A DNA stretch of 64,000 nt from Nodosilinea sp. LEGE 06152 (GTDB taxonomy: Bacteria; Cyanobacteriota; Cyanobacteriia; Phormidesmidales; Phormidesmidaceae), in NCBI RefSeq assembly GCF_015207525.1, contig NZ_JADEWR010000011.1, positions 225,462 through 289,461 on the forward strand, read 5' to 3'. The notes beneath the pieces were generated by a model. That model did not search any database. It saw only the letters and a program-made list of their open reading frames with translations, and was not told the origin of the DNA. The translations under genes and the position numbers were made by a program. Below, one piece after another: positions 1 through 64,000 of this stretch. Numbering within the stretch: position 1 is the first letter of the stretch; every line of letters starts with the position of its first letter.

Positions 1-468
1 GCCAGAGATCCACTTGTATGTTTGGCAAAAGCTTGCAATTTCAGCAAAATTAAAAAGGCTGTTTGGCATTAACACATCATCACTATTAAGCCAATTAAAC
101 CACTTTCCAGTACACATTTTTGAGCCCTTCAGAACTGCATCCCATGCTCCTTGATCCTTTTCGGAAATCCAGCCTGTTATGTGTTTGCTGTACTTTTTTA
201 TGATTTCTACCGAATTGTCGGTACTTCCGCCATCAATAATGAAATACTCAAGATTAGGATATCCTTGTGTAATAACTGATTGAATAGTCTCTTCAATAAA
301 TTCTCCTTGATTATAGCTAGGAGTTACAATGCTGATGCGTGGCCATGCTGAACCATTGGGCATATACGCTGACAATGATTGGCTAGCAATAGCCCAGGAC
401 CAGTCTGCTTTATCTGCCAATGACTTAGATAAACTTGCTGAAGTAAAAGCGGAATAATTTGCTTTCAT
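1..468 (-). CDS. Family 2 glycosyltransferase, N-terminal part (cut by window edge)
   Basis: The minus strand is open from an ATG at 468 to the window edge, giving the first 156 residues. After about 45 residues comes the GT-A fold start TPSYNQGEFIEETI, then the FIIDGGSTDNS nucleotide-binding stretch and the NWLNSDD metal-binding DXD-like motif. These are hallmarks of inverting family 2 glycosyltransferases, which add sugars from nucleotide-sugar donors at the cytoplasmic face of the membrane. It closely resembles the gene at 1816-2709 in this same locus. The acceptor and sugar cannot be told. The C-terminus lies outside the window. Confidence 0.85.
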   Translation of the reverse strand, partial: MKANYSAFTSASLSKSLADKADWSWAIASQSLSAYMPNGSAWPRISIVTPSYNQGEFIEETIQSVITQGYPNLEYFIIDGGSTDNSVEIIKKYSKHITGWISEKDQGAWDAVLKGSKMCTGKWFNWLNSDDVLMPNSLFNFAEIASFCQTYKWISG

Positions 469-557
469 TAAAATACGATTTGGTATAGACGGAGGGGAAT
501 CAGACCTCGTTGAACGTTATTGAAGGGTTGCTTAGGCAGATCTGGAATGAGTTAAAG

Positions 558-1784
558 TTATTTATTTAGCAACTGTTGGTACAGGCGCTGGTATCGCTGG
601 GCCTGTAGTTCAAGAGAATACTCTTCTAAAGCAATACGCCGACAGTTTCTGCTTAACCGCTGGCGTTGAATATCGTCACTAAGAAGTTTAATGATGCCGC
701 CGCAAAAATCGCTAGTGTCTTCAGGGCGGGCTAGATAGCCAGTGATGCTGGGGCGGACCAGATCGGACACACCACCAATGTCGAAAGATATTATAGGGGT
801 GCCGCAGGCCATGCTCTCTTGCAGTACTAGGGGTAAGTTATCGGCGCGGGTAGGAAAGAGAAATAAGTCTGCGGCAGAATAGGCAACAGCCTTAAGTCGA
901 TCGCTACTGATGTAACCCAGATGTATTGCCGGTATATCGACTGCTGCTTCTAGCTGAGTAGTGCGTTTACCTAGGGTAAGCAATACACAGTCTTGCTTAA
1001 GCGCAGGAGGGAGGTGCTCGAGCGCCTGAATTAGCAAGTCACTCCCTTTGCGAGAATCTTTAAGGTTCTCAGCACTAAACATTAAAACTCTTTTCCCTAA
1101 AGGGATGCCTAATGTGGCACGACAGAGTTCGGAATCAAGGGGATGATAGGCATCGGTGTCAATACCATAGGGTATATGGTGAACTGGAAAACGACCTAGC
1201 ATGCTGGCCTTAGCTTGGGATGTTAACCAACGACTAGGCGTAACTATCGTTAGGTCTGAGCGGTTATAAACCCAATCCTTTAGCTTCCATTCCCAACGGG
1301 TGCTGTCGCGGCGGATGGCGGGATAAGTTTCTGGATAAGGGCACTGACCACAGCCGATTTGCCATCGGCTGCAATCATAGCTGTAAGCACAGTGACCAGT
1401 AAAGCTCCACATATCATGGAGGGTCAAGACAGCTGTTTTTTTACGAATGAGGTAGGGTATGGATAAGTAACTGAAGAAACCACTGTGAATGATGTGAAAG
1501 TTAATAATATCAGCATCAATAAAAAATGGGTCTTTGTCTATATTAAAAGAACTGATACAGTGAACGTCGTTTAAACCTAGCTTATAAGTGAATTTTCGAA
1601 TAGCTGATTCGTACCTTGGTTGCCTATCTATAGATTTTGTGTATGACAGATCGGTAGTTTTAATTCCGCTAAGACTCTTACAGTCTATGCCTAGATTCCT
1701 TAAACTTTCTAATAAACGGAAGTGAGCAATCGAGCCGCCGCCGCCTTCAGCATAGTCACTGAAATTTATTTGTAAAACTTTCAT
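558..1784 (-). CDS. Family 4 glycosyltransferase (group 1)
   Basis: 408 residues with a GT-B architecture. The N-terminal half has the Gly-rich start YAEGGGGSIAHFRL and the block TLHDMWSFTGHCAYSYDC followed by a Cys-rich GCGQCPYPETYP, common in capsule and colanic-acid-type retaining transferases. The C-terminal half has the donor-binding region with FLFPTRADNLPLVLQESMAC, which contains the family's E-x7-E-like element. I chose the ATG at 1784 because the codon just upstream is a weaker TTG. It lies between two family 2 transferases on the same strand, so it probably adds one sugar of the same repeat unit. Specificity is unknown. Confidence 0.88.
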   Translation of the reverse strand: MKVLQINFSDYAEGGGGSIAHFRLLESLRNLGIDCKSLSGIKTTDLSYTKSIDRQPRYESAIRKFTYKLGLNDVHCISSFNIDKDPFFIDADIINFHIIHSGFFSYLSIPYLIRKKTAVLTLHDMWSFTGHCAYSYDCSRWQIGCGQCPYPETYPAIRRDSTRWEWKLKDWVYNRSDLTIVTPSRWLTSQAKASMLGRFPVHHIPYGIDTDAYHPLDSELCRATLGIPLGKRVLMFSAENLKDSRKGSDLLIQALEHLPPALKQDCVLLTLGKRTTQLEAAVDIPAIHLGYISSDRLKAVAYSAADLFLFPTRADNLPLVLQESMACGTPIISFDIGGVSDLVRPSITGYLARPEDTSDFCGGIIKLLSDDIQRQRLSRNCRRIALEEYSLELQAQRYQRLYQQLLNK

Positions 1785-1815
1785 CAAATGCTTTTCTTAA
1801 AAAGCGATTACCTAT

Positions 1816-2709
1816 TTACAAGTAGCGATATTCTTCAACAGTCCAGTAGGCCTTAGGATTGTCTTTTTGCATTCTATAGATCCTTTTACCTACGTATCCA
1901 ACTTTTAGCTTCAAATATTTTCTTGCTTTAGGGATTTGATCTACTTTTAACTTAAGAAGTGTTTTCCTAACCTTATGAGGCTTCCAGCCTTTAATCTTTC
2001 TTAATTTATTTAATGAATCTACTGCTTCTTGTGAGTATAGATCCATATTACGACTCTTTTGAAAATGCTGTCGTCGAAATCCACCTAAAGGAGAAGCTAT
2101 ACCGTAGAGATCGGTATGTTGAAAAAAACGACACCAAAGATCGAAATCACTGGCAAGCTTGAGATCAGTACTTAGATAACTACCTGCTTGGTTCCAAAGC
2201 TCTCGATTCCAAAATGTCGACTCTTGTTGAATAAAAGCTTTGCCCCCAATAGGAGGTAAATAATATCCATCTAGAAATGCTTCTAGAGAGTAGCCATTAG
2301 TAACGCCGATATTAGAGCAAAAAGAGTGATAATCCCAGTAGGCAGGGCACAAAGTTGAAAGCCACTTTATTTGTGGTAGTTCAATCATCACACTAGCAAT
2401 TGTTCTTAGTGCCCATGGACATAGCATATCGTCGCTGTTTAACCAGGTCATAATCTGACCAGAGGCGTGGGAAAAACCTTTATTTATGGCATCATATTGA
2501 CCTTGGTCAGGTTCACTACACCAAAAGTAAAGATGCTCTTGGTAGCGCTCGATGATTTCTCGACTCCCATCATCAGAGCCGCCGTCAATAATAATGTACT
2601 GAAGATTGGGATAATCTTGGTTTAAAACACTTTTGATAGTCGCTTCGATAAAAGTAGCTTGATTGTAGGATGGAGTGACTACACTAATGAGTGGGAATTG
2701 CTCAACCAT
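1816..2709 (-). CDS. Family 2 glycosyltransferase
   Basis: 297 residues. The GT-A N-terminus reads SVVTPSYNQATFIEATI, followed by YIIIDGGSDDGS and the metal-binding NSDD. The middle contains a FIQQESTFWNRELW segment and a DLKLASDFDLWCRFF segment typical of this GT2 subgroup. The C-terminal 60 residues are Lys/Arg-rich. It starts with ATG at 2709 and ends 31 bp before the GT4 gene downstream, so the two are probably co-transcribed. The codons are AT-rich like the rest of 1-6700. Sugar and linkage are not predictable from sequence. Confidence 0.88.
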   Translation of the reverse strand: MVEQFPLISVVTPSYNQATFIEATIKSVLNQDYPNLQYIIIDGGSDDGSREIIERYQEHLYFWCSEPDQGQYDAINKGFSHASGQIMTWLNSDDMLCPWALRTIASVMIELPQIKWLSTLCPAYWDYHSFCSNIGVTNGYSLEAFLDGYYLPPIGGKAFIQQESTFWNRELWNQAGSYLSTDLKLASDFDLWCRFFQHTDLYGIASPLGGFRRQHFQKSRNMDLYSQEAVDSLNKLRKIKGWKPHKVRKTLLKLKVDQIPKARKYLKLKVGYVGKRIYRMQKDNPKAYWTVEEYRYL

Positions 2710-2862
2710 TTTCAGTAACTTTCTGTATCAAATTTTGATCAGATTAACAACTGATGATCGCGGTTCCACCGCCAATATCTGACTGGTTTACCTGGAGCAC
2801 ATTCATAAACACAAGGAGTTTGGAAAGAAACGGGCATTAACACTAGGGCAAGGTTTAGTAAA

Positions 2863-3978
2863 CTAAAAGTCAGATTTTGTTGAGAAAGTTTTTTGTCTTA
2901 AGGGAATACTTAAACTTAAAATACAACTGGGAAGCAAGGCTCTTACTAAAACTTTCAAAATCAAAAAATATCGAACTTTAATTTTCCAGTTGAATTGAGT
3001 TATGTATAAAATCTGAAAAGCGCATACAAATTTCTTTAAATTAATGAAATCAAGAATTAAAGGCTGTAGGAGGGTACCCCATGCAAGTCTACCCCCAGGT
3101 GAAATATATATAAAATTCCACAGGGGATACAATTGCTTAATATCATTGAAGCTTAGTTCCCCAGCCTTACCTTGTGGAATTGACCAATAGTTAAGAAACG
3201 AGTTTCTATCCAGAGTACCCAATATAGCCCACCAAAGGCGTTCATAGCTTTTTTTTGGAAAGTATGAGCGATTACCGATGGTATCAACAACAGCGCCTAG
3301 TGCAATTTTGTAAGAGCAAATCAACTGACTTTCGCGATGCAATACACTTATTCTAGGGCCATCATCTAGACGACGTTTCAATAAGACTTCAGGCAAGTTT
3401 TCTACGCGGGAGTGGCAGCTTAATCTCCACCACAAGTCATAGTCTTCTGCCCGACGCATCTGCTCATTATAGCCACCTATGTGCATCAACAAATCTCGAC
3501 GAGCCATTAAAGTAGAGTGATGCATAAAGTTATTGATTAAAAAAAGCATTTTTAAGCTTTCATGGTCTGTAGGAGGATGGGATTCACCTACTTTTTGTCC
3601 TTGAGAATCAATAATTTCAACAGCGGCTCCGATTGCTCCCACAGCAGGAGTATGTTCTAAGAAGGAAAACTGCTTTTCTAAGCGATTTTCAAAAGAAATA
3701 TCGTCAGCGTCTTGGCGGGCAACGTACTTGCCTTGAGCTATTGCTAGCCCTATGTTTAAGGTTTTTTCTATACCAAAATTTGATTCATTCTTGTGAAGCT
3801 TGATACGAGAATCTAACGCAGCATAAGCGAGAAGAATATCGTATGTTGAGTCAGTAGAGCAATCATCAATAATAATAAATTCAAAACTGGAAAAGGTTTG
3901 AGAAAGAATACTTTCAACTGATTGTTCTAGGTATACTTTTCCATTATAAACAGGCATCAAAACACTAATTTCTGTCAT
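2863..3978 (-). CDS. Family 2 glycosyltransferase
   Basis: 371 residues beginning SVLMPVYNGKVYLEQSVESI, with FIIIDDCSTDST and the DXD-like RQDADD. A later MRRAEDYDLWWRL segment matches the ED-Y acceptor-side block common in GT2 enzymes. The C-terminal ~100 residues are basic and hydrophobic (around LILDFINLKKFVCAFQILY) and may associate with the membrane. The ATG at 3978 is 24 bp from the stop of the upstream pyruvyl-transferase-like gene. The region 2710-2862 downstream has no gene. It is part of the same polysaccharide assembly set; the substrate is unknown. Confidence 0.88.
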   Translation of the reverse strand: MTEISVLMPVYNGKVYLEQSVESILSQTFSSFEFIIIDDCSTDSTYDILLAYAALDSRIKLHKNESNFGIEKTLNIGLAIAQGKYVARQDADDISFENRLEKQFSFLEHTPAVGAIGAAVEIIDSQGQKVGESHPPTDHESLKMLFLINNFMHHSTLMARRDLLMHIGGYNEQMRRAEDYDLWWRLSCHSRVENLPEVLLKRRLDDGPRISVLHRESQLICSYKIALGAVVDTIGNRSYFPKKSYERLWWAILGTLDRNSFLNYWSIPQGKAGELSFNDIKQLYPLWNFIYISPGGRLAWGTLLQPLILDFINLKKFVCAFQILYITQFNWKIKVRYFLILKVLVRALLPSCILSLSIPLRQKTFSTKSDF

Positions 3979-4002
3979 TTATCTGGCCAAAAACAGCAAG
4001 CT

Positions 4003-5289
4003 CTATCTTTTTAATTTGACTTCCTCCAAAATTTTTTGATAAGCAATTATCCCTGCTTGAATTTGAGCACGAGCGGCATCCAGCAAAATTGGTCTAAGGG
4101 TTTCAGCTTCGTTCCAGAGATTCTTAGTGCAGTCAGTTAGTTTGTTTTCTAAATCGATTTCGTCAAGCATGAGAACCGAACAGCCCACACCAAACTGATC
4201 GGCTAAGCCAAAAAATTTATCAACATAATATTTTGATTTGGCTAGCCCAACAACTGGGATGCCCTGTGAGAGAGCAAATACCCCAGCATGGTAACTGCCA
4301 GTTATAACAACCCTGCAACGACCAACTTGCTCAATGATCTTAAGGGGTGTATCTAATTCAGCGCCTCCACCTAGATCTCTAGAATCCTGACCAACTAGTT
4401 TTTCAATTGTTGTGCTATCAGGATCTACTAAGCCATCATAAGCAGAATGATCTATCGGTATAGGGATGAGCGAAGCCTGGAATTTACTAGCTATATTTAG
4501 GAAAACTAGCCGTAAAGTTTGGACAATGCTTTCTCCCACTTCGGAGTAGGGTGCTACTCTAAGATTAATGCCAATACCACTACCTATGTGCTCTGTACGA
4601 GCTTTGTAGGCTAATTCAATAGCGTCATCTCCAGTGATTAAAATTGGTACATTAGGGATTCCTATGTAGTTAATAAGGGCTACGCTTGCGAGCTGTTCTC
4701 GGAGACAAATCAGGTCAGCTTGAGCAAGAGTTTTCTTAATTTGCCGCTGCAACTCTAAATCTTGAACAGGGCCTAGTCCTTGTCCAACTAGTATGGTTGG
4801 TATCCCTAGTTGATTAGCCAGGCTTAACATTGCTAACCTCGGCTGCGTTTCACATTTAAACTCGTCAGTAATATATCCTCCACCAGTTGCAATTACTATA
4901 TCTGCCCTATACAAAGCATCCATCAAAAGCCGAACTTCTTCGAGAAGACCGGCTTTTTTTTTAAGCTTTAGGGATAAAATTCTCAAAAAAAGAGTCGGCT
5001 TGTGTCGACGGAGCAAATTTTCTAAAAATAAGCCTAGTTTGGAGAAATATCTAATGAGTGGTAACTGATAATACCGGGCTGCCAAAGGTGAGAACCAAGT
5101 CATACGAGCCTGAACTGATATAGGCTTTGTGCTTGGAAAAATTTCCGATAATTTTTCGGGATCTGATGTCAGAACTTGAATAGATGAGTGAGGGAAAAGG
5201 CGATCTAGGCGTGATAAAGCTACCGTTAGCATAGCTAGATCCCCCATATTAAGAAGGCGATAACCACTATTCTCAACTAAAATGCGCAT
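4003..5289 (-). CDS. Polysaccharide pyruvyl transferase family protein
   Basis: 428 residues in the CsaB/WcaK-like polysaccharide pyruvyl transferase family, whose members put pyruvate ketals on cell-surface sugars. Visible marks are the N-terminal NMGDLAMLTVAL, the central ADIVIATGGGYI, the GQGLGPVQ segment, ADLICLREQLA, and the C-terminal VVITGSYHAGVFALSQGIPVVGL, where the H is in the conserved SxxHxxxxA element. It lies between a TylF-like methyltransferase and a GT2 gene on the same strand. Many family members in cyanobacterial glycan clusters are untested, so the exact reaction is inferred. Confidence 0.85.
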   Translation of the reverse strand: MRILVENSGYRLLNMGDLAMLTVALSRLDRLFPHSSIQVLTSDPEKLSEIFPSTKPISVQARMTWFSPLAARYYQLPLIRYFSKLGLFLENLLRRHKPTLFLRILSLKLKKKAGLLEEVRLLMDALYRADIVIATGGGYITDEFKCETQPRLAMLSLANQLGIPTILVGQGLGPVQDLELQRQIKKTLAQADLICLREQLASVALINYIGIPNVPILITGDDAIELAYKARTEHIGSGIGINLRVAPYSEVGESIVQTLRLVFLNIASKFQASLIPIPIDHSAYDGLVDPDSTTIEKLVGQDSRDLGGGAELDTPLKIIEQVGRCRVVITGSYHAGVFALSQGIPVVGLAKSKYYVDKFFGLADQFGVGCSVLMLDEIDLENKLTDCTKNLWNEAETLRPILLDAARAQIQAGIIAYQKILEEVKLKR

Positions 5290-5349
5290 TATCCCAGCTC
5301 TCTAAATCAGGGCACTAGTATTACCAACACATTAGGGCAAGAGAGCCAA

Positions 5350-6069
5350 TCACTTTTTGACTATGTGTAACCTGCTTTTATGATAAAAGTCATATCCTGC
5401 CTTAATATTCTCAAAATACTCATCAACGGCTCTACGACATCCAGTCCAAACATAGTAATCATCGATTACTAAGGTGCCTCCGCTAACAAGATGTGGCTCT
5501 ATACGTGACAAGCAAGTGTATACGGAATCATACCAGTCGCAATCAATATGGGCTAAAGAGACTGGGTGATCGATAAACAGTGATTTTTCATACAAACCAG
5601 TCACAAGATAGATGTGGTTTTGTTCCAAATCAAGCCCATAAGACAAAAAATTGTTAACCACTTTCCCATATAAATCTTCTTCATATCCATAGTATTTTGA
5701 TTTCCCAATACCTTTCGAGTTGCCAGAGATAATTGTTTCATAACGCTCATGAACATCTTGTTCATCTTTTGCAGAAGGTTGGGGAATTATTCCAAATACA
5801 TCAAAAATGAAGAATTTTTGACTTTTAGATTTAGAGCTGGCAATAATTATCGCAGAACCCCCTAATGCACAACCAGTCTCTACGATGACTCCATCGATTT
5901 TATTCTTTCGATTATTAATGATAACGCTAGCTAGATCTAGCAAAGCATCCCGATTCAAATAAGTTAGTTCCTGCTTAATTACACTATCAATAGTGGCCAT
6001 GATAGGTTGGGAAGTTTTTCTTCCTTTAAGGAAATTTTTAATACTCGTAGACAGTAATTGATTTTTCAC
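5350..6069 (-). CDS. TylF/macrocin-O-methyltransferase-like SAM methyltransferase
   Basis: 239 residues. The SAM-binding motif I is IVETGCALGGSAI at about residue 63, and the C-terminal half has AHIDCDWYDSVYTCL and GGTLVIDDY, the acidic metal-ligand pattern of the TylF family. Such enzymes methylate sugar hydroxyls, which would fit decoration of the exported glycan. The start is GTG at 6069; an ATG three bases upstream is out of frame. It sits 21 bp downstream of the wzt-like gene. The acceptor is not known. Confidence 0.8.
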   Translation of the reverse strand: MKNQLLSTSIKNFLKGRKTSQPIMATIDSVIKQELTYLNRDALLDLASVIINNRKNKIDGVIVETGCALGGSAIIIASSKSKSQKFFIFDVFGIIPQPSAKDEQDVHERYETIISGNSKGIGKSKYYGYEEDLYGKVVNNFLSYGLDLEQNHIYLVTGLYEKSLFIDHPVSLAHIDCDWYDSVYTCLSRIEPHLVSGGTLVIDDYYVWTGCRRAVDEYFENIKAGYDFYHKSRLHIVKK

Positions 6070-6090
6070 GGCATTACGTAGTGTTAGGTG

Positions 6091-7368
6091 TTACATACTC
6101 CAGGCTTGATGCCCCCCCATTCCCCATTGGTGAGGAATCATTATGCTGCCATGACTAGAAGAATATGCTGTCCTTCCTTGTATATGTCCCTGCTCAACAT
6201 CAAAAATGTATGCAGATTCAATATGATCTTGCACCTCTCCATCGCTCATAAGAGCGACGTTGATTCGATAGCGGCCTGGGAGAAGCAATAATTCATCAAT
6301 TTCACAAACCAAGTGGTCTCCTGCTACAGTATTGATTTCGTCCTTTGAACTGCGATTCGCACTGTTAAAACAGCTAATCGGATGGCCTTGCTGATCGTAA
6401 AAGGTGAAAACGCAGGTTAAGCCAAAAGCTGCATTATTAACAGTAAATATAAATTTAGCCGGTTGGCCAGCAACTAAGTTGCCAGTCGAGTCACCATTTA
6501 TTCCAATAGCTTGTACTTGAACTAATCGTATTTTTCCCCTCCCTTTTCGATCCTTCCTACAGGATAAATTGGTTGTAACGTTTTTTTCCATTGCTTCTAA
6601 ATAAGAGTTAGTTGCCGCCACCGCTGTGCCATTTTTGACGACTTTGCCTTGAGCCAATAGAATTCCTCTTCTACAAAGGGTTTGTAGGGTACCGAGATTA
6701 TGACTGACAAACAAAACCGTCCTTCCCTCCTTCTCTGCCACATCCTCCATCTTCCCCAAACATTTCTTTTGAAACGCCGCATCTCCCACCGCCAGCACTT
6801 CATCCACAATCAAAATCTCTGGCTCTAGGTGCGCTGCTACCGCAAATGCTAGTCGCACATACATACCACTGCTGTATCGTTTAACCGGCGTATCCAAAAA
6901 TTTTTCGACCTCTGCAAAAGCGACAATCTCGTCAAACTTGCGACGAATGTCTAGCTTGCTCATCCCTAGGATGGCCCCGTTGAGATAGATATTTTCTCGA
7001 CCCGTTAGCTCCGGGTGGAACCCTGTGCCTACTTCTAGCAGGCTGGCTACTCGGCCTTTGATGCTAATACGCCCTTCTGTGGGTTCGGTAATACGACTCA
7101 GAATCTTTAGCAGGGTAGATTTGCCTGCGCCGTTGCGACCAATGATGCCAATGCGATCGCCCTGTTTTACCTCAAACGACACATCCTTCAAAGCCCAAAA
7201 CTCTTCTAATTTAAGATTTTCGGCTTTAGCTTTGGGGTTGAAAAGCTGGGTTATACCTTTGGCTTGCTTAGCCAATACATCTCGCAGGGCGGTGTAGCGC
7301 TCTTGCTGCTGGTGGCCAATAATATATTTTTTACCCAGGTTTTCAACCCGGATGACGGTGTCAGACAT
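6091..7368 (-). CDS. wzt: Wzt-type ABC transporter ATPase with glycan-binding C-terminal domain
   Basis: 425 residues. The N-terminal ABC domain has Walker A GRNGAGKST near residue 77, the variant signature YSSGMYVRL, Walker B ILIVDEVLAVGD and the switch SHN. This is the form found in polysaccharide and O-antigen exporters. Residues from about 265 onward form a separate beta-rich domain matching Wzt carbohydrate-recognition domains. It should drive export of a lipid-linked glycan across the inner membrane. No Wzm permease lies next to it here. The C-terminal half is AT-rich and lacks HIP1, while the ATPase half is GC-rich with a HIP1 site at 7153, so the gene looks mosaic. Confidence 0.9.
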   Translation of the reverse strand: MSDTVIRVENLGKKYIIGHQQQERYTALRDVLAKQAKGITQLFNPKAKAENLKLEEFWALKDVSFEVKQGDRIGIIGRNGAGKSTLLKILSRITEPTEGRISIKGRVASLLEVGTGFHPELTGRENIYLNGAILGMSKLDIRRKFDEIVAFAEVEKFLDTPVKRYSSGMYVRLAFAVAAHLEPEILIVDEVLAVGDAAFQKKCLGKMEDVAEKEGRTVLFVSHNLGTLQTLCRRGILLAQGKVVKNGTAVAATNSYLEAMEKNVTTNLSCRKDRKGRGKIRLVQVQAIGINGDSTGNLVAGQPAKFIFTVNNAAFGLTCVFTFYDQQGHPISCFNSANRSSKDEINTVAGDHLVCEIDELLLLPGRYRINVALMSDGEVQDHIESAYIFDVEQGHIQGRTAYSSSHGSIMIPHQWGMGGHQAWSM

Positions 7369-7510
7369 TGGAGCTGCAGGTGGTAGATAGTAAGGCTATG
7401 GCGTTGGGAGCTAAATTACATCTGCAAGGGTACGCTCGGATAGTTGAACATATAAAGTGGCTTTAGGCTTTTGCTGGAAAGAAACTGTGGGGTATCTACC
7501 ACAGAGACTA

Positions 7511-7936
7511 TTAGCCAATGCGGCGAAAATCTTTGATGCCCTGGTACTGGGTTTGGCGGGCTTGGCGACGGGTGAATTCGCTAACGGTAGGGTTGCCGGT
7601 AGGGAGAATAACGCCGCTGGCTTGCATCCAGAGGGTTTCCGGGGCGGTTTCAACGGTGTACTGGTTGGCAGCGGTTTTGTGGACGTGGTACCAGCGAGTT
7701 GTTTGGCAATGGTCACACCAAAAGGCTTCAAGCCATTCGCCTGTTAGAGGAACAGTGCCGTAGCCAGCAATTACAGTGAGCGATCGCAGTCTGCTTAGGC
7801 CCCGTTGCTGTAAATGCTCGGCTTGGGTGGTGTAGAGGGGATATTTTTGGCTAACACTGTCAAGGTAAGTACCGTGTTCGGGGCAGTAGATGGCGCGCCG
7901 TTTAGACCGACTGCGGTTGCGACGAGATGAGGCCAT
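7511..7936 (-). CDS. Conserved hypothetical protein with zinc-site-like motifs
   Basis: 141 residues. The N-terminus is strongly basic (RRNRSRSKRRAIYCPEHG), then there is a YCPEH motif and a WCDHCQTTRWYHVHK segment near residue 73. Together these give three Cys and several His that could bind zinc, like a zinc ribbon. I recognise the general pattern as conserved in cyanobacteria but know no function. ATG at 7936. It lies between the WcaI-like transferase and wzt on the same strand, in GC-rich sequence with a HIP1 site at about 7780, so it belongs to the host-like side of the composition boundary. Confidence 0.7.
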   Translation of the reverse strand: MASSRRNRSRSKRRAIYCPEHGTYLDSVSQKYPLYTTQAEHLQQRGLSRLRSLTVIAGYGTVPLTGEWLEAFWCDHCQTTRWYHVHKTAANQYTVETAPETLWMQASGVILPTGNPTVSEFTRRQARQTQYQGIKDFRRIG

Positions 7937-8182
7937 AACGAGGAACCAACAACGAGTATTTAGAGTGCAAGTGCTCCCGAAGGTACGGGTAGGTGATCAT
8001 TTCCAGACACACTTATCCTGTCTACGGTCTTAGGTCAGCGTGGCTAAGACTACGGGGGAGAGACTGAGATCCTGAGACCGTCGAAGTCCGCTCCATGTCA
8101 GAAAGGGTAGCGGAAGTATTCAATTAAGCAAGGCCTAGACCAGAACATTTAAGATTTCTAGCTAGCCTAAGCAAGGGTGAGC

Positions 8183-9502
8183 CTACAGCCGAGAGGCTGC
8201 GGCCTTAGTAGGAGGTGAGGCGTGGGCAGCAGGGGCAGGCATAGGGCCATAGAGACAGCTTTCAACCACTTCAACGTAGCGAAGGACGCCCTGTTCAGGG
8301 GTAAACTTTTGCTGCATGTAGCTGCGACCCCGATCGCCCATCTGCTTGACCAGGGCTGGGTCAGCCATCAGCGTGTGGATAAAGTCGGCCAAGCCCTTGC
8401 TATCGCCGTTGCTGAAGGCGCGGCCAAAACCGCCCTCGGCCAGCAGCGATCGCAGGTAGGAGTGAGTTTCACAGATAGCCGCTACCGGTCGGCCGGCAGC
8501 TAGGCTGCTATAGAGTTTGCTGGGAGCCACCAACCCTTCGACTCCGGGTACTAGACTGACCAGGCTCAGATCGCAGGCTGTGAGTGAGTAGGGCAAATCG
8601 CCCTTTGATTGATAGGGCAAAAACAGGCAGTTTGTCAACCCTGCCGCCTGGGCCCGATCTGCGCAGGGTTGTCGTTTGGCTCCGCCGCCCACAAACACAA
8701 ACTTAACGGGCGCGTGGCGCAGAGCTTGGGCCGTCGCCATAACGGTATCCAAGTCGTGACAGCGGCCCATATTGCCGGAGTAGAGCACCGTGAATACTTG
8801 GGTTAGCCCGTGCTGATGGGCAAACCAGTTATCGGCTTTTGGGCGCGGATAGATGAGCCCAGGGTCGGCCCAGTTGTGTATGACCGATATTTTGTCGCTG
8901 ATCTCGGGGCACTGATCGACAATGCGCTGCTTCATGGTGCGACTGAGCACCACGATCGCCTCGGCGTTGCGCCAGGTCAGGCAATTGAGCCAGTTCCACA
9001 GCCGCGCCAGACCGTGGGTTTTGGGAACAACTCGAAGCGCCACCGCCACCTCGGGGTAGAGATCGTAAACAACGCACAGGTAGGGCTGCTTAAACAAGCG
9101 GTGCAGCAGGTAGGCCAGCACGGGCAGGTAGGGAGGCTCGGTGGTGACAAGTACCAAATCACCCCGCCGAGCTGGGTGCAGCAGTTTCACCAGCGATCGC
9201 AGACAGTATAGAAGCCCGCCTACGGCTCGCCCACGAATGCGCTGGGGCCAAAGGCGGGAGGTACGCGTGCGCCGCACCATTACTCCATCAACTACTTCTC
9301 GCTGAGGGGCGAGGGAGCGATCGTAGGCATAGCCCGGCTGACCAGCAAACACCTGCACCTTCAAGCCCTGGCGACTCAACCCCTGGGCTAATTCCGCCAT
9401 TAGTTGCCCAGTGGGCGCATAATCAGGGGGAAAAAATTGAGTCAAAATTGACAATTGTGGAGATACGCCCGGATCAAAATGCATTGATTTCATCAGCTTC
9501 AT
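8183..9502 (-). CDS. WcaI-like family 4 glycosyltransferase
   Basis: 439 residues with the GT-B fold. The N-terminus has ILTQFFPPDYAPTGQLMAEL, typical of WcaI-like enzymes of colanic acid and exopolysaccharide synthesis. The middle has DLYPEVAVALRVV and VLSRTMKQRI, and the donor-binding half has YSGNMGRCHDLDTV, FVFVGGGAKR and APSKLYSSLAAGRPVAA. Three in-frame ATGs at 9502, 9493 and 9484 make the start uncertain. It is separated from the secreted-protein gene upstream by an 816 bp gap, so it may have its own promoter. Confidence 0.88.
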   Translation of the reverse strand: MKLMKSMHFDPGVSPQLSILTQFFPPDYAPTGQLMAELAQGLSRQGLKVQVFAGQPGYAYDRSLAPQREVVDGVMVRRTRTSRLWPQRIRGRAVGGLLYCLRSLVKLLHPARRGDLVLVTTEPPYLPVLAYLLHRLFKQPYLCVVYDLYPEVAVALRVVPKTHGLARLWNWLNCLTWRNAEAIVVLSRTMKQRIVDQCPEISDKISVIHNWADPGLIYPRPKADNWFAHQHGLTQVFTVLYSGNMGRCHDLDTVMATAQALRHAPVKFVFVGGGAKRQPCADRAQAAGLTNCLFLPYQSKGDLPYSLTACDLSLVSLVPGVEGLVAPSKLYSSLAAGRPVAAICETHSYLRSLLAEGGFGRAFSNGDSKGLADFIHTLMADPALVKQMGDRGRSYMQQKFTPEQGVLRYVEVVESCLYGPMPAPAAHASPPTKAAASRL

Positions 9503-10318
9503 CAGCCTTTACTTGCATGCAAAAAAGCGGCACCAAACAGTTTCTTCCAGCCTCCGATTAAATCGTACTGAGCATTACAAGTTCTGCCTTAGGGGCAGCT
9601 TTTGCGCATCTGCCTATCGGTTGATATGAGAATAGTTCGAGCGAAAATTAGAACAAACCCCGCAAAAGCAAGCTATAGCTTTTCTAAGCAGAATAGCTAT
9701 AGCAAAAGAGCAACTTTTCTAGCCAAACCTAGAAACTTACCTACCGCGATAAATCACGCAGGGCACGAGCAGAAGCTTCAATATTTCTTGACATAATTCT
9801 CTCCCGACTTAGAGAATACGCAGAAGGATACCGTACTTTATCAGACATTGGCGATAATTATATGGCATTTTATGAAAACTGGCCTGATAGAGCTAAACTG
9901 CTCTGAGTCGAGCCAGTGAGGGAAATATTTCTCAAAGAAAGTCTGTTTCAGAAATTACAAAACAGCGGCAAGAATTGTATCAACGAATTCAGTCTTGCCA
10001 GATTGATGCCGAACAATATTTGTTTACAAAAATCCGGGAACAATAACAACTTAAAAACGTAGACCTTAGCCACAATGCCGATGCAGCTAACTCAAAAGGT
10101 TAACACTAAAGTTGTCGCTCGAAGCTATGAAATACCCTAATAACTAAATGGTTAATACCCAAATATTTCAATGCCAGGGTGACCAGACAAACTAATAGAC
10201 CTTAAAAGCAGGCTCAAACTATCAGCTTGCTTCTAGTAAGCCAAGGACGGTTTCAAAAAAAGCGTTTGAGGCCAGTAGGCCCCAAACGCTTTTTCAACAT
10301 GAAATTCTCTAAAGTGGT
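9503..10318. other. 816 bp gap with a possible gene remnant
   Basis: No intact gene is visible and the stretch is AT-rich compared with its neighbours. On the plus strand, one frame from about 9739 to 9906 reads as a plausible peptide (ending FYENWPDRAKLL and a stop), and a second frame from 9897 to 10046 continues with SEITKQRQELYQRIQ and ends LFTKIREQ before a stop. That pattern fits a short frameshifted gene remnant, but I cannot name a family. Two GCTATAGC palindromes lie near 9672-9700. Confidence 0.3.
10256..10294 (-). terminator. Rho-independent terminator after the secreted-protein gene
   Basis: A GC-containing stem made of AAGCGTTTG on one side and CAAACGCTT on the other, with an 8-15 base loop, is flanked by A and T runs on both sides. 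On the minus strand it ends in a run of seven T, 25 bp beyond the stop codon at 10319. It could work in both directions. Confidence 0.85.
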
Positions 10319-11317
10319 TTAGTCGGCTGCTGCCTGGACATCAACAGCGGCCCTCAACTGCTGTAGCGATCGCCCCAAAACCACAAAGTCTTCAAACTGG
10401 GTCAAGGTTACTAGGGCCGCTGGATCGGTGTTGTCTAGAATGCGGTTGTAGGCCTGAATTGCCGATTCAAGCTGGGTGGCATTGACGACCGTGGCGACTG
10501 TTCCCTGGGGTTGAGCAGGCAGCAGGCCGCTGACGGCATTAAATAGAAATACCAGCTCAGCATAATCTATTCCGACCAGGGCCATTTCAGTAAACGTGGC
10601 CACCTGGCTAGGGGCCAAGCCAGCGGCAAAGGAGGCCGCCAAAAACCCTGCAGCGTTGGCGATTTGATCGAGAGTGCCCCGCAGAGGCATCACCATCGGC
10701 GTGCCGCCTACAGGCGTAAAGACAGCGGAGGTGGCCAGGGTAGTGGGCTGAGCGCCAGGGACGCCCGTAGGAGCAGCGATGCTCAATGTGCCCTGGCTGC
10801 TGATGAGTGAGACGCTTTCGCTACTGGCGATCGCAGCGACGGCAGCGGCCGCAATTTCATTCGCAGTCTGCTCAACGTCTTCACCTTCACTTATGGCCCC
10901 AACCGGGCTAAGACTGTTGAGGTTGATTCCGCCCGGATTGGTGAGAGCTGCAGCCAGCGCAGGATTAGTGCTTTGCAACCCCTGCAATACCTGGTTAGCA
11001 GAGGCATTGAGAGTTTGCTGTGCTCCGGCGGTCAGGGTTACTTCACCCGTAAAAGGGTCGACCGTAGCATTGGGTGAGGTCGATTCTAGATACTCTCCGC
11101 TACCCAAGCAGGACGGTGCATTCGAGTCTAGCTGCTCTTCATTACCTAGGCAGGGCGCGCCAATCGTTAAAATTGACGATCCTCCCACCGTCACGCCGCT
11201 GCCCTGGCCCGTTGGTACAGAGCCAGTGTGCCCTGGAACTGCGATCGCCAGGCTAGCGCCCACCAGAGCCAGCAGAAGCCAGAGTTGTCGCCGTAGTCGG
11301 CTCGCCAGTTGTTCCAC
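10319..11317 (-). CDS. Secreted Ala-rich protein of unknown function
   Basis: 332 residues. A basic start is followed by a hydrophobic run LLLALVGASLAIAVPGHTG, a likely Sec signal peptide. After it come two related segments, PCLGNEEQL and SCLGSGEYL, 13 residues apart and each with one Cys, which could form a disulfide. The remainder is Ala/Ser/Thr-rich with helical stretches. The start is GTG at 11317, supported by AGGAGA about 8 bases upstream. It lies 80 bp downstream of the Pro-rich gene and upstream of a strong terminator, so it closes the wza-wzc transcription unit. I do not recognise the family; an extracytoplasmic role linked to polysaccharide export is inferred from position. Confidence 0.75.
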   Translation of the reverse strand: MEQLASRLRRQLWLLLALVGASLAIAVPGHTGSVPTGQGSGVTVGGSSILTIGAPCLGNEEQLDSNAPSCLGSGEYLESTSPNATVDPFTGEVTLTAGAQQTLNASANQVLQGLQSTNPALAAALTNPGGINLNSLSPVGAISEGEDVEQTANEIAAAAVAAIASSESVSLISSQGTLSIAAPTGVPGAQPTTLATSAVFTPVGGTPMVMPLRGTLDQIANAAGFLAASFAAGLAPSQVATFTEMALVGIDYAELVFLFNAVSGLLPAQPQGTVATVVNATQLESAIQAYNRILDNTDPAALVTLTQFEDFVVLGRSLQQLRAAVDVQAAAD

Positions 11318-11397
11318 GGTTGTTCTCCTAAATCGGGTGAGTTGTAGGGGTTGAGGTATAGCTGAAGATTGAGCGATAGGACTACCGCTAAAGCCGC

Positions 11398-13356
11398 CTA
11401 AAATCGGGGACCAAAATTAAAGCCGTAGCCAATGCTAAGCACTGCGACGGAACCGGCGCGGGTATTGTTGCCAATGTCCCCGTAGAGTAGATTAAGGGTC
11501 AGCGGTATGGTGGGCTCGGGCACAATGGAGGCACCAACGTTCAAGCCCGCCCCGCTCCAAGCGGTGTTAATTGAAAATTGAGGATGCACCTGAAGACCAA
11601 CCCCAGCAATCACGCCGACACTGCTGTTTTCACCAGAAAAATAACCGCTTCCCGCGCCCAGGGTAGCTGTAATCGGCAAACGATTGCCCGGGTTCTCGGG
11701 CTGTAGCAAACGCGCTGCCGTTACAACGCCGTACACGCTAGTGCTAGTACCCGCTGCGTCAGATCCATAGGAAGCAAAGTTGTTTACCCCTACGGCTGCA
11801 GCAACTTGAGTGTCATCACTGCTGTAGATGTGGCGGTGCACTTTGGCATCAAAACTGCCATTTTCACCAAACCGACGAATACTCTGCAGGTTGTAGGCCA
11901 GTTCTACCCCTACGGCCCGCTGCGCATCGCCCAGCCCAAAGCCCATTGAGAAGCTGCCGTCGGCCTCGGCCCGCAGGCGATCGGCCCCGGAGAGCGAAGC
12001 GCTGAAGAATACATCTCCCCAGTCAGCCCCAAAAGCAGAGGGAATGCCCGCATTGGGCGAGGGCGGAAAGCTTTGAGCCGGGTTGGCTGCAGTGGTTAGC
12101 GGCTCAATGCGCAGATCGTTGCGCAGCTGGTCTGCCGCTGGGGTAGACGGTGTTGCCTGGGCAACAGTTACCGCTGACGGCTGCGCCGCTGGCCGAGGGA
12201 CGACGGCCAATTCTGCTGAGGAGCCTGAGGGCACATCTACGGGTTCTGGCGACAGATTAACGGCTCGTCCCGAGGACATGACCGGCTGTGGAGTCGGCAA
12301 CGCCAGGGCGACATTGGGAGTCTGCCCCGGTAACGGGGGGAGCTGAGGAGCATTGACAACCGGAGCTACTCTAGCCGCGATCGGCTTCTGTGGCTGAACC
12401 GACAGTCTACGGCGAGCCGATCGCGACGGTAGGGTGGGCAGCTGCGGCCCTCGGCTGAGCGTTTCGGGCCGAGACACCTGGCGCGGGGAAGCAGCAGGGG
12501 CAGCGGTAGAATCGGTAGCGGTGAGCGGCTCTTCAATACCGTAGGCCGATCGCAGGTCGTGCAGCAACGCCTGTACCGTTGCGGCCCGCGATTGCAGAGA
12601 CGCTAAATTCGTTGGGCGATTAGGGGCAGCGAGCGCCGTATCAGGCCGCTGAATGGCCTGGGCCAGGGGCTTAGCAGCGGGCTTGGAGGCGATCGCAGCA
12701 AACGGCTCGGCGGCGGGAACAGAGGTCGCTGGGGATTCAGGCGCAGACGGCTCTAGGGGAGCAGCCGCAGCGGTGACGGCAGGACTAGCGATCGCCTCAC
12801 TTTCAGCCTGAAGCGCACTCTGGTGTGCACTTTGGGAAATCTCACTCTGGGAAACAGCATCCGCTGGCTCAGGCGAATCGATCGCAGACAGCGGCACCGG
12901 GGCAGCATCGGTTGATTGCTCAGCCAGACCGTGGCCCGATATTTCTGAAGAGGGGGATGCAACAACCGACGCGGGTGTCGGCAAAGCCGCTGTGGCTTCT
13001 GGGACAGCGAGGTCGGCCTTGGTGCTGCGGTTTGAAACAGCAGTGTCTAGAACCGTCGGCTCGGGCTGGGCACTGGGCACTGGGGCGAGTTCTACCGCCG
13101 CTGCCAAAGATGAGTCACCCTCGGGAGTCCAGGTTGGCTGAGCCACACCCTGGTTTTCGGTTTGGGGTGCGGTCGTCTGGGCCGAAGGCTCAGGCACAAC
13201 CACCGAATGCGGATCTTCGGCCAGAGTCACACCCAGGCTTGGGCTGAGAACCGCGACCGGCAGGCTGGTATTGGCCTCGGCTCCCTGAGGCAGCAGCCCC
13301 AAACCGGCCAGCCCCAGCAGCCCGCCAGTAATCAGGGGTTTCGATTTACGCTTCAT
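11398..13356 (-). CDS. Pro/Ala-rich secreted protein with probable outer-membrane barrel C-terminus
   Basis: 652 residues. It has a signal peptide (KRKSKPLITGGLLGLAGLGL, cleavage after GAEA). Residues ~30-430 are low-complexity, rich in Pro, Ala, Ser, Glu and Gln, like a periplasm- or wall-spanning linker. The last ~200 residues alternate polar and hydrophobic residues with many Gly and aromatics and end YGFNFGPRF with a terminal Phe, the usual signal for barrel insertion by BamA. ATG at 13356 follows a GAGGAG site. It sits 61 bp downstream of the Wzc-like gene. The function is unknown; an outer-membrane partner of the export machinery is inferred. Confidence 0.75.
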   Translation of the reverse strand: MKRKSKPLITGGLLGLAGLGLLPQGAEANTSLPVAVLSPSLGVTLAEDPHSVVVPEPSAQTTAPQTENQGVAQPTWTPEGDSSLAAAVELAPVPSAQPEPTVLDTAVSNRSTKADLAVPEATAALPTPASVVASPSSEISGHGLAEQSTDAAPVPLSAIDSPEPADAVSQSEISQSAHQSALQAESEAIASPAVTAAAAPLEPSAPESPATSVPAAEPFAAIASKPAAKPLAQAIQRPDTALAAPNRPTNLASLQSRAATVQALLHDLRSAYGIEEPLTATDSTAAPAASPRQVSRPETLSRGPQLPTLPSRSARRRLSVQPQKPIAARVAPVVNAPQLPPLPGQTPNVALALPTPQPVMSSGRAVNLSPEPVDVPSGSSAELAVVPRPAAQPSAVTVAQATPSTPAADQLRNDLRIEPLTTAANPAQSFPPSPNAGIPSAFGADWGDVFFSASLSGADRLRAEADGSFSMGFGLGDAQRAVGVELAYNLQSIRRFGENGSFDAKVHRHIYSSDDTQVAAAVGVNNFASYGSDAAGTSTSVYGVVTAARLLQPENPGNRLPITATLGAGSGYFSGENSSVGVIAGVGLQVHPQFSINTAWSGAGLNVGASIVPEPTIPLTLNLLYGDIGNNTRAGSVAVLSIGYGFNFGPRF

Positions 13357-13417
13357 TGTCTATGCTCCTCACATCCCGTCGTTGTTGCCGCACCCACCGC
13401 TGCTAAGCAGCCCCTAG

Positions 13418-15727
13418 CTAGACGTTTTCCTCCAGCCCAACCGCCACCTGGGGGCGGCCATAGTAGCCGTAGTAATAGTCGTAGCCACTCTGCCGACTCT
13501 GGGGTACACCATTAACCACTAGCCCCAGCAGCGGAGCCTGGGCAGTGTTGCCCAAGTCGGCCAGCACCCGCTGAATTTCCGATCGCTCCGATCGATGCAG
13601 CCGCACTACCAGCAGCAGCCCGTCAGCATGAGCCGCCGTAAGTTTAGCGTCGATCATGCCGGACAGAGGCGGTGTATCAAAAATGATTAGGTCGTAGTGG
13701 CGGCGAAACTGCTCAGTGAGCTGCTGCATCTTCCGAGACGACAACAGCCGACCGGGGGCAGGCGGGCGAGCCCCGGCGGTCAGCAGGTGCAGGTTGGGGT
13801 TGCCCGGCAGCTGCAGCACCAAGTCGTTGGGGTCATCAATGGCCTGGGTAATCAAGTCGCTCAGCCCCTGGCGATTGGGCTGGGCAAAGATCAGGTGCTG
13901 GCTGGGCTTGCGCAAATCGCCGTCAATTAGCAGCACTCGACGGCCCATATTGGCCGCCGCGATCGCCAGGTGAGCGCAGACGGTCGACTTTCCCTCCCCC
14001 GGCACCGAAGAGGTCAGCGCCACCACCTGCACCGGCACGTCAGAACTGAGCATGCGCAGGTTGGCCTCAAGGGAGTAAAACGCCTCGGCAAAGCTGAAGG
14101 AGGTGTAGAGCTTTTCGGGGCTCTGGCTCTGGGTCAGCACATCAGCCATAGTGGCGGCCAGATTGGGCTCGATCAGCAGCGGCTGCTTTTGCAGGGCTGG
14201 GGCGTTGGGTATCGTCGCCAGGTTGGGTAGTTGAGTTGTTTTAATCAGCTCGTCGGTGCTGTGAAAAGCCTGATCGATGCGATCGCGCAGCAGCGCCGCC
14301 ACCCCGCCCAGCATCAACCCCACCACCGTGCTAAGCAGCAGGTTGCGGGGCAAGTTGGTTGTCTTGGTAATGCTCGACTCGCTGAGGGGAGAGATAATCT
14401 CCCAGGGAGACGCCTGCCGGGCCATCTGCAGCCGCATCTCCTGGCGACTGGCCAGCAGCTGGTTGAGGCTGCTTTCGGCCACCGTCAGCTCACGGTCAAT
14501 TTGCTGAAACGATCGCGACAGATCGGCCAGCCGCTGAATTTCGGCCTGCAGCTGCCGCACCGTCTGACCAATCGCCTGATCCTGGGTTTGCAGCACCTGC
14601 ATCTGGTTGGCGGTATCCACTAGCTGCTGCATCAACCCCTGGCTCACCGAGCCTTTGTAGCCCAGGGTATCGGCTTCCACAGCTTCCCCCACCAGCCGCT
14701 GGGCCTCGGTTTCGAGCAGGGGCAACAGCTGCTGCCGCTGGTCTTCCAGGGCTTCGATCATGGGCGTATCGGTTTGAAACCGGGCCGATTCGGCGGCAAT
14801 GGTTTGCTCTAACTCGCGCAAATCTCCCAGCAGCGCTTGGTAGGTGGGCGACTCATTGAGGTTGGCCACCCGAATAGCCGTATCGGGGTCAAAGCCCACC
14901 TGGTCGCGCAGATTGTCGTACAGCGGCTCCAGGGCAGTTAGCTCTACCCGCAGCTGCTCTTGATCGGCCAGCATTTGGTTGAGGCGCTGGGTCACGCTTT
15001 CGCTGGTGGCGTTGACGTTGACGATGTCGTAGCGCTTCTGAAACTCACTCAGGTCGCTCTCAATGGCCTCAACCTCCTGCCATTTCTCCTGCAGCTGCTC
15101 GTCTAAAAACGTTAGCCCCCGGCGCAAGTCACCCTGACGGTCCTGCACGCTGTAGTCAACAAAGCCTTCAATCACCTGGTCGAGCACAAACGATACCACC
15201 GCCGGGTCGGCATCGTTGTAGGTGACGCGCAGCACCTTTGATTCCCCTTCCTGAACAATCGACAGGCGGCTGAGCAGCGCGTTGTAGGTAATGTTGGGGT
15301 AACGGCGCTGAATGTTGGCCAAGATAGGTTCGATCACCGCCGGGCCGCGCAGCACCCGAATTTGGCTGTCGTAGTCGAGCCCTGATGCCCCACCGCCCTG
15401 GGCCCCAACGACATTCTCCAGCGCTAGGGGGGTAACGTTAGTGACGGGCTCGACTAAAAGGTTAACGCTGCCGCTATAGGCCGGAGGACGGCTCAGATGC
15501 CAGAGGGTTAACCCACCAAAGGACAGGGCCGCAACCCCTAGAAAGACTCCGGCTCGACGCTTGAGCACCCCGATCAGCTGGCTGAAGTCAACGTCATCGC
15601 CCTTCTCCACTAAGGAGGGGGGTGGAGCCATCACAGGCACAAACTCGGGCCTGCCAGAGCCATGACCGTTGCCATGACCGTTGCCATGACCGTTAGTTTC
15701 GCGGGGTGTGGAGGAGGGAAAAGGCAT
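13418..15727 (-). CDS. wzc: Wzc-like polysaccharide co-polymerase and tyrosine autokinase
   Basis: 769 residues. An N-terminal GHGNGHGNGHG repeat comes first. A first membrane segment near residue 55 (AGVFLGVAALSFGGLTLW) opens the Wzz domain, which has long coiled-coil stretches to about 450. A second membrane segment (NLLLSTVVGLMLGGVAALL) follows. The cytoplasmic BY-kinase domain has Walker A VPGEGKST near residue 578, Walker A' LLIDGDLRKP and Walker B LIIFDTPP. The tail YDYYYGYYGRP holds six tyrosines, the usual autophosphorylation cluster. Such proteins control polymer length and export together with Wza. It lies 157 bp downstream of the wza-like gene. Confidence 0.93.
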   Translation of the reverse strand: MPFPSSTPRETNGHGNGHGNGHGSGRPEFVPVMAPPPSLVEKGDDVDFSQLIGVLKRRAGVFLGVAALSFGGLTLWHLSRPPAYSGSVNLLVEPVTNVTPLALENVVGAQGGGASGLDYDSQIRVLRGPAVIEPILANIQRRYPNITYNALLSRLSIVQEGESKVLRVTYNDADPAVVSFVLDQVIEGFVDYSVQDRQGDLRRGLTFLDEQLQEKWQEVEAIESDLSEFQKRYDIVNVNATSESVTQRLNQMLADQEQLRVELTALEPLYDNLRDQVGFDPDTAIRVANLNESPTYQALLGDLRELEQTIAAESARFQTDTPMIEALEDQRQQLLPLLETEAQRLVGEAVEADTLGYKGSVSQGLMQQLVDTANQMQVLQTQDQAIGQTVRQLQAEIQRLADLSRSFQQIDRELTVAESSLNQLLASRQEMRLQMARQASPWEIISPLSESSITKTTNLPRNLLLSTVVGLMLGGVAALLRDRIDQAFHSTDELIKTTQLPNLATIPNAPALQKQPLLIEPNLAATMADVLTQSQSPEKLYTSFSFAEAFYSLEANLRMLSSDVPVQVVALTSSVPGEGKSTVCAHLAIAAANMGRRVLLIDGDLRKPSQHLIFAQPNRQGLSDLITQAIDDPNDLVLQLPGNPNLHLLTAGARPPAPGRLLSSRKMQQLTEQFRRHYDLIIFDTPPLSGMIDAKLTAAHADGLLLVVRLHRSERSEIQRVLADLGNTAQAPLLGLVVNGVPQSRQSGYDYYYGYYGRPQVAVGLEENV

Positions 15728-15884
15728 AGGGTAAATCTGGGGAGTACTCCCAAGAAGTCATAAACTTATAACTCAAAACTCAAAATCCGACCTGATTGAG
15801 GTCTAGCTGAAAGAAGCCTTATCTAGTAGTGGTCCTGACTAAACAGCCGCTGTTAGCGGCAGGGGTGCGGGGGTTCAAACCTAC

Positions 15885-17018
15885 CTAAAACCCTAAAAGT
15901 CGCAGAACAGTGGTTAGCGAGGTAAACGGTCGCAGCAAAAGGCCCAGGGTATCGCCAGTGGCGGCGGCGAAGTTGCGATCTACAATCACCACGTCGTTGG
16001 GGCGCAAAATGGGGTTGGTCGTGTCGTTGGCGGCGGCGGCCAGGTTGACCTCGACTGTGCGCTGGTCAACGCTGCCGTCAGGGTTAAGCCGCACCAGCTG
16101 CACCGTGGAGGTTTGGGCACGGCTGCTCTCAAACCCTCCGGCGGCTAAAATGGCCTGGTTTAACGTGGCGTTGGCGGGCAGGGTGACGCCACCGGGGCTG
16201 GCCACTTCGCCCACCACCTGCACCGGCATCTCGGCGGGTGAAAAATTCGCGCTCGAAACCGCTACTGACTCCTCGGGCGAAATAGCTACCGCCTTAGGAA
16301 TGACAATCGTGTCGCCATCGCGCAGGCGAATATCCTGGCTAATATCGCCGGTGCGAATCAAGTCCCACAGACTGGTGGTGATTACGGCCTCGCCCTGTAG
16401 TTGCGATCGCCGCACCTGAATGTCTTTGATGTTGGCCTGCTGGGTAATGCCCCCCGCTTCCTGAATCACCTGGGTCAGGGTAGGCCACTGACGGCCAGCC
16501 GTGGAGCCGCCGCCGCCGCTGGTTTCGGCTTCGAGGTCGATGGTGTAGGTGCCGGGGCGGTTGACCTCGCCCGCCACCACTACCCGCACCGGACGGGCCG
16601 ACAGCAGCGTCACGGTGAGCTGGGGCGGTCGCGTCAGCAGGGGGGCATAGCTGGCAGTTAGCGCCGCCTGGGCCTCGGCCAGGGTGAGACCCTGCACATC
16701 CACCGTACCAGCCATAGGGAGAGCCAGGGTGCCGTCAACCAGCACCTCGTGAACGCCATTTTCGGGGCCGCTAAACTCGGGGATATTAAAGATGTCGATA
16801 CGGATGCGATCGCCCGGCCCCAGCACGTAGGCTTCGGGGAAGCGGGCTTCAGGCTCTGGGGCGAGAATGTTGGGCAGACGCGGCCTCGGGGCCGCTGTTT
16901 CGTTGTCGTTAGTCAGGGGGAGAGGTTGGCCTTGGGCAAGCCCATGGCTGTGCCCTAGCGTCAGCGTTAAAACCAGGGTTCCCAGGCTCCAACTGAGCAG
17001 ACAGAGGCGGTTCATCAT
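15885..17018 (-). CDS. wza: Wza-like outer-membrane polysaccharide export protein
   Basis: 377 residues. A signal peptide (LCLLSWSLGTLVLTLTLG) is followed by the polysaccharide-export domain starting YVLGPGDRIRIDIF, then two SLBB-type beta-grasp repeats near residues 145-235 (VVVAGEVNRPGTYTI) and 265-350 (VQVVGEVASPGGVTL). No lipobox Cys is visible, unlike E. coli Wza. The C-terminus LGLLLRPFTSLTTVLRLLGF is an amphipathic or hydrophobic helix that may span the outer membrane. It is the first gene of the minus-strand export block, directly upstream of wzc. Confidence 0.9.
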   Translation of the reverse strand: MMNRLCLLSWSLGTLVLTLTLGHSHGLAQGQPLPLTNDNETAAPRPRLPNILAPEPEARFPEAYVLGPGDRIRIDIFNIPEFSGPENGVHEVLVDGTLALPMAGTVDVQGLTLAEAQAALTASYAPLLTRPPQLTVTLLSARPVRVVVAGEVNRPGTYTIDLEAETSGGGGSTAGRQWPTLTQVIQEAGGITQQANIKDIQVRRSQLQGEAVITTSLWDLIRTGDISQDIRLRDGDTIVIPKAVAISPEESVAVSSANFSPAEMPVQVVGEVASPGGVTLPANATLNQAILAAGGFESSRAQTSTVQLVRLNPDGSVDQRTVEVNLAAAANDTTNPILRPNDVVIVDRNFAAATGDTLGLLLRPFTSLTTVLRLLGF

Positions 17019-17292
17019 TGGCTTCCTTAGGCTGTCTGGGCAACCCCATGAACGTTACACACTAAATGTCACAACAGCACCGCGATAGCCGATCTTGATC
17101 ACTTAGCTCGAGTTTAGCCTCCGTAGTTTGTAAAGGTTTACGTTTATAGGGGAAACGTGGCTAGGGGCAAGGGGTGGTGACCAGATACGGTGACAGAGAC
17201 TAATACGGGTAATCGACGCATAGCTCTAGCGACTGTTCCTAAGGTTTTACCAAATCTAGCCACGATGGGCATGAAGATCAGATAAAGCAGCG

Positions 17293-18495
<1,203 letters not shown>

Positions 18496-18915
18496 GGGCA
18501 ACCTGCTTTCCGATAATGGGGGTAGTCAACCGTCGTCCCGGCAGGACGACCCGCCAAACTTACCACAGCTCAACTTCTGTATAGGTATAGTGAGGCTCTG
18601 GCAATCTGGCCATGGCTATCTTATATGGTGTTGCCCGCCCTGCACTACGGCGGTTTAGCAAGATCTGATGACATGCGGCGCAGGGTTATGACAACAGCGA
18701 TCGTTCTACCAGCGAGCCCTCGCCATCCTCGAGCCAAAACTAGGGGCCGAGCACCCCTGGACGTTGCGCTGCCGAGAGAACCTGGCAACGTTAGATTAGG
18801 TACCGGGTGCCTATCAAACTGGCAAAACTAACTTGAGGTGTTGCCAAGGCACCCGGTACCTGGAGGGCGGGAAGTAGCTGAGCGTTTTTGACTCAATAGC
18901 TGGAGGTAAACAGCG
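18496..18915. other. 420 bp gap before the toxin-antitoxin pair
   Basis: No gene is visible. It contains the first copy of the direct repeat at 18740-18861. The sequence GGAGGT at 18901-18906 is a good ribosome binding site for the antitoxin at 18916. Tandem TATAC-like hexamers near 18577-18592 on the minus strand could belong to the argG promoter, but no convincing -35 box is seen. Confidence 0.5.
18740..18861. repeat. Direct repeat copy A flanking the toxin-antitoxin pair
   Basis: About 122 bp, closely matched by 19474-19592. The shared core GAGAACCTGGCAACGTTAGA runs on into AGGTACCGGGTGCC. That 14-mer (18798-18811) has a perfect inverted copy GGCACCCGGTACCT at 18848-18861, so each repeat can fold into a hairpin. 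A second short stem, AGGGG/CCCCT, lies at its left end. Confidence 0.9.
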
Positions 18916-19134
18916 ATGAAAGCCTATGAATTTGCCGGAGAGGTGATGGCTGATGGGCAACTCAAACTGCCAGAGTCTGCCCTGGCGCAATTGGCTGGGC
19001 ATCACGCCGTTAGAGTTATTGTGCTCGTGCAAGACACTCCCGAAGATGAGGAAAACGCCGAATGGCAGGCAATGGCGGCTGAACAGTTTTTGGCGGGCTA
19101 CAGCGATGCCGATGCCATCTACGACACGCTGTAG
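18916..19134 (+). CDS. Type II antitoxin
   Basis: 72 residues. The N-terminal half (GEVMADGQLKLPESALAQL, then HHAVRVIVLV) looks like the short beta-rich dimerisation and DNA-binding part seen in many cyanobacterial VapB-like antitoxins. The C-terminal half (WQAMAAEQFLAGYSDADAIY) is an acidic helix that would wrap the toxin. A GGAGGT site precedes the ATG. Its stop is 2 bp before the toxin start, the classic antitoxin-first arrangement. The pair probably regulates its own promoter, as is usual. The exact family is uncertain. Confidence 0.8.
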   Translation: MKAYEFAGEVMADGQLKLPESALAQLAGHHAVRVIVLVQDTPEDEENAEWQAMAAEQFLAGYSDADAIYDTL

Positions 19135-19136
19135 CG

Positions 19137-19469
19137 ATGACCACCTATGAGCCGGGGGATGTTGTTCTGCTGGCGTTTCCCTTTACTGACGGCATTCGTC
19201 AAAAACAACGCCCAGCCCTGGTTCTGCTAAATACTGGCGATCCAGATATTGTGTTGGCCAGAATTACCAGTCAACTCTACACAACAGCGTTTGATGTTGC
19301 TCTTTCAGATCAAGCTGAAGCGGGTTTGTTGCTGCCTTCAGTAGTGCGGCTGCACAAGCTTGCAACGTTAGAGAAAGGGACGGTTAGTCGCTATTTAGGA
19401 CATCTTTCAGCCCAGGATTGGGCCAAAGTTAGGAGCGTTCTCAACGCGCTGTGGAGTCTAAGCCCATAG
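19137..19469 (+). CDS. PemK/MazF-family toxin
   Basis: 110 residues. It opens YEPGDVVLLAFPFTDG and KQRPALVLLN, the two conserved blocks of the PemK/MazF (CcdB-fold) endoribonucleases, whose members cut mRNA or tRNA. The Arg of RPALVL and the later VVRLHKLATLEKGTVSRYLG match the active-site side and the K-x-x-T element of the family. Length is normal, so the gene appears intact. It is translated directly after the antitoxin. The cleavage sequence cannot be predicted. Confidence 0.88.
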   Translation: MTTYEPGDVVLLAFPFTDGIRQKQRPALVLLNTGDPDIVLARITSQLYTTAFDVALSDQAEAGLLLPSVVRLHKLATLEKGTVSRYLGHLSAQDWAKVRSVLNALWSLSP

Positions 19470-19473
19470 CCAG

Positions 19474-19592
19474 CTAGGGGTCGAGCACCCCTGACAGCGC
19501 GCTGCCGCGAGAACCTGGCAACGTTAGATTAGGTACCGGGTGCCTATCAGACTGGCAAAACTGACTTGAAGCATTGCAAAGCACCCGGTACC
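19474..19592. repeat. Direct repeat copy B flanking the toxin-antitoxin pair
   Basis: About 119 bp beginning 5 bp after the toxin stop codon, matching copy A at 18740-18861 with scattered changes. The inner segment of about 45 bp across GGTACCGGGTGCCTATCA is nearly identical. The inverted partner GCACCCGGTACC is at 19581-19592, so the hairpin is kept. It may also serve as the end of the toxin transcript. Confidence 0.9.
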
Positions 19593-19601
19593 GGTCGAGA
19601 G

Positions 19602-19907
19602 CTAGCGCTGATCCTCTATGACCACTCTATGAGTATCGCGCCTCAGCAGGCTAAACACTTCGCCTTGCTCTGGGGTAATCAAAATTCCCGATCGCGGCAC
19701 TATCACCAACTGGCTCCAGGTGGCCTGGTCGGCGTAGGTCAGCACATGCAGCAGGTTGATGGTGGCCCGTACCCCCTCGGGCGAGCCAATCACCAAATGG
19801 CGCAATCGCTCGCGCCCTGGCTGGGGGCTAGGGTTTGCAAGGCGCAGGGGATTCGCATCCCCGGTTTCTTCGAGAAACCGGGGATCTTGGCGGGTAAAAC
19901 ACAACAT
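19602..19907 (-). CDS. Small conserved cyanobacterial protein with GSPEGVRATINLLH motif
   Basis: 101 residues from the ATG. The core RLRHLVIGSPEGVRATINLL followed by HVLTYADQATWSQLV and the C-terminal TPEQGEVFSLLRR is a pattern I associate with short conserved cyanobacterial proteins of unknown function. The first ~33 residues are not alike: they are encoded partly by a palindromic repeat at 19857-19885. The true start may therefore be a later TTG or GTG near the RLRHLVIG segment (around 19805). It lies just beyond repeat copy B and converges on the toxin gene. Confidence 0.6.
   Translation of the reverse strand: MLCFTRQDPRFLEETGDANPLRLANPSPQPGRERLRHLVIGSPEGVRATINLLHVLTYADQATWSQLVIVPRSGILITPEQGEVFSLLRRDTHRVVIEDQR
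19857..19885. repeat. Palindromic repeat CCCCGGTTTC/GAAACCGGGG
   Basis: An inverted repeat with stem ATCCCCGGTTTC and GAAACCGGGGAT and a 5-base loop. It is the same family as the AGAAACCCGGTTTCT copies at 25787-25898. It lies inside the apparent N-terminal region of the 19602-19907 reading frame. Confidence 0.85.
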
Positions 19908-19941
19908 AGTTCAGGGATTCCTTTTAACGACGAGTAAGGAA

Positions 19942-20094
19942 TCCCAAAAATTTGGCCGCCCTAAACTGGTGCAGTTCAGGACGGCCTGGGCAATAATAGC
20001 CCTAGCCTCCGAGACAGCTACTACCTGTTGAAGGGGTTAGCCGCTGGTTGGTGTTGGTAGCACCTTCCAGTGGCGTTTGACCAAATTTTTGGGA
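19942..20094. repeat. Possible miniature inverted-repeat element
   Basis: TCCCAAAAATTTGG at 19942-19955 is perfectly inverted as CCAAATTTTTGGGA at 20081-20094, bounding 153 bp without a reading frame. This looks like a non-autonomous element, but no clear target-site duplication is seen at its edges (GGAA on the left, AGCT on the right). Confidence 0.4.
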
Positions 20095-20350
20095 AGCTCA
20101 GACTGCACGCACACAGCCATAGCTCAGTAACGTACCCTATTCAACCCCCTAAATCAAGTCAAAATCGCTACAGAGCATGGAATGTCAGTTCAGTATTCAC
20201 GGCTTCCTCGTTTCAATGCTCTGCATGGGAATGTTTGCCGGAGGCTCTGTCTCCTAAAGTAAGCGGCAAAGCTGCAAAACCAGGGTGCCCAGGCGGAGCG
20301 AGGGCACCAGGGGGAGGGGTGTATTCATTCGCGACACCTTTGATATGCAG

Positions 20351-20770
20351 CCGTGCAGCGCTGCGTTCAGCCGTTGCACCTTTAGTGCAGCGACGCGATC
20401 CTTTAGTGCGATTGCGCAACATTCGATTGTCAGACTGCAATGCTTTGATGCGATCGCGCAACATGCGATTGTCAGGCGACAACATCTTAAGTTGCGGCGC
20501 GACAATGCTGCTGCGATCGCGCAATTCTTTAAATTGTCAATACACAATGCTTCTGTCATAGAGCAACTTCGAATAGTAGCCCGCTGCACGCTTACCTGTT
20601 CAATACGCAATGCTTCTGTCATAGAGCAACTTCGAATAGTCACCCGCTGCACGCTTACTTATGCGGTGCACAATGCTGCTGTTATTGATGCAAACGCTTC
20701 GGACATACCCTGCATCACGTCTGTTATGTCAGAACTCGTTACAACCCGCTGCAACGTTCACCCAAGTCTG
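20351..20770. repeat. 21-bp periodic tract, possibly a decayed heptad coiled-coil gene
   Basis: About 20 units of 21 bp can be laid end to end, sharing a loose core around NNTGCAACNCTTNNNTGNNNT. Two 42-bp-spaced copies start GCGCAACAT at 20414 and 20456, and a 63-bp tandem pair shares GCTTCTGTCATAGAGCAACT starting near 20549 and 20612. Twenty-one bases are seven codons. On the minus strand the frame 20213-20524 reads MLRDRIK, ALQSDNR, MLRNRTK as consecutive heptads, like a coiled coil; upstream the same frame meets a stop and the pattern moves to another frame. A decayed or phase-shifted coiled-coil gene is the best guess. Confidence 0.55.
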
Positions 20771-20869
20771 GGGGCATACGCAAGAGAGCGGGTGCACAGT
20801 AGTAGTTGATATACCCGCCGCTGCAATTTGCTGCCATGCTATGAGGGTTGTCGTCAACGCAGTTTTGCT

Positions 20870-21730
20870 ATGGTTTCTGCGCCCTCCTCGTCCGGCACTC
20901 CCCAAGACCTATCTTCTCCCCATCGCGCCGCCATTCTCGCCGCCCTGGAGCGCCTAATTGACGTGATCGCCCAGTTGCGCCACCCCGAAACCGGGTGCCC
21001 GTGGGACTTAGCCCAAACCCCCACCAGCCTGATTCCCTACGTGATCGAAGAAGCCTATGAGGTGGTCGATGCCATTCAGGTGGGGGAGAAGGATGCGATC
21101 GCAGAAGAACTCGGCGACCTGCTGCTTCAGGTGGTGCTCCAGGCCCAGGTAGCCAGCGACAGCGGCGACTTCGACCTGGGCACCGTGGCCACCGGCATTG
21201 CCGACAAGCTGGTGCGCCGCCATCCCCATATTTTCGGCGATGCGACGGGCGAAACTCCCGAAGAAGTGAGCCAGAACTGGGATCGCATCAAGGCCGCAGA
21301 GAAGGGCATTCCCCACGAACCGCACAGGCTCACCCCCAAGCTAGTCAAGTACAGCCGCACCCTGCCGCCGCTGATGGCCGCCAGCAAAATCTCCGTCAAA
21401 GCCGCCAAGGCCGGGTTTGAGTGGGAGGATATCGACGGCGTGTGGGATAAGTTTCACGAAGAGCTGGACGAGTTTCGCGAAGCTTTGGCGAATGAACCCA
21501 AAGAAAATCAGCAGGCGGAGCTGGGCGACCTGTTGTTTACCCTGGTAAATTTGGCCCGCTGGTACGACCTCGACCCCTCCGAGGCGCTGCAAAGCACCAA
21601 CCGTCGGTTTATCAAGCGCTTTGAGCTGGTAGAATCGGTAGCAGAGAAGCCCCTAGGCGAGTATGGCATTGAAGAGCTAGAGGCGCTGTGGCAAAAGGCG
21701 AAGGCGCAGCTGGCCAAGCCTCAGAACTAG
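20870..21730 (+). CDS. mazG: Nucleoside triphosphate pyrophosphohydrolase MazG
   Basis: 286 residues with two MazG domains. The first has GCPWDLAQTPTSLIPYVIEE, the EEAYEVVDAI and EELGDLLLQV metal-binding acidic pairs (EExxE and ExxD). The second repeats the pattern with EELDEFREAL and AELGDLLFTLV. The enzyme hydrolyses NTPs to NMP and pyrophosphate, cleaning the nucleotide pool and modulating stringent signalling. I chose ATG at 20870 over an in-frame TTG at 20828, which would add 14 residues unlike the family. A palindrome at 21757-21801 lies just past its stop. Confidence 0.95.
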   Translation: MVSAPSSSGTPQDLSSPHRAAILAALERLIDVIAQLRHPETGCPWDLAQTPTSLIPYVIEEAYEVVDAIQVGEKDAIAEELGDLLLQVVLQAQVASDSGDFDLGTVATGIADKLVRRHPHIFGDATGETPEEVSQNWDRIKAAEKGIPHEPHRLTPKLVKYSRTLPPLMAASKISVKAAKAGFEWEDIDGVWDKFHEELDEFREALANEPKENQQAELGDLLFTLVNLARWYDLDPSEALQSTNRRFIKRFELVESVAEKPLGEYGIEELEALWQKAKAQLAKPQN

Positions 21731-21756
21731 AACATTAAGATTGAAGCTTAGGTGAG

Positions 21757-21801
21757 TGGTGGGCAGTGCCCACCCTACGGTAGGGTAGGCACTGCCCACC
21801 A
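21757..21801. repeat. Large palindrome after mazG
   Basis: Near-perfect inverted repeat: TGGTGGGCAGTGCC plus ACCCTAC on the left, GTAGGGT plus GGCACTGCCCACCA on the right. It lies between the convergent mazG and the small zinc-site gene, so it may end both transcripts, although no T run follows. It resembles dispersed cyanobacterial GTGGGCAGTGCCCAC repeats. Confidence 0.7.
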
Positions 21802-21833
21802 TTCAGCAACGCCAAAATAACCCCATCGCAGAC

Positions 21834-22052
21834 CTATCGCGGCGCATCAGGCTTGTAGTAGTCGTTGGGGCTAGCGGACTGGCTGCCGCCGTCTTTGTTG
21901 ATGCAGCCGGGCTTGTCAACGTAGCGACAGACGCGGGCGTAGAGTCGGGCACGGGTGCCCGGCGGGCCAGCGGAAAATAGGACGCGATCGCCCCCCACAA
22001 TCCCCACCAAAATTTTGACGCCGCAGACGGGGCAGGTTTGGGGAGCAGGCAT
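21834..22052 (-). CDS. Small conserved Cys-rich protein, zinc-ribbon-like
   Basis: 72 residues. CPVCGVKI near the start gives a CxxC pair and VCRYVDKPGC gives two more Cys, so four Cys could bind a metal. Between them FSAGPPGTRARLYARVCRY is a pattern I recall from short cyanobacterial proteins of unknown function. ATG at 22052. The C-terminal tail is polar and probably disordered. No functional context: it lies alone between mazG and cofG. Confidence 0.7.
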   Translation of the reverse strand: MPAPQTCPVCGVKILVGIVGGDRVLFSAGPPGTRARLYARVCRYVDKPGCINKDGGSQSASPNDYYKPDAPR

Positions 22053-22109
22053 GGGTTTACCTCAGTTGACTTGTGAGGATTTTACCCTGTAGGCGTGGAT
22101 GGGTAGCGT

Positions 22110-22157
22110 TCCCTGAGCGAAGTCGAAGGAGGCGCTCCCTGAGCGGAGTCGAAGGGA
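22110..22157. repeat. Two copies of the CCCTGAGCGNAGTCGAAGG repeat
   Basis: TCCCTGAGCGAAGTCGAAGG at 22110-22129 and a second copy TCCCTGAGCGGAGTCGAAGG at 22136-22155, separated by a few bases. Each copy is a weak hairpin. The same family appears in damaged form near 54560-54620. Such repeats are dispersed in many cyanobacterial genomes. Confidence 0.75.
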
Positions 22158-22171
22158 GTGAGTTGCTGAAT

Positions 22172-23185
22172 TCAAAGGTTGGTGAGTGAGTTGCGCCAGG
22201 TTTTAACCAAAGACCGCAGCGGCGTGGGTAGCCAGGGGTCGTATTGAGGGTACACCGGCAAGCGGGGCCGGAGCTGCCAACCAGCGGGGGCGATCGCGTC
22301 TCTCAGCGATTCTGGCGTGGGGTGGTCGTAGTCAGGGTTGACTTCATCGATAGGGCTGAGGCCGCCCAGGTCGCGAGCACCCGCCTCTAGGCAAGCCAGC
22401 AGCCCAGCCGGGCTAACCAAATTTGGCGGAATTTGAATGGCAATCTCCGGCGGTAGGTGGTCTTTGGCCAGCTGCACGGCCCTGATCAAGGCAAGCTCAC
22501 TCAGCGCCATACCGGGCTGTAGCTGGCGTTGACCGGGGCTATGGGGCTGCAAAATGACCTCTTGAATATGGCCGTAGTGGTGGTGAATGGTGGCGATCGC
22601 CCCCAGCGACTCTACCCAGTCGGCCTCTGTTTCCCCCAGCCCCAGCAGCAGCCCGGTAGTAAAAGGAATGCTCAGTTCGCCTGCCTGAATGAGCTGGTTT
22701 AGGCGCACCTCGGGGCGCTTGCTGGGGGCGTGACGGTGCACTGTCTCCAACAGCTTGGGCGTCACCTGCTCCACCATTAGCCCCATCGAGACGTTGACCT
22801 CGCGCAGCTGCGCCATCTCGGCTCGATTGAGGGGGCCAGCGTTGGTGTGAGGCAGCAGCCCAGCTTCTAAGGCTAGCTCGCAAATCTGCCGAATGTGGTG
22901 CAGCCAGTCGGCGCGGCGGGGGCTGCCAGGGGCGACTTCGCCGCTGAGCACCAGCACCTCACATACGCCTCTCTGACGCAGCAGGGGCAGCTGCTGCGCT
23001 AGGTCACTGAGGCTGAGCCAGGGCGATCGCCCCGGTTCAGCTCGAAAGTTGCAGTAGGTGCAGCGGTTAAAGCACTCGTAGGTGGGCACCAGGGTGTGGG
23101 CAAAGCTGTAGGTTACCAACCTGGGCGGCTGCACTATCGCCGAGCGCTGACTACTATCCTCTTCAACACCTGTTGCCTGCTCCAT
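22172..23185 (-). CDS. cofG: 7,8-didemethyl-8-hydroxy-5-deazariboflavin synthase, CofG subunit
   Basis: 337 residues. A radical SAM enzyme: the CxxxCxxC iron-sulfur motif is CFNRCTYC at about residue 37, inside PTYECFNRCTYCNFRAEPG, which is typical of CofG. Further matches are VLVLSGEVAPGSPRR, GLLLGLGETEADW and ILQPHSPGQRQL. With CofH it builds the deazaflavin F0, used as the antenna pigment of cyanobacterial photolyases and in F420. No cofH is seen in this window. ATG at 23185. Length is normal. Confidence 0.94.
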   Translation of the reverse strand: MEQATGVEEDSSQRSAIVQPPRLVTYSFAHTLVPTYECFNRCTYCNFRAEPGRSPWLSLSDLAQQLPLLRQRGVCEVLVLSGEVAPGSPRRADWLHHIRQICELALEAGLLPHTNAGPLNRAEMAQLREVNVSMGLMVEQVTPKLLETVHRHAPSKRPEVRLNQLIQAGELSIPFTTGLLLGLGETEADWVESLGAIATIHHHYGHIQEVILQPHSPGQRQLQPGMALSELALIRAVQLAKDHLPPEIAIQIPPNLVSPAGLLACLEAGARDLGGLSPIDEVNPDYDHPTPESLRDAIAPAGWQLRPRLPVYPQYDPWLPTPLRSLVKTWRNSLTNL

Positions 23186-23217
23186 AGCCCTGCCGCTGCC
23201 CTCACCGCATGTCTAGA

Positions 23218-23598
23218 TCAGCTTAGGCTACCGCTGCAGATGACCTCTACTGGAAAGCCAGCGGCCTTCCAGGCGGCGACCCCGCCGCGCACAATAGCCA
23301 CCCGTGAAAAGCCGGCGGCCCGCAGCTGCTCGGCTACCGCAGCGGCCTCATCGTCGGTGTTGCTATAAATATAGAGGTCGCGGGTGACCTCAAAGCACTG
23401 GGCCGCTGTATCCAGCAGCGAGTCAACGGGAATGGAAATCGCACCCGTGATGTGGCTGTGGTTGAAGTCGTCGCGATCGCGCACGTCGATAATAGTCAGC
23501 GCTGGTTCCCCCCAGTCAAGCCGCTCTTTCAGATCGTATACACGCGACTTGGGCCGCAGGGGAGAAGGCTTGGGCAGGAGGCCAAAGAAGCGATTCAT
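23218..23598 (-). CDS. Rhodanese-like protein lacking the catalytic cysteine
   Basis: 126 residues, one rhodanese domain. It has LTIIDVRDRDDFNHSHITGA and AISIPVDSL, the conserved CH2A-like start, and the C-terminal VRGGVAAWKAAGFPVE. The active-site loop, normally with Cys after a Y/V-YC pattern, here reads LYIYSNTDDEAA, with no Cys. The protein is therefore probably not a sulfurtransferase and may bind a ligand or partner. ATG at 23598 is chosen because the 29 codons upstream are not rhodanese-like. It starts 380 bp from the next gene and follows cofG's start on the same strand, so a shared transcript with cofG is possible. Confidence 0.85.
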   Translation of the reverse strand: MNRFFGLLPKPSPLRPKSRVYDLKERLDWGEPALTIIDVRDRDDFNHSHITGAISIPVDSLLDTAAQCFEVTRDLYIYSNTDDEAAAVAEQLRAAGFSRVAIVRGGVAAWKAAGFPVEVICSGSLS

Positions 23599-24045
23599 GG
23601 TGAGGAGGATCCTGAGGAAGGCGTTCCCCTGCAATGTAACAAACCTTAATAGGTCCGGCAAACTTTTGTAGCGGCGTATAGACAAAACTGCCCCTCAACT
23701 CGCTCAAATTGATTGAACAAATTCAATCAATTGCCTAAAAAAAAGCTCTGAACGCGATTTTTGCGATTTTTTTGCTGCTGCGATTTTTTAGCAAAGCAAT
23801 CGAGCATTCTGCCCCACGCTTGATACTTAATCCGAATCGCATAACCCCGGTTGCAAACGAGTGGCCTGCGTAGGGGCAAATGGCGTTTGCCCAGCCCAGT
23901 CGGGGTAGCCAAGGCGGATTCAGTATGAGTTGGTTAGCACCGGCAGGGGATTGGTTCTAGTCGCGCCTCCGCCTTTACAACCTCCTCGATCCTTTGTACT
24001 GGTCTGGTCTTCTCGCAGTAGCATTGGGAGAGTTGTTCTTGGAGA
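23599..24045. other. 447 bp divergent gap between the rhodanese-like gene and mutL
   Basis: No gene is visible. A perfect inverted repeat lies at 23707-23732 (AATTGATTGAA and TTCAATCAATT, 4-base loop) upstream of the rhodanese-like start and could be an operator. GCGATTTTT occurs three times between 23753 and 23792. A GGGCAAA/TTTGCCC palindrome of a dispersed family lies at 23874-23892. Confidence 0.5.
23707..23732. promoter_or_regulatory. Perfect 11-bp inverted repeat, possible operator
   Basis: AATTGATTGAA is followed by 4 bases and then TTCAATCAATT. It lies 109 bp upstream of the rhodanese-like start on the minus strand, in AT-rich sequence. The symmetry fits a dimeric repressor site, but it is followed on the plus strand by GCCT and then A8, so a structural role is also possible. 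Confidence 0.4.
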
Positions 24046-25779
24046 ATGGCCCCCATTCCTGTTGTCGACTCACCCCACACCGACCCCAGCCGCCCCATTC
24101 AACCGCTGCCTGGGGAAGTAGTCCACAGCATTGCTGCCGGAGAGGTAATTGACTCGCTGGCCGCAGCGGTGCGCGAACTGGTCGAAAACGCCCTCGATGC
24201 TGGGGCCACCCACATTACCGTAGCCCTCTGGCCTGAGCAGGGGCGGGTGCAGGTAGCCGACAACGGCATTGCGATGGGCCTAGACAATCTTCACCAGGCC
24301 GCTATTCCCCACAGCACTAGCAAAATTCGCACCCAGGCCGATCTGTGGCAGGTGCAGAGTCTAGGCTTTCGGGGCGAAGCTCTGCACAGCCTGGCCCAGG
24401 TGAGCCAGCTGGAGATTTGCAGTCGCCCCTCTGGCAATGAGTCGGGCTGGCGAGTCACCTATTCGGCTCAGGGGGAACCGCTGGCCACAACTCCGGTGGC
24501 GATGGCCCCCGGCAGCGTTGTTACCCTAACCAACCTGTTCGATCGCTGGCCCGCCCGTCGCCAACGTCTGCCCGCCATTCCGCGCCAGCTCACCCAGGTG
24601 CAGCGGGTGATTCATCACTGTGCTCTGGCCCACCCCACCATTACTTGGACGGCCCAGCTCAACGATCGCCCCTGGCTCGCCCTCACCCCCAGCCCCACCG
24701 CTCGGGGGCTGGTGCCGCAAATGGTGCGTGCAATCGCTGAAGTCGATCTGCATGAGGGCTGGCAGGCGGTTCCCTCAACTTCAGACATCGACCTGGCTAC
24801 AGGAGTTTATGGCCTAATCGGCCTGCCCGATCGCTGCCATCGCCCCCGCCCCGACTGGGTCAAAGTGGCGGTGAACGGGCGACTGGTGACGGTGCCTGAG
24901 CTAGAGCAGGGCATTCTGCAAGCCTTTCGCCACACCCTGCCCCGCCACCGCTACCCGCTAGCCTTTGTCCACCTGACCGCCGCCCCCAGCGACATCGACT
25001 GGAACCGCCGCCCCGATAAGAGCACCCTCTACCTGCACCAGCTCGATCGCTGGGTGACCCTTTGCCAAAGCCACATTGAGGCTCTTTTAGGCCAGCAGGG
25101 GAGCAGTCTGCCCGACGCCAATCAGCAGCAGCGGGTGACGCAGTTGCTCAAGACAGCCGAACCGGGGGGTGCCTACGGCCCAGCGGACGACCTGTCGGCC
25201 AGCAGCCTGTCGGACACCCTACCCTACCGCGATCGCCCCGGCCGTCTGCGGGCGATCGCGCAAGTTCACGATCGCTACATTTTGGCCGAGCAAACCGACG
25301 GGCTGTGTCTAATCGAGCAGCACATCGCCCACGAGCGGGTGCTCTACGAACGGCTGCAAGATCGGTGGCGGCTGGTACCGCTGACAACGCCAGTGGTATT
25401 GGAAGGGCTAACGGAAAAACAGCTGGAGCAATTTCAAAGGCTGGAATTAGCGCCGGAGGAGTTTGGGCCAAATCGCTGGGCGATTCGGCAGGTGCCCGCA
25501 CCCTTGGGCGATCGCGACGACCTACCCGACGCCCTGCTCGAACTCAGCCTGGGCGGCAACCTGGATACGGCTCAGGTGGCGATCGCCTGCCGCACCGCCA
25601 TTCGCAACGGCACCCCGATGGATGTCTCTACGATGCAAACTCTGCTGGACGACTGGCAGCAGACCCGCCAGCCCCGCACCTGTCCTCACGGCAGACCCAT
25701 TTGCCTGACGCTGAGCGAAACCAGTCTGGCCCGCTTCTTCCGGCGCAGCTGGGTGGTGGGCAAAAGCCACGGCATTTGA
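24046..25779 (+). CDS. mutL: DNA mismatch repair protein MutL
   Basis: 577 residues. The GHKL ATPase domain has IAAGEVIDSL, the ELVENALDAGAT box with catalytic Glu, VADNGIAM and TSKI plus LGFRGEALHSLAQV. The C-terminal endonuclease-type domain has EQHIAHERVLYE where the family usually has DQHAxxERxxxE, plus ACRTAIRNG and CPHGRPICL. It couples MutS mismatch recognition to strand removal. The Asp-to-Glu change in the metal motif is noted; I do not know whether it impairs nicking. ATG at 24046 lies in GGAGAATG, leaving little room for a ribosome site. Confidence 0.94.
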   Translation: MAPIPVVDSPHTDPSRPIQPLPGEVVHSIAAGEVIDSLAAAVRELVENALDAGATHITVALWPEQGRVQVADNGIAMGLDNLHQAAIPHSTSKIRTQADLWQVQSLGFRGEALHSLAQVSQLEICSRPSGNESGWRVTYSAQGEPLATTPVAMAPGSVVTLTNLFDRWPARRQRLPAIPRQLTQVQRVIHHCALAHPTITWTAQLNDRPWLALTPSPTARGLVPQMVRAIAEVDLHEGWQAVPSTSDIDLATGVYGLIGLPDRCHRPRPDWVKVAVNGRLVTVPELEQGILQAFRHTLPRHRYPLAFVHLTAAPSDIDWNRRPDKSTLYLHQLDRWVTLCQSHIEALLGQQGSSLPDANQQQRVTQLLKTAEPGGAYGPADDLSASSLSDTLPYRDRPGRLRAIAQVHDRYILAEQTDGLCLIEQHIAHERVLYERLQDRWRLVPLTTPVVLEGLTEKQLEQFQRLELAPEEFGPNRWAIRQVPAPLGDRDDLPDALLELSLGGNLDTAQVAIACRTAIRNGTPMDVSTMQTLLDDWQQTRQPRTCPHGRPICLTLSETSLARFFRRSWVVGKSHGI

Positions 25780-25786
25780 GGGAGAC

Positions 25787-25898
25787 AGAAACCCGGTTTC
25801 TGCTGAGGGAGACAGAAACCCGGTTTCTGCTGGGCAAGCGCCAGGTGTCTGTAGCTGTAAGTAGAGAAACCGGGTTTCTTTAGAGAAACCCGGTTTCT
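25787..25898. repeat. Cluster of four AGAAACCSGGTTTCT palindromes
   Basis: Four 15-bp palindromes: 25787-25801, 25814-25828, 25865-25879 and 25884-25898. The first two form a tandem duplication with a 27-bp period that includes GAGGGAGACAGAAACC. They fill the gap between the convergent mutL and GST genes and may act as a shared transcript end. A related copy is at 19857-19885. Confidence 0.9.
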
Positions 25899-25904
25899 TT
25901 GCGC

Positions 25905-27131
25905 CTATGCAGCAAAGTTGGCTGGATCTTGATCGCGGCGATGGCGGATCGGCAGCGGCTCGGGTTGGGCATCCCCCGCCAGAGCAGCGGTAGTCTCCAG
26001 AGCTTCGCGCAGGCGCTTGGCGGCGTAGATCGACATATCGCGGGGCACGTTGATGCGATCGCGCAGGTACCGCAACCCCAGATCTGATCCGGCAGGCGGC
26101 TCACACACGTCCCCCGTCATCAAATGCGTCAATGCGCAGCGCAGAGCCGGGTCGATCACCTCTTTAGCCGCCGGATTCACCTTCACAATGTTCTGCCAAT
26201 GCTTCACTACGCGAGCTAGCGCCTCCACCCGCGCGGTCTCTGGCTCGGGGTAAGCCACATCGGGTAGACCAAACCAGGGACCGCGATCTACCTGGGCCTG
26301 GTTCTGGCGCGTCTGGGGCAAATCATTCTCGTAGCAGCCGCCCATCTGCGGCGGCAGGTCGTGCACGTGGGTGTGAAAATCGCTCTGGGTGCCGCGATAG
26401 GTAGGGCGGCTCTCTAGCCCATCAAACCAGGCTCCCAGGCGTGGATTCTCTTCGCGCAGCGAGTAGCCTTTGTAGTAATACAGGCTGGCATTCATGCGCT
26501 CCACGTAGGGCACAAACACAATGTCGGCGGTGCTAAACTCCGGCAAAAAGAATGGCCCAGGGGTGCTGGCCAGGGCCTGCTCTACCCGCTGCACCACACC
26601 CACAAACTGGTCGCCCGCCCGCTGGTCTGCCCCAGGCGATTCCGGAACGGATCGCTCCGCGAATCGCGCGGGCTGACACAGCCACATACACCAGGCCCGA
26701 AACAACAGCCGCTCTAGCTGGCGCAGGGGCACCACCTGCGGGTCTTTCATGCCCCAAACCAAAGGGCCAAAAGCATTTTCTAGCGCCAGCAAAATGTCGT
26801 CGCTCTCGGTAATCATCCGCCCGTCTAGCTCCAGGGCTGGCAGCATTCCCGAGGGCACCTTGCGCTTGTACCAGGCCTCCTTTTCGCCGTAGCAAAACAT
26901 GGTGACCTTTTCGATTCGGTAGGGCACCTGCTTTTCTTCTAGCCACAGCCACACTTTTTGGCAGTAGGGACACCAGGCGTGGTTGTCGCGGTAGAGGGTT
27001 ACCCGCACAGCGCTTTCGGGCTGGCCAAACAGCCGCAGTCGAGACTGGGCGTTGGTAGGGCCATTGACGTAGTCGATCGAGAAATCGGCCAGCTCTTCTA
27101 AGGCTGACCAGCTTAGGGGGGCAGAGGTCAT
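25905..27131 (-). CDS. Glutathione S-transferase-like protein
   Basis: 408 residues, longer than a plain GST (~220). The thioredoxin-fold N-terminus has [20 protein letters not shown] with a CxxC, then [18 protein letters not shown] and the GSH-binding style [17 protein letters not shown] helical C-terminal domain follows, with a further ~130-residue extension (about 280-408) of no clear domain. It could act as a thiol-disulfide or dehalogenase-like enzyme; the substrate is unknown. ATG at 27131. It is 79 bp downstream of the NarL-type regulator on the same strand. Confidence 0.85.
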
Positions 27132-27209
27132 AGGAGGGGAGGTTTAGGGTTCACGGTTTAAGGTTCAAGACAATTCCTTAAACCTCACACCCTGTACCTT
27201 AAACCCTTT

Positions 27210-27854
27210 CTAAGCCTTATTGTTCTCGATCGCCCAGCGCGCCAGTTCGGTGCGGTTGTTGAGGCCGGTCTTGCCCAGCATGTTGCTGACGTGGCTCTCA
27301 ATGGTGCGCTGGCTAACCTGAAGCTCGTTGGCGATTTCGCGGTTGGCCATACCCCGAGCCACAAACTGCACCACCCGCAGCTCGGTTGGGGTCAGCTCCA
27401 CGTCAAACGGCACCTGAATGGCCGGGCTGCCGCCACCTTTGATCTGCTGCTTGATCAACCGCGACGCCTGCTTCAGCGAAGACTCGACCTGAGCCACCAG
27501 TTCTTCTGGCTCAAAGGGTTTGACCATGTAGACATCGGCACCAGTGTTTAAACCCTTGACCCGGTCCTGGCTCTGCCCTTTGGCCGACAAAAATAGAATT
27601 GGAATCCACTCGGTAGCCGGGTTTTCGCGTACGTTGCGCACAAAGGCATGCCCATCCATTTCGGGCATCATGACATCACAGATGATCATGTCTGGAATAG
27701 TGTCTTCCAGCATGTCGAGCGCTTCTCGACCGTTGCCCGCTGTTTTAACTTCATAGCCTCGGAACTCCAGATAGTCCTTGACTAACAAAATCAAGTTGGG
27801 GTCGTCGTCAATTAACAGAAGCTGCTTCTGGTCACCGGGATTGGAATCCTTCAT
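27210..27854 (-). CDS. NarL/FixJ-type response regulator (Ycf29-like)
   Basis: 214 residues. The receiver domain has LLLIDDDPN (acidic pocket), ICDVMMPEMDG with the phosphoacceptor Asp, FLSAKGQSQD and the YMVKPFEPEEL Lys. After a linker comes a LuxR-type helix-turn-helix: LTPTELRVVQFVARGMANRE, then IANELQVSQRTIESHVSNML. The overall form resembles the Ycf29 group of cyanobacteria and red-algal plastids. No sensor kinase is adjacent, so its partner is unknown. ATG at 27854. A GGTTTAAGG/CCTTAAACC hairpin lies just past the stop, in 27154-27185. Confidence 0.9.
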   Translation of the reverse strand: MKDSNPGDQKQLLLIDDDPNLILLVKDYLEFRGYEVKTAGNGREALDMLEDTIPDMIICDVMMPEMDGHAFVRNVRENPATEWIPILFLSAKGQSQDRVKGLNTGADVYMVKPFEPEELVAQVESSLKQASRLIKQQIKGGGSPAIQVPFDVELTPTELRVVQFVARGMANREIANELQVSQRTIESHVSNMLGKTGLNNRTELARWAIENNKA

Positions 27855-28265
27855 GCTCTGACAATCACTGCGATTAGTCTGCCGTTAAAACCTAAGTATG
27901 CCCCTGGAGCAAAGTATGCCCTCAATAGCTCCGTATAATCACACTGGTGAGGCAGCACCTACTCTTTTAAGCTGCGCCCTCCTGGGGTGAATCAAAGCCT
28001 TGCTCCTACTGCTGATGATACTTCAACAAACTCACATCAGTGTGGATGCTCTAGGACCAGCTCTGAGGCGATCGCACCCAGCCGCCCGGTTTAGCCCAAA
28101 AAGCACCCTTCAAATCTCCTCCTGCCGTCTTTCCACACAAACGGTCGCCCTGAAAATTAGGACGACCGCTTGCAACGCTAGCTCAACGGTTCTTGGGAGA
28201 ATGAGGCCAGTCAATCACCACCCCAGAGCCTTGAGAAAGACCTGAGCCTGCCTAGCTGTAGAGAA
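27855..28265. other. 411 bp gap between the regulator and the fasciclin gene
   Basis: No gene is supported. A plus-strand TATAAT is at 27934-27939 but lacks a good -35 box and no plus-strand gene follows. A hairpin CGGTCGCCCT/AGGACGACCG at 28144-28168 lies about 100 bp beyond the fasciclin gene's stop and may end its transcript. The 81-codon plus-strand frame at 28000 has no protein-like pattern. Confidence 0.5.
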
Positions 28266-28880
28266 CTACATGGGCAGCAGCACCGAGTCAATAACGTGGA
28301 TAACGCCATTGCTAGCTTCGATATCGGTAGCTACAACGTTCGCTTCGTTGATAGTGACCGCTTCCTCGCTCACCACCACCGTAATAGGAGCACCGGCCAG
28401 GGTATCGACTTCCCCAGAGGCCAGATCGGTCGAGAGCACTTCACCATCCAAGACGTGATAGCTCAAAATTTGGGCTAGCTGGTCGCGGTTCTCAGGCAGC
28501 AGCAGGGTGTCGAGAGTACCCTCGGGCAGTGCCTCAAACGCTTCATCAGTGGGGGCAAAGACGGTTACAGAGAGTTCCGGGTTGCTCAGGGCTTCGGTCA
28601 AGCCAGCCGCTTCAATTGCAGCGGTCAAAATTTCGAAGTTTTCGTCACCAGCCGCAATTTCTGCGATCGACTGCTCTGTAGCGGCCGTAGGCTGCTCGAC
28701 CTCGGTCAGCTCCTCAGCACCAGGTTGGCCAACCTCAGTGGGCTCTTCAGCCGCAGCGGGCTCCTCAACTTGAGACATATGGGTATCGGAGACAGCCTGC
28801 TGAGGAAAGGCGGTGACAGCCAGGGGGGCAGCGCCAAACAGCAGTAGACCGAGTGCAATACGCAGAGTGTTCGGAGTCAT
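28266..28880 (-). CDS. Secreted fasciclin (FAS1) domain protein
   Basis: 204 residues. A signal peptide (LRIALGLLLFGAAPLAVTAF) is followed by an acidic Glu/Pro/Thr linker (EEPAAAEEPTEVGQPGAEEL) and one FAS1 domain. The FAS1 H1 motif is SVTVFAPTDEAFEALPEGTL, the YH motif region is LSYHVLDGEVLS and the end is NGVIHVIDSVLLPM. Such domains mediate adhesion and occur in cyanobacterial periplasmic or extracellular proteins. ATG at 28880. It stands alone. Confidence 0.92.
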   Translation of the reverse strand: MTPNTLRIALGLLLFGAAPLAVTAFPQQAVSDTHMSQVEEPAAAEEPTEVGQPGAEELTEVEQPTAATEQSIAEIAAGDENFEILTAAIEAAGLTEALSNPELSVTVFAPTDEAFEALPEGTLDTLLLPENRDQLAQILSYHVLDGEVLSTDLASGEVDTLAGAPITVVVSEEAVTINEANVVATDIEASNGVIHVIDSVLLPM

Positions 28881-29329
28881 GTGGAGTTACGTCCTAACAG
28901 GGTTTGAAACTAACTGGCAAAACAACTTTACATTGCTTAACCAGACCTGAAGAGTTGTAACACGGAGGAAAGAGGCGACTATCTATCCAAAGATAGAACC
29001 CATTCGTTCCCCAAATTGTCAAAAATGAATTTTTTACAGCCAAATAAATAGCAGGTAGGGTAAGTAAACCTGCAAGCCCAGCAGCCCAAAACCAGATTTA
29101 ACACCCCCTGCCGCCCCCAGGCTGCAGTCAGCCTATTTCAAAATCAGCCCCGTAAAGAATGGTGAACGTGGCTGACATTACAGGGCATGAAATTATGGAT
29201 GGCCATTGCGTTTAGGACATCGGCCGCCTTCAATGGCAAACGCTGGGACAGCACCATGGCGTATAGCCATTGCCTCAGAGGGTACATGGAATGTTCTAAT
29301 CGTTCTGGCGATGGCTATAGTTTTTAGCT
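28881..29329. other. 449 bp gap between fasciclin and ccmP
   Basis: No gene is visible. The left part (to ~29060) is AT-rich and probably holds the fasciclin promoter. An inverted repeat TATAGCCATTGCC at 29261-29273 matches GGCGATGGCTATA at 29305-29317 with one mismatch, 10 bp beyond the ccmP stop. It may be a terminator or a mobile-element remnant. Confidence 0.5.
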
Positions 29330-29974
29330 CTACTCGTTGCGCTGGGTAGCGTTCTGTTCGCGCCCCGGAACAGCTTCCATCGCCGCCAGCACCGCCTGCT
29401 GAGCGGCCAGAATGTCGCGTTCTTCGCCTCCCAGGTAGAGTCGACCGAAACTGCCCACTGAACTAATTTGCAGGATGTTGATCAGGGCGGCTTTTTCGGC
29501 TTCGTTGGCCGCTAGAGAGGCGTAGGCCGCAGGCTCCACCTCAAACACGTAGAGGGTTTGACCCGCAACGATCATATTGCCCCGGCGAGTGCGATTGATG
29601 AGCTGCACGTGGTGCGAGTCTAGGTTGCGAATAACTTGACTGGAGATGATGCGAGGCTTGAGCCGCTCGCGATAGGAAGATACCCCCAGAGCCGAAAGCA
29701 TGGCCCCGCCTGCGGCATGCACTTCACCCTGGTTGCTAGCGTGAATTTCAAGCAGTCCGTAGAGGCGTTCCACAATTAGCGTGCCCGGGCGCACTACTGC
29801 CGCTTTGAGACCAATGTCGAGAATGCGGTTGATCTCAATGCCGGGGGAGATTTCTATCCAAAGGGATGCATCGCCCGGCAGCGGCAAAAACCCCAGCGAT
29901 ACAGTGCCCATGTAGGCCGCATGCTGGGGCTGAAGATTATCGATGTAAACATAGCTGCGAAGATCGACTCCCAA
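29330..29974 (-). CDS. ccmP: Carboxysome shell protein CcmP (tandem BMC domain)
   Basis: 214 residues. It begins [19 protein letters not shown] and has [20 protein letters not shown] and [19 protein letters not shown], then in the second half [17 protein letters not shown] and [16 protein letters not shown]. This matches CcmP, the tandem BMC protein that forms a double-stacked shell trimer with a gated pore for metabolites such as RuBP and 3PGA. The start is TTG at 29974, accepted because homologues begin MG-x-ELRSYVY. It is separate from any other carboxysome gene in this window. Confidence 0.93.
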
Positions 29975-30090
29975 ACCCGGTATCCCTCTTTCCTTCCCTG
30001 GTAGTATACCGGGCTGGGGAATAACTTGATGTTGCGGTCTAAGGCTACCCTGGAGCGGAGCGCACCAGCCTAAGCAGCGATAGGCTAGGG

Positions 30091-30435
30091 CTAAAACTTA
30101 GAGCCAAACCCAACTGATGTAGTGCCCATGGCATCGTAAACGGTGAGTCCAAGGGGCAGGTTAAGCTCTCCAGACTCGTCTACCAAGTCGTTGAGGAAGG
30201 GCATTTGCAGCGACTCGGCCAGTTCGCCAATGCCGCCGCCCTCCTGGGGGCCAACCCGCTGGCCCACTTCGCCAGCCAGGCGATCGAGGCTGTCTTGGCT
30301 GTGACTTTCAACCGCCAAAGCATCGGCCATAGTCATAGGAGTCGTTTGCAGGTCTTGGGGGGCGGCCATGGCCTGTATAGGCGCACCGCAAATACCTATA
30401 ACGGCTGTCGCCGCGATCCAGTAGGAGTAGTTCAT
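30091..30435 (-). CDS. Small secreted protein of unknown function
   Basis: 114 residues. Signal peptide: [20 protein letters not shown], cleavage after AMA. The mature part is acidic and short, with [20 protein letters not shown] and ending [12 protein letters not shown] do not recognise a family. ATG at 30435. It lies 117 bp upstream of ccmP on the same strand, but a hairpin-rich gap between them makes co-transcription doubtful. Confidence 0.55.
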
Positions 30436-30744
30436 AGTTCGGGTGTGTGAGGGTGAATAATGGCCGACAACCAGGAACTCAAACCCTTGGCCCTGACAGA
30501 AAGGCGACGAGTTTTTTTAGGTATAACCCGTCAAGTTAGATCGTCAAAGCAAGCTTAATTTAGGGTTCATGAAGTTTCAGGTTCATGAAGCAGCGTATAC
30601 AAAGTAACCTGCACGTAACGTGGCCTACATCGGCCCGTCGATGTAGGTTGCCCATCCCTCGGTAGAACTACCAGGGCAAGGCGACGAAAGTTTTGGTTAC
30701 CTTCGATGGGTTGCCCATTCGGGCAGGGTACTGCTCCTCCGCCT
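30436..30744. other. 309 bp gap with short degenerate repeats
   Basis: No gene is seen. AGGTTCATGAAG-like units recur at 30562-30592. Two GGTTGCCCAT units occur near 30646 and 30709. These look like decayed repeats rather than regulatory sites. Confidence 0.4.
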
Positions 30745-31821
30745 CTAGACGGTGGTGGTTTCGCCGGTTTCAGCGGCAGCGGCAACAGCGACCATGACCT
30801 TAACTAGATCAGTTGCCATTTGCCCTGAGGAGATGGGTGAAGGCTGATTTGCGGCGACGCACTGGAGAAAGTGACGGCACATTTCGCCTAGGGGCTCAAC
30901 CGAGGCGATCGCGATCGCTTCGGTCTGGGACCCCATGGGTACAAAGGGGAACGACTGGGTCTGAAATTGCCCTCGATGTAGGGTTAGCGGGCTCGCTTGA
31001 GGGCTTTCGTCGAGCACCAGGGTACCGCGATCGCCCACCAGCGCCAGTCGCCGCTGCTTGTCAGGGTTGGCCCAGCTAACATGAACCATGGCCTCTAGAG
31101 GATGGGGGCGATCGCCCCGGTCATAGATCAACCGCAGCCAGCCCGCATCACTCAACCCCGAGGTAAAGTTTTCCTGGGGCTGGGGCTGCAGCCACGCCTG
31201 GCCCCAGGCGGCAACGGCGGTGGGCTGCGCCCCTAGCCAGTGGTTGAGAATTGAAATATCGTGAATGGCCAAATCCCAAAAGGCATCGGCATCGGGACGC
31301 ACAGGGCCGAGATTGGTGCGGGCCGCGTAGCCGTAGCGCAGCGTGCCCAGTTCTGGGCAGAGGTCCCGCCCGCGCTGCACCGCCGGGTGGAACAGGTAGG
31401 TGTGGTCAACCATCAGCTGTCGCCGCTGGGCTACCGCTAGCTGGCTCAGGGCGGCACTGGTTCCGTGCTCTAAGGTGAGGGGTTTTTCGCTCAGCACGTG
31501 CAGCCCTTGCTCTAGGGCGGCTTTAATCATAGGGTAGTGGGTGCTGGCGGGGGTAGCAATTACCGCTGCCTCCAGCCCCAGATGGGCGATGGCCTCAGTC
31601 CAGGTGTCGTAGCAGGCCACGCTGCCCGCCAAACTAAAGCGATCGCACAGGTCGTGCAGCCGCTGGCGATCGGGATCTACCAGGGCTACCACCCTGGCTT
31701 CGGGCAGCGCGAGAAAGTTGCGCAGCAGGTGGGTACCCCAGCGGCCCAGGCCAAAAATAGCCAGCTTGAGGGGAGCTAGACCGGGGGCAGATCGATCAGG
31801 GCGAACCAGAGGGTTGGTCAT
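30745..31821 (-). CDS. Gfo/Idh/MocA-family oxidoreductase
   Basis: 358 residues. The Rossmann start LKLAIFGLGRWGTHLLRNFL binds NAD(P). EKPLTLEHG contains the EKP motif that positions the nicotinamide, and LMVDHTYLFHPAVQRG and WDLAIHDISILNHW (with the DxxxH pattern) are the sugar-binding and catalytic parts. Members oxidise or reduce sugars and related polyols. Its 5' end overlaps the 3' end of rnc by 26 bp, so the two are translationally coupled. The substrate is unknown. Confidence 0.9.
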   Translation of the reverse strand: MTNPLVRPDRSAPGLAPLKLAIFGLGRWGTHLLRNFLALPEARVVALVDPDRQRLHDLCDRFSLAGSVACYDTWTEAIAHLGLEAAVIATPASTHYPMIKAALEQGLHVLSEKPLTLEHGTSAALSQLAVAQRRQLMVDHTYLFHPAVQRGRDLCPELGTLRYGYAARTNLGPVRPDADAFWDLAIHDISILNHWLGAQPTAVAAWGQAWLQPQPQENFTSGLSDAGWLRLIYDRGDRPHPLEAMVHVSWANPDKQRRLALVGDRGTLVLDESPQASPLTLHRGQFQTQSFPFVPMGSQTEAIAIASVEPLGEMCRHFLQCVAANQPSPISSGQMATDLVKVMVAVAAAAETGETTTV

Positions 31822-32518
31822 GGATAAGGGTTTGGCGAAGGCGATCGTAGGCGGCGGCGGCCGCCGCCTGCTCGGCCTGCTTTTTGGTGGGGCCGTAGCC
31901 AGTTCCCCAACAGGTTTCCCGAAACCAGACAGTTGATTGATACCGCTGGGGGTCGCCGTCTACGGGGCGCTGCTCGGCGGTGCGGTAAGTGGGCAGGGCT
32001 TTGCTGTGGGCCTGGGTAAGTTCTTGCAGGGCAACTTTGTAGTTTTGCCTGGCCGGGTCTTGGTGCACCGCGATCGCCCTTTGACGTAGCGAGTCGTCTA
32101 GCCAGGCTCGCACCAGCTTCAGATCGTGGGTTTCTAGATACAGCACGGCGACTACGGCTTCTAGGGCATCAGCCAGGTGAGTGGGGCCAGCGTTCATGCC
32201 GGGGCCAAGAAGCAGGTAGGGGGATAGCCCCAGATCCTGGGCCAGTTGAGCCAAGCTGCGATCGCTAACCAGCACCGACCGGAGCGCCGACAGTTCGCCC
32301 ACCGAGGCGTTAGGAAAGCTCTCCTGCAGACATTCTGTCGCCGCTAAACGCAGTACCGCGTCCCCCAGCAGCTCAAGCTGTTCATAGTTGTGGCGAGCAT
32401 CCGCCGACTTGTGGGTCAGCGCCTGGTTCAGATAAGTCAAATCAGGGCTGGCGGGCAATCCCAGCTTTTGCACACAGCGCTCAAGCTGCCGTTGCCGCGA
32501 CAATGGTAGTTCAGTCAC
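31796..32518 (-). CDS. rnc: Ribonuclease III
   Basis: 240 residues. The catalytic domain has YLNQALTHKSADARHNYEQL followed by ELLGDAVLRLA (the signature, with QL for the usual RL) and LADALEAVVAVLYLE, whose Glu is the second metal ligand. A C-terminal double-stranded RNA binding domain follows (NYKVALQELTQ to KKQAEQAAAAAAY). It processes rRNA and other structured RNA. The GTG at 32518 is chosen because a longer reading frame to 32638 would overlap rnpB by about 100 bp and has no RNase III-like residues. Length is normal for this start. Confidence 0.95.
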   Translation of the reverse strand: MTELPLSRQRQLERCVQKLGLPASPDLTYLNQALTHKSADARHNYEQLELLGDAVLRLAATECLQESFPNASVGELSALRSVLVSDRSLAQLAQDLGLSPYLLLGPGMNAGPTHLADALEAVVAVLYLETHDLKLVRAWLDDSLRQRAIAVHQDPARQNYKVALQELTQAHSKALPTYRTAEQRPVDGDPQRYQSTVWFRETCWGTGYGPTKKQAEQAAAAAAYDRLRQTLIHDQPSGSP

Positions 32519-32539
32519 GACTCGTAGAGCGAGTAGAGG

Positions 32540-32922
32540 GGAAGGAGGTAGACATAAGCCGGGTTCTGTTCCCCCGTTACCGGGGGGGCGGTTATCTATC
32601 TGGGACGTTTGTTGCCAAACGCCTCTTGCGGCACTCAACGACGGGGCCGGAAAAAGACCAACCTTGCCCCTTGACCTTGCACCCGACCGGGGTTTACCGA
32701 GCCAGCACCTCTCGACGCTGCTGGTGCGCTCTTACCGCACCCTTGCACCCTTACCTGTGCCCTAAAGTCATTGACCTAGGGCCATCGGCGGTATGTTTCT
32801 GTGGCACTTTCCTCACGGTCGCCCGCACTGGGCGTTACCCAGCAAGTCTGGTCTTTCGGGAGCCCGGACTTTCCTCAGACTGGTAAACACCAGTCCGCAA
32901 CCGCCTGCGCTACCTCCCTCTT
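32540..32922 (-). ncRNA. rnpB: RNase P RNA
   Basis: On the minus strand the 5' end reads AGAGGGAGGTAGCGCAGGCG and continues with the universal GAGGAAAGTCCGGGCTCCC; the 3' part has ACAGAACCCGGCTTATG (P2/P4 partners). These are the bacterial type A RNase P signatures. It cleaves the 5' leader of tRNA precursors with the RnpA protein. A GGTAAGGGTGCAAGGGTGCG segment in the middle is like the short repeats seen in cyanobacterial rnpB. Ends are estimated to within a few bases. It lies about 21 bp upstream of the rnc start. A TAAACT at about 32929-32934 could be its -10 box. Confidence 0.95.
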
Positions 32923-33120
32923 ATCTCTAGTTTAAACCCCAGGGTCAAGAAAGCTGCGGTTAGAGGAAGCGTGGCGAGCAACCTTTTGCTTCGCCCCATC
33001 AATCCTGCGCTTCTACTGGGCCGAAGCAAAGCAAGGGCGAATCCGCTATTCCCGATCAATCCTTGGTCTGCCGTCACGCCTGGTCCTCATCGCCTCAACG
33101 CTGTAACGCTAGAAAACACA

Positions 33121-33152
33121 AAGCCCCGGCGGAGCTAGCTCCGCCGGGGCTT
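33121..33152 (-). terminator. Perfect palindrome terminator of the rpo operon
   Basis: A perfect 32-bp palindrome with 16-base arms, AAGCCCCGGCGGAGCT and its complement. It starts 14 bp past the rpoC2 stop codon at 33166. On the minus strand it is followed by TTGTGTTTTC, a weak T tract. Most likely a Rho-independent terminator. Confidence 0.9.
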
Positions 33153-33165
33153 GAGGGCGATCGCC

Positions 33166-36100
33166 CTAGAGATCGGTTTGATCGTCAATCAGCAGGTCAT
33201 CGTCGTCTAGATCAGAGCCGTTGCCGAGGGCCGTCAGGTCACCGTTGCCCGCCGCACCACGCGTACCGCCATCATCCAAGGACATACCGCCGATCATCTC
33301 GTCGTCATTGAGCATGCTGAGGTTGCCCTCCAGATCGTAGCTGCGGGCGGTGAAGTCATCCAACACCACGTCCTGCAGCACCATGTCGTCGTCCAAAATA
33401 GCCGACTCATAGGCCGAGTCAAGCTCTGGAGACGGGGTTTCCTCGTAGGCGTTGTACCCGGTACCGGCCGGAATTAAGCGTCCGATAATGACGTTTTCCT
33501 TCAGGCCGCGCAGCCAGTCAGACTTGCCCTCGATCGCCGCCTCGGTCAGGACCCGAGTAGTCTCCTGGAAACTAGCCGCCGAGATAAAGCTGTCGGTATT
33601 CAGCGAGGCCTTAGTGATACCCAGCAGCACCGGGGTATATTCCGCCGGAGCACCGCCGGTAATGGCCATCGCTTCATTCACCTGCTCCACCTGGTAGATC
33701 TCGACCAGTTCACCCGGCAGCATTGTGGTATCACCACCGTCATCAATGCGGCACTTCGACGACATCTGCCGCACAATCACCTCGGTGTGCTTGTCAGAGA
33801 TATCAATCCCCTGGGACTGATACACCGACTGCACTTCGTTCACCAAGAACGACTGCACCTTCTCTAACGCTCCCAAAGCGGCATCGTGAATACCCATACC
33901 CTGGCTGAGGTTGTACTTAAAGAACACCTCCAGAATCTGGTGCGGGTTAGCCGGGCCGTCGGTCAGGTGCTCAGCGGTGCTAACCCGCTGGCCATCGGAC
34001 ACCAGCACGTTTTGCCCAGGGCTAATCGGGTACTCCGTGACCACGCCGTCGTCTTCGATGATTTTGACCTCTACGGTTTCGTCATCGCTATAGACAACCT
34101 GGGCATTGCCAGGGCGCTCGGACAATACACAGGCTTCCTTCGGCTTGCGGGCCTCTAGCAGCTCTTCAATTCGGGGTAAACCCTGAATGATGTCGCCGGT
34201 CTTGGCCCGTTCAAACACCAGCAGCACCAGGTTGTCGCCCCGCTGTACCAGGTCGCCATCTTCAATGTGCAGAACCGCGCCGGTAGATACCCGGTAGGGG
34301 CGAGCCAGCCGTAGGGACACCTGACTACCCTCAATGGCGGTAACTTCTCCTGATTCTTCGTAGCTGACGCCCGGAGCCAACTCAGTATTGGCCACCACGA
34401 GGTCGCCCACCTTTACAGTAGGAGCTTGGCCCTGGAGATCTACTTTGACCCGGTCGGCCTCTCGAACCACCAGCACTCGGCGAATGGCTTCTTGTCCCTC
34501 GCGAATACCGCGCACTTCCCCCGATTCTTTACAGCGAATCTCAGTGCGGGCTACCACCGCTCCCGGCTCAATCTGCTGGCCGTCTTCCACCAGCAGGCGG
34601 GTCACGGTTTTACCCTGGGTTTGGTCAGCCACGACATCGCGACGAATCACCTGAGTTTCAAGCACCACCATCTGCAGGCGCATCAGGTCGGCATCTTGAT
34701 CATCGGGCACCAGCTCAATGTCGGCGACCACGTGGGGTGACTCGTCTTCAATGTCGAGCACCAGCTGAGTGCGCAGTAGCTCAACCCCATCCACCGACTT
34801 CACCCGCTCCCCGTCTTTGAAGGGAATGCGCTGAACGGCGCGCAGTTTGATCGAACCAGCGGCATCGGCAGCACTGTCCTGGCTGGGCACAGCGGGCTCG
34901 CTAGGAACGACGTACTCCTCCACCGGGCGCAGCAGCAGAGCAGGGCCGTCGGGAGTTTCGACATACTCTACGTAGCGCAGCGCGTCAGCCACCAGGCCCG
35001 GCATGACCTCTTCGCCAGCGTTGACCAGGGTGCCATCGCGATCCATCACGTCCTCGGGCGCATCCACCATGTGAATTTCGCCGGGTTTGACCAGAATCTC
35101 GCGCAGAATGTCGTTCTTCTGAGTCACTTCGACCACGCCGCTGTTTTGACAGAAGATGTCTTTGACGACCTCAGTTCCCGCTTCCAGGTACTGACCGTCT
35201 TCTACCATCAACAGCGAGATGTCTTTATTGACCTCGTGGGCTTCCTCAGGAATCCACAGGAGGGTGCCACCCTGCACCACTTCGTAGCCCTGCTTACCTT
35301 TGCCCTTCTTGGCTACGTCGACGCCAGAGAATTTGACGATGCCGCCCGTTTGGGTGTGGAAGCGATCGTCTTCGAGTTCAGCGATCACCTGGCCGCTGGT
35401 GACCTTGGCCCCAGGGGTGGCAATTAGGGAGAAGCGCTGACCGTGGGCGGTCTCAATGAAGTAGTGCTCGCGGCCCTGGCCGTGCTCTTTGCGAACCTGA
35501 GCCTGGTCTAGCATCACCGAGGCGGTGATGATTTCGACCTCACGGGTGCCCTTCTCGTCGTCAGCTTCGGGCAGGCGCACCAGACCGCCTCGCTCAGTGG
35601 TGAGCTTGGTTTCAGCCAGGGTGTCGTCGGCGTTGACGTAGTCGCCGTTGCGCACCACGGGTTCAGCGCTGGGGGGCAGGTTATAGACGTCGCCGGCCAG
35701 CACCCAAAGCAGACCACCCCGCTGGGCTAGGCGAGTAGTGTTGCCCTGACGGTCGGTTTTTTCTTCCTGGACGAGGCCAGCAAATTTCACTTCCCCAGCC
35801 AGATCAGAGGTCACGTCCTTGGTAGCTTTCTCAGTCACCTTGCGGGTGCGTCCGGCGGAGGGCAGCTCGGCTAGCAGCTGCTCTTTTTGCACCGTCTCGC
35901 CATCGCTGACAAACAAAATCGTGCCCTGAGGCAGAGACTCGGTTTTGTTTTTACCCGTGCCTTCAATCACAATGTCGGCGTTTGCCTCCAGCATGAGGGC
36001 TTCTTCGCCGTAGCGGGTGCGGAAGGCGCGGGTCTTGAGGTTTTTGGGCAGCTTCACGGTGCCGTCTTTGGTGGCCCGAATCCGGGGTGCCACTTCACCT

Positions 36101-37155
36101 GTGAAGGTACCACCCGTGTGGAAGGTCCGCATGGTCATCTGAGTGCCGGGCTCGCCGATAGACTGGGCGGCAATGATGCCCACGGCTTCGCCCAAATCGA
36201 CCATTTCTGAGTGAGCCAGGCTCCAGCCGTAGCAGAGGCGGCAGACAGAACGGGTCGCCTCACAGGTAAGGGGCGATCGCACCACTACCCCTTCAACCCC
36301 AGCCTCAGCCAGCATTTCGGCAGTTTCGGGAGAAACGGGGTGGTCTTTCTCCAGCAGCACCTCACCGCTTTGGGGATGCACGACATCTTCAGCCACCACC
36401 CGGCCCAGCAGGCGGTTTTCCAAAGGAATCAGCACCCGCTCACCGTCGGTCATACTGCGCAAGGGAATACCCCGCTCAGTGCCGCAGTCGTGCTCACGAA
36501 TGATCACGTCCTGGGATACGTCGACGAGACGGCGGGTCAGGTAGCCCGAGTCCGCCGTCCGTAGGGCGGTATCCACCAGACCCTTACGGGCACCGTAGGA
36601 GGAAATCACGTACTCGGTAACGGTCAACCCCTCCCGGAAGTTGGTCTTGATAGGCAGGTCGATGATCTCCCCCTGGGGGTTAGCCATCAGACCCCGCATG
36701 CCCACCAGCTGGCGCACCTGGGAGATGTTCCCCCGAGCCCCAGAGAAGGCCATCATGTACACCGAGTTGAGCGGGTTATTTTCTTTGAAGTTTTTGACCA
36801 CCTGGTCTTTCAGCTCTTCGCTGGTGTCGTTCCAGGTGTCGATTACCTTGGTCAGACGCTCCACTTCGGTAATTTCGCCGCGGGTGTAGCGCTCTTCGGT
36901 AACGCGAATGTCTTCTTCGGCAGCCGCTAGCATGCCCTTCTTCTCCTGCGGTACCTGGAGGTCTTCCACGCTAATGGAAACCCCGGCCCGGGTAGCGTAC
37001 TTAAAGCCCAGCTCCTTAATGCGGTCGGCCATCTGAGAGGTACGCGCGGTGCCGTGCTGGGTGAACGACCAGGCGATCAGCTTCTTGAGCTGCTTTTTGT
37101 CAATAATACGGTTCCGAAAAATCAGAGACGATTGAGGTGCCCCTTGCTCAGCCAT
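33166..37155 (-). CDS. rpoC2: RNA polymerase beta' subunit (C-terminal part of split beta')
   Basis: 1329 residues. It is the cyanobacterial RpoC2, equivalent to the C-terminal two-thirds of the beta' subunit of other bacteria. Recognisable parts are [17 protein letters not shown] at the start, [13 protein letters not shown], the trigger-loop region [16 protein letters not shown] and, near the end, [17 protein letters not shown]. Between about residues 340 and 980 lies the large insertion (SI3) made of repeated sandwich-barrel hybrid motifs, typical of cyanobacteria. The acidic tail [15 protein letters not shown] is less conserved. It is the last gene of the rpoB-rpoC1-rpoC2 operon. Confidence 0.98.
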
Positions 37156-37212
37156 AGGTTTTGCCCTTTGTAATGTGCCTGTGATGTTCGTGCTGTGGTG
37201 GTGTGGTGGCCC

Positions 37213-39087
37213 CTAGCCCGCGATCGCGTCGAGCACCGCCTTGTTGTAGATAATGCGGCCCGGTGTGGTCTTAATGTACTGAGAGATCAAGCTGCCCTCG
37301 CTGTCTAGACGCACGCGGCGATCGGGGTAGATCTCCGTGATGGTGCCATCCTCAGACTCCATTCGCTCAGGAGCAGTCGACTTGGGCTGGTCAGATTCAA
37401 CCTCCCCATCAAACCGCAGCCATACCTTGGCATGGAGATCAATCAGCCCCTGCTCAAACGCCATAATGGCGTCCTCCATGCTGGCGAAGTAGTGGCCTTC
37501 ACCCTTGGTAGCGTCGGGGTTTTCCGCCGTCAGGTAGTAGCAGCCCAACACCATATCCTGAGAAGGCGTAATGATCGGCTGCCCCGTTGCGGGCGAGAGC
37601 ACGTTGTTGGAGGCCAGCATCAGCAGACGAGCTTCCGACTGGGCCTCTAGCGATAGGGGCACGTGCACGGCCATCTGGTCACCGTCAAAGTCGGCGTTAA
37701 AGGCCGGGCACACCAGCGGGTGCAGCTGAATCGCGCGCCCTTCCACCAGAATCGGCTCAAAGGCTTGAATACCCAGGCGGTGCAGGGTCGGAGCCCGGTT
37801 TAGCATGACGGGGTGGCTTTCGATCACCTCCTCCAGCACGTCCCATACGCTGGGGTCGTTGTGCTGAATCAGCTTCTTAGCCGCCTTGATGTTGTTGACC
37901 AAACCCTGACGAATCAGCCGATGGATGACAAAGGGCTGAAATAGCTCGATCGCCATCTCCCGGGGCAGCCCGCACTGGTGAATTTGCAGCTTGGGGCCGA
38001 CCACGATCACAGAACGGCCCGAGTAGTCTACCCGCTTGCCCAGGAGGTTTTGCCGGAAACGTCCCTGCTTACCCTCAATGATGTCAGAGAGGGATTTCAG
38101 CGGCCGATTGTTGGCCCCAACCACCGTGCGGCCCCGACGACCGTTGTCGATCAGGGCATCTACGGCCTCCTGCAGCATCCGCTTTTCGTTGCGGACAATG
38201 ATTTCTGGAGCCAGAATCTCTTGCAGGCGAGCCAGTCGATTGTTGCGGTTGATTACCCGGCGGTAGAGGTCGTTGAGGTCAGAGGTCGCAAAGCGCCCCC
38301 CGTCGAGCTGCACCATCGGCCGCAGGTCGGGCGGAATCACCGGGATCACATCCAGCACCATCCACTCGGTCTTGGAGCCAGTGGCGATGAAGTTGTCAAT
38401 CACCCGCAGGCGCTTGATCAGCTTGGCCCGCTTCTGGCCTTTGGAGTTGGCAATGTCCTCCCGCAGCTTTTCCGCCGTGGTCTCTAGCTCCAGGTCCTCC
38501 AGCAGGCGCTGTAGGGCTTCGGCCCCAATGCCAACCTCAACGCCAGACAACTCGGTTTCTTCGTCGTAGAGCTGGTCTTCGATCTCAATCCACTGGTCCT
38601 CAGTCAGCAGCTGCTTGTAGCTGAGGTTGTCAGCGTTGCCGGGGTCAAGCACCACGTAGGCATTGAAGTAGACGATCTGCTCTACATCGCGCAGGGGCAT
38701 GTCGAGCAAAATAGCGATATAGCTGGGGATCCCCTTCAGGTACCACACGTGGGCCACCGGGGCGGCCAGCTTGATGTAGCCCATCCGGTGACGGCGCACC
38801 CGCGACTCGGTCACCTCCACGCCGCAGCGCTCGCACACAATACCCCGGTGGCGCACCCGCTTGTACTTACCACAGTGGCACTCCCAGTCTTTAGCGGGGC
38901 CAAAGATGCGCTCGCAGAATAGCCCGTCCATCTCAGGCTTAAGGGTGCGGTAGTTAATCGTTTCGGGCTTGGTCACTTCGCCCACGATTTGCCCGTTTGG
39001 CAGGGTGCGCTCTCCCCACTGGCGAATCCGTTCTGGGGAGGCGAGGCCGATTTTGACGTAGTCAAACCGTTGTTCTAACTTGGCCAT
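37213..39087 (-). CDS. rpoC1: RNA polymerase gamma subunit (N-terminal part of split beta')
   Basis: 624 residues. The N-terminal zinc finger is [20 protein letters not shown]. The catalytic loop [12 protein letters not shown] near residue 465 holds the three Asp that bind the catalytic Mg. Other conserved stretches are [20 protein letters not shown] and [16 protein letters not shown]. In cyanobacteria this N-terminal portion is a separate polypeptide called gamma. ATG at 39087; rpoC2 starts 57 bp beyond its stop. Length is typical. Confidence 0.98.
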
Positions 39088-39193
39088 GCTGGGTGTTTTC
39101 CTTGAAAGGGCGCTTGGTCTAGGGTATGGCGGGTAACGTCTGCCCCCCGGAATTGCCTAGGCACGATCCTTAGGGGCAGACAGGGGATGGGGG

Positions 39194-42100
39194 TTAGTCT
39201 TCCACTTCTTCTAGCTCTTCATCCCGAGCAATAGACTCATAGGTGGGTCGAGAGGGGGTGCGGCGGCTGTTGACATCAGCCATCAGGTCTACTTCGGTAT
39301 CACGACTGGTGCCGTCCTCACGGGTTTCCACCTTGTGCACCGCAATGTCTAAACAGAGGGACTGCAGCTCTCGCATCAGCACCTTAAAGGACTCAGGGGT
39401 GCCAGGACGAGGAATCGACTTGCCCTTGACGATCGCATTGAGCGCCTCATTGCGCCCCTGCATGTCGTCAGACTTGACCGTCAGCAGTTCCTGAAGGGTG
39501 TAGGCCGCCCCAAAGGCTTCTAGGGCCCACACTTCCATCTCGCCAAATCGCTGGCCGCCCTGCTGAGCCTTGCCGCCCAGGGGCTGCTGGGTCACCAGAG
39601 AGTAGGGGCCGGTAGAACGGGCGTGGATCTTGTCGTCAACCAGGTGCACCAGCTTCAGCATGTAGGCCCGACCCACGGTAATGGCCTTGTCAAAGGCTTC
39701 GCCGGTACGACCGTCCCGCAGCACAATTTTGCCGGGGTCATCGGGGTTGAAGATCCAGTCTTTGCCGCTGGTTTCTCGGGCCTCCATCAGCTTGCCGTGG
39801 GTAGAGTTGCGAGAGGCCTCCTCCCCGTACATTTCATCGAAGGGAATCACCTTAAAGCGGCAATCCAGGTTGTCGGCGGCCCAGCCGAGCAGGCACTCAA
39901 ACACTTGTCCCACATTCATACGGGAAGGCACCCCCAGCGGGTTGAGGGCAATGTCAATGGGAGTACCGTCGGGCAGGTAGGGCATGTCTTCGATGGGCAA
40001 AATGCGGGAAATAATGCCCTTGTTGCCGTGGCGACCGGCCATTTTGTCGCCCACCTGAATCTTGCGCTTTTGAGCCACATAGACCCGCACCACCATGTTG
40101 GCACCCGGGGGCAGCTCATCGCCCTGTTCCCGGGTAAACACCCGCACGTCGACCACCCGGCCTTTCTCACCGTTGGGTACCCGCAGGGAGTTGTCGCGCA
40201 CGTCTCGGGCTTTTTCACCAAAGATGGCCCGCAGCAGCTTTTCTTCCGGCGGCTGATCCGACTCACCCTTGGGCGTGACCTTGCCGACTAGAATGTCTCC
40301 CGACTCAACCCAAGCCCCAATGCGGATAATGCCGGTTTCGTCAAGCTGGCGCAGGGCATCTTCCCCAACATTGGGGATTTCCCGAGTAATTTCCTCAGGG
40401 CCGAGCTTGGTCTGGCGTGCCTCAATCTCAAACTTCTCCACGTGAATGGAGGTGTAGACGTCGTCATACACCAGACGCTCGCTGAGCAGGATGGCGTCCT
40501 CGTAGTTGTAGCCTTCCCAGGGCATATAGGCGACCAGCACGTTCTGCCCCAGCGCCAGCTCGCCACCTTCGGTGGCCGAACCATCGGCCAGCACCTGACC
40601 AGACTGCACCTGCTCCCCAGGAAACACAATGGGGCGCTGGTTCAAACAGGTATCTTGGTTAGAGCGCTGGTACTTTTGCAGCTCGTACTCGTGAACGTTG
40701 CCCTCAGGGTCGCGCACCTTGATCATGTCGGCGTCGAGGTACACAATCTCGCCGTCGGTGCGGCTGATGATCACCATACCGGAGTCGCGGGCCGCCTGGG
40801 CCTCAAGGCCTGTACCTACCAGAGGGCGCTCGGGCTGCAGCAGAGGCACTGCCTGACGCTGCATGTTTGAACCCATCAGGGCGCGGTTGGCGTCGTCGTG
40901 CTCCAAAAAGGGAATCAGCGAGGTAGCCACCGAGATAATCTGCACAGGCGATACGGCCACGTAGTCCACCTCGGTAGAGTCAGTGGTGGTAAAGTCCTGG
41001 CGGTAGCGCACCGGAATGGTGTCGCCAATGATGTAGCCATTTTCGTCGGTGGCGATGTCCCCCGGGGCGACCCGCAGGTCGTCTTCTTCGTCAGCGGTCA
41101 TGTAGATGGGTTCGACATCTTTAAAGACGCGACCATTCTCAGCCTTGAAAAAAGGCGTCTCAATAAAGCCAAACTCGTTGACTCGGGCGTGGGTAGCCAG
41201 AGAGCCGATCAGACCAGCGTTAGGGCCTTCTGGGGTTTCAATCGGGCAGATGCGCCCGTAGTGGGACGGGTGAATGTCGCGCACGGCAAAGCCCGCCCGC
41301 TCACGGGTCAGACCGCCGGGGCCGAGGGCGCTGATGCGGCGCTTGTGGGTCAACTCAGCCAGGGGGTTGGTCTGGTCCATAAACTGAGACAGCTGGCTGG
41401 AGCCGAAGAACTCCTTGATAGCCGCCACCAGCGGCTTGGGGTTCACCAGCGAGGCCGGGGTCAGCGAGTCGGAGTCGGAGACGGTCATGCGCTCGCGAAT
41501 AATCCGCTCCAGGCGGTTGAGGCCCACCCGGACCTGGTTTTGCAGCAGCTCGCCGACGGAGCGCACCCGGCGGTTGCCCAAGTGGTCGATGTCGTCAATG
41601 GAGCCGATGTCGAACTCCAGGTTAATCAGGTAGTCGATCGCCGACAGAATATCGGTAGGGGTCAGCACCCGGGTGGCGTCGGGCACGTTGAGGCGCAGCT
41701 TGCGGTTGAGCTTGTAGCGGCCCACCCGACCCAAGTCGTAGCGCTTGGGGTCGGAGAAGCGGGAGTGCAGCAGTTGCTCACCACCGGCCACCGTGGGGGG
41801 TTCACCGGGGCGCAGCTTGCGGTACAGCTCCAGCAGGGCCTCTTCTTCGCTGAACTGCCCTTCTTTCTCGATGGTTTTTTGGAAGTAGTCGGGGTGGCGC
41901 AGGGAGTCGAAGATCTCGTTGTCGGTGAGGCCCAAGGCCTTCAGCAGCACCTGGGCCGACAGCTTGCGGGTTTTGTCGATGCGTACCCAGACCAGGTCGT
42001 TTTTGTCGGTCTCAAACTTGAGCCATGCCCCTCGGTTGGGGATCAGGTTGGCGTTGTAGGTGCGGCGGCCGTTTTTGTCGGTCTCAGCCTTGTAGTAAAC

Positions 42101-42502
42101 CCCAGGGCTGCGCACGATCTGGTTGACGATCACCCGCTCGGCCCCGTTAATGATGAAGGTGCCGCGATCGGTCATCAGGGGCAGGTCGCCAATAAAGACT
42201 TCCTGCTCCTTGATTTCGCCGGTTTCCTTATTGATTAGCCGGGTAGGCACGTACATCTGCACGGCGTAGGTAGCATCCCGCCGTTTGGCTTCGTCAACGT
42301 CGTACTTGGGGCTTTTGAGCTTGTACTGCTTACCCAAAAAGTGCAGTTCGAGCTTGCCGGTGTAGTCAGTAATGGGAGAGAAGCTCTCTAGCTCTTCAAT
42401 CAACCCTTCCTCCAGGAACCAGCGAAAGCTAGACCGCTGAATTTCTACCAGGTCGGGCAGAACAAAGTTGGGGGGAGCTTGGTAAACGGTGGTTTCAGTC
42501 AT
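39194..42502 (-). CDS. rpoB: RNA polymerase beta subunit
   Basis: 1102 residues, the usual cyanobacterial length. Visible conserved segments are [20 protein letters not shown] near the start, [20 protein letters not shown] (rifampicin region), [40 protein letters not shown] and [10 protein letters not shown], then [20 protein letters not shown] near the C-terminus. Together with RpoC1 and RpoC2 it forms the polymerase core. ATG at 42502. It starts the three-gene operon and lies 174 bp from the tatD stop on the same strand. Confidence 0.98.
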
Positions 42503-42676
42503 GGGTCTCCTAGTGCAGGTCAGCCAGGTGCAGATGGGTCAGGACGTAACGACGCATCTCGAACGGAGCGAGTGGGCAAATCGGGGCAGTAAAGTAGGAT
42601 AGCCGTGTAAAGCTGGTCCGGCGTAAGGGGGAGAAACTGTTTAACAGCGATCGCCCCAGCGCCTTAAACCAACTGC

Positions 42677-43519
42677 CTAGCAGCCCGCCGGGGTAGTTAC
42701 ATAAGGTGAGTTGGAGTCAGCGGCAAGCAATTGGGATAGCTCGGGTAATTTAAACAAGGTCACAGCGTTACGGGTGGTAGTCTGAGCCAAGGCTTCAAAT
42801 TCAACCTGGCGCAGCTCAGCCAGGCAAGCCGCCACATGATACACAAAGGCAGGCTGGTTGCGGCGTTCTTTACGCCGAGGTTCAGGGGTAAGAAAGGGAC
42901 AGTCAGTTTCAACTAGCAATCGGTGGGCGGGCACCATCTGAGCCGAGGCCTTGACCTGGTGAGCGTTTTTGAAGGTAACGATGCCGCTAAAGCTGATATA
43001 GAACCCCAGATCTAGAAACTGCTGAGTCTCTGCTGGAGTACCCGCCCAGCAGTGCATGACGCCACCAACAGAGCCAACATGACGCTGAAACTCATCAATC
43101 AACTCAGCTGTTGCCTGGGCAGCATCTCGACAGTGGACGATAACCGGCAGATTTAAATTGTGAGCGATGGTCAGCTGCTGCCAAAAGGCCTCGCGCTGAA
43201 CAGCTTCGTCATCTGCTTTAAAGAAATCGAGTCCGGTTTCACCAATGGCAACCACCCGATCGTCAGCAGCGGCCAGCTCAGCAATCTGGGTAGCCGTGGC
43301 GCTAGTCCATTTGTCCATGTCGAGGGGGTGTAGCCCTACCGACAGGTACAGCTCTGGAATGCGATCGGCGATCACCTGCATAGCCGCAAACTCTCCAGGC
43401 TCGACGCAGGAATGCACCAAAGCCAAAACCCCGGCCTGTCTCCAGGCCTGGGTTAGTTCGTCGAGATCCCCAGCAAACGTATCAAAGTTGAGGTGTACGT
43501 GGGTATCAACCAAAGGCAT
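42677..43519 (-). CDS. tatD: TatD-family metal-dependent hydrolase
   Basis: 280 residues. The first metal-binding motif is DTHVHLNF, followed by [17 protein letters not shown] (Glu metal bridge), [11 protein letters not shown] and [20 protein letters not shown]. TatD proteins are deoxyribonucleases or related hydrolases. ATG at 43519 is chosen over an in-frame TTG two codons upstream. It lies between rpsT and rpoB on the same strand, an order I know from many cyanobacteria. Confidence 0.94.
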
Positions 43520-43578
43520 AAGCAAGTGCAGCGACGAGAAACGGCAGGCGGCCCAGCGTGTTTGGAACCCAGGGGAAC

Positions 43579-43881
43579 CTAGGACGCAGCCCCTGCCGTC
43601 TCTTGAGCTTTGAGCACCCGAGCCAAACGAGACTTTTTACGGGCACCGGTATTGGGATGAAGCACACCGCGCTTTACAGCCTTATCAATTTTGCTATAGG
43701 CAGCAGCCATGGTAGCTTCAACCTGCTTTTGGGTATCGGCGCTAGGGGCAGCCCGATAGGCGTCAACAGCAGAGAGATAGTTTTTGGTCAGCGTTTTAAC
43801 CGCCGATTTGTAGGATCGGTTGTGCAGCCGATTGCGCTCGGTAATTTCAATTCGTTTTAGTGCAGACTTGATGTTTGCCAC
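43579..43881 (-). CDS. rpsT: 30S ribosomal protein S20
   Basis: 100 residues. It begins [20 protein letters not shown] with a GTG start at 43881, matching the universal [10 protein letters not shown] start of S20; the longer frame upstream adds 18 unlike residues. The C-terminus has [21 protein letters not shown]20 binds 16S rRNA in the body of the small subunit. It is divergent from hisD, with about 225 bp between the starts, and heads the rpsT-tatD-rpo cluster. Confidence 0.97.
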
Positions 43882-44106
43882 AGTTCGCCCTAGCTTAACA
43901 AGATTAATTGACTGGATAAAGCATGTTAGCACCAATTGGTGCCAGTTGGTGTAATTGGAATGCTTTGGTTAGCTACCAAATTAGTCTGTAGATCGACTAG
44001 GATGTTATGAACGCTGGTGTTGACTGCCTTCCGGGACGTTTTACCGCCCTCAAGCAGCCAACCTAGCCAAACGCACCTTGCTGGCTTATCTGGATTCCTG
44101 GCTGTA

Positions 44107-45432
44107 ATGCTGCGCATCACCCATCAGCTACCCGAGGCAAAAACAGAGCTGCAACGCATCTGTGCCCGCACCCACGACGACCAAGTCGTTCATAAGGAAG
44201 CCACAGTTCGAGAAATCTTGCACGCTGTTCGTCGCCAGGGAGACCAGGCCCTCATTCAGTATACTGCGGACTTTGACGGAGTTACCCTGGTCGCCGATGG
44301 GCTGCGCTTTTCGGGGGCCGAACTGGATGCGGCCTATCAGCAGGTGAGTAAGGGGCTGCTGGATGCCATTCGGCTGGCCTGCAAGAACGTAGAGACCTTT
44401 CACCGCCAGCGGGTACCCCAGAGTTGGGTAAGGTTTGAAGACAATGGCGTGGTCTTGGGCAAGCGCTACACCCCCGTCGATCGAGCCGGCATTTATGTGC
44501 CTGGAGGGCGGGCGTCTTACCCCAGCACCGTGATTATGAACGCGATTCCGGCTCGGGTGGCCGGGGTAAAGCAGGTGGTCATGGTCACTCCCCCCGGTCA
44601 GACGGGTACGGTGAACCCGGCGGTGCTGGTGGCCGCCCAGGAGGCGGGCATCACTGAGATTTATCGGGTTGGCGGTGCCCAGGCGATCGCAGCGCTGGCC
44701 TACGGCACTGAGACTGTCCCGGCGGTAGATATTATTACGGGTCCCGGCAATATCTACGTCACACTGGCAAAAAAACTGGTGTTTGGCACGGTGGGCATTG
44801 ACTCGCTGGCAGGGCCGTCTGAGGTGCTGGTGATTGCCGACCATACGGCCAACCCCGCCCATGTGGCCGCCGACCTGCTGGCCCAGGCGGAGCACGACCC
44901 CATTGCTGCCGCCATTTTGATTACGACTAGTGAAGTACTGGCCGAGCGCGTGGCCGCTGAGGTTGACCGCCAGCTGGCGGGGCACCCGCGCCAAACCCTG
45001 ACCGAAAAGGCGATCGCAAACTACGGTCTAGCCGTTGTCGTCGACAGCCTGGAGATGGCTGCTGAGCTGTCCAATGGGTTTGCCCCTGAGCACCTGCAGC
45101 TGGAAGTAGCCGAGCCCTGGGATCTGCTAGAGCACATTCGCCATGCCGGAGCGATCTTTTTAGGCCATTCCACCCCTGAGGCGGTGGGCGACTACTTGGC
45201 TGGCCCCAACCACACCCTGCCCACGTCGGGCGCGGCCCGCTATGCCTCTCCGCTTTCAACCGAAACCTTCATGAAGCATTCCAGCCTGATGCAGTACTCG
45301 CCTGAGGCCCTGCGGGGGGTAGCGGAGGCGATCGCGGTGCTGACGGAGACCGAGGGTTTGCCCTCCCACGGCGACTCGGTGCAGCGGCGGGTGCAGCCCG
45401 AAGCGGGCAGTGAGAGCTCTCCCAGCGCTTAG
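44107..45432 (+). CDS. hisD: Histidinol dehydrogenase
   Basis: 441 residues. It oxidises histidinol to histidine in two NAD-dependent steps using zinc. Conserved parts are VDRAGIYVPGGRASYPST, AGVKQVVMVTPPG, DIITGPGNIYVTLAKK, DSLAGPSEVLVIAD, LLAQAEHDP (His/Gln/Asp region) and FLGHSTPEAVGDYLAGPNH with the metal and catalytic residues. ATG at 44107 is chosen because the 30 codons upstream are unlike the family. It is divergent from rpsT. Confidence 0.97.
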   Translation: MLRITHQLPEAKTELQRICARTHDDQVVHKEATVREILHAVRRQGDQALIQYTADFDGVTLVADGLRFSGAELDAAYQQVSKGLLDAIRLACKNVETFHRQRVPQSWVRFEDNGVVLGKRYTPVDRAGIYVPGGRASYPSTVIMNAIPARVAGVKQVVMVTPPGQTGTVNPAVLVAAQEAGITEIYRVGGAQAIAALAYGTETVPAVDIITGPGNIYVTLAKKLVFGTVGIDSLAGPSEVLVIADHTANPAHVAADLLAQAEHDPIAAAILITTSEVLAERVAAEVDRQLAGHPRQTLTEKAIANYGLAVVVDSLEMAAELSNGFAPEHLQLEVAEPWDLLEHIRHAGAIFLGHSTPEAVGDYLAGPNHTLPTSGAARYASPLSTETFMKHSSLMQYSPEALRGVAEAIAVLTETEGLPSHGDSVQRRVQPEAGSESSPSA

Positions 45433-45552
45433 GCCAGGCTTTCCCAAATTGCTCTCCCCTGGACTGCTTCACAGCCAACAATTAGGAACGGCACGGATCA
45501 CCTAGCCCCTGTGGCACAATTAACGGGTTAACGCTCCTGGGGTCTGGGTTAA

Positions 45553-47205
<1,653 letters not shown>

Positions 47206-47221
47206 GGGCGATGCTTAGGGG

Positions 47222-48421
47222 TTAGCCGCAGCACAGGGCTGGGCCAGTGGGGTACTCCAGGGCGGTCAGCTGGGTAGGTTTGGGGGTGACCTGCTCCTGG
47301 GGAGTCAGCCAGTAGGTGGTCATGCTGTCGCCATTTTTAAGACAAACCGGACCGCGAGGCTTGAGGGTAAAGTGGTCTTTGAGGTGAGCGTAGGCCAGCT
47401 CTGACACCTGAATTTTGCCAGCCTCGCCGGTCGTTTCCATAAAGCTGGCGATGTTGACAGTGTCGCCCCAGAGATCGTAGATAAATTTGCGAATGCCGAT
47501 TACTCCAGCGACAACGCTGCCTGAGTTAATGCCGATGCGCAGCCGGAAGGGATGACCGTCGGGCCGCTGAAAGTCGCTGATGGTGGCCTGCATGTCTAAG
47601 GCCATTTGAGCGATCGCCTGGGCGTGGTCGGGGCGGGGGCAGGGCACGCCGGCGGCTACCATATAGGCGTCCCCGATGGTCTTGATTTTTTCTAGCTTGT
47701 AGATGGCGGCCAGCTCGTCGAAGCGAGAAAACATTCGATTGAGTAGATGCACCAGGTCGCAGGGGGCCAGCTGGGCCGCCACGGGGCTAAAGCCCACGAT
47801 ATCGGCAAACAAAATAGTGACGGCGTCAAACTGGTCGGCGATCGCCTGCTCCCGCTCTTTGAGGCGCTGGGCAATTTGGAAGGGCAGCACGTTAGTCAAT
47901 AGCTCCTCAGAACGCTGGCGCTGGCGGCGAAGTTCGGCTTCAACCTGCTGACGTTCTTTAATTTCGGCCTGGAGCTGTTGGTTTTGGGCCTTTAGCTGCT
48001 GCTGCTGTCGCCGCAGGGCCAGCTGATGCTTAACCCGCAGCAGTACCTCGTAGGCCATGAAGGGCTTGACGATATAATCGGCTGCCCCAAGGCCAAACGC
48101 CTGCTCTTTTTCGGTTTCGGCGTCGCGGGCGGTCAGAAAAATAATCGGGATGCTCTGGGTGCTCTCGCTCACCTTAAGCTGACGGCAAACCTCAAAACCA
48201 TCCATCGTAGGCATGGTGATATCGAGCAAGATCAGGTCTGGGGGAGCCAGCGCAATGGCGTTTAGGGCCAGGGCACCGCTAATGGCCTTACGGCAGCGGT
48301 AGCCCTCGGATTCCAGAATGGTAGACAGTACCCGCAGGTTGTCAGGTATATCGTCTACCAGGAGAATGTCTGCATCCTTAATATCTGCATCCTGATGGTG
48401 AGGGGGAACAGCGGTAGTCAT
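47222..48421 (-). CDS. Response-regulator/class III nucleotide cyclase fusion
   Basis: 399 residues. The receiver domain has ILLVDDIPDNLRVLS, LILLDITMPTMDG (phosphoacceptor Asp), FLTARD and DYIVKPF. A coiled linker at 140-190 leads to a class III cyclase domain with FADIVGFSPVAA (metal Asp), KIKTIGDAYMVAAGVP (Lys for adenine plus second metal Asp) and DLWGDTVNIAS (adenine-side Asp and the Asn). The position usually held by the transition-state Arg after NIAS is Phe (residue 327), which may reduce activity. If active it would make cAMP. Its start is 12 bp past the stop of the hybrid kinase, so the two form an operon. Confidence 0.92.
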   Translation of the reverse strand: MTTAVPPHHQDADIKDADILLVDDIPDNLRVLSTILESEGYRCRKAISGALALNAIALAPPDLILLDITMPTMDGFEVCRQLKVSESTQSIPIIFLTARDAETEKEQAFGLGAADYIVKPFMAYEVLLRVKHQLALRRQQQQLKAQNQQLQAEIKERQQVEAELRRQRQRSEELLTNVLPFQIAQRLKEREQAIADQFDAVTILFADIVGFSPVAAQLAPCDLVHLLNRMFSRFDELAAIYKLEKIKTIGDAYMVAAGVPCPRPDHAQAIAQMALDMQATISDFQRPDGHPFRLRIGINSGSVVAGVIGIRKFIYDLWGDTVNIASFMETTGEAGKIQVSELAYAHLKDHFTLKPRGPVCLKNGDSMTTYWLTPQEQVTPKPTQLTALEYPTGPALCCG

Positions 48422-48433
48422 AGGTTCGATCGG

Positions 48434-51400
48434 CTACAGGGAAAGCGTTGAGGAGGGAACAGCGGTGAGGTCGATGATGACATCGAGACGAAAATCGTTG
48501 ACTAGACGATTTAACCGCTGCGCTAGGGGGTCTTGTTCGGGGGGAAGCTGGGCGATGAGCTGACGGACGCGGCGGTCGTCAGCGGCTTGAGCAGCCTGGT
48601 GAACCTGGCTGAGCCAGTCGGGGGTAAGCAAACTTAAGTCAGCCTCGGTGAGGGGGCGATGATCTTTAATCGAGCTTTGTCCGCTGTAATCGGGCTGGGC
48701 TGCTGTAGTCTCCTGGAGCCGGTGTTTGACCATCGAGCTATCTTCATCGAGCTGAGACCCACTGGTGTACTGATAGGCGAGGTTTAGGCTCCGGCCAATG
48801 TGCTCGAGCAGCACCCGACGCTGAAGGGGTTTTGGCAGCACGGCATCACAGCCCGCCGTAAGGCAGTCTGAGCGCTGCTCCTCAAAGACACTGGCGGTCA
48901 CCGCAATAATCGTGGTGGTAGCACCCCCAGGCAGCTGGCGAACCCGACGCGCCACGGCATAGCCGTCGAGCACGGGCATGCGCATGTCAAGGCAGATCAG
49001 GTGAGGTTGCCACGCCTGCCACAGGGCAATAGCCTCTTCACCCTGGCTGGCTTCGCGCACCTCAAACCCAGCTCCCTCTAGCCAGTGGCGAATCAGCAGT
49101 CGACTCTCGGCCACATCGTCAGCGACTAGAATTCGGGGGGCGGGCTGGTGTGAGGCCAGGTGCACAATGTCGTAGTCAGGCTGCTCTAAGCCAGCGGCAA
49201 CAACCCCCGAGGGCTGGTCTTTGACAATCGCGGCCATACCCACGGGCAAACTGACCGTGAAGGTCGAGCCCACCCCTGACTGGCTCGTCACGGTGATGTC
49301 GCCCCCCATCAGTTGAGCAAAGTTGTAGCTGAGCGACAGCCCCAACCCGGTGCCTTCAGCGGAACGCCGCCCCGACTGAGTTTGGTGAAAGGGCTGAAAC
49401 AGGTGGGCAATTTCTTCTGAGTCAATGCCTACGCCAGTGTCTTGCACCTCGATGTTGAGCCGGTAGGGCTGAGCCGGATCGCTCAGGTTTGGATGCAGGC
49501 GCGATCGCACCACAACGCTGCCCTGGTGCGTAAATTTGATCGCGTTGCCAATCAGGTTAATTAAAATCTGCCGCAGTTTACTCTCGTCGGCCCATAGCTG
49601 GTGGGGCAACGGCGGCGGCACCACCGCTAGCTGAATTCCCTTGGCTTCAGCCTTGAGCTGCAGCAGGTCATCCACGGCCTGCAAGAGTTGGTGCAGGTCA
49701 AAGACCCCGTTGTTAAGGGTAATTTTGTTGGCCTCTATTTTGGCCAACGACAGCACGTTGTTGACCAACCCCAGCAGGTGGTTACCGCTGCGGTTGACAA
49801 TGGCAATCAGGTCGCGGTGGGCCGCATCTAGACTGTCGTCGTCGTGCAAAATTTGGGTAAAGCCCAGAATGGCGTTGAGAGGAGTTCGCAGTTCGTGGCT
49901 CATGCTGGCCAAAAAGTCGCTCTTGGCCTGGCTTGCGGCATCGGCAGCGCGTTTAGCCACCGCTAGCGCCTGGGCCTGCTGCTGGGTCTGCCGCAGCAGG
50001 TCGGCCTGTTGTACGGCCGTACCCAGGTGAGTACCGACCTGAAGCACCATTTTGACTTCGTTGCGAGCCCAGGTGCGCGGATAGTGGTGGGCGTAGATGC
50101 CCAGCAGCCCCCAGAGCTGGCTGCCAGCAAAAATAGGCACAATGACGTAGGCACGCACCTGCCATCGCTCTAGAAACTCCAGGTAACAGGTATCAAACCC
50201 TTCGGTGTAGATATCGTTGACGCGGTGATAGGTGCGGTCTTGGCGGTAGGTTTCTGCCTGGGTTTCTTGCAGGTAAGTATCTTCGAGCAGCAGATAGCCA
50301 TCGTCAAAACCGCCGCTTTGCAGTTGGCGAGCACCGCAGTCGTCCTGGTCAATGAGGCGATCGCTGACTGTTGCCGTCGCCAGCGTAGAAGGGGCCGTGG
50401 AGTCAGTGAGCGCTTCGGCTACTACAGTACCGCTCCAGTCAGGGTTGAAGCGGTAGATCCAGACGCGATCGCAGCTGAGAGCCTGCTGCAGTTCTTCAGT
50501 GGTGGCGGCAAAAATAGCCTCCAGATCCAGGGTTTGGCGCATGCGCTGCACAATTTGCATCACCGCTTTTTCACGGTTGGCCACGGCTCGTACCGCCACC
50601 TCGGCCTGCTTTTGCATCGTAATGTCGCTGCAGGTGCACACCACCCGTTCTACCTGCCCCGCCTCGTTCAGCTGGGGGTCAACATTTACCAGCAGCCAGC
50701 GCGGCGGGTCGGCCTCGGTAGCACTGACCCCCATGACCACATCCCCTAAAGGCGCTTTTTGGGCGATCGCCCGCTGCACCGGCAGATCTGCTAGTGCAAA
50801 AGGCGTGCCGTTCTCATTCTGAATGTAGCCAGCCTGACCAAACACCAGGGGGTGGCCCTCTCCTTCGGGCAGGTGCAGCAGCAGCTGAGCCGCTTGATTG
50901 CGAATTAAAATTTCGGCTTTGGCGTTGAGCAGCAGCGCCCCAACTCCCATCTCGCGAATTAGGGAACGAAAGCGCTGTTCGCTATTGGTCAGGGCCACCT
51001 CCTGCAAACGCTGCTGAGTGAGGCGTCGGTTAATGCGCAGGGCGATTAGGGTCAGCAGCAAAATTACGGCGGCTCCGAGCCCCACGGCTAAAGCTAGCCA
51101 CTGAGCCTTGAAATTGGGTAGCGCTGCTACACTCGCAGTCAAATGATTGGTTAGATCAGCGGCTATATCATTGGGCTGAAACGCTGTGGCAGCCATAGCG
51201 GTATAGTGCAGGCCGCCAATGGCGATGCCTAAAGTTGGTACCGCTAACTTAGCAAACCAGGGCTGCCCCTGCCCAGGGCGCTGCGGCGGCCAGATGTTGA
51301 GCACTAGTGCTGCCGTCGAGGCGACTACGGCTATGACCACCGAGAGGGCAACTAGAGGCCAGTAGTAGCTCAGGTGAGCCGGTATTTCCATCGCCGCCAT

Positions 51401-51781
51401 ACCGGTGTAGTGCATCCAGGCGATCGCCAACCCCATAACCCAACCGCCAGCTACCACCCCAGGCCAGCCCAAGCTGGGCCGACTGACAATCGCCAGCGCC
51501 ACGCTAGCCGCCAGCACCGCACTCACCAGCGATAGACCCGTCATTAGAATGTCGTAGCTCACCGGCACGGGCAGTTCCAGCGCCAGCATACCGATAAAGT
51601 GAGTGGCCCAAATGCCCATGCCCATGGCTAGCCCACCACCCAGCAGCCAGGGCCACTGGTAGCGCTCTATGCTCAAAATCTGCCGCCCCAAACTCAGGGT
51701 GGTAAAAGACGCCAACACTGCAACACCCAAGGACAGGCCAATTAAGCCAGCATTGTAGTGACCGACTACCGCGTAGGGCAT
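48434..51781 (-). CDS. MHYT/PAS/GAF hybrid sensor histidine kinase
   Basis: 1115 residues. The N-terminal membrane part is an MHYT domain: WATHFIGML, AWMHYTGMAAM and GGLHYTAMAA in about seven helices. After it come a PAS domain (~270-400) and a GAF domain (~415-585) with RVWIYRFNPDW and, at residue 532, Cys in DTCYLEFLERWQVRA. The kinase core has the H-box SMSHELRTPLN, N-box LIGNAIKF, G1 DTGVGID and G2 GTGLGLSLS. A C-terminal receiver has ILVADDVAESR, ICLDMRMPVLDG and PKPLQ, and a short helical tail follows. ATG at 51781 is chosen because the MHYT domain starts here; the extension upstream is not like it. MHYT proteins are thought to sense gases such as O2, CO or NO through copper. Confidence 0.93.
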   Translation of the reverse strand: MPYAVVGHYNAGLIGLSLGVAVLASFTTLSLGRQILSIERYQWPWLLGGGLAMGMGIWATHFIGMLALELPVPVSYDILMTGLSLVSAVLAASVALAIVSRPSLGWPGVVAGGWVMGLAIAWMHYTGMAAMEIPAHLSYYWPLVALSVVIAVVASTAALVLNIWPPQRPGQGQPWFAKLAVPTLGIAIGGLHYTAMAATAFQPNDIAADLTNHLTASVAALPNFKAQWLALAVGLGAAVILLLTLIALRINRRLTQQRLQEVALTNSEQRFRSLIREMGVGALLLNAKAEILIRNQAAQLLLHLPEGEGHPLVFGQAGYIQNENGTPFALADLPVQRAIAQKAPLGDVVMGVSATEADPPRWLLVNVDPQLNEAGQVERVVCTCSDITMQKQAEVAVRAVANREKAVMQIVQRMRQTLDLEAIFAATTEELQQALSCDRVWIYRFNPDWSGTVVAEALTDSTAPSTLATATVSDRLIDQDDCGARQLQSGGFDDGYLLLEDTYLQETQAETYRQDRTYHRVNDIYTEGFDTCYLEFLERWQVRAYVIVPIFAGSQLWGLLGIYAHHYPRTWARNEVKMVLQVGTHLGTAVQQADLLRQTQQQAQALAVAKRAADAASQAKSDFLASMSHELRTPLNAILGFTQILHDDDSLDAAHRDLIAIVNRSGNHLLGLVNNVLSLAKIEANKITLNNGVFDLHQLLQAVDDLLQLKAEAKGIQLAVVPPPLPHQLWADESKLRQILINLIGNAIKFTHQGSVVVRSRLHPNLSDPAQPYRLNIEVQDTGVGIDSEEIAHLFQPFHQTQSGRRSAEGTGLGLSLSYNFAQLMGGDITVTSQSGVGSTFTVSLPVGMAAIVKDQPSGVVAAGLEQPDYDIVHLASHQPAPRILVADDVAESRLLIRHWLEGAGFEVREASQGEEAIALWQAWQPHLICLDMRMPVLDGYAVARRVRQLPGGATTTIIAVTASVFEEQRSDCLTAGCDAVLPKPLQRRVLLEHIGRSLNLAYQYTSGSQLDEDSSMVKHRLQETTAAQPDYSGQSSIKDHRPLTEADLSLLTPDWLSQVHQAAQAADDRRVRQLIAQLPPEQDPLAQRLNRLVNDFRLDVIIDLTAVPSSTLSL

Positions 51782-52163
51782 TGTGATAGTTTCAACCAAA
51801 AACTTAAAAACTGGTTTGAGACGCAACCCTAGCTTTCCCGATAACGTGCCTCTCGCACCAGCAGTTAGTATCAGAGCGCACAATCTTTTTGAAGCTGCAT
51901 TACTTCCATAAAAGTAGCTTTCAAAGTATTAGCCTAGCCAGATTAAAAGCCCCTAATTCAGAGGGGCTTCAACATCCTTTAGGGAGAGAATTACTCGCTA
52001 ACTATTAATTCAACGTTCCGTTTAGATATCGGGATATCTCTTCAAGATAGATGCCCTGCTTGCGTCCTATTTTGCACCCATCTTGAGGAAAGCAAGTTTG
52101 AAACAGAATGTCTCCTGTCTTTAGGAGGATGTCAGCTAAACATGGCAGCTGTACGCAGCACTT
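51782..52163. other. 382 bp gap with argS 3' region and terminator
   Basis: No gene is visible. The region near 51782-51940 is upstream of the hybrid kinase. A hairpin at 51946-51970 (AAGCCCCT and AGGGGCTT) followed on the minus strand by TTTT is the likely end of the argS transcript. Between it and argS lie short inverted repeats: AGATATC/GATATCT at 52024-52039 and TCAAGAT/ATCTTGA at 52042-52086. They could belong to a long 3' untranslated region or a small RNA. Confidence 0.5.
51946..51970 (-). terminator. Probable Rho-independent terminator of argS
   Basis: Stem AAGCCCCT with AGGGGCTT and a 7-9 base loop, followed on the minus strand by TTTTAAT. It is about 195 bp past the argS stop, so the 3' region of that transcript would be unusually long. 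Confidence 0.65.
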
Positions 52164-53921
52164 TTACATGCGTTCTAGCACCTGAATGCCCAGCAGCGAC
52201 AGGCCCAGCTTCAGCGTTTTAGCGGTGAGATCACAGAGCAACAGGCGGGACGTGCGCTGAGGGTCTGCCGCCTGTAACACCGGGCAGCGATCGTAGAACT
52301 GGTTGAACTTTTGGCTCAGCTCAAAGAGGTACTGGCAGAGACGGTTGGGGTAGAGTTCGCGGGCGACTTCCTCCACCACCTGATCGAGCTGGAGCAGGTG
52401 CCGGGCTAGAGCAAACTCGGTGTCATCTTCGAGGTGAATGCGGGCCTCGGCGGGCAGGTGGTCAAAGTCAATGTCGCCCTTGCGGCTGATGCCCTGCACC
52501 CGCACGTAGGCGTAGAGCATGTAGGGGGCAGTATTGCCCGCTAGGGCCAGCATTTTGTCGAAGCTAAAGATATAGTTGCTGGTGCGGTTTTGGCTCAGGT
52601 CGGCGTATTTTACCGCACCCAGGCCAACAGCTTCGGCGACGTTTTGAATGAAGGCCTCAGTTTCTTGCCGTTCCTCAGCCTGAATGCGATTTTCCAGGTC
52701 AGTGCGGGCGCGGCTGACTGCTTCGTCGAGCAAGTCCTTCAGGCGCACAGTGTCGCCAGAGCGGGTTTTGAACTTCTTGCCGTCTTCGCCCTGCACTACC
52801 CCAAAGGGCACGTGGGTAAGCTCGATATTGTCGGGAATCCAGCCGGCCTTGGCGGCCACCTGAAACACCTGGGCAAAGTGGTTGCCCTGCCCCGCGTCAA
52901 CTACGTAGAGCACGCGATCGGCCCCGTCCTGCTGGGTGCGGTAGCGGATGGCGGCCAGGTCAGTGGTGGCGTAGTTGTAGCCGCCGTCGGTTTTTTGAAT
53001 GATCAGCGGCAGCGGGTCACCGTCTTTGTTGGTAAAGCCGTCGACAAAGACGACCTTGGCCCCCTGGTCTTCAATCAGGAGCCCCTGGGTGTCTAAATCC
53101 TTGACGACATCGGCCAGCAGGGGGTTGTAGAAAGATTCACCACGTTCTTGAATCTTGATGTCGAGGCGATCGTAGAGTTTTTGAAATTCCCTGCGGGACT
53201 GTTCGCAAAGCGCTTTCCAAGCTTTGGTAGCCGTATCTTCGCCCGACTGCAAAGCGACAACGGCTTCACGAGAGCGGACTTTGAAACTGTCGTCTTCATC
53301 AAAGCGTTTTTTGGCCTGCTTGTAAAAGGCGACCAGATCGCCGATATCTACCGATGAAACCGCTTCTAGCGCCTCGGGACAGGCTTCTTTTAGATGAGTG
53401 ATCAGCATGCCAAACTGGGTGCCCCAGTCGCCGACGTGATTGATGCGCAGTACGTCGTGGCCCATGAACTCCTGCACTCGAGCGATGGAGTCGCCGATGA
53501 TGGTTGATCGCAGGTGGCCAACGTGCATTTCTTTAGCAATGTTGGGGCTAGAGAAATCGACAATCACCTTTTGGGGCTGCTCGGCAGGAGCCACCCCCAG
53601 GCGCGGATCGGCCTGCATAGCCTTGAGCTGATCTTCTAAGTACTGGGTTTTGAAGCGCAGGTTGATGAAGCCAGGGCCGGCAATTTCGGGTGGCTCGCAG
53701 AGGTTGCTAAGGTCGAGCTTTTCGACAATTTGGGTGGCAATGTCGCGGGGTTTCTGCTTGAGTGGCTTGGCTAGCGACATGGCCAAGTTGGCCTGGTAGT
53801 CGCCAAACTTGGGGTTAGTGGTGGGCACCAGCATAGGGTCGGTACCGGCTAGCTCTGGGCCAAAGGCAGCGACCAAAGCTTGCTCAAACCGAGTAGTGAG
53901 TTGTGCAAGTGTAGACTTCAT
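52164..53921 (-). CDS. argS: Arginyl-tRNA synthetase
   Basis: 585 residues, a class I synthetase. The HIGH-type motif is [20 protein letters not shown], and the N-terminal additional domain begins [16 protein letters not shown]. It also has [54 protein letters not shown] and the C-terminal anticodon domain [22 protein letters not shown] at 53921 is chosen because the 23 codons upstream are unlike the family. It attaches arginine to its tRNA. Confidence 0.97.
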
Positions 53922-54019
53922 GTATGTTTTCCCTAACCCCTGCCTGAGAAATCTGTTTACTGCTGCCGTAGGGTGGGCACGGCTCACCAACCCATCTACG
54001 CTACTACGGGAATTGACCT

Positions 54020-54475
54020 ATGACGGACCCTCATCCACTCCTGACCGCTGCGGCGATCGCAGCCCTACCCGAAGCTGTCTTTGTTCACCCCCTTAATCCT
54101 AGGGCAATCCGCCACGGCAGGTCGCTGGGCGACGAAACTGGCTTGCACCACCTGGGCATTCACCTGGTGCGAGTCGAACCGGGCCACGACTCGACCCAGT
54201 ATCACGTCCACCAGGCCGAGGAAGAATTTATCTATGTTCTCTCAGGGCGGGGACTGGCAGAAATTGGTACAGACACCTTTGAGATTGGCCCTGGCGACTT
54301 TATGGGCTTTGCCCCAGGAGGGCTGGCCCACAGCCTCAGCAACCCGTTTACCGAAGACCTGGTTTACCTGGTGGGTGGTATGCGATTAGATTTCGATATC
54401 TGTGACTACCCTAAGCTGAACACTCGCATGTACCGCCGGGTTGACCAGCGAGAATATGTGGATCTAGAAGACTAG
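54020..54475 (+). CDS. Cupin-domain protein
   Basis: 151 residues with a single cupin barrel. The first metal motif gives HVHQAEEEFIYVLSGRGLAE (His, His, Glu) and the second PGDFMGFAPGGLAHSL supplies the last His. Single-domain cupins include isomerases, dioxygenases and sugar-binding proteins, so the reaction cannot be named. ATG at 54020. It is divergent from argS, with about 98 bp between the starts. Confidence 0.9.
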   Translation: MTDPHPLLTAAAIAALPEAVFVHPLNPRAIRHGRSLGDETGLHHLGIHLVRVEPGHDSTQYHVHQAEEEFIYVLSGRGLAEIGTDTFEIGPGDFMGFAPGGLAHSLSNPFTEDLVYLVGGMRLDFDICDYPKLNTRMYRRVDQREYVDLED

Positions 54476-54631
54476 GCGTTCTTACCCCCTACGACCCAGG
54501 CAAGGCACACTCTTTATCAGAACACTATGCCAGCCCGTCGGATGAGCGGAGCCTATGTCGGCTAAGCGGGGTCTCTGTCGGCCGAGCGGAGTCGAAGCCG
54601 ACAGACTACATCGAGCGGAGAATTTGTGTAG

Positions 54632-55468
54632 ATGAGCAGCGATTCTCGCAGCCCGCAAAAACCAGCGCGAATCGAGGAACCCCCTCAGAAGCGCGAGTAC
54701 CATCGCTTTCTCGGGGTTGATTTAGGTTGGCAAAGTGGCCCCACGGGCCTATGTTGCCTGGATATGGCGGGCGATCGCCTGCAGCTAGTTGCCATCGATC
54801 GCCTGCAAACGGTAGCCGAGATTCTGGCCTGGATATCTCAATGGGCCGAGGGTGCTGATAATGCCGTGGTGGCGGTAGACGCCCCAACCCTCATCCCCAA
54901 CGAAACCGGCATGCGCTTGCCCGATCGCCTGGCCCACAAGTACTTTGGTCGCTACGACGCGGGCTGCTACCCCGCCAACCGGGGTCGCCCCTTTGCCGAA
55001 AAACTGATCGCCTTTGGTCTGGCCCTAGAATCCCTCGGCTTTCAGCACCAGCCCCGCAGTGATCCTCAGCCGCAAGGACGGTTTCAGCTGGAGGTCTTCC
55101 CCCACCCGGCAACGGTTCATCTGTTTGGACTGACCAAAATTCTTAAGTACAAGAAGGGCACTCTGGCCCAGCGTCGTCCTGAACTGGAAAAGCTGCGGCA
55201 GTACCAACTGGCGGTGCTGCCCACCCTGGAACCCGCTCTCAGTTTGGAGGACTCTGACTTGCCTGAGATTCCGCTTACAGGGGCGGCGATGAAAGCGGTA
55301 GAAGACCAGCTTGATGCCCTCACCTGCGCCTACACGGCAGCCCACTGGTGGACCTGGGGTTTGGAGCGAAACTGGGTGCTGGGCGATCGCGGTGAGGGCT
55401 ACATCGTGGTGCCTGCACCAATTCCTCCTAAGCTGCAACCCGCTACACTAAAGCAAGGCCTAACCTGA
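54632..55468 (+). CDS. DUF429-family protein
   Basis: 278 residues. It has VDLGWQSGPTGLCCLDM at the start (an RNase H-like fold first strand with Asp), VVAVDAPTLIPNETGMRLPD in the middle and FQLEVFPHPATVHLF and DALTCAYTAAHWW near the end. These are the conserved acidic blocks of DUF429, predicted to be a nuclease-like fold of unknown function. ATG at 54632. It is 18 bp upstream of mnmH, so a shared transcript is likely. Confidence 0.85.
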   Translation: MSSDSRSPQKPARIEEPPQKREYHRFLGVDLGWQSGPTGLCCLDMAGDRLQLVAIDRLQTVAEILAWISQWAEGADNAVVAVDAPTLIPNETGMRLPDRLAHKYFGRYDAGCYPANRGRPFAEKLIAFGLALESLGFQHQPRSDPQPQGRFQLEVFPHPATVHLFGLTKILKYKKGTLAQRRPELEKLRQYQLAVLPTLEPALSLEDSDLPEIPLTGAAMKAVEDQLDALTCAYTAAHWWTWGLERNWVLGDRGEGYIVVPAPIPPKLQPATLKQGLT

Positions 55469-55486
55469 ATTCGCCTAACCCTGCCC

Positions 55487-56536
55487 ATGCCATCGCCTTT
55501 AAATATTGACGACTTTCTGCAAGGCTCTGGCCCTATTCTTGACGTGCGCAGCCTAGGCGAATACGAGCAGGGGCATATTCCTGGGGCCGTGAGCTTTCCT
55601 CTATTCACTGATGATGAGCGCGCCCAGGTGGGCACCTGCTACAAACAGGTGGGGCGCGAGGCCGCCGTAGAGCTAGGCTTTGACATTGCTGGCCCCAAGT
55701 GCGGCGAGTTTATACGTGCGGCTAAGGCTTTGGCCCCCGATCGCCACATTCGGGTGCATTGCTGGCGGGGAGGCATGCGCAGCGGCGGCATGGGCTGGAT
55801 TTTGGAACTGGCCGGGTTTACGGTACACACCCTGATCGGGGGATACAAGGCTCACCGCCGCTGGGTGCGGGATACCCTAGCTAGCCCCAAGAAAATTGTG
55901 ATTCTGGGCGGCATGACCGGCAGTGGTAAAACCCTGATTTTGCAAGAGCTGGCTGCGCTGGGGGAGCCAGTGTTAGACCTTGAGGCTCTGGCCAACCACC
56001 GGGGCAGTAGCTTTGGGGCATTGTTGCTGCCGCCGCAGCCCTCAACGGAGCACTACGAGAACCTGCTGGCGGAGCAGTGGGCAAAATTACCCTCGCATCG
56101 CCCCATCTGGCTGGAGGCCGAGAGCCGCCGGGTGGGCACCTGCCGCATTCCTAACGAGCTGTTTGCACAGATGGAGGCGGCCCCGGCGGTGGAGGTGGTG
56201 CGATCGCTCGACGAGCGCCTTGACCTGCTGGTGGAGATCTATGGCGAGGCGGCTGAGGCAGATCTCGTTGAGGCCACCGAGCGAATTCGTAAACGCCTGG
56301 GGGGCGATCGCACCCAAGCTGCCATACAGCACATTCAATCGGGCAACCTGCGCGCCGCCTGCGCCATCATTCTCGACTACTACGATCGCGCCTATCGCCA
56401 CGATCTAAAGCGGCGCGGCAACGTTATTCCTCAGGTAAATATCGCTGGCCTGTCGCCCCAGGACAGTGCCCAGATCCTCATCGACAAACGTTCTCACCTG
56501 TGCTCAGACGCCGAGGCTGCGATCGCAGCAGGGTGA
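55487..56536 (+). CDS. mnmH: tRNA 2-selenouridine synthase
   Basis: 349 residues. The N-terminal rhodanese domain has ILDVRSLGEYEQGHIPGA and the catalytic Cys at residue 92 in VHCWRGGMRSGGMGW. The C-terminal P-loop domain has GGMTGSGKT near residue 141, LEALANHRGSSFG and IWLEAESRRVG, all typical of MnmH/SelU. The enzyme geranylates and then selenates 2-thiouridine at the wobble position of some tRNAs, using selenophosphate. No selD is in this window. ATG at 55487. Confidence 0.95.
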   Translation: MPSPLNIDDFLQGSGPILDVRSLGEYEQGHIPGAVSFPLFTDDERAQVGTCYKQVGREAAVELGFDIAGPKCGEFIRAAKALAPDRHIRVHCWRGGMRSGGMGWILELAGFTVHTLIGGYKAHRRWVRDTLASPKKIVILGGMTGSGKTLILQELAALGEPVLDLEALANHRGSSFGALLLPPQPSTEHYENLLAEQWAKLPSHRPIWLEAESRRVGTCRIPNELFAQMEAAPAVEVVRSLDERLDLLVEIYGEAAEADLVEATERIRKRLGGDRTQAAIQHIQSGNLRAACAIILDYYDRAYRHDLKRRGNVIPQVNIAGLSPQDSAQILIDKRSHLCSDAEAAIAAG

Positions 56537-56546
56537 GACCCAAAAA

Positions 56547-56577
56547 AGAGCCGCCGAGACCAGGTTTCGGCGGCTCT
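56547..56577 (-). terminator. Strong Rho-independent terminator between mnmH and the BON-like gene
   Basis: Perfect stem AGAGCCGCCGA with TCGGCGGCTCT and a 9-base loop. On the minus strand it is followed by TTTTTTGGG, so it is a strong terminator for the gene ending at 56599, 22 bp away. It can also slow plus-strand transcripts leaving mnmH. Confidence 0.93.
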
Positions 56578-56598
56578 AGTTATCTATGGCAAATTTAC

Positions 56599-56934
56599 CT
56601 AGGAGTTGGGCTGAGTGGTGACATTGGTAGCGCCATCGACACCCATGGCAACTTTTTTCGCTTGCTCCAGCACGCTTTCGGCGTCGGGGTTGTACTTCAG
56701 CACCACGGTGGACCCAGTTTGAGCCACCCAAAGGCCCACGCTGTCCGAGATGTTGGCCTGGTCGAGGGCCAAAGCTACGCGCTTGGCCAAGCCGCTCTCG
56801 TCGAACTGGCCATCAATACCCACCTTAGCGGCGTCAATTTTGGCGGTGGTGGCTGCCTGCTTCACATTAATTCTGGGGGTGGCCTTAGCTTTTTCTTCTT
56901 CTTTTTTACCGAATAGCTTGCCTAGAAAACCCAT
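56599..56934 (-). CDS. Small BON-domain-like protein
   Basis: 111 residues. The N-terminus GFLGKLFGKKEEEKAK is hydrophobic, then basic and acidic, like a membrane-edge tether, and is followed by a spacer (residues ~17-45). The rest, AAKVGIDGQFDESGLAKRVA to STVVLKYNPD and AKKVAMGVDGATNV, has the pattern of a BON domain, which binds phospholipid or hydrophobic surfaces and occurs in envelope proteins. ATG at 56934 follows AGGAG at the right spacing. The longer upstream frame is not supported. Confidence 0.75.
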   Translation of the reverse strand: MGFLGKLFGKKEEEKAKATPRINVKQAATTAKIDAAKVGIDGQFDESGLAKRVALALDQANISDSVGLWVAQTGSTVVLKYNPDAESVLEQAKKVAMGVDGATNVTTQPNS

Positions 56935-57223
56935 GACGTATCTCCTAATGAATAAAACCAATTTTTGGGGTGCAGACTGGCTCTGGCAAAGCTTTCCATG
57001 CTCTACCAAAAACCGAAGCCGCACCTCGCTGGAAGGTACCAAGAAACTGTAAAGAATCTATAAGGGAACTACAAGGACCATCGGATACACTTGCGAGCTC
57101 GATCTAGAGAGATATTTTCCTAAGCCGTGGGGCAGGGGCTTTGGGCTAAGATAGAACACTGGTAACGCATTCGCCCTCTTTCTACGCTAAACAGGTTTCA
57201 TCGTTTTTGCCTATAGGTCTGCC

Positions 57224-58636
57224 ATGAGCAAGGGTACGCTGTTCGACAAAGTTTGGGATTTACATACCGTTGGCACGCTGCCATCGGGGCAGACTCAGCT
57301 TTTTATTGGGCTGCACCTGGTGCACGAAGTCACCAGCCCCCAAGCCTTTGCCATGGTGCGCGAGCGTCAGCTAACGGTGATGTACCCCCAGCGCACCGTC
57401 GCCACCGTCGACCACATCGTACCGACCGAAAGCCAGGCCCGCCCCTTCGCTGACCCCCTGGCCGAGGCCATGATGCAGGCCCTAGAGCAAAACTGCAAAG
57501 AGCACGGTATTCGCTTCTACAACATCGGCTCGGGCAGCCAGGGCATTGTCCACGTGATTGCCCCCGAACAGGGGCTGACCCAGCCGGGTATGACGATCGC
57601 CTGCGGCGATAGCCACACCTCTACCCACGGCGCATTTGGGGCGATCGCGTTTGGCATTGGCACCAGCCAGGTGCGCGACGTACTGGCCTCTCAAACCCTG
57701 GCCCTGGGCAAGCTCAAGGTGCGCCGCATTGAGGTCAACGGTGAACTGCCCCCTGGGGTCTACGCCAAGGACGTTGTATTACACATCATTCGCACCCTGG
57801 GAGTCAAAGGCGGCGTGGGCTACGCCTACGAGTTTGCTGGCACCGCCATTGAGGCGATGTCGATGGAGGAGCGCATGACCCTCTGCAATATGGCGATCGA
57901 GGGCGGGGCGCGCTGCGGCTACGTCAACCCCGACCAGATCACCTATGACTATCTCAAGGGTCGCGACTTTGCACCCCAGGGCGCTGCCTGGGATGAGGCT
58001 GTCACCTGGTGGCAAACCCTGCGCAGCGACGCCGACGCCGAGTATGACGACGTGGTAGTGTTCAGCGCCGCCGACATTGGCCCCACCGTCACCTGGGGCA
58101 TTACTCCCGGCCAGGGCATTGCCATTCACGAAACCCTGCCCCTGCCCGAAAGCCTACCCGACGAAGAGCAGGTGCTGGCCCAAGACGCCTTTGCCTACAT
58201 GGATCTCAGCCCTGGCCAAAGCCTAAAGGGCACCGCCGTTGACGTATGCTTTATTGGCAGCTGCACCAACGGACGAATCAGCGACCTGCGCGAGGCGGCC
58301 AAGGTCGTCCAGGGCCACACCGTGGCCGCAGGGGTAAAAGCCTTTGTGGTGCCCGGCTCTGAACGGGTGAAGCAGCAGGCTGAGGCCGAAGGGTTAGACC
58401 AGGTGTTTACCGCCGCAGGCTTTGAGTGGCGAGAGGCGGGGTGCTCAATGTGCCTGGCCATGAACCCTGACAAGCTCCAGGGGCGGCAGATCAGCGCCTC
58501 CTCGTCAAACCGCAACTTTAAAGGACGCCAGGGGTCGGCCTCGGGTCGCACCCTGCTGATGAGCCCGGCAATGGTGGCAGCAGCGGCTCTGGCAGGCCAG
58601 GTGACCGACGTACGCGACTACCTGCCACATTCCTAA
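57224..58636 (+). CDS. leuC: 3-isopropylmalate dehydratase large subunit
   Basis: 470 residues. Aconitase-family enzyme that turns 2-isopropylmalate into 3-isopropylmalate in leucine synthesis, acting with LeuD. It has [40 protein letters not shown], and the iron-sulfur Cys: [13 protein letters not shown] and [15 protein letters not shown] at 57224. No leuD follows; the next gene starts about 315 bp away, so the small subunit must be encoded elsewhere. Confidence 0.97.
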
Positions 58637-58951
58637 ACCTTTTTTCCTTGATTCTGAAAAGCTCCGGCAAATGTGTTGTAGACAGCTAAACCCACCGCGA
58701 CTGGTGCGGCAGATCACAAACGTTAACGAACTATTTGCCTGGGCTTAACCTAGCTTGAGGAGTTTCTTAATTTAAGCCGTTGAAGATGGGGGCGGGGACC
58801 CTGCTACCACCGAGCCAGAATTCATCCAACTTGGATGACCTGAGTGCCGACCATGCCGCGATCGCCCCGTAGGTCAGTCCTGGAGCGGTTCAATTGATCG
58901 TTGCGCTTTCTGTGGGTTAGCAGTTTACCCCGGCGAACTCTAGGTATCTCA
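58637..58951. other. 315 bp gap between leuC and the Crp-type regulator
   Basis: No gene is visible and there is no clear terminator after leuC. A HIP1 site is near 58859. A TTG codon at 58901 opens a frame that runs into the regulator, but the better start is the GTG at 58952. Confidence 0.45.
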
Positions 58952-59638
58952 GTGTCTGTAACCGCAACTTCCGCTGCCCGCGATGCTGCTATTGACCCTC
59001 GCAGTCATCAGACCTTCATTCAGCTCCTAGAGCAGCTATATCGAGAACGAGCCCTGGTACCTTACCCCGCAGGACGGCCCATGCCGCTCCGGGTCGACGA
59101 AATCTTGATCATCTGTCGGGGAATTGTTCAACTGTTCACCATTCAGCAAGACGGTAGCGAGACCCTGCTGGGGCTGGCCGGGCCGTCTATGCCCGTGGGG
59201 CTGCCCCTAACCTCCGTTGACCCCTACTGGGCCACCGCCCTGACCGATGTCGACGTGCTCTCGCTGCCCATGGCCGAAATTGAAGGGTCCTCGGTGTTAA
59301 TGGCGGGCATGTTTCGCAATATTACTCTGCGGATGCAGCAGGCTGAGGCCTGGCTGGCCCTCTCGGGTAAGCGCCTGGTAGCCGATCGCCTCAAGCACTT
59401 TTTGCTCATGCTGGCCCAAGACTTTGGCCATGTTGAGCCCAGCGGTATTCGCATTCCTATGCGGCTGACCCACCACCAGCTGGCTACCGCCATTGGCACC
59501 ACCCGCGTTACCGTCACCCGCCTGCTCAAAGACTTTAAAACCGAGGGCTGGCTAACTATCGATCAGCGCCACATGGTGCTTCAGCTCGATCCTCGTTTTC
59601 CGGCCAACCAGCTCATAAACCCAATGGCTCAGCGCTAA
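58952..59638 (+). CDS. Crp/Fnr-family transcription regulator
   Basis: 228 residues. The N-terminal beta-roll has EILIICRGIVQLFTIQQDGS, but the FGE-x-A-L-x5-R phosphate-binding cassette of CRP is absent, so it probably does not bind cAMP. A dimerisation helix follows (LRMQQAEAWLALSG), then a helix-turn-helix: MRLTHHQLATAIGTTRVTVT and RLLKDFKTEGWL, close to the NtcA type. GTG at 58952 gives a usual length; an in-frame TTG at 58901 would add 17 residues. It is probably a metabolite- or redox-responsive activator; target genes are unknown. Confidence 0.85.
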   Translation: MSVTATSAARDAAIDPRSHQTFIQLLEQLYRERALVPYPAGRPMPLRVDEILIICRGIVQLFTIQQDGSETLLGLAGPSMPVGLPLTSVDPYWATALTDVDVLSLPMAEIEGSSVLMAGMFRNITLRMQQAEAWLALSGKRLVADRLKHFLLMLAQDFGHVEPSGIRIPMRLTHHQLATAIGTTRVTVTRLLKDFKTEGWLTIDQRHMVLQLDPRFPANQLINPMAQR

Positions 59639-59663
59639 GTAGAGAGCCGGTTTAAGCCATGTT

Positions 59664-60632
59664 CTAACGCTTAGCCAGCGATGGCTCCGGCAAATTTACG
59701 GGTATCGTCGGCTTAGGTATCGTCGACTCAATGATGCGGTGCTGGAGCTGGTGAAGAAACTTTACCACCGTTTCCCCAGTAGACCAGCTCAGCAGCGGCT
59801 TGGCAAACTTATCAAACGGGTTGAGATCCACGAGCCAGGGTCCTACGTTCACCCCGAGCGGTTCGAGGTGTTTGCCCCCTAGCTCTGTGTGGATCAGCTT
59901 TTTCGTTTGCAGATGTCGGTAAAGCCAGCCGACATCGCTGGCGGCGGGACAAGGATCGGTTATGCTTCCAGCCACGGTGTCGCGGCTAAAAGAAACCATG
60001 GCCGTCAGGTTGAATAGGCGGCTGCGATCGATTAGGTCGAGGGTTTGCTGGCGGGTAGGCTGCACTCCCAAACCCAACTTATTGAGCAGGTGAGCCACGG
60101 TTTTGAGCGGCACTGCGCTAGTGGTGTCGCTGATGTCGGGAGCCAAAAGCAGCGTGGGCTGGTTCCAGATAACGGGGGCGGTGGCCAGGCGATCGCGCAA
60201 CCAGTGGGCATTCTCAACGCCAATCACCTCATCTAAGGTGGTATCTAACGGGTTGAGCTCAACGCCACAGAGCAGTTCTAGCAGGGCAATGTATTTACAG
60301 CCCAGGCTGTGGCCCAGCCAGGCGTAGCGATCGCTCTGCTGGTAAACTTCCGCTTCGTAACCGGCTTGAGCCGCTAGCTCTGGCAGATACGCCTGTAGCC
60401 GCCGCTGCTCTTCTAATAGGCTCAGGGCAATACCCCAGTGGCGAAAGCTAAACCGAAAGGGCATGGCCACCACGGTGTAGCCAGCGTTGTAGATTTCATG
60501 CAGCAGGTGGCGATAGCTGAGGGTTGGGAAGGAGCCAAAAAATGCTCCACCAATGAACTGAACCACTCCCTGGGGCTGAGGATGCAGCGCCACCCAGCTA
60601 AAGGAAACCGGCTGAAAGGTAAAGGGTTTCAT
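59664..60632 (-). CDS. DUF1350 alpha/beta hydrolase-like protein
   Basis: 322 residues. VQFIGGAFFGSFPTLSYRHL at the N-terminus and the nucleophile-elbow-like GHSLGCKYIALLELLCG near residue 110 are typical of DUF1350, found in cyanobacteria and plant chloroplasts. The fold is predicted to be an alpha/beta hydrolase but no reaction is known to me. ATG at 60632. It converges with the Crp-type gene, with 25 bp between the stops. Confidence 0.88.
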   Translation of the reverse strand: MKPFTFQPVSFSWVALHPQPQGVVQFIGGAFFGSFPTLSYRHLLHEIYNAGYTVVAMPFRFSFRHWGIALSLLEEQRRLQAYLPELAAQAGYEAEVYQQSDRYAWLGHSLGCKYIALLELLCGVELNPLDTTLDEVIGVENAHWLRDRLATAPVIWNQPTLLLAPDISDTTSAVPLKTVAHLLNKLGLGVQPTRQQTLDLIDRSRLFNLTAMVSFSRDTVAGSITDPCPAASDVGWLYRHLQTKKLIHTELGGKHLEPLGVNVGPWLVDLNPFDKFAKPLLSWSTGETVVKFLHQLQHRIIESTIPKPTIPVNLPEPSLAKR

Positions 60633-60910
60633 TGATACTTCGTGTTATGGCGATCTAAATAACGTCCAACAGCCGTGAGTTATACCAAGTCCGGTTCAAA
60701 AACCCGGCTCGAAACAGGTACCCTGCAGGGGCAAACGGTCGTTTGCCCTTGATCAATCGGGGGTAGGCAACCAGGGTTTGGCCTTAGGGCTGTCCACGGC
60801 TATTGGAATCAGCATGAGGCAACGAGCAAAGCGGAGACGTGAGGCTAGCTGGCAGACCAGCACCCGAGCGGGGATAAACATTCTCTCGGGCGCTGGGATG
60901 AACCAAGCAC
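60633..60910. other. 278 bp gap with palindromic repeats
   Basis: No gene is visible. GGGGCAAACGGTCGTTTGCCC at 60728-60747 is a dispersed palindrome (compare 23874-23892). CACCCGAG/CTCGGGCG near 60865-60893 is a hairpin 20-45 bp past the stop of the 60911 gene and may terminate it, though no T run follows. Confidence 0.5.
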
Positions 60911-61741
60911 CTACCGGTTGACCGGTTCCATGCGGATAGGAATTTCCAGCTTGGACAGCAGGTCGCTAACGGTGTTCAGGTTTTCGGCGCTGGGATCAAC
61001 CTGGGCCAGAGTTTCGGCCAAAACCTCCGCCCGAGCCGTGGGGCTCAGCAGCGATAGATCAATCATGGGGGGGTTAATCACGTCGAGGGGCGGGCGATCG
61101 TTAACTACCTCAGACACGATGACCGGATCGATGGGGAAGAAACCGCGATCGGGCTCTACCTCGTTAAGTCCCTTGCCGCTGGCGAGTTCTAGCGGATAGT
61201 TGATCTGGTCAAAGTCACCGCCGCGAGCTGCCAGGTCGTTGGGCAAGAAGGTGCCGCGCACTTCGGGATTGAGCAGTACTTTAACCGGGCTATTGCTCTG
61301 GGGCCGCAGGAAAATTCCCTGGCGCAGGGCGGGCAGGCGCAGGCGCACAAATCCACGAATCTCAACGTCGGGATTAGCCTCATTTAGCAGACCAGGCCGA
61401 GTCAGATCGGGCAGCAGCTGCACTGAAGCCGTCTGCTTAGCAGGCAGCCTAAACCGGGTGGTAAACACCGGGGTCACAGGGCTGGGCATGACCGGGCTCA
61501 GCGCTAGCGTGGTGTTTTCACCAGCGATGTCAAAAGCTACAAAAGCATTGCCAGCCAGGTTGCGATCGGGGTCAACCGGGTTGGGACGGCTGACATGAAA
61601 CTCAAGCTGATAGGTAAAATCGCGGTCTTCCAAATTAGCAATTGTTAGAAAATATCCCTGGACCACGCGGCGGGCCACGGCGGGGTCTGCCGGGGGCGGG
61701 GCAATGCGCTTAACCAGCAGCTCAAAAGTACTAATTTCCAT
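60911..61741 (-). CDS. Conserved protein of unknown function
   Basis: 276 residues. No signal peptide and no membrane segment. The N-terminal ~130 residues look beta-rich (YFLTIANLEDRDFTYQLEFH, FTTRFRLPAKQTASVQLLP), like an immunoglobulin-type or beta-sandwich domain; the last ~60 are helical (LSLLSPTARAEVLAETLAQV). I do not recognise a family. ATG at 61741. It is 97 bp downstream of purN on the same strand. Confidence 0.6.
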   Translation of the reverse strand: MEISTFELLVKRIAPPPADPAVARRVVQGYFLTIANLEDRDFTYQLEFHVSRPNPVDPDRNLAGNAFVAFDIAGENTTLALSPVMPSPVTPVFTTRFRLPAKQTASVQLLPDLTRPGLLNEANPDVEIRGFVRLRLPALRQGIFLRPQSNSPVKVLLNPEVRGTFLPNDLAARGGDFDQINYPLELASGKGLNEVEPDRGFFPIDPVIVSEVVNDRPPLDVINPPMIDLSLLSPTARAEVLAETLAQVDPSAENLNTVSDLLSKLEIPIRMEPVNR

Positions 61742-61838
61742 AGCTTGATTTCACCAAAAAATACGGCTTGTCCCAGGCAGCTGGGCACTTGGCAGAAGCG
61801 CGTGCCCTTGACCTTTGGGATTAAGCCCATTCTGGAAG

Positions 61839-62513
61839 CTATGCCCCAGGGTCGCCGTCACCCGGCCGGGTACTTTTAGCTGAGGCCAAAGCCGCCAGGG
61901 CGATCGCAGCGGGATAGATGCGGTGTTCCTGCACCTGAATACGAGCCTGAAGGGCCGTCGGCGTATCGGTTGGCTCCACCGGCACCGCCGCCTGCATAAT
62001 CACCGGGCCACTGTCTACCGCTAGCTCGACCTGGTGCACCGTACAGCCCGCCACCTTGACCCCCGCCGCCAGCGCCTGCTCTACGGCCCGCAGCCCCGGA
62101 AAACTGGGCAGCAGACTGGGATGAATATTAAGCACCCGATGCGCAAAGGCGTCAATCAAGACCGTCGTTACGCAGCGCATCCAACCCGCCATAATTACCC
62201 AGTCCACGCCGTGGGCCTGGAGTGTTTGCACAATGTCGTAGTCGAGGGCTTCGCGGCTGGGGTAGTGGCGATGGTTGAGCAATACCGCCGGTAGCCCCAG
62301 GCGGGCGGCTCGCTCAGCCACTCTCGCCCCAGGATTGTTGTACAAAACGACGCAAATTTGAGCGTGCAGGTCGCCGCGCTCGATGGCATGGGCGATCGCC
62401 TCCAAATTGCTGCCGTTGCCCGAGGCCATTACCCCCAACTGTAGCGGTTGTTCAAACCGGGGCCACACCACCGGCAGCGGTGGCGAAACAAGAACAGGGG
62501 CAGTCTCCAGCAT
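61839..62513 (-). CDS. purN: Phosphoribosylglycinamide formyltransferase
   Basis: 224 residues. Uses 10-formyl-tetrahydrofolate to formylate GAR, the third step of purine synthesis. Visible parts are VMASGNGSNLEAIAHAI (phosphoribosyl binding), VLNIHPSLLPSFPG (catalytic Asn-x-His) and GCTVHQVELAVDSGPVIMQA (the catalytic Asp in VDSG). A short N-terminal extension of about 27 residues precedes the domain. ATG at 62513. Confidence 0.96.
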   Translation of the reverse strand: MLETAPVLVSPPLPVVWPRFEQPLQLGVMASGNGSNLEAIAHAIERGDLHAQICVVLYNNPGARVAERAARLGLPAVLLNHRHYPSREALDYDIVQTLQAHGVDWVIMAGWMRCVTTVLIDAFAHRVLNIHPSLLPSFPGLRAVEQALAAGVKVAGCTVHQVELAVDSGPVIMQAAVPVEPTDTPTALQARIQVQEHRIYPAAIALAALASAKSTRPGDGDPGA

Positions 62514-62595
62514 AGGGTCAGAAAATTAGTGAAATTGGGAACTATCATATGACAACACGAAACGCCTCTATCTAAGGGGGAAAGGAGTGCGCTGG

Positions 62596-64000
62596 GTGAA
62601 GCGGGGCATGCGGCTAGGACTCATCTTTTTCTGCGGACTGGCGATCGCGGCAGCGCTCTCGTGGGGGCACAGCGGCCGGGCCGCCGCCTATTTCCCTCCG
62701 GTTATACCCCCCACCCCCACCCTCCACGCCCAAGCCAACGGGGCCGAAGCCGCCACCGAAGCCACGACCACACCCCCTACAGGCAGCCTTAAACCCTTCA
62801 ATGAGGCAGTCAGTGGGCTAACGGTATCGACAGGGCTGTTTACGGTCTACCACGACCTGCAGCGCAATCGAGCGCTGCTAGGGCTCAAACCCAATCAGCT
62901 CAACCAAAATCTGCTGTTTATGGCCAACCTGGAGTCGGGGCTGGGGGAGCTGGGGCTGTTTCGGGGCTGGCCCGTCAACGATTTAATGATTCAGTTTCGC
63001 CAGATTCCCGACAACCGCATCCAGGTGGCGGTGCCCAACGTGTACTTCCGTAACCCGCAGCCCCAAGCCCAGCGGCTACTGCGAGAATCCTTTGGCGACT
63101 CGGTGCTCACGACCCTGCCCATTCAGGCCATCCACGACGAAACTGGAGAAATTCTGCTCGACCTGAAAGATTTTTTAATTAACCGCGACCCGGTCAACCT
63201 CTCGGCCCAGTTTCCCTGGGCCTTGGGCAGCTATGCGGTCAACACCGAGGCATCGTACCTGGGGCCAGTCAAAGCCTTTCCTGAAAATGTAGAACTCGAA
63301 GCGGTCATGGGGTTCTCGGGCGGAGGCAGCTCGACGTCGCCCTTTTCCTTTGGGCTCAGCAGCCTGCCCGACAACCGGGGGTTTAACCTGCGGGTGCGCT
63401 ACAGCCTGTCAGCCATTCCTAACCACCCCACCTTTCATGGCCGTCAGGCCGATGAGCGGGTGGGCTACTTCGTCACCGCCTACCGATCGCCCGGCCGACC
63501 CGGCCTCTCAGATCCCTTTGTACGCTACATTCACCGCTGGCACTTAGAAAAGCAAGACCCAACTGCCGCCCTCTCACCGCCCAAAGAACCGCTGGTATTC
63601 TGGATTGAAAACACGACCCCTGTGGAGTACCGAGCTGCCATTGCCGACGGCGTGAAATGGTGGAATGCCGCCTTTGAGCGAGCCGGATTCGCCCAGGCGA
63701 TCGACGTGCGCCAAATGCCCGACAACGCCGATTGGGACCCGGCCGACGTGCGCTACAACGTCATTCGCTGGTCAGACTCGCTGTACCCCTGGGCCAGCGG
63801 GTTAGGACCAGCTCGGGTCAACCCACTGACTGGCGAAATTTTAGATGCCGATATCATTCTCGATGCCAGCGTCGTGCGTGACCTGATGCTGGAGTACGAC
63901 ACCCTGGTGACGGGAGCCGCCGCCACGTCAGGCCCCAGTGCAGGCGGACTCAGTCCCTGTGGCCATCCCCTGGGCGATCGCTTGATGGCACGCCTGTCTT
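62596..64000 (+). CDS. Secreted zinc-metalloprotease-like protein, N-terminal part (cut by window edge)
   Basis: At least 468 residues, open to the right edge. A signal peptide RLGLIFFCGLAIAAALSWG is followed by ALLGLKPNQLNQNLLFMANL and VFWIENTTPVEYRAAIADGV, then WWNAAFERAGFAQAIDVRQM. These are the patterns of the DUF5117/DUF4953-type zinc-dependent metalloproteases, whose HExxH site lies further on, beyond the window. Start GTG at 62596 has AAAGGAG 8 bp upstream; ATG at 62608 is also possible. Confidence in the name depends on the missing part. Confidence 0.8.
   Translation, partial: MKRGMRLGLIFFCGLAIAAALSWGHSGRAAAYFPPVIPPTPTLHAQANGAEAATEATTTPPTGSLKPFNEAVSGLTVSTGLFTVYHDLQRNRALLGLKPNQLNQNLLFMANLESGLGELGLFRGWPVNDLMIQFRQIPDNRIQVAVPNVYFRNPQPQAQRLLRESFGDSVLTTLPIQAIHDETGEILLDLKDFLINRDPVNLSAQFPWALGSYAVNTEASYLGPVKAFPENVELEAVMGFSGGGSSTSPFSFGLSSLPDNRGFNLRVRYSLSAIPNHPTFHGRQADERVGYFVTAYRSPGRPGLSDPFVRYIHRWHLEKQDPTAALSPPKEPLVFWIENTTPVEYRAAIADGVKWWNAAFERAGFAQAIDVRQMPDNADWDPADVRYNVIRWSDSLYPWASGLGPARVNPLTGEILDADIILDASVVRDLMLEYDTLVTGAAATSGPSAGGLSPCGHPLGDRLMARLS

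Follow-up and report, generated by a model that had tools for sequence, protein, structure and literature searches.

The window, a stretch of 64,000 nucleotides from Nodosilinea sp. LEGE 06152, carries on its minus strand two adjacent genes that encode a hybrid histidine kinase of 1115 residues (48434..51781; ORF and Pfam, with orthologs in 21 other genus members) and a receiver-class III cyclase of 399 residues (47222..48421; ORF, Pfam and fold match). With the last base of the kinase stop codon at 48434 and the first base of the cyclase ATG at 48421, the analysis confirms the two same-strand reading frames 12 bp apart described in an earlier note on this DNA. Alignment of the orthologs starts at the methionine at 51781, and this ATG was therefore preferred as the kinase start to a rival TTG further upstream, at 51883. 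The cyclase gene is convergent with pyrG at a distance of 16 bp, a gene that we take from its sequence to encode CTP synthase; the upstream neighbour of the pair is argS. An Rfam scan of the operon yielded no match, promoter and terminator consensus scans of the operon gave matches near chance level, and among the best 25 NCBIfam matches per protein none was above the cut-off for either the kinase or the cyclase.

Elsewhere in the window, a CRP-family regulator at 58901-59638 (HTH_Crp_2), about 7 kb from the pair, shows a weak cyclic-nucleotide-binding match and may be a non-cAMP member of its family. The ParA/MinD-like ATPase domain of a 769-residue protein (13418-15727) is confined to its C-terminal part, and no Pfam family matched the adjoining ORF of 652 residues (11398-13356) at 1e-6.

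Conservation of the gene pair

The pair was surveyed in the sampled genomes by a search for relatives combined with a comparison of flanking DNA and ORFs. The cyclase is present in 22 of the 28 genus genomes, the window included, and in every one of these species the kinase lies next to it on the same strand; the other 6 genomes lack the cyclase. The conserved signalling pair anticipated in the earlier note was thus recovered, and its retention in every cyclase-bearing member indicates that the adjacency is not due to chance. The intergenic gap ranges from -4 to ∼24 bp in 18 species and from 35 to 117 bp in the other four. In most of these 22 species the pair is flanked by argS on one side and pyrG-hisD on the other; for G016 and G002, argS, pyrG and hisD were not found within the stretch fetched around it. 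Two genus members (G001 and G015) have kinase frames that begin past the MHYT region (L140:4173-6908 and L141:4162-6912), with the GAF domain and the cyclase kept; Pfam confirms that the G001 kinase has no MHYT match. Outside the genus, G072, a member of another family, has a 57%-identical cyclase overlapped by a kinase whose GAF motifs are the same, and hybrid kinases neighbouring receiver-cyclases are also present in G056, G048, G074, Laspinema and one uncultured relative.

The kinase and its candidate light sensor

Pfam identifies MHYT (four stretches), PAS, GAF, HisKA, HATPase_c and Response_reg domains in the kinase, in agreement with the membrane MHYT sensor, PAS, GAF and receiver read earlier from the sequence, except that the PAS match (0.00084) is weak and falls below the Pfam cut-off. 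The MHYT region spans residues ∼5-215 (51137..51769, minus strand; PF03707, E 2.4e-40) and forms membrane repeats with the conserved histidines in the motifs THF60, MHYT123 and LHYT191. The HisKA phosphoacceptor domain comprises residues 619-684 (49730..49927, minus strand; Pfam and ortholog alignment) with the H-box FLASMSHELRTPLNAILGF, and the receiver residues 884-995 (48797..49132, minus strand; Pfam); the H-box and the ATP-binding boxes are intact. Ortholog alignment revealed a further, unnamed C-terminal domain (about residues 1041-1110, with residues ∼1041-1106 at 48464-48661, minus strand) that follows a poorly conserved linker, has a mean identity of 73% within the genus and is also matched in kinases that lie beside Arg-type receiver-cyclases of other families. 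An HPt domain in the kinase C-terminus is unsupported: Pfam finds no HPt match in the kinase, C-terminus included, or in the cyclase. A four-step form of the phosphorelay suggested in the earlier note would therefore require an outside HPt, and it would be simpler for the kinase to pass its phosphoryl group straight to the receiver of the cyclase. Elsewhere in the genome there are ten HPt matches.

The GAF domain (residues 419-592; 50006..50527, minus strand; Pfam and PDB sequence matches) contains the motifs CGAR, EDTYL and TCYLEFL. About 25 additional residues precede EDTYL, and the sequence DDCGAR lies within them. Comparison with PDB chains by phmmer yielded E-values down to 1.5e-40, with 3w2z among the matches; the best-matching chains are cyanobacteriochromes, an identification that for most of them is our own. 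The cysteine of TCYLEFL aligned with the canonical cysteine of the PDB matches in all five alignments shown, and EDTYL aligned with their DXCF-position motif. The entry 3w2z is AnPixJg2 (PMC5240096), and the insert-Cys cyanobacteriochromes, of which UG1 is a characterised member that carries DTYL, are defined by a second cysteine within a CXXR/K insert (PMC5240096). The insert cysteine and the aspartate of DTYL are 19 residues apart in the kinase, compared with 26 in UG1 and 14 in UG2 (published numbering).

Insert cysteine, canonical cysteine and DTYL are invariant in 22/22 genus members and likewise in a 22-row alignment that takes in G072. CXXR is present in 21 of the 22 orthologs, the exception reading CGAL (L139) with the insert cysteine itself retained. 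Given this conservation of the two cysteines and DTYL, and a genome that encodes a member of the ferredoxin-dependent bilin reductase family, light is the best-supported input. Judged from these motifs, the kinase probably senses light through a bilin-binding insert-Cys GAF domain, making it a new candidate photoreceptor.

The kinase could instead be an MHYT sensor of gas (CO or O2) with a GAF domain that binds no bilin and serves a structural role or another ligand. Elsewhere MHYT serves as a CO/O2 sensor, and in CoxC, a proven CO sensor, it detects CO with the help of copper (PMC11347149); the canonical cysteine of the kinase GAF is followed by tyrosine (Cys-Tyr) in place of histidine (Cys-His); and the AlphaFold model of the GAF domain alone is poor (mean pLDDT 65, <50 in the insert region). 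We nevertheless regard such a sensor as quite improbable in view of the slower evolution of the GAF domain (dN/dS of 0.077, against 0.145 for MHYT), the invariance of its two cysteines and DTYL, and the two species that keep the pair and an intact GAF in the absence of MHYT. The CoxC precedent makes a gas signal plausible as a second input to the kinase, and a dispensable one. The gas or light signal of the earlier note is thereby narrowed to probable bilin-based light sensing, with possible gas sensing through MHYT as a secondary element.

A cyclase with phenylalanine at the NxxxR position

Pfam assigns a Response_reg and a Guanylate_cyc domain (E 2.3e-60 for the latter) to the cyclase. As had been noticed earlier, the receiver is N-terminal; it covers residues 17-130 (48032..48373, minus strand), and its phospho-acceptor set D23 D24 D67 T97 K119 is intact. 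The class III cyclase homology domain covers residues 191-373 (47303..47851, minus strand). No change was seen at the checked positions for binding metal, base or phosphate: the metal-binding residues D207 and D251, the adenine-specifying pair K245 and D316, as well as N323 and K362, are kept in 22/22 cyclases. The transition-state NxxxR pair is broken: Asn323 is retained and the arginine is replaced by Phe327 (TTT codon, 47441..47443, minus strand) in all 22 genus members, whereas each of the 43 other receiver-cyclases compared has arginine at this position (43/43). A search of 390 cyanobacterial genomes with a DNA pattern for D-T-V-N-x-A-x-F-M-E found it in 22, all belonging to this genus (1 of 159 genera); when any codon was allowed at the Phe position, 193 genomes from 88 genera matched, and almost all of the matches listed read arginine. 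A sequencing error at Phe327 was excluded by the occurrence of the same residue, from varied codons, in 22 genomes.

The neighbouring loop K-G-K-G has become K-[NST]-G-[DE] at residues 362-365 in 22/22 cyclases, with one Gly-to-Ala exception, and this form is clade-specific. Sites specific to the clade are Q182, V214, F327, L361, G364 and D365; none of them has gained a basic residue, which excludes a compensating arginine or lysine near Phe327.

The Phe cyclases are monophyletic with a support of 100/100 and have a single origin. For five close species, dN/dS (NG86) was 0.026 in the core and 0.049 over the whole domain, compared with 0.029 and 0.032, respectively, for a paralog of these species that carries the arginine. 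The low core value shows that the cyclase is not decaying and, together with intact frames in 22 species, excludes a pseudogene. The AlphaFold model of the cyclase is good (pLDDT 88), and its fold resembles that of the active cyclases 5o5k and 5o5l with a TMt of about 0.9. Selection, model and kept binding sites thus describe a maintained and folded protein that is predicted to bind nucleotide and has lost the presumed cyclisation residue. Loss of the arginine throughout the genus despite strong conservation suggests that the protein has probably been re-purposed as a switch instead of producing cAMP in the ordinary way.

In class III cyclases the arginine aims at the alpha phosphate and is positioned as the beta7/8 loop approaches (PMC5967339); it is conserved and discussed as crucial for transition-state stabilisation (PMC12264004, PMC5967339). 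The cAMP-type output suggested in the earlier note is therefore doubtful, phenylalanine occupying the position of this arginine in every ortholog. The insert-Cys motifs of the GAF domain and the missing catalytic arginine both go beyond that note.

Were Phe327 tolerated, the locus would be an ordinary light-regulated adenylyl cyclase pair, similar to AphC/CyaC but spread over two genes, that makes cAMP upon phosphorylation. Such a pair would account for the retention of D207, D251, K245, D316 and N323 and for the close fold match to active enzymes; the genome has 21 matches to cyclic-nucleotide-binding domains, and the related G072 pair keeps the arginine. Moreover, the class III cyclases Ma1120 and Rv1900c are active without the transition-state asparagine, so that the Phe form may retain some activity. 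Against this stand the importance ascribed to the arginine, the restriction of the Phe form to one genus among 390 cyanobacterial genomes, and the altered adjacent loop with no compensating basic residue. On this evidence we consider an ordinary cyclase rather unlikely, and the output of the Phe cyclase should not be annotated as cAMP.

Proposed mechanism and comparison with known systems

Taken together, the evidence is best described by a two-gene unit for light, possibly also for gas, in which a phospho-switchable cyclase binds ATP and cyclises it poorly or only as part of a heterodimer; we put the probability of this reading at about one half. The intact kinase boxes and cyclase receiver make light- or gas-controlled phosphorylation of the latter likely. 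The kinase would phosphorylate the receiver of the adjoining cyclase, whose catalytic domain is predicted to fold and to bind Mg-ATP at the dimer interface. With the transition-state arginine lost and the phosphate-closing loop rebuilt, the homodimer would yield little or no cAMP. The cyclase may then serve as a regulator that binds nucleotide under the control of phosphorylation; its most plausible role is that of the C1-like half in a heterodimer with an Arg-bearing cyclase.

A candidate for this partner is an Arg-bearing receiver-cyclase encoded in the same genome at G000:C5:22849-24075 (L196:3847-5076). Its catalytic set DKDDNR includes the NxxxR pair, and its receiver is degenerate, the phospho-acceptor set reading DSAGQ in place of DDDTK in the Phe cyclase; similar degenerate receivers occur in L069, L075 and other loci. 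The gene was found in 21 of the 22 genomes with a Phe cyclase (the exception is 83% complete) and in 3 of the 6 other genus genomes. An obligate heterodimer could be envisaged in which the Phe cyclase provides the metal/phosphate half and the candidate partner the base/Arg half of one live site under the control of a phospho-receiver. This arrangement has precedents in tmAC, sGC and NeoR/RGC, and it would fit the complementary defects of the two proteins as well as their co-occurrence. The latter is only suggestive, since half of the genus members without a Phe cyclase have the partner, and is weak in statistical terms (p about 0.02 in a Fisher test counted by hand, with genome size and completeness as confounders); in addition, members of the partner's family, degenerate receiver included, are present in Nodosilinea and Shackletoniella loci in which no Phe form was seen. 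We therefore judge obligate heterodimerization unlikely.

More broadly, and still tentatively, the Phe cyclase could be a genus-specific pseudo-cyclase coupled to the insert-Cys kinase, binding ATP and switching upon phosphorylation, incapable of cyclisation by itself, and activating or inhibiting an Arg-bearing partner. If so, it would constitute a bacterial counterpart of NeoR/RGC, or of the C1/C2 asymmetry of tmAC, under two-component control. Loss of the arginine under purifying selection equal to that on a paralog with an intact active site offers a clear example from nature of a cyclase that has been re-purposed or reduced to a half-site, and gene order ties it to one identifiable candidate light-sensing kinase. 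Asymmetric cyclase dimers are known mainly from eukaryotes, and the Phe cyclase makes their evolution directly testable in bacteria.

CyaC of Anabaena is a single protein with receiver(s), kinase and cyclase; at the present locus kinase and cyclase are split over two genes. The phytochrome-like histidine kinase AphC has been proposed to phosphorylate and activate CyaC (PMC4284465), and the two systems share light input, here predicted, to a class III cyclase. They differ in the adjacent gene pair, the insert-Cys signature and the absence of the catalytic arginine from the cyclase described here. The kinase GAF resembles NpF2164g3, NpR1597g2, Mbr3854g4 and Mbl3738g2 in having an insert cysteine within CXXR/K, DTYL at the DXCF position and the canonical cysteine (PMC5240096). 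Known from its sequence, it is distinguished from the insert-Cys cyanobacteriochromes by Cys-Tyr instead of Cys-His, by fusion to MHYT and by its pairing with a cyclase. Closest in layout is the G072 pair, in which a kinase with an NCVIR/EDTYL/CY GAF domain lies directly upstream of the 57%-identical receiver-cyclase; that cyclase keeps the catalytic arginine, and the kinase frame is without MHYT.

As a class III domain without the transition-state arginine, the Phe cyclase is comparable to the C1 domain of tmAC and to NeoR of the chytrid rhodopsin guanylyl cyclase heterodimers; with NeoR it also shares a place in light signalling, here a predicted one. NxxxR is absent from NeoR, which shows no activity by itself and forms active heterodimers (PMC12264004), and heterodimeric cyclases such as sGC retain a non-catalytic second site (PMC8196705). 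NeoR has lost the asparagine as well (T455, K459), whereas the Phe cyclase keeps it, is bacterial and is controlled by a receiver.
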